Part shown: piece after piece, positions 1 through 43,020 of the stretch
Numbering within the stretch: position 1 is the stretch's first letter
Layout of the letters: each line of letters opens with the position of its first letter
IMG/VR virus record: IMGVR_UViG_3300033148_001190
Location: 1-43,020 of that record
Source: a virus
Reading direction: 5' to 3' (one strand)
DNA length: 43,020 nucleotides
The notes under the pieces: generated by a model
The model's database searches: none
Told to the model about the DNA's origin: nothing
The model's input: the letters and a program-made list of their open reading frames with translations, nothing else
Position numbers and translations under genes: made by a program

Positions 1-503
1 TCATCTAGCATGTCTGTTACATCTGATATGATGTTCTCTGCTAGCTTCGCTGTCGCTGCTACTATTAGAATGAACTTCTTATCTGTGAATAGGATACAAT
101 ATACTACAAAAATTTTCAGTAGCGTTGTCTTACCAAATCCACGAGGTAAGCCAAGAGCTAACTGAGGGAAGATTCTAGACTGGTGCGCATAGCCAAGTAG
201 CCAATCCCACACAGATTTAAATACAGGAGGAAAATCGAACTGGAATACAGTAGGCATTATGAGAGCGCCTAGGAAATCCAAGTCCTGCTTAGCTAGATTA
301 CTTACATCTTGCGCAGATGCTCCCAGCTGCCGTATCTCTGTACCTGCTGACTCACCTCCCTCCAGCTCAGATAAGGATACAGCAGACTTAGGAGGTTCAG
401 ATACAGTAGCTGGCATATCTAAAGCACCTAGATCTGCTGCTGGCTTATCTTCGTCATACCCTCCTAGATCTGCTAGTAGGTCGTGATTCTTATCCTTACT
501 CAT
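1..503 (-). CDS. terL: Terminase large subunit, N-terminal part (cut by window end)
   Basis: This is the ATPase half of the DNA-packaging motor. Reading leftward from an ATG at 503, the protein has a low-complexity, acidic N-terminal stretch of about 90 residues, then a Walker A P-loop (GLPRGFGKTT) near residue 123 followed by a hydrophobic strand. It runs off the window about 45 residues after the P-loop. The matching Walker B and nuclease domain lie at the other end of the window (41980-43020, same strand), so both pieces belong to one gene on a circular map. Joining the two ends directly shifts the frame and gives a stop, so a short segment between P-loop and Walker B is missing. The start lies just downstream of a small gene ending at 512. 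Confidence 0.9.
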   Translation of the reverse strand, partial: MSKDKNHDLLADLGGYDEDKPAADLGALDMPATVSEPPKSAVSLSELEGGESAGTEIRQLGASAQDVSNLAKQDLDFLGALIMPTVFQFDFPPVFKSVWDWLLGYAHQSRIFPQLALGLPRGFGKTTLLKIFVVYCILFTDKKFILIVAATAKLAENIISDVTDMLD

Positions 504-511
504 AACTGCTC

Positions 512-754
512 TTAGCCCCGAACCTTATAGGATACGGAGGATACGAAACAATGTGAGGAGCGAGTCTCTACAGCATAGCTAACTCTGTGAGCAGCCAGTC
601 TATCTAAGACAGTTCTAGCATTCTTAGCTATAGCCTCTACGTGAGGTCTTTGCATGGCTGTAACTGGCTTACCTGCAATTACTGCTACGACAGTTACTTC
701 TCTCCTAAGGGATAGTAGTTGAGCTAAAGCTCTTTCAGTTTTCATAGCTGTCAC
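512..754 (-). CDS. Small hypothetical protein between terminase subunits (80 aa)
   Basis: The gene encodes 80 residues of unknown function. I chose the GTG at 754 because a GGAGG ribosome-binding site sits about six bases upstream; an in-frame ATG nine bases downstream is less well spaced. It begins one base after the stop of the small terminase gene and ends just before the large terminase gene, so translation is probably coupled. The N-terminal half looks helical (many Ala, Leu and Arg); the C-terminus is Ser/Val-rich. I see no recognisable motif. A packaging accessory role is inferred from position only. Confidence 0.6.
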   Translation of the reverse strand: MTAMKTERALAQLLSLRREVTVVAVIAGKPVTAMQRPHVEAIAKNARTVLDRLAAHRVSYAVETRSSHCFVSSVSYKVRG

Positions 755-755
755 T

Positions 756-1256
756 TTATGCCTCCTCTGCTTGTTCCACTTGCTTAAGTAAGTTACCTGC
801 CTGCATAGTTACAAGGCTCTGATCTCCTGCACTTACTACTTGGTTATCTATATTAGTAGTAAACTTTACAGCTACGTGCGTAGGGAGAATGATATTAACA
901 ATGTTCTGTGAATTCGTTACTTGCTCAGGTGCAGACTGCCCACGACGCTTAGCTGCATTTATTACCTGTATAGCTTTTAGGATATCCTGTGGGCGCAGTA
1001 AGAGAGCCAGCTGCCTCTCTAACTTAGCTATTAAAGAGTCCTCTAGGGAGTCATAACTAGCATCTCTATCATTATGCTTCTGTAAGTTCTGATAGCGTAG
1101 TTCGGCTACCTGTCCCGCGAAAGTCTCATTAGCTAGAAGCTGCGATATGCGAGACGGCTCTACGCCCAATGCAGCCGCTACGCTTTCAGCTGAGACACCG
1201 CTACCTAGTAATGCGAGGGCGCGGTCTTCGGTAGGAGTGTTTTTTATCTGATTCAT
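756..1256 (-). CDS. terS: Terminase small subunit-like DNA-binding protein (166 aa)
   Basis: This is the probable packaging-site recognition subunit. Residues 15-45 form a helix-turn-helix-like segment (VSAESVAAALGVEPSRISQL). A charged, probably coiled-coil middle follows (around 65-115), then a beta-rich C-terminus. HTH, then coiled oligomerisation region, then C-terminal tail is the usual layout of phage small terminases, and 166 residues is a normal size. It is the first gene of the leftward late operon, upstream of the small ORF and the large terminase. The ATG at 1256 lacks a clear ribosome-binding site; two TATAAT-like boxes lie within 25 bases upstream. The call rests on HTH plus position, not on a recognised family signature. 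Confidence 0.65.
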   Translation of the reverse strand: MNQIKNTPTEDRALALLGSGVSAESVAAALGVEPSRISQLLANETFAGQVAELRYQNLQKHNDRDASYDSLEDSLIAKLERQLALLLRPQDILKAIQVINAAKRRGQSAPEQVTNSQNIVNIILPTHVAVKFTTNIDNQVVSAGDQSLVTMQAGNLLKQVEQAEEA

Positions 1257-1262
1257 GGGGAC

Positions 1263-1302
1263 ATTATAGGCTATTATATATAAGGTGTATATGTGGGAAT
1301 CA
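1263..1302 (-). promoter_or_regulatory. Candidate late (leftward) promoter
   Basis: Two TATAAT hexamers on the minus strand (1263-1268 and 1273-1278) sit directly upstream of the terS start. Neither has a good -35 hexamer at 16-18 bases, so this would be a weak or activator-dependent late promoter. The first box is so close to the ATG that a message from it would be nearly leaderless. Confidence 0.3.
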
Positions 1303-1415
1303 GTTTCACCTGTTCTTAGGGAGAGCTATGCGCTGAAAAAGTTTAGGGAATTTTAAGGTCTGGTATAGGAAAGGACACAACTTCAAAACTAAAAAGGCTC
1401 CTACCCCCTCCCTAA

Positions 1416-1498
1416 GAATGATTCGCATTAACACTTAGGTTCTCACTTAGACTTAGATGCAAGGCATAAGGTAGGATGCGAATGATTCCTATTAACAC
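1416..1498. repeat. Pair of 19-bp direct repeats in the divergent control region
   Basis: GAATGATTCGCATTAACAC at 1416-1434 recurs at 1480-1498 with two adjacent changes (17 of 19 identical, 64 bp apart). The core GAATGATTC is itself a 9-bp palindrome around a central base. Between them are three ACTTAG copies (about 1433-1456). These are plausible binding sites for a regulator controlling the divergent early and late operons. The surrounding 1257-1677 interval contains no convincing gene. Confidence 0.5.
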
Positions 1499-1511
1499 CG
1501 ATGGGGGTAGT

Positions 1512-1555
1512 GCGTAGATTGTCACATTGTGACGGCGTAGATTGTCACATATAAC
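1512..1555 (+). promoter_or_regulatory. Early promoter overlapped by operator-like repeats
   Basis: A -35 hexamer TTGTGA (1527-1532) lies 17 bp from a -10 hexamer TATAAC (1550-1555), a reasonable sigma70 promoter pointing to the 1678 gene. Overlapping it are two perfect 16-bp direct repeats, GCGTAGATTGTCACAT, at 1512-1527 and 1535-1550, and a perfect interrupted palindrome GTCACA-T-TGTGAC at 1521-1533. A protein bound to the repeats would cover the polymerase site, so this looks like an operator. Confidence 0.55.
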
Positions 1556-1677
1556 CTAGTGGAATGGTAGGGTACGGCACTGGTAAGGGATGCAGCGTGG
1601 TATAACTTGGCACGGTTCGTGCTTCTATATAGGTAAGGGGCGCAGCCTGTGCCACTACTTTATAGGATACTATTACC

Positions 1678-2439
1678 ATGATTAACTCTACTGATACTAG
1701 CAACAACCCTACCTCATCTAACGTACACATGGCAGACCTAAGCCGCGCTACTGCTAATGCTGTAGCCGATGCAGTCGCTACCGCCTCAGATGTTAATACC
1801 TTTAAGGAATACGACACAGCTCTGACCATTCCAGCAGTGGAGGGGTATCGCGCTGTTAAGTGTCTTTATAAGAAGAACGCTAAGACAGGCAAGGCAGCGG
1901 GAACTAATAGCTTTGTCCGTATCGCTGACCATATCACAAGCGAAGCGGTAACAGATAAGCTAGCGGGCCTCATGCCTTACCTTATAACCTACCTACAAGA
2001 AGAAGAAAACAAGGTAGTTAAGGCGAAGCATGTAGCAGGCGCTACCATCATTGACCCCGACACTATCAGCTTAGATAGCATCATTGCCGCCCTAGAATCT
2101 AGTGGCACCAACAACCGCTTGAATAAGGAACGCGTTGAAGAATGGTTTGCTGGCTCAATGCTCGAATCTCTGATGGTAGCATTTGCTGATAAGATGGGGC
2201 TATCTGATGAGCCTACGCAAGCAGAGCTGGATAAGCTGGAACAGATAACAGGTGTGTATAAAGCTAAGTTCGCCAGCCTTGCCAGTGGTAAGACTAGCTA
2301 CAGACCAGAAGAAGCTGAGTTGATGCTAAAAGCCCTAGATGTAACAGGAGCCGGAACTACTGAGATTGGTGGCCGCTTCGTGGTAAGGCTGGAGCGCATG
2401 AAGACAGTATCTACTGATGATCTTATGCTCTCACTGTAG
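1678..2439 (+). CDS. First early gene, unknown function (253 aa)
   Basis: This is the first rightward gene, with an AGGA ribosome-binding site about nine bases before the ATG and its own promoter region upstream. The protein is mostly helical, with a Thr/Ser/Ala-rich N-terminus (residues 1-45), a basic patch near 62-75 (KKNAKTGK), and an acidic helical C-terminal half. I do not recognise a family. Its C-terminal half resembles that of the 8662-9408 product: an ungapped segment with shared Ser, Ile, Leu/Ile-x-Lys-Glu and Glu-x-x-Ala positions, followed by a Lys-x-Lys-x-x-Ser segment. The two may be distant paralogues. A terminator follows immediately. Early host takeover or origin binding are possible roles, but nothing in the sequence decides. 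Confidence 0.85.
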   Translation: MINSTDTSNNPTSSNVHMADLSRATANAVADAVATASDVNTFKEYDTALTIPAVEGYRAVKCLYKKNAKTGKAAGTNSFVRIADHITSEAVTDKLAGLMPYLITYLQEEENKVVKAKHVAGATIIDPDTISLDSIIAALESSGTNNRLNKERVEEWFAGSMLESLMVAFADKMGLSDEPTQAELDKLEQITGVYKAKFASLASGKTSYRPEEAELMLKALDVTGAGTTEIGGRFVVRLERMKTVSTDDLMLSL

Positions 2440-2456
2440 ATAGCTACTCCCTTATA

Positions 2457-2480
2457 GCCTCCTTCATTGGGGGCATTTTT
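2457..2480 (+). terminator. Rho-independent terminator after the first early gene
   Basis: GCCTCC (2457-2462) pairs with GGGGGC (2469-2474), with one U-G pair and a six-base loop, and is followed by ATTTTT. It starts 18 bases after the stop of the 1678 gene and separates that gene from the repeat-rich region beyond. Confidence 0.75.
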
Positions 2481-2542
2481 ATGCCTATAGATATGGTAGC
2501 TGAGAGGTTCTTACAATGTATCTTAGATTTAGTTATTCTGGA

Positions 2543-2590
2543 ATATGGCAAATCGTGCCAATGTGTGCCAACTTGCCACAATGCCAGAAC
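2543..2590 (+). repeat. Left TGCCA-box array (iteron-like)
   Basis: Five pentamer boxes: TGGCA at 2546, then TGCCA at 2556, 2566, 2574 and 2582. Start-to-start spacing is 10, 10, 8, 8. The first two form a 15-bp inverted repeat with a 5-bp spacer. The array is the mirror image of the one at 2922-2969: aligned as reverse complements without gaps, I count 34 of 48 identical bases, with all five boxes in register. Confidence 0.8.
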
Positions 2591-2830
2591 ACCCCTATAT
2601 GGGTATCCAGAGGTATATATATATCATGTATCTATCTAGCAGCTATATAGTATCTATATCTAGTATCTATCTTGTATCTATATATCTAATAGACTGTTTA
2701 TATATCTATATATTATATTCTTTAAAGATACCCTCTAAAATATACATCAATGGCATAACACACTACATAGGAGGATACTAGATACATACTCTTAGGTACA
2801 GGATATACTACGCAGTAGGATAGATACCAC

Positions 2831-2869
2831 CTATATACACACCATGTTAGATATCTAGTGTGTATATAG
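2831..2869. repeat. Perfect 12-bp inverted repeat in the AT-rich core
   Basis: CTATATACACAC (2831-2842) and GTGTGTATATAG (2858-2869) are exact reverse complements around a 15-nt loop. Nothing like a terminator T-run follows, so it is more likely a DNA hairpin or protein-binding palindrome belonging to the candidate origin. Confidence 0.6.
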
Positions 2870-2913
2870 CTGTTACCTTAGATGTACAGAGGATAGAGAG
2901 GGATATATACCCC

Positions 2914-2942
2914 TTGACCTCCTTATGGCATTATGGCATAAT
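2914..2942 (+). promoter_or_regulatory. Sigma70-type promoter inside the right iteron array
   Basis: TTGACC (2914-2919), a 17-bp spacer and CATAAT (2937-2942) form a good sigma70 promoter reading into the 3031 gene and the operon beyond. The spacer and -10 box contain three TGGCA boxes, so an iteron-binding protein would occlude the promoter. This gives a direct way to couple origin binding to transcription of the replication operon. Confidence 0.65.
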
Positions 2943-2969
2943 GGCAAAGTGTGGCAATGTTTGCCATAA
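2922..2969 (-). repeat. Right TGGCA-box array (mirror of the left array)
   Basis: Boxes: TGGCA at 2926, 2934, 2942 and 2952, then TGCCA at 2962. Spacing is 8, 8, 10, 10, the exact reverse of the left array. The outermost pair again forms TGGCA-N5-TGCCA. Conservation of orientation, number and spacing argues against chance. Confidence 0.8.
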
Positions 2970-3030
2970 ATCCGTATCCCTTTCTACCTAAGAAAGAGAA
3001 CGCACAATACAGATACAAGGAAACTATACA

Positions 3031-3372
3031 ATGAGTAAGAATAGCGTAGATAAGAATATCCCAGCTACCATAGGTACAGGCGTAGTTGTAGAGGATGATA
3101 TTATTATATCCATAGACCCCGCGATACATGGTTACTACCTGTATTATATCCTATGCGTAGAGAAGAGTGACAAAGGTAAGCTGTTAGCTGTAAGAGTAAT
3201 GGGAGCGGGTGATATCTTAGACATGGCTCGCGAGTATACAGAAGCTACCTCTTATGTTATCTGGTACTCTCCAACAGCTATGGCGCTGCTCTCTCCTGTA
3301 GAGGAAACTACCACTACTACCCTGGCTAACATAGGCGCAAGCGTAGAGAGCGTAGGTGATAGCAATGAGTAG
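3031..3372 (+). CDS. Hypothetical early protein (113 aa)
   Basis: First gene after the iteron-embedded promoter, with AAGGA eight bases before the ATG. The 113-residue product has alternating hydrophobic strands (around 17-45 and 50-60), a short helix, a Thr-rich run near residues 93-98 and no recognised motif. It overlaps the next gene by eight bases, the start of a long chain of tightly packed, often overlapping small genes. Function unknown. Being first downstream of a promoter that iteron binding could block, it is one candidate for an origin or promoter regulator, but no DNA-binding motif is visible. Confidence 0.75.
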   Translation: MSKNSVDKNIPATIGTGVVVEDDIIISIDPAIHGYYLYYILCVEKSDKGKLLAVRVMGAGDILDMAREYTEATSYVIWYSPTAMALLSPVEETTTTTLANIGASVESVGDSNE

Positions 3373-3553
3373 TATTAAATATAATCGTAGCCCCGCTGAT
3401 CTTAGGTACAGTATGTCTATTCGGTATATGTATCTAGCAGCAGCTAAGAGACAAGATACCTTAGCTATGGATGTCTTATCTATAGAAATAGGTATGATGC
3501 TAGCTACCAGAGAGCGTTCTTCTAGTGCAGTATATCTAGGAAGGAGAAGCTAA
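3365..3553 (+). CDS. Small hypothetical protein (62 aa)
   Basis: I prefer the ATG at 3365, six bases after an AGGTGA ribosome-binding site, over an in-frame GTG nine bases earlier. The protein is short, basic and Tyr/Arg/Ser-rich. It overlaps the end of the preceding gene and stops just before the next ATG. No motif is recognised. Confidence 0.6.
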   Translation: MSSIKYNRSPADLRYSMSIRYMYLAAAKRQDTLAMDVLSIEIGMMLATRERSSSAVYLGRRS

Positions 3554-3554
3554 G

Positions 3555-3926
3555 ATGGCATATGATACAGATATACCTTATATCCCTACTCCAGTTACAG
3601 AGAGTATGTGGCAAGATGTACTTACCCACTGGGAAGCTATAGTAGCTGATGTACTAGGTGAAAGTATCGGAAGGATTAGTTGTGCTTTCTGTCAGGAGTA
3701 TAATGAGTACCTTATTCCTTCTATATACGCATGTAAGGGCTGCCCTATCTACGCTCATACAGGTAAGAAGTTCTGTGATGCTACTCCTCATAGGATGGTA
3801 TTTAACTATATAGTAAAGAACAGACCAAACGCAGCTACCGCAGGAGCTAAAAAAGAACTTGCTTTCCTAACTATGCTATATAACAAGTGGCAGAAAGAAC
3901 AGAAGGAACAAGACAATGGCAGCTAA
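3555..3926 (+). CDS. Cys-rich hypothetical protein, possible zinc binder (123 aa)
   Basis: An AAGGAG ribosome-binding site lies about ten bases before the ATG. The protein has clustered cysteines: a CAFC pair near residue 43, a CKGC pair near 61, and a further Cys and His near 74-80. Two CxxC pairs suggest a zinc-binding fold. The C-terminus is a charged helix rich in Lys, Glu and Gln. The last codons overlap the start of the next gene. Function unknown; small zinc proteins of this sort occur in the early regions of many lytic phages. Confidence 0.7.
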   Translation: MAYDTDIPYIPTPVTESMWQDVLTHWEAIVADVLGESIGRISCAFCQEYNEYLIPSIYACKGCPIYAHTGKKFCDATPHRMVFNYIVKNRPNAATAGAKKELAFLTMLYNKWQKEQKEQDNGS

Positions 3927-4344
3927 CAGAGTCACTAAGTACCGTCCCTCTCTTACACTAGTACAGATGCAACATATCACTGCTATGTGTAAGATGGAGC
4001 AACCTATATCTAACCTATCTATGGAGGTAGTAGCTACTCTCTCTACCTACATAGCTAAGGCAGAGAACAATGCTGTATCACCCGCGTATGCTACCTCACC
4101 TAAGCAGTCATTAGAGCAGAGCTTAGGTATGGGCTCTCCTACATCTGGTACCTTTATGTTTCAAGGTGAGGTATACACAGATAAGGAAGAGTACTGGGCA
4201 GCATGTTATAAGGTATATGCTCTCAATCCTACCTCCCTGTCTCTTATAGAGATAGGAGCAGCTAAGGAACATATGTACCTAGAAGGTCTTATGTCTAATG
4301 TAGAGATAGCGGATTTTGAGAAAGAATCTTTTGGTTTAAAGTAA
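3916..4344 (+). CDS. Hypothetical protein (142 aa)
   Basis: It starts inside the end of the preceding gene with an AAGGAACAAG ribosome-binding site, so translation is probably coupled. The product has a helical N-terminal half, a Ser/Pro/Gly-rich linker around residues 55-78, and a Tyr/Trp-rich segment (residues 85-103). No family is recognised. A perfect 5-bp hairpin (4355-4369) follows in the short gap before the next ribosome-binding site. Confidence 0.7.
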   Translation: MAANRVTKYRPSLTLVQMQHITAMCKMEQPISNLSMEVVATLSTYIAKAENNAVSPAYATSPKQSLEQSLGMGSPTSGTFMFQGEVYTDKEEYWAACYKVYALNPTSLSLIEIGAAKEHMYLEGLMSNVEIADFEKESFGLK

Positions 4345-4382
4345 CACGAAACTAGCAGGTATATCCTGCAAAGGAAACTAAG

Positions 4383-4559
4383 ATGGTAACTACAGAAGAG
4401 TTTGATAAGATGGCTCGTAAGTATGCTGAGATTGTAACTAGGCAAGATGAACTCATAGTTGAGTTAAGGACAGCATTAGCTATAAGAAATAAGCAGATAG
4501 CTCTGTATAAAGAAATACTAGCTGCTTATGAGGATTCAGCAGAGGGAACTAAGCCATGA
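4383..4559 (+). CDS. Small coiled-coil protein (58 aa)
   Basis: A short gene with a strong AAGGAAACTAAG leader before the ATG at 4383. Its TGA overlaps the next start as ATGA. The product is almost entirely helical, with regularly spaced hydrophobics among Glu, Lys and Arg, consistent with one coiled coil. Function unknown. Tight coupling on both sides supports it as a real gene. Confidence 0.7.
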   Translation: MVTTEEFDKMARKYAEIVTRQDELIVELRTALAIRNKQIALYKEILAAYEDSAEGTKP

Positions 4560-4792
4560 AAAAGAAAGTATGTGTAACAGTGTATGAGAACGCTAAGTAT
4601 AAGGGTGTTAATTTCCTAAAGTTCCAAAGTAGTTATTATCCCTTTACTACTGATGGCCCTGATAGCCCTGAGCTAAAGGATATAGCAAGGAGCTTAGCAA
4701 GACACAGAAACTATACCCAAGCAGATGAACGAGCTATAGGTGAGCTAACCTACACAGGTAAGAAGTTCTACTTCAATAGGGAGCGTAGCTAA
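4556..4792 (+). CDS. Small hypothetical protein (78 aa)
   Basis: It starts in a 4-base ATGA overlap with the previous gene and ends in a TAATG overlap with the next, a pattern of translational coupling. The protein is basic and rich in Tyr, Phe, Lys and Arg, with beta strands at both ends. No motif is recognised. Confidence 0.7.
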   Translation: MKKKVCVTVYENAKYKGVNFLKFQSSYYPFTTDGPDSPELKDIARSLARHRNYTQADERAIGELTYTGKKFYFNRERS

Positions 4793-5772
4793 TGGCTAGA
4801 GTAACCTGTGCTATCAGTGGTATACAGTTCTCCTGTGACCACTTACCTATAGTTCTTACAGAGAAGTGTGGTTACATACACCCCGTCTTTGCTATACCCA
4901 GGAAGAAACTCTATGGTATATATAGCAAGCACTGTAAGAATCATCTAACTCATACAGACAGCTATCTCCTGTTCCTAGCTCTCATACATTCTACAGGTCA
5001 GGTAGAGTGGGCAGCACCAGCTAGGCTAGACCCAGAAGATAAGCAGACAGTAGCTTTCATAGAGAATAATGTAGGTCAGCTACTGCGAGTGATAGAGCTA
5101 ACAGATGCTATCCTAACCCCAGCTTTTAAGCAACCTAGCTTTGCAGTACGAGAGCATAGCGACCTGACTAAGCAACTCCCTAGCTGGATAGCAGCATGGA
5201 GAGATAACATAGCTAACTATGAGAGAGGTTATGCCTCAGATAGAGAGCGTGACTCACTTGTTAAGATAGAGAACAAACTATCCTACCTCATTAAGTCAGG
5301 TCTCGACCCTAAGTCTTATGCTAAGAATGTAGCAGAGTGGGCCTCTCGTACAGCTTGTTTCCCTGACGATGTAACAGATGAGTGGGAACGTATCATTCGC
5401 TCTTGCTTTAACTCAGAGAAAATGTTCTCTACTCCATTAGCTACTCTTAAAGAGATTAAAGCATACTGTGAGGAGAACATAGAAGCAGGGTCTATACACT
5501 TTCACGCATTGCAACGCAACCTAAGAGAAGGTATTGCACGACATACAGACTTCTTAGGTCTGTCTCCTGCACATCTAGGTTACACTCTCATGCCTATAGA
5601 CTCTACTAAGAATGATGCAGAGTTAGAAAGTATCAAGGCAGCAGCACCTACCTCAGAACCAGTGGAGTCTGACTATCCATCTAAGGTAGCCTATCTGAGA
5701 GCGAAACTCAGGTACCGCGTAGCTAAGAGTGTAACAGCACAGAGCGTAACCCCTACAGAGGAAACTATCTAA
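4792..5772 (+). CDS. Conserved-looking 326-aa protein with Cys/His N-terminus
   Basis: The N-terminal 55 residues carry Cys and His spaced like a zinc-binding module (Cys 6, 15, 27 and 48 with nearby His). A long, mainly helical body with several Trp residues follows, and then a Ser/Glu/Pro-rich linker and a basic C-terminal helix. It lies directly upstream of helicase and replication genes. I do not recognise a named family. Because no primase is visible in this window, a replication accessory or primase-like role is worth testing; the classical primase motifs are not present. It starts at TAATG and overlaps the next start at its stop. Confidence 0.75.
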   Translation: MARVTCAISGIQFSCDHLPIVLTEKCGYIHPVFAIPRKKLYGIYSKHCKNHLTHTDSYLLFLALIHSTGQVEWAAPARLDPEDKQTVAFIENNVGQLLRVIELTDAILTPAFKQPSFAVREHSDLTKQLPSWIAAWRDNIANYERGYASDRERDSLVKIENKLSYLIKSGLDPKSYAKNVAEWASRTACFPDDVTDEWERIIRSCFNSEKMFSTPLATLKEIKAYCEENIEAGSIHFHALQRNLREGIARHTDFLGLSPAHLGYTLMPIDSTKNDAELESIKAAAPTSEPVESDYPSKVAYLRAKLRYRVAKSVTAQSVTPTEETI

Positions 5773-6119
5773 TGTACCCAGACGACTATACCCTAGCACC
5801 TCTTGCATCTATTGCAGCTCTTAAAAAGTATGGAGTACAGCGGTCTACCGCTCTATACTTTAGGAATAATTTCTGGGACATACCATTACGTTCCTTAGAA
5901 CTGTTCTCTACCCGCTACCTTCTTAAATGGGAAGCAGCGCACGTAAGGCACCAGATAGAAGCAGGTACAATACAGCGTAAGGGAGTAACCTATCAGGTTA
6001 TCTATTACCGCACTGACCCTGTAGCAGTTAAGAAACATACAGGTAAGGTACTGCTATCATTCAGAGCATTGGATGAAGTATATGGCGCATCCCCTGTAGT
6101 TCTTATAACGATTGCATAG
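5772..6119 (+). CDS. Hypothetical protein, possibly DNA-binding (115 aa)
   Basis: The start overlaps the stop of the 326-residue gene. Residues 10-55 are helical with basic and aromatic residues; the C-terminal half is predicted strands ending in a hydrophobic tail. A helix-turn-helix-like N-terminus is possible but not clear. Function unknown; coupling to the upstream gene suggests they act together. Confidence 0.65.
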   Translation: MYPDDYTLAPLASIAALKKYGVQRSTALYFRNNFWDIPLRSLELFSTRYLLKWEAAHVRHQIEAGTIQRKGVTYQVIYYRTDPVAVKKHTGKVLLSFRALDEVYGASPVVLITIA

Positions 6120-6130
6120 AGGCTAGGGAT

Positions 6131-6379
6131 ATGAACGAAGATAACAAACTCTATGTACGGGTACACAGAACTTTTAACTGGTGGTATGTAGAAGCTACTC
6201 CTACAGGTAAGTGGAAAATAAAAAATGAGAATGAAGAAGTAACCTTATACATAGAGGTACTTATATCTAGCGTACAGACAGAGCAAGACATAGCTCCTAT
6301 AATGGCCCATGAAAATAAGCTTGTCTTACGCATAGACCATAACAATGAATGTGGCACAGAAGAGGAAACTAAATCATGA
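6131..6379 (+). CDS. Small hypothetical protein (82 aa)
   Basis: An AGGGAT stretch just before the ATG is a poor ribosome-binding site, but the gene fits neatly between its neighbours and its stop overlaps the helicase start by four bases. The product has Trp-rich strands at residues 10-25 and an acidic C-terminus. No family is recognised. Confidence 0.65.
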   Translation: MNEDNKLYVRVHRTFNWWYVEATPTGKWKIKNENEEVTLYIEVLISSVQTEQDIAPIMAHENKLVLRIDHNNECGTEEETKS

Positions 6380-8193
6380 GTAAGATAGATATGGCAGAGT
6401 TTCTAGCTAAGGCTAGAGCAGCTAAGAAGGAAGAAGGGGCAGAGAAGATAGAGGTAGAAGTTATAGGTAAGACTGTAGCTTCTCACTCTCATGCTGTTCC
6501 TAAGACTATGGTTCCTTCCTCCCTAACAGAGAGACTAGCAGCTATCAAGGCAGCTAGGGCAGCTCCCACTGATGTAACTAATCTGCTATTAGATCCTGAT
6601 GCAGAAATTGTGCAGCGTGAGCATCACCTACCTGAGAAGAAAGAGACTCACATAGGTATAGATGGTAGCGTCATTACTTATAACGAGAAGCAGCAAGAGT
6701 ACGTAGATCTAATGGCAGAGGGTAAGTCTTGCGTACTCATTGGTTCTGCTGGTTCTGGTAAGACTACCTGTACCCAAGGTGGAGTACAAGCTCTTATACA
6801 ATCTGGTAGAATACCTGCTCTTAAGGCTGGAACACATGCTCACTTACAGGAAGCAGATGGAGCACCGGGTATCCTTATCGTAGCTTACACTCGTAGAGCT
6901 GTTAATAACATTCGTAAGGTACTGCCAGCTGACCTTAAGAACAACTGTATAACTATCCATAAGCTCTTAGAGTACGCACCTGAATACTATGAGATAGAAG
7001 ACCCAGAGACAGGAACAATGCGTAAGACTATGCAGTTCGTTCCTACTCGTAATGTTACCAATCCCTTACCTAGTTCTATCCATACCATAATCGTAGAAGA
7101 AGCATCTATGGTATCCTTAGAATTACATGGACAAGTAACAGGCGCTCTCGCACATGATGTACAGTGGGTATTCATAGGTGACATACAACAGTTACCTCCT
7201 GTATTCGGTAGTGCTATCTTAGGTTACAAGATGCTAGAGCTACCTGTAATAGAGCTTACTGAGATATACAGACAAGCTCTTGAGTCCCCAATCATTCGCT
7301 TAGCTCAGCGTATCCTATCCGGTAAACCTATCCCAGCGGAAGAGTATCCAGACTGGAAAGAAGATGGTAAGCTAACTATCCACCCTTGGAAGAAGAAGCT
7401 ACACCCTGATACAGCTCTCATGACATTAGCTGCATTCTTTATGGCAGCTATAGACAATGACAGCTACAGTCCTGATGAGGATATGATTCTTATACCTTAT
7501 AATAAGTCCTGTGGTACAATCGAACTCAATAAGAACATAGCTAACCATCTATCTAAGAAGCGCGGTGTTCTTACCTATGAGGTAATGGCTGGATTTAATA
7601 AGCATTACTTCTCTGTAGGAGATAAAGTTCTCTATGATAAGGAGGATGCAGAGATTGTAGAGATTAAACCTAACCCAGCTTATACGGGAGCGAGAGTCCA
7701 ACCCGAATCTAAAACGCTAGATTACTGGGGACATAATCCTAACATAGCCAATGAAGCATACACTGTAGATACAGAGATGGACGTAGACTTCCTGCTCATG
7801 GCTGTAGACTCAACAGAGGATAGAGTAACACAGTCCTCTCATACCATAGTTGTGAAGCTATTAGATACAGGAGTAACTGCTCCCATATCCAAGGCAGCTG
7901 AGGTTAATAACTTACTCCATGCCTATGCTCTTACAGTACACAAGTCACAGGGTTCTGAGTGGAGGAAAGTATTCCTAACCTTACACCAGTCTCATGCTAC
8001 CATGTTACAGAGAGAGCTTCTCTACACGGCAGTAACCAGAGCAAGAGAAGAACTCTATGTTATCTGTGAGCCTGAGTCATTCACTAAAGGAATAAAATCT
8101 CAGAAGATTAAAGGTAATACCCTAGCTGAGAAGGCTGAGGTATTTAAAGGTAAGGTAGCTAATGCAGCCAGCGGGTTGCGAGGGAGAAAGTAA
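6376..8193 (+). CDS. SF1 DNA helicase, Dda/RecD-like (605 aa)
   Basis: An ATP-driven helicase expected to act at the phage fork or in recombination. After an unusual N-terminal extension of about 95 residues (charged, helical), the SF1 motifs appear in order: Walker A GSAGSGKT (123-130), motif Ia around LIVAYTRRAV (178), motif II VEEAS (240-244), motif III GDIQQLPP (268-275), then motif IV/V with TVHKSQGSEW and motif VI TAVTRARE near the C-terminus. The QLPP, HKSQG and VTRARE signatures are those of the RecD/Dda/Pif1 group, so 5'-3' polarity is expected from the family. It starts in an ATGA overlap with the preceding gene. Confidence 0.9.
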   Translation: MSKIDMAEFLAKARAAKKEEGAEKIEVEVIGKTVASHSHAVPKTMVPSSLTERLAAIKAARAAPTDVTNLLLDPDAEIVQREHHLPEKKETHIGIDGSVITYNEKQQEYVDLMAEGKSCVLIGSAGSGKTTCTQGGVQALIQSGRIPALKAGTHAHLQEADGAPGILIVAYTRRAVNNIRKVLPADLKNNCITIHKLLEYAPEYYEIEDPETGTMRKTMQFVPTRNVTNPLPSSIHTIIVEEASMVSLELHGQVTGALAHDVQWVFIGDIQQLPPVFGSAILGYKMLELPVIELTEIYRQALESPIIRLAQRILSGKPIPAEEYPDWKEDGKLTIHPWKKKLHPDTALMTLAAFFMAAIDNDSYSPDEDMILIPYNKSCGTIELNKNIANHLSKKRGVLTYEVMAGFNKHYFSVGDKVLYDKEDAEIVEIKPNPAYTGARVQPESKTLDYWGHNPNIANEAYTVDTEMDVDFLLMAVDSTEDRVTQSSHTIVVKLLDTGVTAPISKAAEVNNLLHAYALTVHKSQGSEWRKVFLTLHQSHATMLQRELLYTAVTRAREELYVICEPESFTKGIKSQKIKGNTLAEKAEVFKGKVANAASGLRGRK

Positions 8194-8194
8194 T

Positions 8195-8395
8195 ATGGGC
8201 TTTGCAATAAAAAAGAATAGTGAGACAGCTGATACAGAGCTATGGATTGACGGTATGCTCCATGCTAGCTGGGCTGAAATACTAATCCCTGAATCTTCAC
8301 TTGGCATACTTAGCTCTATGTTAGAATACTCCTGTGAGCACGGTAAGACTAAGAAAGAGAAAGAGATTAGGAAAGCACTTGGAATACTACGATAA
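8195..8395 (+). CDS. Small hypothetical protein (66 aa)
   Basis: A GGGAGAAAG ribosome-binding site precedes the ATG at 8195, two bases after the helicase stop. The product has short strands followed by a charged Lys/Glu-rich C-terminal helix. No motif is recognised. Confidence 0.65.
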   Translation: MGFAIKKNSETADTELWIDGMLHASWAEILIPESSLGILSSMLEYSCEHGKTKKEKEIRKALGILR

Positions 8396-8411
8396 CTAAG
8401 GAGAAAGTAAC

Positions 8412-8555
8412 ATGAATGAGCAAGACTTACCCAATTGGGTGATGGCTCTAATAGGTACGACTGTCAGTATAGTTGTTGTAGCTATCTTCTATCATCTAGT
8501 ATCTATGGTAGAAGCTATTACTAAGGAGGAAAAGAAGAAAGCTAAGGGAGACTAA
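8412..8555 (+). CDS. Small single-pass membrane protein (47 aa)
   Basis: AAGGAGAAAG lies eight bases before the ATG at 8412. Residues 10-30 form one hydrophobic membrane segment, preceded by a short polar N-terminus and followed by a Lys/Glu-rich tail. Size and topology fit an inner-membrane phage peptide, possibly affecting host membrane functions or lysis timing. The late lysis genes are far away, so this is more likely an early membrane-active factor. Confidence 0.65.
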   Translation: MNEQDLPNWVMALIGTTVSIVVVAIFYHLVSMVEAITKEEKKKAKGD

Positions 8556-8563
8556 ATTAATTC

Positions 8564-8591
8564 TTGACCTTCTCGCGCAATCTGGTATAGT
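8564..8591 (+). promoter_or_regulatory. Strong sigma70-type promoter
   Basis: TTGACC (8564-8569), a 16-bp spacer and TATAGT (8586-8591) start transcription about 65 bases before the ATG at 8662. It gives the highly codon-optimised 248-residue gene its own promoter inside the operon. Confidence 0.75.
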
Positions 8592-8661
8592 GGTTGCGTG
8601 AGTTAGGAAAACTCCATTGAATATTTTATTTCTTTTAATACAACCTATAGGTAATAACGTT

Positions 8662-9408
8662 ATGTCCGAAGAAAACAACACCGCCACCGAAGGCACCGAA
8701 GGTACAGACGCAGTAGCAACAGACCCTAAGCAGGTAGTTGTATCTGCCAAGAACCCTACCACTGAAGAGATGGCTGCTCTCCATGAAGCTATCGCTACTG
8801 GCTACGACTTCTCAGTCGATGTTAAGACTACGAAGTTTAACTTCAAGAAGCAGAAGGACAAAGACTCCGGTATCGAAACTGTCCGTGAGGCAGTAGAGCT
8901 GGCTCTCCCTTATCCTTCTATCGAAGGTATCGTAGCTATCGTAGAAGCTGGTGGTAAGCAGCTCGAACTTTTGTTTGAGTCTATGGCTGACATCATCAAC
9001 GCTACAGCCCGTGACATTATCGCAGAAGATACCGGAGTTAACGCTTCTAACTTCCCCGTTGATAAGGTTAGCTGGCAAGCTATCTCTGACATGCCTAAGG
9101 CACAGCGTCGTGGCGGCGGTATCCCTAAGGAAACTTGGGATGAGTTTGCTGCTGACTACATCAAGGTTATGCCTGATGCTACCGGTAAGACTGAGGAGCA
9201 GGTTACTCGTGCCGCTGCTATCATGAAAGGTAAGCTCGGTTCTATCAAGACCAATGAGCCTGTCCTTAACCTTATCGTTGAGCAGCTGTCTGTCTACGCT
9301 GAGAACTCTGAGAACCTGGAAGAGTTTGCTGAGTGCGTTGAGTTCCTGCTCAAGAAAGCTGATACCTTCCTTAACATCTCACCTGAAGATCTGCTTGCTA
9401 ACCTGTAA
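8662..9408 (+). CDS. Abundant early/middle protein, unknown function (248 aa)
   Basis: I chose the ATG at 8662; an upstream in-frame ATG at 8617 would overlap the likely transcription start region. Codon use differs sharply from the neighbours (CGT, CTG, ATC, AAG instead of the AGA, CTA, ATA common around it), and it has its own promoter, so it is probably made in large amounts. The product is acidic and helical: a Thr/Glu-rich N-terminus, a basic patch near residues 55-65 (KFNFKKQKDKD), then a long helical domain. The C-terminal half resembles the 1678-2439 product. No family is recognised. Abundance and acidity would suit an SSB-like, DNA-mimic or host-takeover protein; none is shown by the sequence. 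Confidence 0.85.
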   Translation: MSEENNTATEGTEGTDAVATDPKQVVVSAKNPTTEEMAALHEAIATGYDFSVDVKTTKFNFKKQKDKDSGIETVREAVELALPYPSIEGIVAIVEAGGKQLELLFESMADIINATARDIIAEDTGVNASNFPVDKVSWQAISDMPKAQRRGGGIPKETWDEFAADYIKVMPDATGKTEEQVTRAAAIMKGKLGSIKTNEPVLNLIVEQLSVYAENSENLEEFAECVEFLLKKADTFLNISPEDLLANL

Positions 9409-9434
9409 TCCCACAGACGCAAGTAGCTAACCGG

Positions 9435-9457
9435 TATCTCCCTGTAATGGGGAGGTA
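9435..9457 (+). terminator. Hairpin after the abundant-protein gene
   Basis: TATCTCCC (9435-9442) pairs with GGGAGGTA (9450-9457), including one U-G pair and a 7-base loop. There is no T-run behind it, so it may stabilise the 3' end or act as a weak terminator. Confidence 0.45.
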
Positions 9458-9472
9458 TCTTATAAAGAGAGC

Positions 9473-9501
9473 TTGACCGGTACCATCACTGCGTAGGTAT
9501 T
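9473..9501 (+). promoter_or_regulatory. Possible weak promoter
   Basis: TTGACC (9473-9478) matches the -35 box of the two better early promoters. The -10 is poor (TAGGTA at 15 bp or GGTATT at 17 bp). It lies in a gene-free gap upstream of the 9584 gene. Confidence 0.3.
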
Positions 9502-9583
9502 CCACGGTGCCTATGTTAATGCGATGTTGTCAGGCTCTCCCTATAAGATACTATACATACACACATATATAAGAGGATACATC

Positions 9584-9709
9584 ATGCAGATTCACTTCAT
9601 TACTCCGAAAGGAGATCACTGCGCAATAGGTACACACCTCCTTTTAAATAAGGGGCTTCTTCGTACCTACGTCCTCATCTATCCTAACTCTTGGATTACC
9701 TACCCCTAA
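9584..9709 (+). CDS. Small hypothetical protein (41 aa)
   Basis: An AGAGGATAC leader precedes the ATG at 9584. The 41-residue product has His, Ile and Leu-rich strands and no motif. A longer reading frame upstream is possible but uses AT-rich leader sequence, so I prefer this start. Confidence is modest because of its size. Confidence 0.45.
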   Translation: MQIHFITPKGDHCAIGTHLLLNKGLLRTYVLIYPNSWITYP

Positions 9710-9714
9710 ATTCT

Positions 9715-9963
9715 ATGCGACAGTATCAGCCTATCTGGGAACAGATAAGAACTCATAAGAAAGCTAAGTTAATAGCTCCCTCAGATAAGCACAGAAGAAT
9801 CATTCAAGCAGTCCGTAAAGAGAAATGTAAGGACGAAGGCTTTAAACTTCTATGTGCAGAGGCAAGTAAGACTTTCAAACTGGTTGAGACTGTAGATGCA
9901 GAGAAAGGTATCATAGAATTCACATTGATAGATGTATCCGGTATATCTATTACTGATTTGTAA
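9715..9963 (+). CDS. Small basic hypothetical protein (82 aa)
   Basis: The ATG at 9715 lies five bases after the previous stop; a TTG at 9691 in the same frame would overlap the previous gene. Neither has a clear ribosome-binding site, so the start is uncertain and coupling is likely. The N-terminal 45 residues are strongly basic (Lys/Arg/His) and helical; the C-terminal half is predicted strands. A nucleic-acid-binding role is plausible but unproven. Confidence 0.6.
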   Translation: MRQYQPIWEQIRTHKKAKLIAPSDKHRRIIQAVRKEKCKDEGFKLLCAEASKTFKLVETVDAEKGIIEFTLIDVSGISITDL

Positions 9964-9975
9964 GAAGGAGGCAGC

Positions 9976-10170
9976 ATGAGACGACTAATAATTTTAGCGA
10001 TTAGTGCTACTCTAGCATTACCTCTATGCCCGCCACTGCCTATAGAAGAGTACAAGCCAACAGCTTATAAAGAAGCAACCGCTGTTCCCTGCGTACGGGA
10101 GAATAGTAATACGCCCACAGGGCTAAGGACTAACAGGGCAAGCCGCCCATTGCAGCTAGAGTATGGTTAG
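9976..10170 (+). CDS. Small secreted or lipidated peptide (64 aa), overlapping a hairpin-rich RNA
   Basis: A very strong AAGAAGGAGG site precedes the ATG. Residues 1-17 look like a signal peptide (Arg-Arg, then Ile/Leu/Ala), followed by Cys-18 and a Pro-rich segment (CPPLP). The Cys could be a lipidation site, although LPLC is not a good lipobox. Length, Cys and Pro-rich tail recall outer-membrane spanin subunits, but no partner inner-membrane spanin is adjacent and the gene is not in the late operon. The second half of the ORF runs through DNA with many perfect short inverted repeats, so the C-terminus may be constrained by RNA folding or may not be functional. Confidence 0.5.
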   Translation: MRRLIILAISATLALPLCPPLPIEEYKPTAYKEATAVPCVRENSNTPTGLRTNRASRPLQLEYG

Positions 10171-10257
10171 CTAAGAGCGTCAGGTCACGGCGACCAGTTG
10201 CTTATATAACTTAGATAGGGGAGGTTGCCCAGCGAGTAGTATGCCTCCTTCCCTATC
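10065..10257 (+). ncRNA. Hairpin-rich stretch, candidate structured RNA
   Basis: A closing stem can form from TTATA (10065-10069) plus AAGCAAC (10073-10079) with GTTGCTT (10197-10203) plus TATAA (10205-10209). Inside are perfect stems: GCGTA/TACGC (10091/10110), GGGC/GCCC (10136/10145), AGCTA/TAGCT (10154/10168) and GGTC/GACC (10183/10192). Downstream is GATAGGG/CCCTATC (10214/10251), extended by GAGG/CCTC across a 3-base bulge. No T-run follows, so it is not an obvious terminator. It could be an RNase III processing site, a regulatory leader for the 10321 gene or an independent ncRNA. The fold was built by eye. Confidence 0.4.
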
Positions 10258-10320
10258 ACTTATAACCCATAGGTATTGTATCCAGTATCTATAGCTTATA
10301 ACCCAAACAGGAGTACCATC

Positions 10321-10614
10321 ATGGCACAACGTAAGCGTCCCACTTATAACAAAACTACCCGCCAGTCAGCGCGACGTTTCTTTACTACTGCAATGGCAGC
10401 TATTAACCCACGTACCTCAGATAGAGACAGTACATTTAGCTACATGCTTGAGTATGTTCGTAGTCGTCTTGCCTTTGGTAAGGGAGTAAACAAACATAAG
10501 CTCAATCTTCTGGAGCGGGTAGCTGCAGATAAAGAGTACCGTACCAAGCAAGCAGCTTACATTGCAGCTAATCCTAAGAAAGCTCGCTGCTACATTCCAT
10601 CTGTTGCAGCATAG
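10321..10614 (+). CDS. Small basic protein (97 aa)
   Basis: CAGGAG sits eight bases before the ATG at 10321; reading frame exists upstream but this is the well-spaced start. The protein is strongly basic (many Arg/Lys, N-terminal AQRKRPTYNK), mostly helical and Ala-rich at the C-terminus. Such proteins often bind nucleic acids, but no named fold is visible. The 10171-10320 gap before it contains only hairpins and a doubled CTTATAACCCA motif. Confidence 0.7.
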   Translation: MAQRKRPTYNKTTRQSARRFFTTAMAAINPRTSDRDSTFSYMLEYVRSRLAFGKGVNKHKLNLLERVAADKEYRTKQAAYIAANPKKARCYIPSVAA

Positions 10615-10624
10615 GAATAATCCA

Positions 10625-10891
10625 ATGACTGACCAAGCGTTTGTTATCCGAGAGAAGTTAGCTCACCTGCAAGAGAACCTAGAAGCTAAGGTTCCTGGCA
10701 TTGCTACCCTCCTACGTGACATCCACACTCAGCTTAAGAAAGACCCTGATGTAGTTACCATTCTTTCAGAGGATGAGTGTGCTATCTTAGTACGTGGGTT
10801 GAAAGCTCAGACTTCTACCGTGATAGCTACAGCTGCGCTTAAGAAGAAGCCTAAGAAAGCCCTGTCTAAAACTACACTGGCGGACTTGTAA
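10625..10891 (+). CDS. Hypothetical helical protein (88 aa)
   Basis: I chose the ATG at 10625, preceded by AGGAATAAT, rather than an upstream start inside the previous gene. The product is helical with a Leu heptad-like pattern (residues 10-50) and a Lys-rich C-terminus. No motif is recognised. Confidence 0.7.
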   Translation: MTDQAFVIREKLAHLQENLEAKVPGIATLLRDIHTQLKKDPDVVTILSEDECAILVRGLKAQTSTVIATAALKKKPKKALSKTTLADL

Positions 10892-10892
10892 G

Positions 10893-11162
10893 ATGGATGC
10901 CGCTAGTAAGTTCCTATGGAAGGGTTACTCAGAGTCTATAGGTGCTACGTTATCTGTAGCTATTGCGCCTACAGAGGGAGACTACATGGTATTTGTATGT
11001 ACCCTGTTCTGTGAGGATAAAGATATAGACTCCTTCATCTTAGAGGTAGAGATAGAGCACGCTAAGGAGCTACTAGCAGAGGCTAAGTTAGTAGAAGCCT
11101 TAGAGAATTCTTATATTCAAGCTACTACTGAGTATAAGAAGACTGCAAAGCATGTCCACTAA
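10893..11162 (+). CDS. Hypothetical protein (89 aa)
   Basis: It starts one base after the preceding stop and overlaps the next start by 11 bases, so translation is likely coupled. The product has an N-terminal beta-rich half with two Cys near residues 37-40 and a C-terminal Glu/Ala/Leu helix. No family is recognised. Confidence 0.7.
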   Translation: MDAASKFLWKGYSESIGATLSVAIAPTEGDYMVFVCTLFCEDKDIDSFILEVEIEHAKELLAEAKLVEALENSYIQATTEYKKTAKHVH

Positions 11163-11586
11163 AGTTATTTCTCCTGCCCTGTTAGCTATCCGTGCTAAGA
11201 TAGAAGCAGATAAGCAGAAGAAGGAAGCTGAGATAGCGGACAGAGTAATAGTCTCTGGAGATAGAACTCCTACCCCACTGTGGGTATTCCTCAGACTATG
11301 GGCAGTGTACCAAGACTACGGGTTCCATGGATTCTCCACTAACCTACAATTCATATGGAAACTTAAAGAGTATCTAGAACCTATTGAGTTTCCTGAGTAC
11401 ACTGAAGAAGAGTTATCTTATACTTATAGTTATGCTATGTTCCCAAGAGATATACATAACATAGCTATGCACTTAAGGTCTGGCTCCAAGTATGTAGGCT
11501 GTGACATAGAGGAAGTAAAGAAAGTTATATTCCTCTGCCTGTATAAAGAAGTTATCCCATTACTTTTTAAGGGAAAAGAATCATGA
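11152..11586 (+). CDS. Hypothetical protein (144 aa)
   Basis: The start overlaps the preceding gene. A charged N-terminal helix (residues 8-27) leads into an aromatic-rich body (Trp, Phe, Tyr) and a hydrophobic C-terminal segment (residues 120-138, FLCLYKEVIPLLF), perhaps amphipathic. No motif is recognised. It ends in a 4-base overlap with the next gene. Confidence 0.7.
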   Translation: MSTKVISPALLAIRAKIEADKQKKEAEIADRVIVSGDRTPTPLWVFLRLWAVYQDYGFHGFSTNLQFIWKLKEYLEPIEFPEYTEEELSYTYSYAMFPRDIHNIAMHLRSGSKYVGCDIEEVKKVIFLCLYKEVIPLLFKGKES

Positions 11587-11768
11587 AATTTACTGAGGCG
11601 CTTGATGAGTATCTTGAGCTAAAGCAGATGGAGGAAACTGAGCATCCTGATTATATAGACGGCTATACTTGCAAGAATTACTATAAAGATTTGAATAAAG
11701 CTGCCGATAATCTAAACAGTTTTTTCAAAGATGTAGATGATATAACAAAGGAGCCATCAAGTGAGTAA
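11583..11768 (+). CDS. Small acidic protein (61 aa)
   Basis: An ATGA overlap with the previous gene and an eight-base overlap with the nuclease gene place it firmly in the operon. The protein is acidic (Asp/Glu-rich), helical and Tyr-rich. Function unknown; its position suggests a partner of the downstream nuclease, which is inference only. Confidence 0.65.
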   Translation: MKFTEALDEYLELKQMEETEHPDYIDGYTCKNYYKDLNKAADNLNSFFKDVDDITKEPSSE

Positions 11769-12843
11769 CACAAGCGATCCATTCTCTATGCTAGATGATA
11801 TCCTCCTGACTGAGGAAGGTACTGCTCTTAATGAGGAGCTTTCTATGGAGGAAGACTTCTTTGGTACAGAGGATAGCGTAGCTAAGAAGGAAGTTATTAT
11901 TCTTCCAGAAGGAGAGATTGACCCCCGTCTCAAGCTCCTATCTCATAGCTCTCGTACTAACTTACACAAGTGCCCACGTAAGTATCAGCTATACCGCTTA
12001 TCTTCTACCACTGTCTCTATGACAGAAGAGAAAGAGATAGAGCAGGGAGTTACCTTTGCCTATGGTTCTGCTGTAGGTGTAGGCTTACAGTCTACTATGG
12101 AAGGTAAGACCGAAGACCAAATCATTATGGATACGTTCTTAGAATGGGACGTAGATCTATTAGATAACAATCCTCGCCAGAAGAAATCTTTCTGGGAAGC
12201 TCTCTTCGCAGTACAGAAGTTCATGAAGCTAAGAGCAGAGGAAGATTTCTTAGATGAGTATGAGCTGGTATACTATGACGGTAAGCCAGCGATAGAACTC
12301 TCTTTCCAGATACACCTACCTAATGGTTATCGCTACCGTGGTTATGTAGATGGAGTACTCAGGCATAAGGAGACAGGAGAGATTCTGGTTCTGGAAGCTA
12401 AGACTTCCTCAGGTACGGCTAATCCTACCATGTATAAGAACAGCGGTCAGGCTCTTGGGTATTCAGTTGTATTAGATATCCTCTTCCCTGAACTCTCTGC
12501 CTATAAGGTTCTCTACCTTGTATATGAGACACGCACCCATGAGTATGTGCAACTCTATTTTGAGAAGTCCTTACTACAGAGAGCACTATGGTTGCAGGAA
12601 CTTCTCATTGATACACGGCACATAGAGCTGTATGAGGAGTTTGAAACCTATCCTATGCACGGAGAGAATTGCTTAGACTTCTTCCGTGACTGTGAGTACT
12701 TAGGTCTGTGTACCATGCAGACAGAGAACATGACTAAGCCTCTCACTCAGGAGATTCTAGATAAGATTGCAGATGATACCTATATGTTTGAGGTAGACTT
12801 CTTTGACCTTGTACAGAGTCAGATAGATAAGGGAGAGCTGTAG
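11761..12843 (+). CDS. PD-(D/E)XK nuclease, RecB/Cas4-like with Fe-S cysteines (360 aa)
   Basis: A probable DNA exonuclease for host DNA breakdown or recombination. It starts at GTG with AAGGAG ten bases upstream. After an acidic 50-residue lead, residues 62-80 hold the SxTNLHKCPRKYQL segment typical of the family, and the active site is visible as Asp-197 in YVDGVL and Glu-212/Lys-214 in LEAK. Cys-71 together with C-terminal Cys-304, 311 and 317 matches the four-cysteine iron-sulphur arrangement of Cas4, AddB and related nucleases. No Cas genes or CRISPR array are nearby. It sits upstream of the Sak4-like ATPase and SSB-like gene, consistent with a recombination/replication module. Confidence 0.85.
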   Translation: MSNTSDPFSMLDDILLTEEGTALNEELSMEEDFFGTEDSVAKKEVIILPEGEIDPRLKLLSHSSRTNLHKCPRKYQLYRLSSTTVSMTEEKEIEQGVTFAYGSAVGVGLQSTMEGKTEDQIIMDTFLEWDVDLLDNNPRQKKSFWEALFAVQKFMKLRAEEDFLDEYELVYYDGKPAIELSFQIHLPNGYRYRGYVDGVLRHKETGEILVLEAKTSSGTANPTMYKNSGQALGYSVVLDILFPELSAYKVLYLVYETRTHEYVQLYFEKSLLQRALWLQELLIDTRHIELYEEFETYPMHGENCLDFFRDCEYLGLCTMQTENMTKPLTQEILDKIADDTYMFEVDFFDLVQSQIDKGEL

Positions 12844-13088
12844 TGAGTAAGAAATTAGACTACACCAAGATAGGTGAAGAGGCTTATAAAGTTTACCGTG
12901 AGTCTCAGGCTTATGCCGGCCTATCAAGGAATATTAAACCGGAAGATGCTATAAAGTTATTCTTTCCTAATGTAGAGGAGAGTATGATGCAGGTATCTTC
13001 CCCGTTACCTAAGAATAGAAGAGATTGGATTACGGGCTGGAAGGCTGCAGCTAAAGAAGAGCTTAAAGAACTAAAGAGAGAGGAGTAA
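12843..13088 (+). CDS. Small hypothetical protein (81 aa)
   Basis: It starts at a GTG sharing one base with the nuclease stop, a coupled arrangement. The protein is charged and helical: an N-terminal Tyr/Lys region, then a C-terminal segment WKAAAKEELKELKREE that should form a helix. No motif is recognised. Confidence 0.65.
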   Translation: MSKKLDYTKIGEEAYKVYRESQAYAGLSRNIKPEDAIKLFFPNVEESMMQVSSPLPKNRRDWITGWKAAAKEELKELKREE

Positions 13089-13092
13089 CACC

Positions 13093-13269
13093 ATGAGCGA
13101 CACTAAACAGAATCCCCTAGATACAAAACTCGACCGCTTCTATGTACGTAAGATAGGAGCTATGACTGTAATCATAGACAGAGAAACTAATACTGTCTAT
13201 CAGACTTCACGCAAAGATTCAACTGAGTTGTGTGCTTTACTTAACTCCATGAATCAGGTAGGGCTGTAA
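13093..13269 (+). CDS. Small hypothetical protein (58 aa)
   Basis: A GAGGAG site just upstream of the ATG at 13093, with the stop overlapping the next start as TAATG, supports this short gene. The product starts with a polar, charged stretch, then beta strands (FYVRKIGAMTVIID) and a C-terminal helix. Function unknown. Confidence 0.65.
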   Translation: MSDTKQNPLDTKLDRFYVRKIGAMTVIIDRETNTVYQTSRKDSTELCALLNSMNQVGL

Positions 13270-14183
13270 TGGCTAAGCTATCCACCAAGCAGCATTCCCA
13301 GACTCATCGCTGTATTATCTATGGCGCACCTAAGACAGGTAAGACTCAACTAGCCGGTGAGCTTGCTGAGTTCTATGACCTCATCTGGGTAGATATGGAG
13401 AATGGGCATGAGACTCTGTTCAAGCTACCTCAAGAATGGCAAGAGCGCATCGAGCTTATCAACCTACCAGATACTCGTAGCTATCCTATTGCTATTGAGA
13501 CTGCACTCAAGATGGTTAAGGGTAAGGTCTCTATCTGCGAGGAGCATGGTAAGGTAGGCTGTATGGCCTGTAAGAGAGAAGAGACCCAACTAAAGAAGGA
13601 AGATATACTGGATGCACATGAGCAACTGTTCGTTGATGTAGACCTTCCTAACATGGGACATGAGAAGGTAGTAGTCTTCGACTCTCTCACTCAGCTTACT
13701 AACTCTGCCATTGCTAACATTACTAAGAGCGAGCCAGATGATTACAAACTTACCTATGACGACTGGGGTAACTTAGGGAAGCTGCTCGACATCTTCCTAT
13801 CCCATGTACAGCAGGCAGGTTACAATGTAATCGTTATCTCTCATGAGACTGAGGCAGAGACTGAGGGTAAGAAGAAGACTCTCGTACCTGTAGGAGGTAC
13901 TCGTAACTTCTCCCGTAACGTAGCTAAGTACTTCGACCATGTTATCTATATGGAGCGTAAGAATAAGAAGCATGTGGCAGCAAGCTCTACCGGATATGCA
14001 ACAAACATCTTGACAGGGAGTCGCACTGATGCTATGATGGAAGACCAAGATTCACCTTCCCTCCTACCTATCTTTAAGCCAGAGCTGTTCCCAGCAGCAG
14101 AGCAGGCAGGAGGTAAGGCAGAGCAGACAGGTGCAGGTAAGGCATCTAGCTTACTCAATAAGCTAAAGGCTGGAAAGAAGTAA
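13269..14183 (+). CDS. RecA-fold ATPase, Sak4-like single-strand annealing or recombination protein (304 aa)
   Basis: An ATP-binding protein with Walker A GAPKTGKT (residues 19-26), an acidic strand soon after (WVDMENG), and Walker B VVVFDS near residue 138 preceding a Ser/Thr/Gln-rich loop. A conserved His-Glu (SHETEAE) follows the third strand. This is the minimal RecA-core ATPase seen in Sak4/phage nucleotide-binding proteins, which cooperate with SSB in recombination. An insertion around residues 85-105 carries clustered Cys and His (CEEHGKVGCMAC) that could bind zinc. The C-terminus is Gly/Ala/Lys-rich and may be a tail for SSB contact. The SSB-like gene follows two genes later. Confidence 0.8.
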   Translation: MAKLSTKQHSQTHRCIIYGAPKTGKTQLAGELAEFYDLIWVDMENGHETLFKLPQEWQERIELINLPDTRSYPIAIETALKMVKGKVSICEEHGKVGCMACKREETQLKKEDILDAHEQLFVDVDLPNMGHEKVVVFDSLTQLTNSAIANITKSEPDDYKLTYDDWGNLGKLLDIFLSHVQQAGYNVIVISHETEAETEGKKKTLVPVGGTRNFSRNVAKYFDHVIYMERKNKKHVAASSTGYATNILTGSRTDAMMEDQDSPSLLPIFKPELFPAAEQAGGKAEQTGAGKASSLLNKLKAGKK

Positions 14184-14210
14184 CTCACTCTAACAGTTAG
14201 GAGAAGCACT

Positions 14211-14483
14211 ATGAAATCGTATGATTTTAGTTGGGCGTTGCTACATATTAAGGCAGGTAGTAAGGTAGCTCGTGAAGGCTGGAACGGAAAGGGCATGTTT
14301 ATCTATTTGGTTCCTGGCTCTACCTTTCAGGTTAATCGTCCACCCCTTTTAGGTATCTATCCAGAAGGTACAACTATCAACTACCTATCTCACATTGATA
14401 TGCGTACAGCTACAGGTCATTGTGTACCCTGGCTTGCATCTCAGACTGACATCCTAGCGGATGATTGGGAAGTTATAGAGTAA
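14211..14483 (+). CDS. tad2: Tad2-like anti-Thoeris protein, DUF2829 family (90 aa)
   Basis: The whole protein matches the DUF2829 pattern: an N-terminal helix with KVAREGWNGKGMF, a strand with VPGS and an N-R-P-P-L motif, then HIDMRTA, a VPWLASQTDILADDWE segment and the C-terminus. The family's Tad2 members bind and sequester the cyclic ADP-ribose-type signals of Thoeris (and some CBASS) defence, as oligomers in the cytoplasm. Length is normal for the family. A TTAGGAGAAGC leader precedes the ATG. It sits between Sak4-like and SSB-like genes, in the early/middle operon, which suits an anti-defence role. Family recognition is firm; the anti-defence function is inferred from characterised relatives. 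Confidence 0.85.
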   Translation: MKSYDFSWALLHIKAGSKVAREGWNGKGMFIYLVPGSTFQVNRPPLLGIYPEGTTINYLSHIDMRTATGHCVPWLASQTDILADDWEVIE

Positions 14484-14557
14484 AGAATTCGTAAGAATCA
14501 GAGTAAACTGTAAATCAAACCTACCATAATGTAACATCTATCTAAAGGAAACATACC

Positions 14558-14989
14558 ATGTCACAAATTGATCTTGATAACCTACTCGACGAAACCCTTG
14601 ACGACATCGAAGACTTGCCTGAGTATAAGTCTTTCCCTAAAGGTTCCTATAAGCTCAGTGTAACCATGAGTGCTAAGGAAGTCAACGACAAGCCTGCTGT
14701 TGAGATGGAGATGAAGTGTCTGGAAGTTCTGGAACTGGCAGATGCAGATGCAGCAGCTCCAGCTGAGGGAGATACATCTTCTATCCTGTTCTTCCTGGAT
14801 AACCCGTTCGGTAAGGGTAAGCTGAAGAAGGCTGCTACTCCTCTGGCAGAATCTCTCGGTGCCTCCAGCGTCCGTGAAATTGTTGAAGCCTGCCAAGGTA
14901 TCGAGTGCGTAGCTGTACTCAAGCAGACTGTCAACAAGAAGGATGCTGACAGCCCTTATCAGGAGCTGGTAGAAATCGCTGTAGTCTAG
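14558..14989 (+). CDS. Probable single-stranded DNA-binding protein (143 aa)
   Basis: An acidic N-terminus (residues 1-22) precedes a beta-rich core (GSYKLSV, VEMEMKCLEV, TSSILFFLDN), an Ala/Leu helix bundle and a final strand (YQELVEIAVV). An OB-fold-like core, small size, strong codon optimisation (CTG, GAA, CGT) and position between a Sak4-like ATPase and DNA polymerase all point to SSB. Unlike bacterial SSB, the acidic part is N-terminal, and there is no DDIPF-type tail. An AAAGGAAAC site precedes the ATG. The function is inferred; a DUF669-like recombination accessory is the alternative. Confidence 0.6.
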   Translation: MSQIDLDNLLDETLDDIEDLPEYKSFPKGSYKLSVTMSAKEVNDKPAVEMEMKCLEVLELADADAAAPAEGDTSSILFFLDNPFGKGKLKKAATPLAESLGASSVREIVEACQGIECVAVLKQTVNKKDADSPYQELVEIAVV

Positions 14990-15096
14990 GCGGTATAAGA
15001 GGCTAAGCTAATACAGTTAGTTCTTACTCTGGTAGGTACTGTTTGTGGTGATCAGTATCTATTGGAGAGTAGGAATTATAATAGAGAGATTATATA

Positions 15097-17496
15097 ATGA
15101 CAAAGCCTAGCACCTCCTTAGCTGCGCACATTAAGAATTTAAAAGCTAAGGATAAAGCTACACCTCAGAAAGCAAACGATGCACTCCTGTTCTGGGGCTG
15201 TGCTGCTGATAAGTCTTATCTTCCACAGCTTAAAGGTTGTGTAGGTGCTGCTACAGTATTCATAAGACTTGAGGAAGTATCTACTCTTACTCAGCTTAAG
15301 ATGTACTGTCACCAGAAAGGTATCACCCGTGTCATATCCTCCTCAGTCTCCCTTCTTCATAAGCTGGTACAGTTAGAAGGAAGAAAGAAACCTTCCCTAT
15401 CTAATTATGCAGGCTCTCACTTCTATGTATCTCCCATAAAAGAAGATGGGGATGAGATAGAGGTAGTAATAATCCCTCCCCTCAAGCAGATAGTAACTGT
15501 CTCCTATGGTAAGTTCATTACCAAGCGCCTCATAACTAAACTAACACAGCCTTCTAAGTGGTTCGTAGCTCCTGACTTTACTTGGGCTATGCTTACACCT
15601 TCTAATGTAGAAGATTATTTCTGGGAATTCTCCAGAGAAGAGTGCTTCCTTATTGCAGTAGATATAGAAACCTTTAGAGAAAATGCAGCTATACGTTGCA
15701 TATCCTATACTGGATTCTTCTATGATGCTAATGAGCCTAGTGGCCTGCACTCAGAGACAGTGGTGCTGCCTTTAGATTCTACATATAACCTAGCAGTAAT
15801 GCGCCGCTTTAACTGGGAGCTTAAAGCCCCGAAGGTATTACAGAATGGGAAGTATGATGCAGCTTACCTTGCTCGCTACTCTGCGCCTATGTATAATTAT
15901 CTTTACGATACTGCTAATATGTTTCATGCTTGGCTTACTGAGCTTCCGAAAGATCTTGGCTTCCTCAATGCGTTCTTTATCAGAGAAGCTACCTACTGGA
16001 AAGACCTTGCTGAGACCAATGATCTCCATGAGTATTATAGGTATAATGCTCTGGATACTTGGGGCACTGGCTGCGCACTACTAGCAATGCTGATAGAGAT
16101 GCCAGACTGGGCAACGAATAACTACCTGATGGAATTCCCTCTTGTATTTCCTTGTCACCTATCAGAGATGACAGGCATAGAGAGAGATATGACTACGCTT
16201 GCTGCTGCTAAGGCTACACAAGACGCTATCATAGCAGAGCATTCAGCTTCCCTAGATAAGATACTAGGAGTTAAGAACTTTAATGTTAATTCTGGCCCTC
16301 AGATGAAAGCTCTATTCACAATTATAGGTTGTGGCGACTTTAAGTCTAGGGACGAGAAGCATATTAAGAAAGCTATGTTCCGCCACCCACTTAACACTCG
16401 TATCTTAGGTCATGTACTTAAGGTACGTAAAGCTAGGAAGCTGGTATCCACTTACATAACTCCAGGTAAGGAGTTCCATCGTTTAGATGGTACAGGTAAT
16501 AGAATCTTATACGCACTCAATCCACATGGTACAGATAGCGGACGCTTAGCTTCTAGAGAGCATCACTTCTGGTGTGGCTTACAGGTACAGAACATTCCCC
16601 GTGGCCCTGCTGTTAAGCAGACTCTCATGGCAGACCCAGGGTTTGAACTGAGAGAAGTAGATCTAGCCCAGGCTGAGTCCAGAGATACAGGTTACATATC
16701 AGGAGACGAAACTCTCATACATAATGTAGAGTACTCCCCTGACTTCCACTCAGCTAATGCTTCAGCTTTCTTTGGCGTACCCTTTGAAGAGATCTATGAT
16801 GCAGAGCTTAAGAAGGTAATAGACAAAGCCCTACGTCAGCTAGCTAAGCCAGTGAACCATGGAGCTAACTACAACATGGGAGCCTATGTTCTCATTGATA
16901 CTATGGGCGAAGAGAATATCATTAAGGCTAAGAAGCTACTAGGCTTGCCCCGCTTCTGGACTATGATTCAGGTAGCTGAGTATCTATTAGAATCTTTCCA
17001 TAAGACCTACCCAGATATTAAGGAAGTGTTCTACAAGGGAGTAGTTAATGAGATACTTACTACAGGTAAGCTAGTATCTACTGCCTTGCATAATGTAAGC
17101 TCTCAGGAAGTATATGCAGAACTCTGGGAAGAAGGACATCGCTCTTGGATTCGCCAGTGCTTCGGCCATCCAGACAAGAACAAGCAGCATCTAAATACAT
17201 ACATATCACACCCACCTCAATCTCTAAATGCAATGACTCTGAATATATCTTACATGCGAGTATTCTTTGAGATAGCTATGCACCCAGAACATTCTCAGAA
17301 CTTCAAACTATGCGCACAGATTCATGACAGTATCTTATTCCAGAATAGAATAGGGCATGACTACCTAGGTAAGATGGTAGCAGATTTAATGGAGATCCCT
17401 GTTACAGTGAGAGGTTATGATGGGGAGATAAGAACATTTACCGTTCCGGCTGATGCTGCTATAGGTGGCAAGTATTGGAGCGACATTAAGGGTTAA
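15097..17496 (+). CDS. polA: DNA polymerase, family A with 3'-5' exonuclease (799 aa)
   Basis: The replicative polymerase. An N-terminal domain of about 185 residues precedes a DnaQ-like proofreading exonuclease: Exo I AVDIET (Asp-189, Glu-191), Exo II NGKYDAAYL, and Exo III YNALD. The polymerase domain has motif A DLAQAESR (Asp-522), motif B from Arg-580 through Lys-584 to Tyr-592, and motif C HDS (His-743, Asp-744). There is no 5'-3' exonuclease domain, as in T7-type enzymes. In motif B the residue equivalent to E. coli Phe-762 is His-588 (NHGANY), where Phe, Tyr or Leu is usual. This position governs fidelity, speed and dideoxynucleotide discrimination. The next gene encodes a helicase three bases downstream. 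Confidence 0.95.
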   Translation: MTKPSTSLAAHIKNLKAKDKATPQKANDALLFWGCAADKSYLPQLKGCVGAATVFIRLEEVSTLTQLKMYCHQKGITRVISSSVSLLHKLVQLEGRKKPSLSNYAGSHFYVSPIKEDGDEIEVVIIPPLKQIVTVSYGKFITKRLITKLTQPSKWFVAPDFTWAMLTPSNVEDYFWEFSREECFLIAVDIETFRENAAIRCISYTGFFYDANEPSGLHSETVVLPLDSTYNLAVMRRFNWELKAPKVLQNGKYDAAYLARYSAPMYNYLYDTANMFHAWLTELPKDLGFLNAFFIREATYWKDLAETNDLHEYYRYNALDTWGTGCALLAMLIEMPDWATNNYLMEFPLVFPCHLSEMTGIERDMTTLAAAKATQDAIIAEHSASLDKILGVKNFNVNSGPQMKALFTIIGCGDFKSRDEKHIKKAMFRHPLNTRILGHVLKVRKARKLVSTYITPGKEFHRLDGTGNRILYALNPHGTDSGRLASREHHFWCGLQVQNIPRGPAVKQTLMADPGFELREVDLAQAESRDTGYISGDETLIHNVEYSPDFHSANASAFFGVPFEEIYDAELKKVIDKALRQLAKPVNHGANYNMGAYVLIDTMGEENIIKAKKLLGLPRFWTMIQVAEYLLESFHKTYPDIKEVFYKGVVNEILTTGKLVSTALHNVSSQEVYAELWEEGHRSWIRQCFGHPDKNKQHLNTYISHPPQSLNAMTLNISYMRVFFEIAMHPEHSQNFKLCAQIHDSILFQNRIGHDYLGKMVADLMEIPVTVRGYDGEIRTFTVPADAAIGGKYWSDIKG

Positions 17497-17499
17497 CCC

Positions 17500-18756
17500 A
17501 TGACAGAACATAATGAAGAGGACTTCTTCTCTCTGTATCTAAAGTATACATCGCAGAATGAGTGCCCTACTTTCTTTCATAGATGGACAGCTATAACCTC
17601 CCTAGGTGCCTATCTAGGTAGGAACATTTACTTCCCTTTCGGACATGACCAGTTGCATCCTAATATGTATGTGATGCTAATAGGTAGTCCTGGAACTAAG
17701 AAGTCTAGCGCCATCAAGATGGGAGCTAAGCTGCTCAAGCAAGCAGGGTACACTACCTTTGCTGCTAAGAAGACCAGACAGGAGAAGTTCCTCATGGACT
17801 TAGCTGAGCAGAGCGAAGAGTTCGATTCTGCTGATGATATGATGGACGCTAATCTATGGGGAGACGACCTAGAATCTAAGGCCCCTGCTGAATGCTTCGT
17901 AGCAGCAGACGAATTTAATAACTTCATAGGAGTAGGTAACTTAGACTTCATGTCTATCCTTGGAGAGCTATGGGACTATGACGGAGTATATGACTACAAG
18001 CTCAAGAACTCTAAGAGCGTACATATCCCTGACCCCACCATTAGCATACTAGGAGGTAACACTCCTACCAATCTTAACTCTTGCTTTCCTTCAGAAGCTA
18101 TAGGACAAGGGTTCTTCTCTCGGTTACTCTTTATATACGGAGAGCCTAGTGGAGTTAAGTTTACTTTCCCTCCTCCTCCAGATGAGGAACTTAAACTCAA
18201 ACTCATAGAGAAGCTACACCATATCAAGCAGGCAATGGTAGGTGAGATTACTATGGATGATGAGTCTATAGCATTACTAGATGAGATATACCACAAGTGG
18301 GAAGGCTTGGATGATGTTAGATTCGAGCACTATGCTAACCGTAGACTCACTCACCTCATTAAGCTATGCCTTGTTGTCGTAGCTAGCAGAGTATCTAAGT
18401 TGATAACAAGAGCAGATGTTATCTATGCCAATACTCTCCTCACCTTTACCGAGCAGCTCATGCCTAAAGCTCTAGGTGAATTCGGTAAGGCTAAGAACTC
18501 AGATGTAGCTCATAAGATTATGCAGCTACTAGATGCAACTGATACGCCTATCCCCCTGCAAGCTATATGGAAGCACGTACATAATGACTTGGATAGAAGA
18601 GAGCAGCTAATAGAACTGATAGGGAATTTACAACTGGCAGAAAAGATACAGTCGCTTGAAGCTGGATTCTTACCAAGGAAGCAAGTAAGAGAGAAAGGAG
18701 TTGAAGGAGCAGTAGACTGGAGCCTATTAACAAAAGCAGAGAGAGACTTATTATGA
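17500..18756 (+). CDS. Replicative helicase-type ATPase, DUF3987-like (418 aa)
   Basis: A P-loop protein expected to unwind DNA with the polymerase encoded just upstream. The N-terminal region (FFSLYLKYTSQNECP, then FHRWTAITSLGAYLGR) is typical of DUF3987/DUF927-type phage helicases. Walker A is GSPGTKKSS near residue 66, and Walker B is ECFVAADEF near 133. A strand with ILGGNTP (near 187) and an Arg-finger-like FFSRLLFIYG segment follow. The C-terminal 100 residues look like a winged-helix region. A 10-bp palindrome GGGTTAACCC (17490-17499) spans the polymerase stop and ends at this ATG. No primase signature was found. Confidence 0.8.
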   Translation: MTEHNEEDFFSLYLKYTSQNECPTFFHRWTAITSLGAYLGRNIYFPFGHDQLHPNMYVMLIGSPGTKKSSAIKMGAKLLKQAGYTTFAAKKTRQEKFLMDLAEQSEEFDSADDMMDANLWGDDLESKAPAECFVAADEFNNFIGVGNLDFMSILGELWDYDGVYDYKLKNSKSVHIPDPTISILGGNTPTNLNSCFPSEAIGQGFFSRLLFIYGEPSGVKFTFPPPPDEELKLKLIEKLHHIKQAMVGEITMDDESIALLDEIYHKWEGLDDVRFEHYANRRLTHLIKLCLVVVASRVSKLITRADVIYANTLLTFTEQLMPKALGEFGKAKNSDVAHKIMQLLDATDTPIPLQAIWKHVHNDLDRREQLIELIGNLQLAEKIQSLEAGFLPRKQVREKGVEGAVDWSLLTKAERDLL

Positions 18757-19070
18757 GCACTAAGAAAGAATGGACACCGCAGGATATACGGGACAGGGTG
18801 ACAGATATCTTGAGAGCTGCAGGTAGAAGTCTGACTCACAATGATATACATACTAAGATGACTACTTGCCCGAAGCAGCGGATTAAAACTCAGATAGACT
18901 ACTTGATATTTAAAGATAAAATTATCAAGAGAGGAGATCGAATAGCTGTAAGTTATAGTCTAGCTAATACTGCTGCTATGAGTAACAGTATCAAAGAACT
19001 GTGGCCTGCCTCTACCTCTGCTAACTCTTTAGAGGCTGAGCATTGTAAGGGGAACGAAGTATGGGCATGA
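18753..19070 (+). CDS. Winged-helix-like small protein (105 aa)
   Basis: It starts in a 4-base overlap with the helicase gene. Residues 10-65 have the layout of a winged helix-turn-helix: helix (IRDRVTDILRAAG), helix (THNDIHTKM), recognition helix (QRIKTQIDYLI), then a beta wing (KIIKRGDRIAVSYSL). The C-terminal 40 residues look disordered. It may be the helicase loader/partner or a transcription regulator; coupling to the helicase favours the former. Confidence 0.65.
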   Translation: MSTKKEWTPQDIRDRVTDILRAAGRSLTHNDIHTKMTTCPKQRIKTQIDYLIFKDKIIKRGDRIAVSYSLANTAAMSNSIKELWPASTSANSLEAEHCKGNEVWA

Positions 19071-19138
19071 TTGCAATATTATGTGGAGGCTACGTAGAAG
19101 TAGCTATTATTTTAATCGAATGTAAAGGATGTATATAA
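19061..19138 (+). CDS. Tiny hydrophobic peptide (25 aa)
   Basis: AAGGGG lies about seven bases before the ATG at 19061, which overlaps the end of the preceding gene. The 25 residues are mostly hydrophobic with two Cys, consistent with a membrane peptide. Size makes the call tentative. Confidence 0.35.
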   Translation: MGMIAILCGGYVEVAIILIECKGCI

Positions 19139-19139
19139 C

Positions 19140-19205
19140 ATGAGTGATATGATGCAAACGAATGAGTACAAGGTCTGGAATACAGGAGATACGCAAGATG
19201 ACTAA
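19140..19205 (+). CDS. Tiny polar peptide (21 aa), possibly only a leader ORF
   Basis: The ATG at 19140 follows the previous stop by one base, and the ORF overlaps the lipoprotein start. It is polar with no motif. It may serve to couple translation into the lipoprotein gene rather than to make a functional product. Confidence 0.3.
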   Translation: MSDMMQTNEYKVWNTGDTQDD

Positions 19206-19398
19206 GAGACTGGTAAGTCTAGCCGTAGCTGCTGCTCTAGTTGGCTGCTCTAGTGAGAACTATACTGCTAAAGCTGAGAAGATAATAAATAAGTGCCCGA
19301 AGGGGTCTATCGTAACTATCCAATTAGCTGTTAGTAAATTAACTGGAGAGACAGCAACTGTAAGTTGTGCTCTCATAAAGGGAGGAGATTCAAAGTGA
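19198..19398 (+). CDS. Small lipoprotein (66 aa)
   Basis: Signal peptide: MTKR, a hydrophobic run (LVSLAVAAAL), then the lipobox LVGC with Cys-17, followed by SSEN. The mature part is about 50 residues with two further Cys. The ATG at 19198 has CAGGAGA upstream; earlier in-frame starts would spoil the signal peptide. Lipid attachment and sorting to a bacterial envelope membrane are expected. Small early phage lipoproteins of this type (for example T5 Llp) block the phage receptor, so superinfection exclusion is a reasonable hypothesis. An outer-membrane spanin is less likely in this early position. Confidence 0.7.
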   Translation: MTKRLVSLAVAAALVGCSSENYTAKAEKIINKCPKGSIVTIQLAVSKLTGETATVSCALIKGGDSK

Positions 19399-19700
19399 AT
19401 ACGAAAGAGCATTTACTGGCCTGCTTATCCGAAGAGTCAGGCGAAGTAACACAGGCTGCAGGTAAGTGCCTTCGTTTTGGCCTGTATGATTGCCCTCCTG
19501 ACACTACGCTATTACCTAATAACGAATACCTTGCCAAGGAGATAAATGATTTATTGGCTGTAGTAGAGCTGATAAATGAAACTTATGACTATTCTCTAGC
19601 TAGAGTAGGAGCCAGGTCAGATATAGAAGAGAAGAAAGCTAAACTTATAGATAAGTGGATGCCTTATGCTAAAGAAGTAGGAGCACTACAAGATGCCTAA
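19395..19700 (+). CDS. MazG-like nucleotide pyrophosphohydrolase (101 aa)
   Basis: I chose the GTG at 19395, overlapping the lipoprotein stop, because GGAGGAG is well placed upstream. The helix with EHLLACLSEESGEVTQ resembles the ExxE metal-binding helix of all-alpha NTP pyrophosphatases, and the second acidic pair occurs in EINDLLAVVEL. Small MazG-like enzymes trim the nucleotide pool or alarmones. A second protein with a similar all-alpha pattern is encoded at 19965. The family call is from motif shape only. Confidence 0.65.
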   Translation: MNTKEHLLACLSEESGEVTQAAGKCLRFGLYDCPPDTTLLPNNEYLAKEINDLLAVVELINETYDYSLARVGARSDIEEKKAKLIDKWMPYAKEVGALQDA

Positions 19701-19950
19701 GTTCGTAAAGCGAGAGATGTTCTCAGATGCACGTATTGCATTGCATCAAGAGATTCGTAACCACCCCGAACTTATTGAGAGATTAAACAATCATCCAGTA
19801 GATGAGTTCGAGGTACGTATGGCAGAGATTTGTTCCTATTGTGAAGTTGTACTACACGGAGATTATCTCCCTAGCGACTTCGATAACATAGCAGATATCT
19901 GTGTTAAGAAGCTGGTAGCGAAACGTACCCCACTTATATTCCCAACCTAA
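19693..19950 (+). CDS. Hypothetical protein (85 aa)
   Basis: It overlaps the end of the MazG-like gene by eight bases. The product is helical with many His, Glu and Arg and two Cys near residues 48-51 (CSYC). No family is recognised. Its position between two NTP-pyrophosphohydrolase-like genes hints at nucleotide metabolism, which is inference only. Confidence 0.7.
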   Translation: MPKFVKREMFSDARIALHQEIRNHPELIERLNNHPVDEFEVRMAEICSYCEVVLHGDYLPSDFDNIADICVKKLVAKRTPLIFPT

Positions 19951-19964
19951 GAAGGAGATACATC

Positions 19965-20378
19965 ATGGCAATTACCACAGGCAGAGAAAAGTATATACGT
20001 AAATTAGTAGCAACAGGAGAGACTCTTATACCTGTTAATAGTAAGGCAGAGGCTAACTTTGTTTTAGCTTTAAAGGTAGATGCAAGTTTAACTCTCGGCC
20101 CTGAAACAGCAGAGCAGTTCCTATCCAATGCTCAATCAGTAATGCAGCAGCGAGGAGAAACCTACGACTCTCTGAATGGCGAGCGTAGCATGGGTAACAC
20201 CGTTGCTGCGTTCAATGCCATCACTGGACATGAGCTAACTGAATCTGATGGCTGGCTCTTCATGGAAACTCTGAAGAATGTACGCCAGTACCAGACAGGT
20301 AACTACCACGCTGATAGCGCAGAAGACGGAGTTGCTTACTCTGCCCTGAAAGCTGAGGCCCAAGCAAGAGGAGACTGA
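19965..20378 (+). CDS. DUF6378-like protein, MazG-related fold (137 aa)
   Basis: An AAGGAGATAC site precedes the ATG. After an N-terminal 65 residues, the second half shows the DUF6378-type pattern: RGETYDSL, a Met-x-x-x-V-A-A-F-N segment, GHELTESDGWLFMETLKNVR and YHADSAEDGVAYSAL. Family members are predicted all-alpha NTP pyrophosphatase-like proteins common in tailed phages. The catalytic role is not proven here. It ends two bases before the next gene. Confidence 0.7.
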   Translation: MAITTGREKYIRKLVATGETLIPVNSKAEANFVLALKVDASLTLGPETAEQFLSNAQSVMQQRGETYDSLNGERSMGNTVAAFNAITGHELTESDGWLFMETLKNVRQYQTGNYHADSAEDGVAYSALKAEAQARGD

Positions 20379-20379
20379 C

Positions 20380-20694
20380 ATGGCATTCGATCCTAAAGGT
20401 AATGAGAGAGTAGTAGTTACTGGCATCTTTAAACACGGTACAGACAAAGCTACTCTTATGTTCTTTGAAGATGTAGGAGAGGCATGGCTTCCTAACTCTC
20501 AGTTCAATCCACCTTCTGTAGAAGTAGAGAAAGATAAGTGGGCTATGTTTATTCCACGCTGGCTCGCTGACGCTAAAGGTATGAACTACGAAGAGTACGA
20601 CCCAGAAGATTGGGAGTCTGAGGTACAGGAAGGAGTAAGTGCTGAACCTGAATCCCCTGTATCTCCCTTTGATGATGAGCCACCGGTATACTGA
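20380..20694 (+). CDS. Hypothetical acidic protein (104 aa)
   Basis: AGGAGA precedes the ATG. The N-terminal 65 residues are beta-rich with several Trp and Phe; the last 40 are Glu/Asp/Pro/Ser-rich and probably disordered. No motif beyond this is recognised. Confidence 0.7.
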   Translation: MAFDPKGNERVVVTGIFKHGTDKATLMFFEDVGEAWLPNSQFNPPSVEVEKDKWAMFIPRWLADAKGMNYEEYDPEDWESEVQEGVSAEPESPVSPFDDEPPVY

Positions 20695-20709
20695 ATAAGG
20701 AGAAGTAAC

Positions 20710-20883
20710 ATGGCAGAGGCAAAGCTACAAAGAATCACTATTGTAACCCTAGTACTTAATGTAGAGGAGGCTTTATACTTAAAGAGTATAACTCAGAACC
20801 CTACCCATAAAGCAGAGGGTGATAGGGAAGCATTTGTGAGAGAAGCTATCTTTGAGGTTATCCCTTCCTCTCTGAACTGGTAA
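20710..20883 (+). CDS. Last early gene, small hypothetical protein (57 aa)
   Basis: AAGGAGAAG lies nine bases before the ATG at 20710. The product has an N-terminal strand (RITIVTLVLNV), a helix, and a C-terminal strand-helix. It is the last gene before the convergent terminators. Function unknown. Confidence 0.65.
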   Translation: MAEAKLQRITIVTLVLNVEEALYLKSITQNPTHKAEGDREAFVREAIFEVIPSSLNW

Positions 20884-20892
20884 TCCGCTCAT

Positions 20893-20928
20893 AAAAAAGA
20901 CCCCTACCAGAGGAACCTAGTAGAGGTC
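20893..20928 (-). terminator. Terminator of the leftward late operon
   Basis: On the minus strand, GACCTCTAC (20928-20920) pairs with GTAGGGGTC (20907-20899), with one U-G pair, and is followed by TTTTTT. It stops late transcription before it enters the early operon antisense. Confidence 0.8.
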
Positions 20929-20956
20929 AAGCCGCACCGAAACTTTTAACTTACAG

Positions 20957-20990
20957 CCCGCACCTATTTCTAGGTAGCGGGTTTTCTTTT
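20957..20990 (+). terminator. Terminator of the rightward early operon
   Basis: CCCGC-ACCTA (20957-20966) pairs with TAGGT-GCGGG (20971-20981) across a one-base bulge and a TTTC loop, followed by TTTTCTTTT. It stands 36-70 bases beyond the last early gene. Confidence 0.85.
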
Positions 20991-20995
20991 GCCTT

Positions 20996-23900
20996 CTACT
21001 CCTGGAAGTCTCTTAACTCATAACCTCCCATTAGTTTCTGTAAAGTCTTAGCATAAGGTCTATCCAGATTACTCATCAAGTCATTGACCTGAGAAGTATT
21101 GGAAGTCTTATACAACTGAGTCACCCACTTATTGAACTCAGTCTGGTCTCCACCTAAGCCTACATAACTCTCCATGAACGTATCCATCTGCTCAGGACTA
21201 GGAGAGTTACCAGCAATCAGAGTAGACTTGATAGCTTCTCCTAAGTCAGACTTCCTTCTGGTATCTACTGCACCATAGGCTCGCATTCTAAATGCAGCAT
21301 CTACAGCAACAGCTTCTCCAAGAGGCTTACCGCCTACCATCCTAGCAAGGTTAGCAAGAGATACAAGATCATTACTCGCTACTACATTACCCTGATGAGT
21401 GGTAGAATAGGAGGAATGATTCGGGTTATCCATACCCTGTAAGGTCTGAGCTAATCCAGCCAGAGGTCTGCTAAGTCCGTTATGCTCTAAGCCCTGTAGC
21501 AGAGTCTGAGATACATCACCGCCACCAGCCAGCTGCTTAGCTGTAGCAAACAAGTTACCCAGGAACTTACTATAGGCACCAACGATAGGGATATCAGCTG
21601 GGTTAGTAGGAACAATAGTAACATGACGAGGATTGATATCACCACGAGTATAGAGATTAATCTTAGCATCAGGATGTAGCAGCATATTAGAAGCTACCCC
21701 GTACATTAGCCAGTCCCCAGCTTCCTTACCGAACGTACCGTAGATAGTATCATAGGCATCTCTGTGTTCCTGATTACCAGAAGCAGTACCAATGAGATGA
21801 GTATTGATAGCATTGAAAGCAGGCATACCGTTCATTCCGTAGATAGTACCTTGCAATCCTAGCAATGTCATATAGTCCTTACTCTTACCCTCACCTACAT
21901 GGCGCAGTAGTTGCTGCATCAGATTGAACTGGTAAGTTTGGAACAAACCAATAGCCTGACCTACGGGCCCTTGGAACAACATAGGACGCTGAGATGCTAG
22001 GTAGTTACCCTGAGTACGATTAACAAAAGTATTAATATAACTCAGTGCAGTCTTGTTATCCATGATGCCATGCTTAACTGCAACATCAGTAATCTGCTTC
22101 ATTACATCAGCAGCTATGAAGCGGTTGAATTCCTCAGCAAGTCTGTTACCTGTCCAGCGTTCACCAGTGTCAGCAGCAGTCTTTAGCTTACCTTGCACAG
22201 CAGTAATCTTACTGCCTAGATCTTTTACGCTCTCTCTGCCCGTGAGGGTAAGCTCATCTAGTACCCAGCGATACTGCTCAGAGATAGAGGAGATGAAACG
22301 ATTCTCCCTATAGAACTGCATGTCAGGAGTATCTCTACCGAATCGCTTAATCGAATTGGCAATAAGTTTCTGAGGAGACTGCATCATAGCCTCTTGTCCA
22401 GGAACTTTAATCTTCATCAGCTGTGCTAACTCACCAGCAGCATTAGCGTCACCTCGTTCAATAGCACGTATGACAGAGCGAGTCTCAGCACCAAGAAGTA
22501 CTTGAGCACCTACTGTATTGTTCACAGCATTTAGCGTATCCAAGCGCAGCATCACAGTAGCGAGCAGTGCGTTAGACTTCTGAATGAAGCTGGTAAGTAC
22601 AGCCTTAGGAGCAGTATGATTAGCAAGGAGTTCCATATCCTCAGTATAAGTTGCTCCCTTGTAACCATACTTATCAAGGATGCGATTAACCTCAATGAGG
22701 TCTTCAGGATTCTTAGCTCCTTCAGCTGCCTTAGTAACATCCTTAAACATCTGAGATACCTTACCTTCTAGAGACCTATTAGCAGAAGTCCAGAAAGGAT
22801 AGTCAGCATAGTTACGAACACCAAGAGCAGTCCTTACATAATCCATATAAGGGTTCTCAACTACCTCATCAGCGTGCTTAAGATTAGAGAGACTACCAGT
22901 CTTAGATGTAGCCAGATTGGTATAGGTCTTTCCTAGATTCTTAAGCTCTGAGAATATGTTCTCGTACTGAGCAGATACAGACTCCATCACCAAGTTACTA
23001 GCACGATCTGAGTGCCAGCTAAGCATCTCATTGACAATCTTCTGAGGATCTGTAGCTACATAGTAAGGCTGACTTACGCCTTTACGCTTCAGAGCAGAGT
23101 CAAGGAAGTTATCATGCAGAGTCTTATCATAGTCAAACTGACCTATAGATTTCCAGTAAGCCTCAGCTTCACCCTTAGTACGAATCTCCAAGCCCTTCTG
23201 ACCATCCAGATTGGATATCATATCATCTAACTCTTTCTGAGTATTAGCATAGATGGTTTTGGTGTGCCCCGTACCGGTAAGAGAGCTATCAGTTACAGTA
23301 GCAAAGTAAGGGAAGTCTCTGGGATTCACAGGCATAGGATAGAAAGCATCTGCATCTACGTGATGCTCTACTCCCTGCGCATTACGAATGATACGCTGCT
23401 TATTCCTAAGAGCTGCATTAGTTTCAATATGAATCTTAGCCAGCTCTCTTACCTCAGCATTGACTAGCGGAATCTCAAGAGGAGCGTCCTTGGTTTTAGG
23501 TACCCAAGGCTTAGGCTTCTTGCCTGCTGCTACCAGCTCATTATATCTCTTAAGGTTAGAAGGCATAAGAGCATCACCAGCTGCATTAAAGGTGTAGCTA
23601 TCCTCAATACCCCGCAAGCGATTATTAAGTACGCTCCACTCAATAGATGCTTCTTTGCTCTGAGACAGCTTATACAAAGGAGCATTGAGAAGTTCTGAGG
23701 TAGCAGACCTTGCCTTATCTTTCAGACCAGATACGATGTTACCTATGAACTCTACCTTAGATGCAAGGGAACCATAGTTACCAGAGGCAGCAGCAGCAAG
23801 ACCTGCACCCGCGCCTAGTCTGTTAGCATTAACTACATCAGTCATGCTAAGAGGTATGAGCTTCTCATAGTCCGCACCTAGCACACTAGCATTAGCACGA

Positions 23901-25855
23901 TAGATACCCTCCATGTACTCATGCGCTCTCTGCTGAATCATAGCCATACCTTTAAGAAGGTTCCCATCCAGATCTTTTACAGGAGTAGTATCGGTAACCA
24001 TCTTACTATGTTGCGGGGTATGATACAGATCTACCAGAGGAGCATCATCTTTAAGGATCTTACTGCCCTTAAGCAGCTTAGTATACTCTTCTGCATAGGA
24101 TTCCATAGCTAAGATATCTCTGGCAGCATCAGAAGATACTTCACCAGAGAGGTATGAGTTACGTACATTCAGCATAGAAGCTAACTCTTCCTGAGTCTCT
24201 TTAGTTCCTCGCTCAAGCAGCTCATTAGCAAGGCGCTCCTTAGTCTCAGTAAGAGTAGCCAGCATATCCTGCTTATTTATAAAGGTGACTTCATCCCCTG
24301 CATCATCTATGAATTTAAAGGTAGGAGAGAATTCTGTATAAGCCTTCTCCATAAGAGGCAGGTCATTCAGGCTTACTACCTGACCCTCAGGGAACGCAGG
24401 TTGCGCTCTTGCCCAGATACGACGAGCATCTGCTTCCATCACAGTAGCATCTTTACTACTCCAGCTATCTGCCTTATCCTTAGTAGACTTACGGAACTTA
24501 AAGTCCTTAGCTCCTGCGCGTACTCCCCAAGGAGTTACCTTAAGAGTCTCCTTAGCTTTAAGGGTATCTATCAGATGCAGAGCAGTAGGAACTTCGGTAG
24601 TAATATTACCTGCATCATCGCCATAGTGCCGGGTATAGGTAACAGAGGTATTAAGATAAGTAGCTTCTTGCTCTGGAGTAACTTTCTCTGGGGTCTTCTT
24701 AACCTTGTGCGCAGCTTGCTGGTATACTTTCTCAGCAGTGCTGATATCTGCAAGACGGGTATTAGAGACAGAGCCAGTATAGTTATCTAAGACTTTCTTA
24801 GCTCCACCTAACTTAGCTTGCTGGAACATAACCTCAGCGAGTTCTTGGTCTCCGCCCGTAAGCTCAGCAAACTTCTTCCTAGAGAGCACCATCAATTCCT
24901 CTCTGGTCTTCTCTCCTTGTCGGGTAAGATAGTTAACTCGGTCAGTACCAAAGTCCTTAGGTACAACTGGCATATTAGCATGCTGCTCAAAGTAGTTAAC
25001 GATGTCATCAGCAGGACTACCACCTGAGATTTCATTAATTAACTTCCAAGGCATAGCCTGAGCATCAGCTGTTTTAAGTGCGCCCTTAACTTTATACGCA
25101 GCACGAGTAGCATCTACTACCCCGCCAATAGCTCCGAATACAACACCGCCGAATGCGATATTAGATATGAGATCACCTAAGTCTTGCTGAGCTAACACAG
25201 GAGAGTCGAACATAGTTACAGCCACTGCAGTCTCAAACGCAGTAGCCTCTAGAATGTTCTGACCAAAGCCAGCGCCCATAGCTTTAACTAGGTTACGCTC
25301 TCTCAGGCGGAAAGGATTATCTGAATTGATAACTTCTTTCACAGCTTTCTTTACCAGACTATCTCGCTGAGGAGTCAGGAGCTTAAGACCGCTACGCATA
25401 TTAGGCCCAAAGCGACCAGATTGAATAGCAGTGCTTAGAGCCTTCTGACCTGCGTTAAGCATCTTAATACCACCAAAGCCAGGAACCAGAGAGGAGGCAA
25501 TGAAGCCTAGAGTATCTACCCCCTCATGGTGCTCTTCGTAGTACTTAGCCAAGTCACCATCTAAGGCTTGCATAACATCAGCAGTAGCAGAGATATCAAA
25601 GTCACCTCCTAAAGCATTACCAATACTCGGGGCGATGTTATATATCTGATTGACTCCAGATACAATAGAAGCAGTGATGAATGTAGGAATGTTAGTGATG
25701 GTCTCCATAAGAGAATCATCGTATCCCTGATTTCCATTAGCTATACTGTGAGTATCAGCTGCACGGAAATAGGACGGGGCATTAAACGAACTACCGTCAT
25801 CTTGATAGTCATAGGGAGATTGGTCACTATATTGAAATCTTGTAAATACAGGCAC
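20996..25855 (-). CDS. Very large virion protein, probable ejection protein (1619 aa)
   Basis: The last and largest late gene, one-ninth of the window. It starts at GTG with AAGGAG eight bases upstream. Residues 50-90 and 190-260 carry Gly/Ala/Ile-rich hydrophobic helices (for example FIASSLVPGFGG and IAFGGVVFGAIGGVV); the rest is long alternating helix with few Cys. Length, position after two other helical virion genes and membrane-active segments match the large internal or ejection proteins of podoviruses, which leave the capsid and form a channel through the cell envelope. I found no lytic transglycosylase or RNA polymerase motif, unlike T7 gp16 or N4 vRNAP. Confidence 0.8.
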   Translation of the reverse strand: MPVFTRFQYSDQSPYDYQDDGSSFNAPSYFRAADTHSIANGNQGYDDSLMETITNIPTFITASIVSGVNQIYNIAPSIGNALGGDFDISATADVMQALDGDLAKYYEEHHEGVDTLGFIASSLVPGFGGIKMLNAGQKALSTAIQSGRFGPNMRSGLKLLTPQRDSLVKKAVKEVINSDNPFRLRERNLVKAMGAGFGQNILEATAFETAVAVTMFDSPVLAQQDLGDLISNIAFGGVVFGAIGGVVDATRAAYKVKGALKTADAQAMPWKLINEISGGSPADDIVNYFEQHANMPVVPKDFGTDRVNYLTRQGEKTREELMVLSRKKFAELTGGDQELAEVMFQQAKLGGAKKVLDNYTGSVSNTRLADISTAEKVYQQAAHKVKKTPEKVTPEQEATYLNTSVTYTRHYGDDAGNITTEVPTALHLIDTLKAKETLKVTPWGVRAGAKDFKFRKSTKDKADSWSSKDATVMEADARRIWARAQPAFPEGQVVSLNDLPLMEKAYTEFSPTFKFIDDAGDEVTFINKQDMLATLTETKERLANELLERGTKETQEELASMLNVRNSYLSGEVSSDAARDILAMESYAEEYTKLLKGSKILKDDAPLVDLYHTPQHSKMVTDTTPVKDLDGNLLKGMAMIQQRAHEYMEGIYRANASVLGADYEKLIPLSMTDVVNANRLGAGAGLAAAASGNYGSLASKVEFIGNIVSGLKDKARSATSELLNAPLYKLSQSKEASIEWSVLNNRLRGIEDSYTFNAAGDALMPSNLKRYNELVAAGKKPKPWVPKTKDAPLEIPLVNAEVRELAKIHIETNAALRNKQRIIRNAQGVEHHVDADAFYPMPVNPRDFPYFATVTDSSLTGTGHTKTIYANTQKELDDMISNLDGQKGLEIRTKGEAEAYWKSIGQFDYDKTLHDNFLDSALKRKGVSQPYYVATDPQKIVNEMLSWHSDRASNLVMESVSAQYENIFSELKNLGKTYTNLATSKTGSLSNLKHADEVVENPYMDYVRTALGVRNYADYPFWTSANRSLEGKVSQMFKDVTKAAEGAKNPEDLIEVNRILDKYGYKGATYTEDMELLANHTAPKAVLTSFIQKSNALLATVMLRLDTLNAVNNTVGAQVLLGAETRSVIRAIERGDANAAGELAQLMKIKVPGQEAMMQSPQKLIANSIKRFGRDTPDMQFYRENRFISSISEQYRWVLDELTLTGRESVKDLGSKITAVQGKLKTAADTGERWTGNRLAEEFNRFIAADVMKQITDVAVKHGIMDNKTALSYINTFVNRTQGNYLASQRPMLFQGPVGQAIGLFQTYQFNLMQQLLRHVGEGKSKDYMTLLGLQGTIYGMNGMPAFNAINTHLIGTASGNQEHRDAYDTIYGTFGKEAGDWLMYGVASNMLLHPDAKINLYTRGDINPRHVTIVPTNPADIPIVGAYSKFLGNLFATAKQLAGGGDVSQTLLQGLEHNGLSRPLAGLAQTLQGMDNPNHSSYSTTHQGNVVASNDLVSLANLARMVGGKPLGEAVAVDAAFRMRAYGAVDTRRKSDLGEAIKSTLIAGNSPSPEQMDTFMESYVGLGGDQTEFNKWVTQLYKTSNTSQVNDLMSNLDRPYAKTLQKLMGGYELRDFQE

Positions 25856-25869
25856 GGTACTACTCCTTA

Positions 25870-27711
25870 TTAGTATAAGTTAACGTTCTCAGTCTTAAGT
25901 CGCACACTGCGCTTAATGGCGTAGCTCATCAGAGAAGAGTAGTCCATGAAGTTTACTACCTCACTCTCTTCTCCACGAACCATCCCGACAAAGCCTACCT
26001 TCTCAGGAGGCCGTCCGCCAGCTGCTCTCTTTAAAGCAACATCTGCAGCAGCTTCCTCTGAGGTCTTAAAGAACTCAGGTAAGAATTCATCCACAGCTCT
26101 AGAAGAAAGGGGAGCTAACAGTAGAGGTCTGGAAGAAATTCTTACATTATAAGAATCCTGCCAAGGTAGAGCGAAGTTACCATAGTTCTCTATTGAGTTA
26201 TTAAGATGAGCAGCAGTTTCAAAGATAGTAACCATATCACTCATTGCTTCTTCAATAGTAATGTCATCTCTATCTATAGCAGCGGTAATAGCAGTATCCA
26301 GAAGGAACTGTTCATTAGTTTCTTGCAGGTTCATATCTTTATATACTAGCTGATGTAGTTTAGTTTCAACTACAGCAGGTGCATTCTGCAAAGTTACATA
26401 GGAAGGAGCAGAGTAGAAAGAACGTCCACCTGCTGGCATCTCTTTTCTTTGCTTCTCTATCTCAGTTTCGATAGCTGTGTCTAGCTCTGTAACATATTCT
26501 TCCTCAGACATCTTTTCTATCTTAACGCCTTGAGCTTGCAGAGCTGCATTAACACCATTAGCAAGGGCTGTAAGATTAGTATTAACCTTATTATCTGTTG
26601 CAAGGATATTACTTTCTGATTTGGTTGCTACAATAAGAGCCTGCCCAGGACTTGGAGCCATAGGGAGGACTTCTTCAGAGCCCGTAGCTAACTCCTGCTG
26701 CAATCTTTCATTGCTATTCTCAATCTTAATCCCTGCGTTATAATCGTCCTGTATACCCTTCCAAGCGTCTCCCTTAACAGAGGCAGAGTCTCTTGTTTGT
26801 TGCCACTCTAAAGGCTCTTCACCTGCAGGGATTCGCTTAGCATTAGCAGTCTTAGTAATAGATTTCCACTGAGCTTCTTCGTTAGCCCGGCCTCTATCAG
26901 CTGCCTTAAGTGACAGGCGCTGATTCTCTTCTCTACGCAAAGCTACTACAGAAGTAATAGCTTCCCGTCGCATATCAAATGCACCTTTAACAGCCTTAGT
27001 GCGAATACCCAAGGTCTTAGCTTTATGTTGCAAGCGGGCGAGTTCGATATCAGCTTCTTGCTTAGTACGGAAAGCCTCAAGAGTCTCATCAGTACGAATC
27101 TCTTCAACCAGTTTAAGGGTTTTATTGGCGTCACTAAGAGTCTCACGAACTTGGTCAATTCTATCAGCATTATCTGCTACAGCCTTATTAGCCTGACGAC
27201 GTTGCTTAGCTTTAAGTTGCTGGGTAAAGATAGAGCCGATGTAATTCATTACTCCATCTTCAGGAGTAAGGGCTAGGTTAGCTTGCTCTTCCTCGCTTGC
27301 AGCCTGCGCCCCTCTAGTAAGTTCTCCTTGCTGCTTAGCCAAGTCATAGAGAATTTGCTCTCCTCCTACATGGTCAAAGAACTGACGAGTTTCCTGTAAG
27401 GTCTCTAACTTGGCCTTCTCTGCTTGCAAGTCAATACCTGCCTGACTACGCAGGGAGAGTTGCTGCTGTGGGCCGGCCTCTTCACTTATCTTAGTGAGGT
27501 CTTCACCTAATTTAAGAGAGGAAGCAATAGCTGCATCTTGGGCAGTAAGCAGCCCAGAGAGAATACTCTCAGTATCCTCAGATCCTACAACTGTACCAGA
27601 CGTAGTAACAGTACCTCTGATAGAAGCACCAGTAGTAGCCCCAGCTACAGGGGTAGTAGGCTTAGGTACACTCACTGCCAGTTCTAGCATATCATCAACT
27701 AAACTGCTCAT
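25870..27711 (-). CDS. Helical virion protein, probable ejection protein (613 aa)
   Basis: A GGAGAG site precedes the ATG at 27711. The N-terminal 55 residues are Thr/Val/Gly-rich; residues 60-290 are strongly helical and charged (Gln, Arg, Glu, Ala), probably coiled coil; the C-terminal half is mixed. It lies between the 169-residue Gly/Ala-rich gene and the 1619-residue gene, the usual three-gene layout of podovirus ejection proteins (compare T7 gp14, gp15, gp16). No enzyme motif was seen. Confidence 0.75.
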   Translation of the reverse strand: MSSLVDDMLELAVSVPKPTTPVAGATTGASIRGTVTTSGTVVGSEDTESILSGLLTAQDAAIASSLKLGEDLTKISEEAGPQQQLSLRSQAGIDLQAEKAKLETLQETRQFFDHVGGEQILYDLAKQQGELTRGAQAASEEEQANLALTPEDGVMNYIGSIFTQQLKAKQRRQANKAVADNADRIDQVRETLSDANKTLKLVEEIRTDETLEAFRTKQEADIELARLQHKAKTLGIRTKAVKGAFDMRREAITSVVALRREENQRLSLKAADRGRANEEAQWKSITKTANAKRIPAGEEPLEWQQTRDSASVKGDAWKGIQDDYNAGIKIENSNERLQQELATGSEEVLPMAPSPGQALIVATKSESNILATDNKVNTNLTALANGVNAALQAQGVKIEKMSEEEYVTELDTAIETEIEKQRKEMPAGGRSFYSAPSYVTLQNAPAVVETKLHQLVYKDMNLQETNEQFLLDTAITAAIDRDDITIEEAMSDMVTIFETAAHLNNSIENYGNFALPWQDSYNVRISSRPLLLAPLSSRAVDEFLPEFFKTSEEAAADVALKRAAGGRPPEKVGFVGMVRGEESEVVNFMDYSSLMSYAIKRSVRLKTENVNLY

Positions 27712-27726
27712 AACATAGCTCTCCTA

Positions 27727-28236
27727 TTAGTCCTGAGACTCAGTGCCGATATCTTTACTGACCACATCAGCAATAAGATCACCGATACCTTCTACATCAG
27801 CTAACAGACTAGCCATACTATCAGTGACTTCATCTTCAGTAACTTTCTTAGTAGACTTCTCGGTAGTGGCAGTAACCTGCTTACCAGTCAACTTAGCGAT
27901 CTCGCCGGTTAGCTTAGATACCAAATCACCAGAGGCTTGAGCAGCAACAGAAGTATCAAAGATGCCAGAGATATTCTCCTGAGACAGGATGTCAGCAATA
28001 CCTCCATCTGCCTGACCTAAGATATCTTTCATGATCTTATCAATGGCTTCTTCCTCAAGGACAAGCTGATCTACTACTAGCTTCTCGCCTTCTCCTTTTG
28101 TTTTGGTGATAGCAGAGCTAGACTCGCTTCCTGCTCCTGCTGTAAGATAAGCGCCTGCCCCTGCAGCTAATGCTGTACCTACAGAAGTTGTACCTGCATA
28201 CGTTGCTAAACCTACACCTACTGCTGCGAGAGACAT
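27727..28236 (-). CDS. Small Gly/Ala-rich virion protein, probable ejection protein (169 aa)
   Basis: GAAGGAG lies eight bases before the ATG. Residues 1-38 are a Gly/Ala/Val/Thr-rich hydrophobic stretch able to insert in membranes; the remainder is acidic helix with many Asp, Glu, Lys and Ser. This matches the smallest member of podovirus ejection sets, expected to anchor the channel in a membrane. It overlaps the end of the upstream cupin-like gene by 19 bases, so the two are translationally coupled. Confidence 0.7.
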   Translation of the reverse strand: MSLAAVGVGLATYAGTTSVGTALAAGAGAYLTAGAGSESSSAITKTKGEGEKLVVDQLVLEEEAIDKIMKDILGQADGGIADILSQENISGIFDTSVAAQASGDLVSKLTGEIAKLTGKQVTATTEKSTKKVTEDEVTDSMASLLADVEGIGDLIADVVSKDIGTESQD

Positions 28237-28772
28237 AACTCTTCTCCTTCATTTAATCCTAGTGATTTACAGTATTCATCATACTCAATATGATCTTTAA
28301 CTGTAAGAAAGTCTTCGATTGTATTCACATCTGTTTCATCGGTTCCAAAGATAGCAGTCCATATCACATCAGTATGTGTGTATAGAGCGACCTTAGAGCC
28401 AGGTATAAACTCTGCAGTATAGGGAGCTTTAACTCGCTGCGACCCGTACTCAGTTGTAAAGGAAACTTCACCTTGTAAGATCATACAAAGGCGGGGGAAC
28501 TTATGTAACTTAGATACCATCACAGTACCAGCAGGAATGAAAAGCTCTCTAGCATATACTCCTGGAATGAAGTAATGCTTGAGAGTTCCCATTTCTTTCT
28601 CTACTTGCTTTGTATCTATAAGCTCTTCCAGTGAGTCCTGCAGTGCGTAGATTCTCTCTCTAGTAACCTTACGCTTAGCCAACTCATGAGGAGCTACAGG
28701 ATCTATAAGTCCACTATTGACCTCAGTATGTATAGCTGGAATCAGAGCGATGGCATCTTTTTCGGTGCTCAT
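28218..28772 (-). CDS. Cupin-like protein in the virion gene cluster (184 aa)
   Basis: Residues 60-145 have the beta-barrel pattern of a cupin: GVYARELFIPAGTVM, LHKFPRLCMILQGEVSF, then YTAEFIPGSKVALYTHTDVIWTAIF. The classical metal motif (two His and Glu in motif 1, His in motif 2) is incomplete; His residues remain at LHK and YTHTD. A structural or degenerate enzymatic role is more likely than classical metal catalysis. The N-terminal 60 residues are helical. AAGGAC precedes the ATG. It is encoded immediately before the ejection genes and overlaps the first of them, so it is probably a virion or assembly protein. Confidence 0.7.
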   Translation of the reverse strand: MSTEKDAIALIPAIHTEVNSGLIDPVAPHELAKRKVTRERIYALQDSLEELIDTKQVEKEMGTLKHYFIPGVYARELFIPAGTVMVSKLHKFPRLCMILQGEVSFTTEYGSQRVKAPYTAEFIPGSKVALYTHTDVIWTAIFGTDETDVNTIEDFLTVKDHIEYDEYCKSLGLNEGEELCLSQQ

Positions 28773-28800
28773 GGTTTAGTCCTTATCTAATTATACTCAC

Positions 28801-28839
28801 AAGAATAACAGGTATTCCCTTACCTGTAAACTAGGGAAT
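28801..28839 (-). terminator. Competing hairpins between virion genes, possible attenuator
   Basis: On the minus strand CAGGTA (28826-28821) and TACCTG (28814-28809) form a perfect 6-bp stem followed by TTATTCTT, terminator-like but weak. A mutually exclusive stem uses ATTCCC (28839-28834) and GGGAAT (28819-28814). The pair sits after the 28843 gene and before the cupin and ejection genes, and could set how much downstream message is made. Confidence 0.4.
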
Positions 28840-28842
28840 CTA

Positions 28843-29616
28843 TTATACAGGATTAGCTTTTAGGTACCCTATATAACCTCCCGTAACAAAGGTATCATCT
28901 GTGGTAGTAACTTGTAATGCTACGATCTGACCTTCACCTACAGGAAAAGGAGTAGATAAGGTAATTGATTCTGGAGCATCTATAAGAGCTATACCAAGAT
29001 GAGGGATAAGAATACCCGCCTCAGTATAATCGTGAGTATCTACACCAGTAGTAGCAACTTCTACAAAAGCCTCTGCCTTATTAGCAATACTACTGGCACT
29101 AGCAAAGACAGATTCTATCATGAGAGTGAAACCTGCAGGAACTCTACGAACAGAAGAAGTGCAGCGTACCTGACCTGCAGGAATAACACTATAAGTAGTA
29201 CCGCTATGTATTGCAGTTATAGTACCTGCTGCTTTCTTACCTGAGCCTGCAGTCCCAATATGCATACACTGCATAGCTCTGATATTGGTGGCATTACTTG
29301 TCACATTTGCGACCCCACTAAGAGAGATCTCCTCATGCTGCCTATCTAGATTCGCATCTAAGTAGTGTATGTGCAGAGTATTAATACCAGTACCGCCGAC
29401 TGTATCTGCAGCGTTGTTGCTAGCAAAAGTCATCTGAACTCCTGCGGCAGGTAATATAAGCAAGTCAGCGCCTAGTATTAGCGGATGAATTACTTGATTA
29501 GATACAGCTGTAACAGTTTGAACCTTACCGTAGGCAGGGACTCTAAGCCTAACGTCTAGATTAGATACAACTACCGCTTGCTTATCAGCTGTCTTAGGTA
29601 CTGCAAAGTGAGTCAT
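28843..29616 (-). CDS. Beta-rich structural protein (257 aa)
   Basis: The protein is almost wholly beta-strand and Thr/Val/Ala/Gly-rich, as in phage decoration, tail-spike or adaptor proteins. Recognisable stretches include VSNLDVRLRVPAYG near the N-terminus and GGYIGYLKANPV at the end. A TTAATAGGATATATT leader precedes the ATG. It lies after the tail protein genes and before the cupin-like gene. I recognise no named family; a tail or capsid accessory role is inferred. Confidence 0.65.
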   Translation of the reverse strand: MTHFAVPKTADKQAVVVSNLDVRLRVPAYGKVQTVTAVSNQVIHPLILGADLLILPAAGVQMTFASNNAADTVGGTGINTLHIHYLDANLDRQHEEISLSGVANVTSNATNIRAMQCMHIGTAGSGKKAAGTITAIHSGTTYSVIPAGQVRCTSSVRRVPAGFTLMIESVFASASSIANKAEAFVEVATTGVDTHDYTEAGILIPHLGIALIDAPESITLSTPFPVGEGQIVALQVTTTDDTFVTGGYIGYLKANPV

Positions 29617-29627
29617 AATATATCCTA

Positions 29628-30083
29628 TTAAATAATATGCCAGTTAGTGCCATCACTGCGTACAGTCATGGAGTCTTCTTTCTGCAAACCTATACCATCA
29701 GAGTAACCATCTATAGTCTCTACTCCATCACCTACCACTGTGGTAGCATAGGTATCATCTATGCACTTGACCGTATACTTATAGCCTGGATTATCTGCAG
29801 CAGGAGGGAGAGTGATAATGATATCTGCAGTATTAGCAGCTACGATGATAGTACCATCAGTAGGTAGTACTGTGTAACTTGCATTAACTAAGAGAACTGT
29901 TCTCTGTTTCAGTACATAAGGTAAAGCAGACTCACTACCAGCTGTATGGGTAGCAAGTATCTCCAGCGCATTATGAATATCTAACAGTGCCTGATGTACT
30001 TCTGGGTCTTGTACGTTCGGGCCACTTCCCAGCTGTAAGTCTATAAGAGACTCGTAGTTAGCTAATGTACTTGGGGTAGCCAT
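29628..30083 (-). CDS. Minor structural protein with beta-rich C-terminal domain (151 aa)
   Basis: I chose the ATG at 30083, six bases after AGGAGA, over a TTG 18 bases upstream. The N-terminal 50 residues are helical; the C-terminal 90 are beta-rich with the pattern TVLPTDGTIIVAA, ITLPPAADNPGYKYTVKCID, GDGVETIDG, TVRSDGTNWHII. That last domain is common at the ends of phage tail and fibre proteins. It starts one base after the stop of the larger tail gene, so they are coupled. Confidence 0.7.
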   Translation of the reverse strand: MATPSTLANYESLIDLQLGSGPNVQDPEVHQALLDIHNALEILATHTAGSESALPYVLKQRTVLLVNASYTVLPTDGTIIVAANTADIIITLPPAADNPGYKYTVKCIDDTYATTVVGDGVETIDGYSDGIGLQKEDSMTVRSDGTNWHII

Positions 30084-30084
30084 A

Positions 30085-31596
30085 TCATCTCCTACCTGCA
30101 AGTATGTAAATCATCACTACAGATACAAGATTAAAGTTCCCTTGTAACAGTAGTGCATGATTAACAGCAGTATTACGAAATACATAGTTTCTAATATTAG
30201 TGTCAGCATAGGCTTCTATACCTATGACATCTCTGGTATTCTTACCATCAAGTGAAGCGCGAGAAGTAATAGAGAAGTTAGCGCCGTCGGGTACATTCTC
30301 TACCTCAGTCTCCAGTAAGGTAATAGTTCTACCTCTGGTATACTGCAGCTTACCTAGAATAACTACGCCATCCTCAGCCCCAGCTACAGAGAAATCTAAC
30401 ACTTTAACTTCTCCGTGAGATAGGAGAAAGGCTATAGACTCCTTAGCTACTTCAGCCTGCTCTCCGATGTATTCGAAGCAGTCAGTATGAGTTATCTTTA
30501 ACTTCCCTATACGGCCAAGAGCTATATCATAGATGAAGGCATGAGTGAACTCAGTAACTCCATAGCTAATAATAAGGTAACGAGATGCTACGAATTTAAT
30601 CTTCTTCTTAAGAGAAGCTACATTCACAGTAGTGAGTAGGCCAGTAGTCTCATCAAAATCTTCGAACCTCTTACCTGCTAAAAAGTCAGTAACCTCAGGA
30701 AGGATAGCCTCTGCCTTAGTAGTAGTTACAACCTGCAACCCAGCCTTAGAGTATATGAATTGAGATGCAGAGTTATTCTCATATGCTACAAAGTCCAGAG
30801 AGATACCTCCCTTAGACTCTGCAATCTCTCTCAATTTAAACGGATAGAAAGCATTACCTGTATAAGTAACTCCTACAGCATTAGCGTCAGAATAGATAAT
30901 GAAGCCGGTAGGATTAGGTAATGCAAATAGAACAGGCCCACGGATATCTGAGATATTACCGCCGCCTGCACCTGTAATAGTAGAAGGAGTGAAATCTGTA
31001 GGGTCTATATTACTACTCCAAGCTAAAGCATTCTTGGTATAAGCAATAAGATAGCCAGAAGAGGATACTACACCTAACACATCAGGCATAGATACGCCAG
31101 TAAGAGGAGCTTCTACCAGCGTATCGGTAGCTTCCTCGTAAATAAATGCGGACACACCGCGATAGAATATATAACTAATACCATTTACAGTACCTACAGT
31201 TAACTCCTCAGTAGAGAAGTCTACTCCACCAGTAGCAGGTACAGTTGCAGGAATAGAAAGCCAATCTGTAGTTCCTGGTTTTAATGCATATACAGCGCCA
31301 TCAGCATCCCATACCAGATGGATGCGAGCACGTTCATCTCCATAAATAGTTCTTACATCATTGAGAGGTAAGGTAGCTGGAGGTACAGATACAATAGAAC
31401 CTACTACAGAGGTATAGCCTATAGAATCTAGGCCCTCAGCAGTAGGTACAACATTATGGCAGTACTGAACAGTGGGTTTGTTATTCTTAGTAGAAATTTC
31501 CTCCTTACTAGAACCAATAACAGTCCTTCCCTGCTGCTCAGAGAGCATAGGAAAGGACTTATCCAATAGACTTATTCTGTACTGCCGTTGTGCCAT
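30085..31596 (-). CDS. Large tail protein, probable tail nozzle or hub (503 aa)
   Basis: A beta-rich 503-residue protein with repeated strand-turn patterns (RARIHLVWDADGAVYAL, VGTVNGISYIFYRG, GYLIAYTKNALAWSS) like a beta-propeller. Proteins of this size and make-up form the nozzle or tail tube of short-tailed phages (compare T7 gp12, P22 gp10), though I cannot assign one family. It lies between lysis genes and the small beta-rich genes. The ATG at 31596 has AAGGATTAAG upstream. Confidence 0.65.
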   Translation of the reverse strand: MAQRQYRISLLDKSFPMLSEQQGRTVIGSSKEEISTKNNKPTVQYCHNVVPTAEGLDSIGYTSVVGSIVSVPPATLPLNDVRTIYGDERARIHLVWDADGAVYALKPGTTDWLSIPATVPATGGVDFSTEELTVGTVNGISYIFYRGVSAFIYEEATDTLVEAPLTGVSMPDVLGVVSSSGYLIAYTKNALAWSSNIDPTDFTPSTITGAGGGNISDIRGPVLFALPNPTGFIIYSDANAVGVTYTGNAFYPFKLREIAESKGGISLDFVAYENNSASQFIYSKAGLQVVTTTKAEAILPEVTDFLAGKRFEDFDETTGLLTTVNVASLKKKIKFVASRYLIISYGVTEFTHAFIYDIALGRIGKLKITHTDCFEYIGEQAEVAKESIAFLLSHGEVKVLDFSVAGAEDGVVILGKLQYTRGRTITLLETEVENVPDGANFSITSRASLDGKNTRDVIGIEAYADTNIRNYVFRNTAVNHALLLQGNFNLVSVVMIYILAGRR

Positions 31597-31607
31597 TTAC
31601 TTAATCC

Positions 31608-32084
31608 TTACTTAGAGAACATCTTCATGATAAGAGGCTCAAGGTTCTTAACTGCGCGCTCACCAAACAGGAAACCAAGGACTAAGATATTAATAACAAT
31701 CAAAGCCAGCTCTTGCTTCTCTGAGAACTCACGAGAAGTCACAAACAACCACTGCCAATCCATAGCTAAAGTAGCAAAGCCCCAGATAGGACGCTGAGCG
31801 CCACGGGCAAAGATAATAGGTTTACCTAGCCAGCCCATAGCATTAAGGTCTTTAGCTGTACCTTCTTGCTCCGCGATACGCTTATCTAACTGAGCAGCAG
31901 TAGCTTCAAGAACTCGATTAGCTTCCTTAGTCTTCTGCTGCATCAGAGTTTCCAACTTAGCTTCGATATCAGCTTTCTGAGTAGGAGATAGGTCAGGTGG
32001 GAAGTAAGACATAACTCCCTCCTTAATCTCCTTGAATAGACCGCCACCTACGAAGTCTGTAATACCCTCTAGGATACTAGCCAT
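31608..32084 (-). CDS. Holin, GTA_holin_3TM-like (158 aa)
   Basis: A helical N-terminal 75 residues precedes a membrane domain: one hydrophobic segment about residues 98-116 (RPIWGFATLAMDW) and another at 126-141 (LALIVINILVLGFLFG), ending with GERAVKN. The RP-x-x-G pattern and Gly-Glu-Arg end resemble the 3TM holin family. Expected to form lesions in the inner membrane that release the endolysin encoded immediately upstream in the operon. The first transmembrane segment of the family is weak here. Confidence 0.7.
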   Translation of the reverse strand: MASILEGITDFVGGGLFKEIKEGVMSYFPPDLSPTQKADIEAKLETLMQQKTKEANRVLEATAAQLDKRIAEQEGTAKDLNAMGWLGKPIIFARGAQRPIWGFATLAMDWQWLFVTSREFSEKQELALIVINILVLGFLFGERAVKNLEPLIMKMFSK

Positions 32085-32087
32085 GAC

Positions 32088-32399
32088 TTAATCCTCCCTC
32101 TTAGGTTTATACTGAATGTGGATATGATCTCCTTCAAAGATCACATCATAGTGCTGACCAAGAGCAGTTCGTAGCTTAGTACAAACTGCTTCTTCCCTGC
32201 CCTCAATGTACCAGACTCTCACATCCCATGCGTTACCTGCATAGTGAGAAGAGTTAACCTTATGCTTCCCATCATTAAGAGAGGTAATAACAAGGTCAGA
32301 CTTATAGGTCTGAAGTACACTGTCAGTAATCATGATACCTAACAGGCACTCAGGAGTCAGACCTCGTGGATTTATACTATTATCTTTTAAACTTATCAC
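32088..32399 (-). CDS. Endolysin, M15-type peptidase (103 aa)
   Basis: A zinc peptidase that cuts peptidoglycan stem peptides at lysis. The motif SSHYAGNAWDVR supplies His-52 and Asp-59, and DHIHIQY supplies His-92 and His-94: the full S-x-H-x-x-G-x-A-x-D plus H-x-H set of M15A/L-alanyl-D-glutamate peptidases. No signal peptide is present, so it needs the adjacent holin. It starts at a GTG overlapping the previous stop by four bases, with GGAG upstream. At 103 residues it is a minimal catalytic domain with no cell-wall-binding domain, as is usual in Gram-negative phages. Confidence 0.85.
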   Translation of the reverse strand: MISLKDNSINPRGLTPECLLGIMITDSVLQTYKSDLVITSLNDGKHKVNSSHYAGNAWDVRVWYIEGREEAVCTKLRTALGQHYDVIFEGDHIHIQYKPKRED

Positions 32400-32695
32400 T
32401 TCAGAATCTCCTCTTGCCTAAGTACAGTCTCATGACGAGTAAGAATAGCATGCTGCTCTAATCGCCAAGATTGTACTTCTTTCTGGGTTTGCATATCCAT
32501 ACGGATATGAGTAGTAACAGCCTCAGCGATAATCTCTACCTTATCTGTCATGGCATCTACTCGTTCTCCGAGAACTAGATATCCGCCATAGAGGATAAAG
32601 GCTCCGCTAACTGCTGCACCTAAGGCTTGTTCAACAAGTCTTATTATATTCACTTTTTGTCTTCCATCCTCGGTATCAAGCATGTAGGGAGCCAT
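32396..32695 (-). CDS. Single-pass membrane protein of the lysis cassette (99 aa)
   Basis: One hydrophobic segment (about residues 22-43, LGAAVSGAFILYGGYLVLG) follows a short N-terminus. The C-terminal 50 residues are a charged helix with heptad-like hydrophobics. It overlaps the endolysin start by four bases. An antiholin or inner-membrane spanin fits the topology; no outer-membrane spanin is overlapping or adjacent, which leaves the spanin idea weak. Confidence 0.65.
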   Translation of the reverse strand: MAPYMLDTEDGRQKVNIIRLVEQALGAAVSGAFILYGGYLVLGERVDAMTDKVEIIAEAVTTHIRMDMQTQKEVQSWRLEQHAILTRHETVLRQEEILK

Positions 32696-32697
32696 GA

Positions 32698-32985
32698 CTA
32701 CAGCCCAGCCAATTCAGCACGTAAATTAGAAGCCTCGGCATCTAGCTCCGCTAACTTATCTGTATCAAACACAACAGCAGTACCTGCTGCTACTGCTCTT
32801 AGAGGACGCAGAGACTCGGTATCTATCTCCAAGAGACGCTGGGTTATCTCTTCCTTACGATTAGCAATAGCCTTATCTGCAAGAAAAATATCTACATCGG
32901 CCTGAGTAGCTAATTGTTCATCACCATATACAGGTTCTTCCCCTGAATACACAGTACCATTAGCACGTTTAAAATGCTTAACCAT
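32698..32985 (-). CDS. Small protein after the tail fibre gene, possible assembly factor (95 aa)
   Basis: I chose the ATG at 32985, eight bases after GGGAG; an ATG at 33000 is in frame but lacks a site. Residues 1-25 are beta-like (HFKRANGTVY), the rest is two long helices (residues 35-60 and 75-95). It begins right after the stop of a tail-fibre gene, as tail-fibre assembly chaperones often do, but no family signature is visible. Confidence 0.6.
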   Translation of the reverse strand: MVKHFKRANGTVYSGEEPVYGDEQLATQADVDIFLADKAIANRKEEITQRLLEIDTESLRPLRAVAAGTAVVFDTDKLAELDAEASNLRAELAGL

Positions 32986-32987
32986 GA

Positions 32988-34028
32988 TTAAAACTCCCAT
33001 CCAAGTGCATATAAAGTTCCAGGACTTACATTAATCCAGTAGTACATAGTAGTACTAAGGTTTGGCAAGTTAAACATTAATACTGATTTGTCTGTTGAAG
33101 GTAGGGTACCACTTAGGTCATTACCGCTACTTGGAAGCGACCCGTGATAGTAGGCGCCTGCGTCGCCATCACTACTGAATGAAATCCCCATATGTGACCC
33201 TCGTCCTAGAGAGCCAATAACCGAAGTCGCTGTTACAGGAAAGAAACCGGCCACAGAGATACTAGCCCACGCATCTTCCGTAACTGTCCCATTAATGATA
33301 ACTCGAATATCCATACTGACTTTGGTATTAATCTGAGTAATCTGACTGAGTGTACCTACGTTATTATTATACAGCGCACCAATGTAACCGCCATAGATAT
33401 AATCGGTAGGTTTGGTAACTCCTGCAAACGTAGTAGAAGTGGAGAATACTACAGTCTTGGTGCCATCTTCCTTAGCCAACGTCCAGACATGATACCAAGT
33501 AGAAGCTGCTTCTGAGCCTGTATCTAGACCAGCAGCACCAGCGGCAGTAATATCCACATCGACTGCTAGAGAAGTTATCTTCTTCTGATTGCCGCTAACA
33601 TCCTCTAGCATAAGAGCATCAGCAGTAACAGTAATAGCTCGAGCCGGAACTGTAACGTGATTAACAATCTTAAGATTAGTATGCTGAGCAAGTACTCCTA
33701 AGTTAGTGAGAGCCTTACTGGATAGCGTAGGGGCCTGAGCTGCAATAGCCTGAGCCATCCTCTCAGCAGTGGCAGTACGCAAGTCAGTAGAAGTACCTGC
33801 CTCTGCTTCTCCTTGCGTCATAACCACAGTAGGAATATTAGCATCATAAGCCTGTACATTAATCCCTATCTCACTATCAAGTAAGAAGTCAGTATCGGCT
33901 TTAACAGTCGCAATAATCTGCGCTATATTAAGACGCTTAGTAGACCCAGAGTCATTAATCTCCATCTCATCGGTTAGGTCTGCGTCGCCCACCTTTACGG
34001 GCATATCGCTAATCTTTATATCAGCCAT
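32988..34028 (-). CDS. Tail fibre protein (346 aa)
   Basis: The N-terminus (ISDMPVKVGDADLTDEMEI, then NDSGSTKRLNIAQI) is a common phage fibre/collar attachment pattern. A helical stalk (residues 60-110) precedes a large beta-rich C-terminal region ending in aromatic residues (YYWINVSPGTLYALGWEF), typical of a receptor-binding tip. AGAGGATTTATTAA precedes the ATG. It is the last of a group of fibre genes and is followed by a possible assembly factor. Receptor unknown. Confidence 0.75.
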   Translation of the reverse strand: MADIKISDMPVKVGDADLTDEMEINDSGSTKRLNIAQIIATVKADTDFLLDSEIGINVQAYDANIPTVVMTQGEAEAGTSTDLRTATAERMAQAIAAQAPTLSSKALTNLGVLAQHTNLKIVNHVTVPARAITVTADALMLEDVSGNQKKITSLAVDVDITAAGAAGLDTGSEAASTWYHVWTLAKEDGTKTVVFSTSTTFAGVTKPTDYIYGGYIGALYNNNVGTLSQITQINTKVSMDIRVIINGTVTEDAWASISVAGFFPVTATSVIGSLGRGSHMGISFSSDGDAGAYYHGSLPSSGNDLSGTLPSTDKSVLMFNLPNLSTTMYYWINVSPGTLYALGWEF

Positions 34029-34385
34029 TTAATAAATCCTCTTCCAAATACCATTATCTTTAACATACCCCTTTAGAGGAGTAACCCATTGACCGTCGTA
34101 TCTAACTTTAACTGTAGGCGCTACCCAAGGATTAGTGTCAGGACGAGTAACCATAAGAGTACGAGTATTACCTTCCTCCGTAACTCTTATATCTCCCTCC
34201 TCTGTAACCCTATCTCCTATAGCAAATTTAATAAGTAAGGCATAAGAAGTCAGAGTACCTTCTGCGTGTAATGCACCTATTCCGGCATTAGGAGGAGATA
34301 CAACTCGCGTATCGCCCTCCTCAGTTATTCTTGTATCCCCAATCTCCGTAATACGAAACTTGGGGGTAGGTTCAAAGATAGCCAT
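34029..34385 (-). CDS. Small fibre-associated protein with ITExGDTR repeats (118 aa)
   Basis: Four copies of an 8-residue motif (RITEIGDT, RITEEGDT, then RVTEEGDI, RVTEEGNT) occur in two pairs. The same motif opens the neighbouring repeat protein (34386-35516). The C-terminal 35 residues (VKVRYDGQWVTPLKGYVKDNGIWKRIY) form a short beta domain. It abuts both neighbours without a gap. A tail-fibre linker or connector is the likely role. Confidence 0.65.
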   Translation of the reverse strand: MAIFEPTPKFRITEIGDTRITEEGDTRVVSPPNAGIGALHAEGTLTSYALLIKFAIGDRVTEEGDIRVTEEGNTRTLMVTRPDTNPWVAPTVKVRYDGQWVTPLKGYVKDNGIWKRIY

Positions 34386-35516
34386 TTACTGCGCTCCCCA
34401 TAAATCAAAGTGACCTTCTTTGGTTATCTCTCCCTCAGCTGTTAATGTACCTACAGCTGACATAGAAGCAAAGGCTGGCATAGTTAACTCAGGTACGGCA
34501 GTTAATGTACCCTCGCCTGATACGCTAGAATAAGCTATGGCAATATGCTCAGAGGCAGTTAGCTTAGAACCAACAGCAGCCAAACTAGCTTTAGCAGTGA
34601 TACCGCTACTAGGGACAGATAGATAGCCCTCGCCAACAAGACTTGCAGACGCTGCTGCATTTATGTTAGCAAGAGCAGTTACATCACCCTCACCTACCAG
34701 ACTAGCCGCTGCTGTGATACCACTGTTAGGCACACTCAAACTACCTTCTGCACTCAGTGAACTGCTAGCGTAAGTAACTCTAAGACCAGCTGCTGCTATA
34801 CTTCCCTGCCCTGACATAGCTGCTAGGCCAAACTTACTTATGACCCCGCTACTAGATAAGCTGCTTGAACCTACGAAAGAAGCAAAACCTTTGCGATTAA
34901 CATAACCTAAGAAGGTAGCAGAGCCTTCACCTGATAGAGTAGCCGCTGCTTCTTTGCTTATAAGACCAGCTGGGGATAAAGAACCCTCTGCAGCTAAACT
35001 TATATCACCTTGCTTGGTTATCTGTCCAGCTGAAGCTAGCGTTCCGTTACCTGATAGGGTAGCGTTACCTTCTTTAGTTATCTGACCTGCAGAAGTTAAA
35101 GTACCAGCCCCTGTTAAGGTAATGTTACCAAACTTACTTACCTCAGCACTAGCAGTTACGCTACCAGTAGCAGATAAACTCACACTACCTGGCTTAGTTA
35201 TATAACCATCAGCAGTGAGAGTACTTGTACCTGTCAGATGACTGCTGCCTACCTTGCTAATAGTGCCAACAGAAGTAAGGCTCCCGCTACCAACTAGACC
35301 CGCAGCGCCTTCCTTGGTTACAGCACCGATAGCACCTACAGAACCTGTACCATCTAAGCTAGCATCGCCAGACTTAGTTACTTCGCCACTAGCAGTAAGA
35401 CTACTCGTAGCTAATAGACTGCAGAGACCGACAATATACTGCTCAGTAATACGAGCATCACCAGTCTCTGTTATTCGGCTATCACCGGTTTCTGTTATGC
35501 GAGGACCATCAGCCAT
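34386..35516 (-). CDS. Tail fibre-type protein built from 20-residue repeats (376 aa)
   Basis: After three N-terminal ITETGDS/A repeats (residues 6-25), the chain is about seventeen tandem units of roughly 20 residues, each of the form S/T-L-x-G-x-G-S/T-L-x-S-x-G-x-I-T-K-x-G. Small residues and regular Gly placement suggest a beta-solenoid or extended fibre. The last residues (FDLWGAQ) break the pattern. The ATG is close to the preceding gene's stop. The shared ITETGD motif with the next gene suggests the two interact or arose by duplication. Repeat-copy changes could alter fibre length. Confidence 0.8.
   Translation of the reverse strand: MADGPRITETGDSRITETGDARITEQYIVGLCSLLATSSLTASGEVTKSGDASLDGTGSVGAIGAVTKEGAAGLVGSGSLTSVGTISKVGSSHLTGTSTLTADGYITKPGSVSLSATGSVTASAEVSKFGNITLTGAGTLTSAGQITKEGNATLSGNGTLASAGQITKQGDISLAAEGSLSPAGLISKEAAATLSGEGSATFLGYVNRKGFASFVGSSSLSSSGVISKFGLAAMSGQGSIAAAGLRVTYASSSLSAEGSLSVPNSGITAAASLVGEGDVTALANINAAASASLVGEGYLSVPSSGITAKASLAAVGSKLTASEHIAIAYSSVSGEGTLTAVPELTMPAFASMSAVGTLTAEGEITKEGHFDLWGAQ
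34405..35420 (-). repeat. 60-bp-period coding repeat tract
   Basis: The 20-residue repeats are encoded by about seventeen diverged 60-bp units. The DNA copies have drifted, so this is an old array, but it could still change copy number by recombination. Confidence 0.65.
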
Positions 35517-35521
35517 AGCAC

Positions 35522-35914
35522 TTAAGCCAGAGTAACGTCAATGTTACCAGCAGAGAAGGTAAGGGTATCTCCATCGTTCATGATACGGGCAGTAGTAAGA
35601 GCACCATGCCAGAGAGAGTTGCCTCCGGTAGAAGCATCAAAGAACGCCATATGAGTGATAGTGCCCCAGTTACCGCCACTGGCAGTAAAGGAGATTCCAC
35701 CTGAGTTCTGGGTAGTGCCTCCAGGAGTAGCAGCTGCGTCAAAACCTACCGCTTGACGAGAATAGCCATTACCTACAACTTCTGTACCGCCTCCGGCATC
35801 GTCAGTAGCGTCAACGTACAGAGCTACGTGCCAAGCAGTAGGGCGAGTAACTGCTCCGTTAGTCAGGAGCCAATCTAAAAGAAGTTTTTCTGCGTAGTCT
35901 GATACAGCAGCCAT
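35522..35914 (-). CDS. Conserved-type minor tail protein (130 aa)
   Basis: It begins MAAVSDYAEKLLLDWLLTN, followed by RPTAWHVALY and a Gly/Thr/Ser-rich beta region with ITHMAFFDASTGG and LWHGALTTAR. This pattern (short helix, then HVALY and MAFFDA strands) recurs in many phage tail/fibre-associated proteins, although I cannot give a family name. AGAGGGATATATC precedes the ATG. It is encoded between the connector region and the repeat fibre gene, so tail assembly or fibre attachment is likely. Confidence 0.65.
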   Translation of the reverse strand: MAAVSDYAEKLLLDWLLTNGAVTRPTAWHVALYVDATDDAGGGTEVVGNGYSRQAVGFDAAATPGGTTQNSGGISFTASGGNWGTITHMAFFDASTGGNSLWHGALTTARIMNDGDTLTFSAGNIDVTLA

Positions 35915-35942
35915 GATATATCCCTCTATAAATTAAGTAGAA

Positions 35943-36338
35943 TTAAATTGAAACTTGGAACCAAATATCCCCGTCTACTCCATCATCTACAGTAGGAGCT
36001 ACAGGAGATACTGTAATCTTATCGTTAATAGCCTGCAATGCAGCTTCAGCAGTAACTCCACTGACTCCTACATTACCTACTGCGTTTATAATTTCCCCTT
36101 CAATTGCAGGATCTGTTAGAGTAAAAGAGCCTTCAGAAGTTTCAGTAAACTCAATACCAGGAGTTAAGAATCTACCATCACGGTATACCTTAAGAGCGCC
36201 TGTACCTACGTAATAGACAAACTCAGTAAGCCCAAATAGCGTCTGACCTTCTACAGCACTAAGGCGTTGAACGATAGATTTAAAATCTCCATCAACCTCC
36301 CCAATAACTCGGGGTTGCCATATATTAGCTTCACCCAT
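35943..36338 (-). CDS. Tail fibre-like protein (131 aa)
   Basis: A short helical N-terminus is followed by beta-rich segments (FVYYVGTGALKVYRDG, GSFTLTDPAIEGEII) and a GVTAEAALQAINDKI helix leading to a final strand ending DGVDGDIWFQVSI. These are common in fibre or tail-adaptor proteins. AAGGAGCC lies six bases before the ATG. No enzyme motif was seen. Confidence 0.65.
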   Translation of the reverse strand: MGEANIWQPRVIGEVDGDFKSIVQRLSAVEGQTLFGLTEFVYYVGTGALKVYRDGRFLTPGIEFTETSEGSFTLTDPAIEGEIINAVGNVGVSGVTAEAALQAINDKITVSPVAPTVDDGVDGDIWFQVSI

Positions 36339-36353
36339 TATAGGCTCCTTAAA

Positions 36354-36944
36354 TTAATAACCAACATCAGAAAGAGCGGAAGTTCTTAGCAAGGCATACT
36401 GCTCAGCAGTTAGTCGCTCGAATGAAGTAGACTGCTCATCATAGCCGATAGCTTTAAATACAACTCTTGCAGCTTCAAAGATAATAGCATATGGAATCTG
36501 CTCTGCTATCCAAGAAGTATAAGCACCTTCACGTACAATAGGATTAACATAACAACCCATCAGGCCATACTGAAAATCTACAGCTGAGCGAATCTCTAAG
36601 ACTCGACCTGCTACATAGGCTACATCTGTCTTATGCACACCATAAGAGTCTAGTAACTCATCAGGAGTAAGTACAGTAAGATCATAGCCGTAAGTATCAT
36701 TTGCACTTTCCACGCGACGGAAGTATTTAAAAGCACGGAAATTGGAAATAAGACTTATATAATCCAAAGAATGCAAGAAATCTGAAGTATCAAACTCAAC
36801 TCCAGTCTCATAGATATCCTTAGAAAAGAAATCTGATTGGTGAGCTTTCAGGGTAGCGACCTTAACTGCAGACTTAGTTTCAGCAACTAGGTCTGGACGG
36901 TTAGTAAGTGTATATACTTCTGCTACTAATTCATCAAAGGTCAT
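36354..36944 (-). CDS. Head-tail connector, tail tubular protein A-like (196 aa)
   Basis: The N-terminus MTFDELVAEVYTLTNRPDLV followed by ETKSAVKVATLKAH and FFSKDIYE is typical of podovirus connector proteins that stack under the portal. The body is mixed helix and strand, with a C-terminal helix (TAEQYALLRTSALSD). Length (196) matches T7 gp11-type proteins. Its place after capsid genes and before fibre genes is right for this function. Confidence 0.75.
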   Translation of the reverse strand: MTFDELVAEVYTLTNRPDLVAETKSAVKVATLKAHQSDFFSKDIYETGVEFDTSDFLHSLDYISLISNFRAFKYFRRVESANDTYGYDLTVLTPDELLDSYGVHKTDVAYVAGRVLEIRSAVDFQYGLMGCYVNPIVREGAYTSWIAEQIPYAIIFEAARVVFKAIGYDEQSTSFERLTAEQYALLRTSALSDVGY

Positions 36945-36974
36945 GGTCGTTACTCTTAGCTCGGTGGGTTAGGA

Positions 36975-37394
36975 TTACTTAGCTTCTTCTGCTTCTTTAG
37001 CTTTAGCAGCAGCCAGACGCGCAATCAGATCTGAAGTAGGCTTAGCAGCTACAGCATCAGAAGAAACAGGGACTACCTTAGCGGCATCAGAAGTACTGGC
37101 CTCCGGAGAACCGCCTCCAGCTTCCTGCTCCGCAAGGAACTCTGCGTACATCTTCTTACGCAAAGCCGCCATTGGGTCAAGATCTGAGGAAGTTACAACT
37201 TCCCCCTTACGTACATAAGGGAAACCTGCTTTAATCTCGGCATCCAGATAGGCAATGTCATCCTCGTTATTGGTAACAAACTTGTTATCAATAAAGTGGA
37301 GAACCTTACCAGTGGTGGTTACCATCTTGTGAGATTTCATAGTAGACTGGTAAGTCTGATATTCAACCTCGTTTGTTTGGTCGGTGTTAGACAT
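36975..37394 (-). CDS. Small virion or assembly protein with Ala/Glu-rich tail (139 aa)
   Basis: I chose the ATG at 37394, with GAGG ten bases upstream, over an earlier one at 37427 that lies inside a hairpin after the capsid gene. Residues 1-70 are mixed; residues 80-139 are Ala/Glu/Lys/Ser-rich and low-complexity, ending in a charged helix (ARLAAAKAKEAEEAK). It lies between capsid and connector genes. Function is unknown; a head-completion or minor capsid role is possible. Confidence 0.65.
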   Translation of the reverse strand: MSNTDQTNEVEYQTYQSTMKSHKMVTTTGKVLHFIDNKFVTNNEDDIAYLDAEIKAGFPYVRKGEVVTSSDLDPMAALRKKMYAEFLAEQEAGGGSPEASTSDAAKVVPVSSDAVAAKPTSDLIARLAAAKAKEAEEAK

Positions 37395-37420
37395 GGCATT
37401 AAACCTCGTTATAATTAGGT

Positions 37421-37442
37421 GGGACATCCTTGTCCCTAGGGA
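37421..37442 (-). promoter_or_regulatory. Hairpin just after the capsid gene
   Basis: GGGACA (37421-37426) and TGTCCC (37431-37436) form a perfect 6-bp stem with a 4-base loop; an overlapping palindrome TCCCTAGGGA occupies 37433-37442. No T-run follows on the minus strand. It may protect the 3' end of the capsid message. Confidence 0.5.
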
Positions 37443-37444
37443 AA

Positions 37445-38668
37445 TTAACCTTGAGCGCCAGCAGTCAGGTTATGTACAATGGCGTTAGCAGGTGGGTTCT
37501 TGATAACACAGGTACACTCAGTAGTAAGAGTACCACCTACTGCATCAATCCCGTTATCCGCAGCTTGATTACCAGAGGAGTTAAACTCTTTGTTCTGAGT
37601 CTTACGACCACCGAGGTAAGCGAGACGGAAGGTAGAGAGATCTACCGCAACAGCCATCTTAGCCCAGACTGCATTGGAATTGAACAGAGGATGCTCAATG
37701 ATGCGGAACTTACCACGGGCCATGGTGAGAGTGGAGAACTGCAGACCGTAGTTAGTCTGACCATCTACCAACTGGTAGTTACCGTTAAGGCGACCGATGT
37801 TATTCAGTACGGTCTTAGCCTTACCGCCAACAAACAGGATACGCTCATTAGCAACCTTAGGGTCGGTAGCTTGATCAAAGACTGGGTCGAGAATAGTCTC
37901 AATCTGAGTGTAGTTGGTAGTAGCACCAGCGGTAGATACGTTAACCACACCACCATAGCTAGGCGGGTAATAGGTAGCGTTACCTACGATGCTGATAAGA
38001 CCGTCCATAGTACGGAAGGGCTGACCGTTACGAGTGCTAGAAGACTTCTGACCGAAGAAGAGAGCCTTCTCGATATCTGCAGCATGGAAAGCTGCGCAGT
38101 CTTGACGATTCTCAGCATCGGTAGATTCACCGGCGATAACGCTAGTAGCATCAGCGGTACCAGAGATAGCCCAGGTATTACGGAAGATCTGAGTGAGGTT
38201 AGTTACACGAACAGGAACGATGTTCTGAGCAACAGGACGTACAGAACTTTCTTCAAAGGCGTTACCTACCTGAAACAGCTCATCAGTATCTGTAGTATCT
38301 GCAGCAGTTACAGTACCTACACCACGAGTACCCTCGAAGTGAGTAGCATCGGTAATAGAATTAACGATGATGTTCTCACCAGTAGAGTTAACGCGCATAA
38401 TCATCCCAGGAAGGATGTTAGCAGTAGACGCTACGGTAAAGGTAGTAGCAGCTGCCAGAGAGACCGCCGTAGTAATCATCTCAGGGAACAGCATGGTCTT
38501 AGTAAAGAAACCGTGCTCTACCTGAACTGCAGTCTCTTCCGGTAGCATGGAAGTAAGACCAAACAGAGGGGCAGAGCCGTTAGGCATCAGGCGAGTGATC
38601 ATAGATGCAAAGGATTTTGCAGCCAGATCCTGGGTAAAGTTACCCGTGTTAAAAATTCCAGTACTCAT
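37445..38668 (-). CDS. Major capsid protein, SU10/DUF5309-like (407 aa)
   Basis: The shell subunit. The N-terminal region (FTQDLAAKSFASMITRLMPNGSAPLFGLTS) and the C-terminal TTECTCVIKNPPANAIVHNL resemble the DUF5309/SU10-type capsid family with an HK97 fold. The middle has an expected E-loop/P-domain mix (RPVAQNIVPVRVTNLTQIF; RILFVGGKAKTVLNNI). Codon use is optimised (CTG, CGT, AAC), as for an abundant protein. TAGGAGAG precedes the ATG. The scaffold gene lies upstream and a hairpin downstream. Family resemblance is by eye. Confidence 0.8.
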   Translation of the reverse strand: MSTGIFNTGNFTQDLAAKSFASMITRLMPNGSAPLFGLTSMLPEETAVQVEHGFFTKTMLFPEMITTAVSLAAATTFTVASTANILPGMIMRVNSTGENIIVNSITDATHFEGTRGVGTVTAADTTDTDELFQVGNAFEESSVRPVAQNIVPVRVTNLTQIFRNTWAISGTADATSVIAGESTDAENRQDCAAFHAADIEKALFFGQKSSSTRNGQPFRTMDGLISIVGNATYYPPSYGGVVNVSTAGATTNYTQIETILDPVFDQATDPKVANERILFVGGKAKTVLNNIGRLNGNYQLVDGQTNYGLQFSTLTMARGKFRIIEHPLFNSNAVWAKMAVAVDLSTFRLAYLGGRKTQNKEFNSSGNQAADNGIDAVGGTLTTECTCVIKNPPANAIVHNLTAGAQG

Positions 38669-38700
38669 GGAAGTGCTCTCCTAGTTAAAAAGATAAAAGA

Positions 38701-39450
38701 TTAAGTCATAAACTTATCCCAGTCCTGCATATCAGCTTGCGGGTTATTCGCATCTGGTACAGCGGTGGGGTTAAACGATTCTGCCATTACTTTAACAAAG
38801 TTCCGAGACATCTCAGCAAGTTGCGCTGGTGTAGCTGTAGGGTTCTTTACAGCTAACTGACTCTGAACTGCTTCCAGTACTGGTTTTACTGCGGGGTCAG
38901 AATACAGGGGATTGGATTCTACGAGGGTGTTAGTAGTTGTATGCTTGCGCATCAACTCGGAGATTTGTGCTTCTTGTCCTGACTGTAGTTTGGTAACAGT
39001 CTGGTCTAACATTTTGTTAGCAGCAAGGGTAGATTGTACCATTACTTGCCGTGCCATTGCATTCATGGCCTCAGTAAATGCTTGCTGAGCACCATCGCCG
39101 CCTGCTGCAATAGCTGCCATGTGCTCAGGAGCTACGTTACCAGAGAAGTCTGCTTTAGCTATAACTTCGTTTAACTTGGTAGGGTCTAACTGAGTGACGA
39201 CAGGTGCGTCCGGTGTTTCTGGATTAGTAGGATTATCCCACAAGGTAGCAAACTCAGCAAGAGGGGAATCTGAGGTTTCTGGCGCAGTTACTACTGGAGC
39301 GGGATTAGGCGCATCCATAGAGATAGGCTCTGCTGGTAGATTTCCAGGCTGCACAGGAGTTGCTGGATTAGCAGGAGCTGCTGCCGGAACTGGAGTTGCC
39401 GGTGCAGCAGGTTGAGTAGGCTGGCCAAAGATTTTTTGCATAAAGGACAT
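38701..39450 (-). CDS. Scaffolding protein (249 aa)
   Basis: The N-terminal 70 residues are Pro/Ala-rich and disordered, and the middle and C-terminal parts are helical and Gln/Ala/Glu-rich (VQSTLAANKMLDQTVTKLQ; VLEAVQSQLAVK). This composition, and the position directly upstream of the capsid gene, are those of phage scaffolds, which guide capsid assembly and then leave. Length 249 is typical. No protease is encoded nearby. It starts four bases after the preceding small gene. Confidence 0.75.
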   Translation of the reverse strand: MSFMQKIFGQPTQPAAPATPVPAAAPANPATPVQPGNLPAEPISMDAPNPAPVVTAPETSDSPLAEFATLWDNPTNPETPDAPVVTQLDPTKLNEVIAKADFSGNVAPEHMAAIAAGGDGAQQAFTEAMNAMARQVMVQSTLAANKMLDQTVTKLQSGQEAQISELMRKHTTTNTLVESNPLYSDPAVKPVLEAVQSQLAVKNPTATPAQLAEMSRNFVKVMAESFNPTAVPDANNPQADMQDWDKFMT

Positions 39451-39453
39451 GGG

Positions 39454-39741
39454 TTATACCTCTTCTGAGTTGTGGTCTGGGTTATGTAAAACGTATTCAG
39501 CAGATTCGGATGATTCTAAGATGAAAGTTAGAAGTTCTATCTGCCCTTTTTTATAAGCCTCTTGCTGAACAAAAGATAGAGGCTCCTTAACATCATAATC
39601 TAACCGTAGCCTTTCTTCGGCTACAGCAGATAGCTGATTCTGTAGTACTTGTTTCTGTAGCTCTGTTAGGATAGAGCCTTGTAATACTTCATTCTCTTCT
39701 AGCTCATAAGAAGAGAATGAGTTAGCTATCAGATGCGCCAT
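39454..39741 (-). CDS. Small helical protein between portal and scaffold (95 aa)
   Basis: It starts one base after the portal stop, so it is coupled to it. The product is nearly all helix with Leu/Glu/Gln heptads (VLQGSILTELQKQVLQNQL) and an acidic C-terminus. Function is unknown; small proteins at this place in podoviruses are assembly or portal accessory factors. Confidence 0.65.
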   Translation of the reverse strand: MAHLIANSFSSYELEENEVLQGSILTELQKQVLQNQLSAVAEERLRLDYDVKEPLSFVQQEAYKKGQIELLTFILESSESAEYVLHNPDHNSEEV

Positions 39742-39742
39742 G

Positions 39743-41743
39743 TTATTGTCCTTCTACGTTAGCAGCGGTAGGTTGATTAGTGGTTTCTGGTGCAGGTTTA
39801 TTTCCTGCAGGGTTATAACCAAACTGCTCAGGTACAGGTTGAGGAGGTAACTTATCCTGCTCAACTCCTGCTTTCATAGCCTCTACCACTGCTCCTTGCC
39901 AAGCGCTCGTAGCTTGCTCATAAGCCATCTGCTCCTGAGACTTCTCAAACTCAGAGATCTTAGCTCCCTGTGTCTTCATCATATAGGAGAACAGGGGAGC
40001 AATATTATAAGCTGCACCAATCTCAGGAGAAGAGCCAAGAACCTGCAAAGCTACACTGTAACCTTCTGCATTAATTAGCTTAGATGCAGGAGTAAGGCCA
40101 TCAGAAACCTTAAACTCAAGTACAGCCTTACGTAACTGGATAGGGTCTACTTCTACCGCTACTTGCTTATCACGGTTATAGATAGTAGTACCGCCCTGAT
40201 ACTGCAGGATATTAAGCTTAACCATATGCTTAAAGGGTACAAAGACCTGAGCCTCTAATAGCATAGCTGCCATCTGATCTCTGCCATTAGCATTCTGCAT
40301 AACAGAGTCAAACTCGCTAAGGGTCTTATTACCTTTAACGAACTGACCCTGAGATGCTTGGTTCTGACCAGATACAGTATTAGCTAAACCTAGCAGAGCT
40401 TGAATCTGCTGCATAGATGTGCCAGCTTGATCTTCTCTGTAAGGAAACTGATATACAGCATCAGAGATATTCTTACCATAAGCTGCAGGTCGTACTGGAA
40501 TCTTAGCAGATGGGTTATCACTGTTAATATGAGCAGAGGTAATACGAGAAGGATCGTATAGAACTCTGTCAGTTACAGCACGACGACGAGAGTGCATCAC
40601 TGAATTCATATAAGCAGAAGCTACATGCTGGAAAGGTTCTGCATTACTAGCCAGAGACTTAGTCTGGTAACCTAAGCCATCCTCAAGAGGCTGCCCAATA
40701 AGGATAGGCAGGTAGTTATGAGCATTAGTCTGACGCTCACAGTAGATAATATGCTGATGATTTACGATAACCAGCTTATAAATCTGAGGGATGTTACGGT
40801 TAGGTACAGTCAGAGAGAACTCAGAAGGTAATACTCGCGCATATAAGGTAGTTACCTCATAGGAATCCTTATACTCAATAGGACGACGTAGGTTAGATAG
40901 ACCTGCCCAGCTCATCCAGTTAGTTCCAGAGGTCTTAAGATTCTCTAAGTCTATCTCAGGATTAACGATAGGGGTATATACATGCTTAGAATCTGCAGTT
41001 ATACCAGAACCTCCGCCAAATCCAGACTCTAAAGCATCTTTAATATTAACTGTAATCTTATCAGGCAGCTCCTGAATAAAGGTTTTGAGTTTAATACGGC
41101 TCATAGTCTCTGTAAAACCAGCAAACTCTCCATGCTTGTATACTTCAGTAGGAGGTACGCGAGGATCTACGAAGGTATTATAGGGGTCTAAGGTACGTAC
41201 CTTATTACCCTGCCACAGAACTTCTACCAACTCTGCAGCATTAGCGCCTTTTAGGTTAGTCTCTACTGCCTGAGTTACTTCCTTTCCCCAGCTAATCTCT
41301 ACTGGAGCGAAGTTGTACTTAAAGCCATTACGGAAGAACATGAGAAACTCACGAACCCAGCCACCACGGATAGAGTTCTCTTCCATGATAGTCTCTAACT
41401 GCATAGCTTCATCCATATACTTAGGATCAGCTACTACTCCAAAGATAGGAGAGCCAGTTAAGAAGACAGAGGACTGATAAGTGGTAGCTACTTCTACCTG
41501 AGGAGCTACTACAGGAACTGTAACATTCTGGAAACGCTTAGAGTCTCCAGCACGATTAGCAGCTTTAGCTCTGGTCTGCTCGATATCAGCATCAAGCTCT
41601 CTCTGATAGACCTTATCTATGTTCTCCATCCTGCTGCGTAAGCCAGATCTATGATCTTGTTGTAGCTCTTGCATCTTGGTGTAGTACTGGATAAAAGAGG
41701 CTTGAGACTCTTTAGATAAAGGTACTGGTGTTGAACCTGCCAT
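39743..41743 (-). CDS. Portal protein (666 aa)
   Basis: The head-vertex channel for packaging and ejection. A charged N-terminal helical region (QYYTKMQELQQDHRSGLRSR) precedes a core with FLTGSPIF, the NGFKYNFAPVEISW segment, RTLDPYNTFVDPRVPP, and a stem/crown region with MQQIQALLGLANTVSGQN. The C-terminal 100 residues are Gln/Pro/Ala-rich and disordered. Length 666 is in the usual range for podovirus portals. AAGGGG lies about 11 bases before the ATG. The 236-nt leader upstream, after the terminase stop, contains a candidate structured RNA. Confidence 0.9.
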   Translation of the reverse strand: MAGSTPVPLSKESQASFIQYYTKMQELQQDHRSGLRSRMENIDKVYQRELDADIEQTRAKAANRAGDSKRFQNVTVPVVAPQVEVATTYQSSVFLTGSPIFGVVADPKYMDEAMQLETIMEENSIRGGWVREFLMFFRNGFKYNFAPVEISWGKEVTQAVETNLKGANAAELVEVLWQGNKVRTLDPYNTFVDPRVPPTEVYKHGEFAGFTETMSRIKLKTFIQELPDKITVNIKDALESGFGGGSGITADSKHVYTPIVNPEIDLENLKTSGTNWMSWAGLSNLRRPIEYKDSYEVTTLYARVLPSEFSLTVPNRNIPQIYKLVIVNHQHIIYCERQTNAHNYLPILIGQPLEDGLGYQTKSLASNAEPFQHVASAYMNSVMHSRRRAVTDRVLYDPSRITSAHINSDNPSAKIPVRPAAYGKNISDAVYQFPYREDQAGTSMQQIQALLGLANTVSGQNQASQGQFVKGNKTLSEFDSVMQNANGRDQMAAMLLEAQVFVPFKHMVKLNILQYQGGTTIYNRDKQVAVEVDPIQLRKAVLEFKVSDGLTPASKLINAEGYSVALQVLGSSPEIGAAYNIAPLFSYMMKTQGAKISEFEKSQEQMAYEQATSAWQGAVVEAMKAGVEQDKLPPQPVPEQFGYNPAGNKPAPETTNQPTAANVEGQ

Positions 41744-41784
41744 ACTATTATGCCCCTTATAGGTACAATTAAATTTGTTATTAC

Positions 41785-41947
41785 GCGACTTCGTAGCTCA
41801 GCTGACCGCCGGCAGAGGCTAACATGCACCTTACCCCAACTAAGAACTTATTTCCTCACCGCTTCGCTAGGCTCGTAAAAAGATTCTCAGTAGTGGGCCC
41901 TCAGGCACATAACAGCCAGCCTAAAGGTCAGATGAGCACTACGTCGC
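41785..41947 (-). ncRNA. Candidate structured RNA between terL and portal (163 nt)
   Basis: On the minus strand the ends pair extensively: GCGAC/GTCGC (41947-41943 with 41789-41785), GTAG/CTAC, CTCA/TGAG and CTGACC/GGTCAG, about 19 bp with small bulges. Inside, AGGCT/AGCCT, ATGTGCC/GGTGCAT (two G-U), CCCA/TGGG and CTGAGAA/TTCTTAG (one G-U) nest in order. The G-U pairs work only in the minus-strand RNA, the strand of late transcription, and become A-C mismatches on plus. The interval has no ORF. It could be a 5' leader element for portal, a packaging RNA or an unknown phage ncRNA. I recognise no known family. Confidence 0.6.
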
Positions 41948-41979
41948 TGATGCCCGCTGCCGCAAACCTTCCAGCTAAG

Positions 41980-43020
41980 TTAGAAAGGTGAGTTATCTTC
42001 TAATACTTCCAACGCATCAAAGTCCTGTTGCTCAATGATGTTACCAGCTATGACGAACTCCCCATACTCTTGTACAACTTTCGGAGCATAGGTAAGTAAA
42101 TCTAGCAAGCCATCTGTGTTGTCTCTGCGTAATGGATTAAACTGGGTAATCTGGAGATGCACAGCGGGCTTAGCCTCATCTAATACAAATAACTCTCCAG
42201 CTCTGTATGCCTTAAACATCTCCAGGATTCTAGCGTTCTTAGAGCGAGTACCTGAGTATATAGGCACTGCCTCTATCCCTACGACTCCCATCTGTAAGCA
42301 GATGAAATCGAACCAGTAGAGTAGGGAGTACTGATAAGCATTAGCTTCTACAGCTATCAGTCTGCAGTTATGAGTAAGAGCATATGCGAGAGCCTTACGA
42401 ATAGTCTCTCCTGGGGAGAATCTACCTTCCTCTAATTCCATAAGGACAGGAGAGGCATCGTGGATTTCAAAGTAACCTACAGATACAGCGTCCGAACCTA
42501 ACTTATCAGTCGCAGGATCTATTATGATAAAGTTTCCGCCAGGTATATCTCCGTCACTATGAGGTACATCAGGTAGCTTACTAAGGTCAATAAGATTATT
42601 GGAGGAAGCATTCTCATCATTAAGAACTTCAGCATAGAATATCTCCGGCTTACCCATAGCGAGATCGTTCTCGAACTCATTGGTAAGCTGCTTAATAGGT
42701 TGTAAGTCTTCCCACAGAGATGTACCATCTGCAAGAATCCCACCAGCTATGAACTTAGTCCAGCGTGGGTTATACTTGAGCTTGCGTAGAATAGATAACT
42801 TAGTAGGATACATATTACCTATGAATAGGAATATGCAGCCATGAGGAGACTTAGCTTTCATAGCTGTACCTACCATCCAGTTCTCTAAGCTGGTAGATTG
42901 TACCTCAGAATCTGCACACTCCCTAGATTGTATGTCCTCGAACACCATTACATCAGGACGTTCGTTCTTAATGTTAAGTCCACGGAGAGAGCCTTCTGCA
43001 CCAATAGCAGCTAGGGTTAT
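41980..43020 (-). CDS. terL: Terminase large subunit, C-terminal part (cut by window end)
   Basis: The Walker B and nuclease halves of the packaging motor. The frame is open to the right edge, where LAAIGAEGSLRGLN precedes Walker B VMVFEDIQ. Then the RNase H-like nuclease: IIDPAT (first Asp), VEANA (Glu), and DGLLDLL (last Asp). The N-terminal P-loop half is at 1-503. The two parts lack roughly 35-50 residues between them, judged by the usual distance from P-loop to Walker B. The stop is at 41980; the portal leader follows. Confidence 0.9.
   Translation of the reverse strand: MTLAAIGAEGSLRGLNIKNERPDVMVFEDIQSRECADSEVQSTSLENWMVGTAMKAKSPHGCIFLFIGNMYPTKLSILRKLKYNPRWTKFIAGGILADGTSLWEDLQPIKQLTNEFENDLAMGKPEIFYAEVLNDENASSNNLIDLSKLPDVPHSDGDIPGGNFIIIDPATDKLGSDAVSVGYFEIHDASPVLMELEEGRFSPGETIRKALAYALTHNCRLIAVEANAYQYSLLYWFDFICLQMGVVGIEAVPIYSGTRSKNARILEMFKAYRAGELFVLDEAKPAVHLQITQFNPLRRDNTDGLLDLLTYAPKVVQEYGEFVIAGNIIEQQDFDALEVLEDNSPF

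Follow-up and report, generated by a model that had tools for sequence, protein, structure and literature searches.

The DNA analysed here, referred to as the window, is a 43,020-nt viral sequence covering positions 1–43,020 of the IMG/VR record IMGVR_UViG_3300033148_001190. The terL gene is interrupted by the contig ends, indicating a near-complete genome that is either circularly permuted or a circular contig. The window is syntenic with the Pseudomonas phages 119X and PaP2 (Fredfastierviridae), with protein identities of 25–38%. In the window and in 119X/PaP2 alike, terS, terL, portal and capsid genes occur in this order, and a block running in the opposite direction encodes helicase, exonuclease, Sak4, polymerase and primase. 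Judged by this synteny with 119X, in which replication and structural genes follow the order of the family, the window is a podovirus and a distant relative of Fredfastierviridae. The replication proteins encoded by the phage include a family A polymerase, a DUF3987 primase/helicase-like protein, a Dda-like helicase and an SSB-like protein.

The locus of interest is a 591-bp intergenic region between ORF 1678 (positions 1678–2439, plus strand, 253 aa) and the gene that opens the early block (3031–3372, plus strand, 113 aa), neither of which belongs to a known family. It heads the early/replication gene block encoding helicase, exonuclease, Sak4, the SSB-like protein, polymerase and primase, and lies approximately 1.3 kb from terS (756–1256, minus strand), which encodes the small terminase subunit with an HTH motif. 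ORF 1678 adjoins the left of the two box arrays described below, and an intrinsic-terminator-like hairpin (2457–2474, plus strand) located 3′ of this gene parts it from the array. Between terS and ORF 1678, two 14-bp direct repeats GTAGATTGTCACAT surround a TGTGAC inverted repeat (1514–1554); they are possibly an operator of a late promoter and were not seen in the relatives whose sequences were printed.

The intergenic region contains two arrays of five TGSCA boxes each. The left array (2546–2586) has the box order ><<<< with a spacing of 10-10-8-8, and the right array (2926–2966) has the order >>>>< with a spacing of 8-8-10-10. All 11 box coordinates given in the preliminary description of this DNA, including one for a single box between the arrays, are exact, and the mirror-image relation that it reported for both orientation and spacing is borne out. 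The two arms (2544–2589 and 2923–2968) show 74% complementarity in a gap-free 46-nt alignment and are separated by 333 nt, in agreement with the reverse-complement match of 34 of 48 bases noted earlier. In 300 dinucleotide shuffles of the region the mean number of boxes was 1.08 and the maximum was 4, and no cluster of at least three boxes within 60 bp was found elsewhere in the window. A search of Rfam gave no match, a Gibbs motif search settled on the TATCTA low-complexity sequence, and a DNA pattern search with the core and array returned mostly unrelated contigs.

The 339-bp core between the arrays (2587–2925) is AT-rich in its left-central part, which contains the lowest-GC 75-bp stretch of the entire record. 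The core had been described as low-complexity TATCTA/TATATA DNA, which holds for its left half but not for the rest. It had also been suggested that a lone TGGCA marks the centre of symmetry; this box is present at 2751 but is not conserved in relatives, and we no longer consider it a functional part. What the relatives keep at the centre, beside this box, is (A)TATACATCAA (approximately 2740–2750) together with an AT-rich run. In the window, these belong to a central element, TTTAAAGATACCCTCTAAAATATACATCAA (2721–2750, plus strand), of which (A)TATACATCAA is common to the relatives with TGGCA-type boxes and a similar pattern is present in others, where the centre reads TTTTAAAG, a G/C run and TAAAATA. 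A loose form of this pattern (AT-rich sequence, G/C run and TAAAATA) was found in 20 of 38 loci compared with 10% in shuffles, and the central element is common to lineages with differing boxes. The position of the AT-rich sequence is equally constant: the lowest-GC 40-mer falls at 0.33–0.61 of the core in all 22 of 22 loci, and the core contains the genome-wide GC minimum in the window and in two relatives (G013 and G022). The AT-rich centre and the central element lie approximately 150–200 bp from either array.

Related contigs were collected via the helicase, terS and ORF 4792. Arrays that were absent, single or randomly spaced in relatives had been named beforehand as grounds for giving up the proposal; what recurs is paired, inverted and phased arrays, which occupy the same gene position as in the window. 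In a strict scan for box arrays, paired arrays were present in many loci and none of 112 locally shuffled regions passed. In a test for inverted arms 200–650 nt apart that makes no assumption about the box, 44 of 54 loci, a set that includes near-duplicates, scored z>3, and at least three of the loci failing this test (L066, L091 and L120) carry arrays by the strict scan. Mirrored TGGCA arrays are found in L010, L012, L013, L016, L007, L056, L064, L066 and L120. The same architecture is built from TGTCA/TGACA boxes in L068, L096 and L108, from TTGAC boxes in L069, L070 and L088, from TGACT boxes in L078 and L107, from GACTG/AGACYG boxes in L079, L081, L071, L100 and others, from AATCAT boxes in L089 and L104, from CTAAC boxes in L091 and from CAATG boxes in L093. 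The spacing is perfectly mirrored in L108 (9-8-8-8 / 8-8-8-9) and L088 (7-8-8-8 / 8-8-8-7). In Jamesmcgillvirus phages (119X, PaP2, TF17, 20Aug470 and FBPa48), a left arm of CAAGGT and a right arm of ACCTTG enclose a 300-bp core. As a separate observation, the left array of L081 and its flank are duplicated in tandem, so that the AGACT array occurs twice (1577–1718), and L083 looks alike.

The letters of the box drift by lineage (TGCCA, TGACA, TTGAC, AGACYG, AATCAT, CAATG and CCTTGG), whereas the approximately 8-bp phasing, the inverted polarity, the AT-rich centre with its motif and a sigma-70-like TTGAC promoter at the right array only are retained. Most lineages keep a simple G-A/C-C core in the box. 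The idea that the boxes of B-type relatives are wholly unrelated was discarded because proper alignment revealed this core in most of them; as far as these alignments tell, outright replacement of the box is true of some lineages only. The boxes match between the two arms whereas the 3-bp spacers vary both within and between arms. Constant boxes with variable spacers argue for recognition by a protein rather than for pairing of the strands, which points to the boxes as predicted protein-read sites.

We then considered which protein could read the boxes. ORF 1678 is missing from L054 and L056, both of which have TGGCA arrays, and it is probably not the reader because the arrays are intact in these two relatives. 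ORF 3916 was discarded as well, as it was not detected in L076 and L096, where the arrays are intact. The proteins common to 13 genomes are ORF 4792, the helicase, o8617, o9691 (a 90-aa basic protein), o10562, the SSB-like o14558, the exonuclease, Sak4, the polymerase and the primase. Among the universal non-structural proteins of these 13 genomes, we recognized no DNA-binding domain, and no universal family clearly tracks the box; when protein similarity was correlated with the box, o8617 was slightly favoured with a weak signal. AlphaFold models of ORF 1678 (pLDDT 62) and ORF 4792 (pLDDT 71) had no Foldseek match in the PDB at E<=0.001, and none of the ORFs scanned matched an initiator family of the Rep, lambda-O or gp38 type. 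A small basic protein encoded at 9715–9963 (YxPIW...HxRIIKAVxKEK), which belongs to no known family, is present in 13 of the 13 genomes compared and may act as the box reader or serve another core function. ORF 4792 itself (4792–5772) encodes a universal 326-aa protein of no known family with an N-terminal CAISG motif. The gp56 protein of 119X resembles it by eye (CPISG), and an HMM search gave no match between them.

The right array coincides with a promoter-like sequence. A putative sigma-70-type early promoter, TTGACC-17-CATAAT, is located at 2914–2942 on the plus strand, and the boxes at 2926 and 2934 fall in its spacer and −10 region. Across relatives, 19 of 22 loci have a TTGAC 11–39 bp ahead of the right array, and none has one at the mirrored left position. 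Because the right array lies on this predicted promoter, an operator role is also likely, by which the array would control the early promoter in addition to its predicted role in an origin.

The preliminary description had proposed that the region is an origin with inverted initiator arrays. The conservation of the arrays and the presence of an AT-rich, lowest-GC centre flanked by protein-type boxes are in line with this proposal, whereas the GC skew was unhelpful and no initiator was found. Cumulative skew, one of the checks suggested for the origin, turns at a minimum 1.3–2.3 kb to the left of the core, near terS, in six of seven genomes. It does not decide the position of an origin because the skew follows gene direction. 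Third-position skew in ORF 1678 and ORF 4792 is opposite to the simple leading-strand expectation, and codon bias is the likely cause. Shea, a Jamesmcgillvirus phage closely related to PaP2, reportedly persists in episomal form without integrating (PMC13348215). Such an episome requires a working replicon, which makes a plasmid-like replicon plausible. Weighing the sequence evidence as a whole, we consider it marginally probable that the array region is a replication origin and early-control region.

Phased, repeated boxes beside an AT-rich region are features of iteron origins, and by analogy the array region may work like one. It shares with iteron-type theta origins (RepA plasmids and the lambda ori) the short phased boxes, the AT-rich region and a nearby promoter that would be autoregulated. 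It differs from them in its 5-bp box with 8-bp phasing, in the inverted arrays on both sides and in that no Rep- or lambda-O-like protein was recognized. The oriL and oriR of the Bacillus phage SPP1 consist of repeats and an AT-rich DUE (PMC6316719). The likeness to these origins extends to repeated initiator boxes (gp38 boxes in SPP1) beside an AT-rich unwinding region and to replication proteins encoded by the phage. However, SPP1 has direct repeats and a DUE at two origins approximately 13 kb apart, whereas the window has one site with two mirror-image arrays on either side of the AT-rich centre, and no gp38/gp39-like protein was recognized in the window. HSV-1 oriS/oriL and the SV40 core origin likewise have short initiator boxes in inverted orientation on both sides of an AT-rich stretch, an analogy of layout only, since these viruses are unrelated and their cores are much shorter. 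In a limited literature search we found neither a description of the mirror-array arrangement nor a located replication origin for these podoviruses.

If the region is an origin, a phage protein would most likely bind both arrays through their 5-bp boxes, forming an ordered oligomer with one protomer per 8–10 bp. Two mirror-image complexes, opposed over a distance of approximately 340 bp, would then contribute to melting of the AT-rich centre at the conserved TTTAAA...TATACATCAA element. The polymerase, the DUF3987 protein, the Dda-like helicase and the SSB-like protein could be loaded at the opened centre to start replication, plausibly in both directions. Binding to the right array would also cover the early promoter, which makes it probable that this protein controls its own operon. 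A bolder version, which we regard as possible but rather doubtful, is a family-wide origin of undescribed design. Mirror arrays of 5-bp boxes with 8-bp phasing would face each other across an AT-rich core and be read by an initiator of unknown protein family. The specificity of this initiator would have been repeatedly rewritten (TGCCA, TGACA, AGACYG, AATCAT, CAATG, CCTTGG) while the architecture stayed fixed, and the initiator would double as the early-operon switch that allows episomal persistence. The arrays give a testable origin and, with the element next to terS described below, a testable packaging site for these podoviruses, and the matched box changes over relatives form a natural series for finding the box-reading protein. 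The results also bear on the possible episomal persistence of PaP2-like phages in Pseudomonas aeruginosa.

Repressor looping is the serious rival, given the promoter-like sequence located at the right array. In this case, the arrays would be paired operators to which a phage repressor binds, looping out the 340-bp core and shutting the early promoter. The drift of the box would represent a change of immunity specificity, and such repression could underlie a carrier-state (pseudolysogenic) persistence. The one-sided TTGAC and the boxes inside the promoter agree with this explanation, a purely regulatory loop would likewise account for a strong promoter in contact with one array, and superinfection resistance has been reported for Shea carrier cells (PMC13348215). 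A loop leaves unexplained, however, the AT-rich centre and central element that are conserved at a distance from both arrays, and no repressor-like HTH protein was recognized among the universal proteins. We judge repressor looping unlikely, though still to be taken seriously; an origin and repressor looping can both be true for one autoregulating initiator.

Another protein-organized control site with no role in initiation, for example one where a host factor bends the region for early transcription, appears improbable. The simple G-A/C-C core kept by most lineages would suit such a factor, but the shift to the unrelated AATCAT, CAATG and CCTTGG by lineage is unlike a fixed host factor site. 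Less probable again is a plasmid-style partition site, or centromere, at which an adaptor protein would bind the arrays for segregation of an episome such as that reported for Shea (PMC13348215). Among the main ORFs and the part of the small ORFs scanned, we recognized no ParA-, ParM- or TubZ-like NTPase. The model for this comparison is parC of plasmid R1, in which a promoter-containing region lies between two sets of five repeats. The five-plus-five boxes and the adjoining promoter of the window resemble parC, whereas the repeats of parC are direct and approximately 40 bp apart and those of the window are inverted and face each other across a far larger core of approximately 340 bp.

A separate element bears on packaging. 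Directly upstream of terS, a highly conserved non-coding element (1336–1412, plus strand) is a candidate packaging (cos/pac) site distinct from the arrays. In 23 relatives it consists of AAAAAGTTTAG, 54–55 nt, AAAAAGGC or a similar sequence, and a C run; in the window it reads AAAAAGTTTAG, 54 nt, TAAAAAGGC and a C run. The record of the Polaromonas phage Tiera ends inside the homologue of this element, and joining its ends restores the same spacing. The study of Tiera determined genome ends with PhageTerm, and its text gives no separate result for Tiera (PMC9959647). In 28 near-complete contigs, the ends show no concentration at the core and are evenly distributed (Rayleigh p ~0.85). The recognition helix of TerS, SRISQLLS, is identical in genomes with AATCAT, TGCCA and AGACCG boxes, and TerS was rejected as a likely box reader since its helix does not follow the box sequence.

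It is highly improbable that TerS recognizes the two arrays and that cleavage of the genome takes place in the core between them, in the manner of SPP1 pacL-pacC-pacR: protein-binding arrays about a central site near terS do recall SPP1 pac, which overlaps promoters (PMC4856287, PMC6316719), and P1 pac, and the records of PaP2 and 119X start near the centre of the region, but other PaP2-group phages read through that junction, Tiera's ends correspond to window 1336–1412 rather than to the core, and these observations with the invariant helix and the scattered contig ends largely exclude a packaging role of the arrays as far as sequence comparison can tell. Near record position 43802, Tiera (L036) also carries the TTATACATCA motif at the centre; the inverted elements there differ (CGATGTAC...ATGTTCGTTAT) and are separated by approximately 430 bp, and the left arm contains a tandem duplication.
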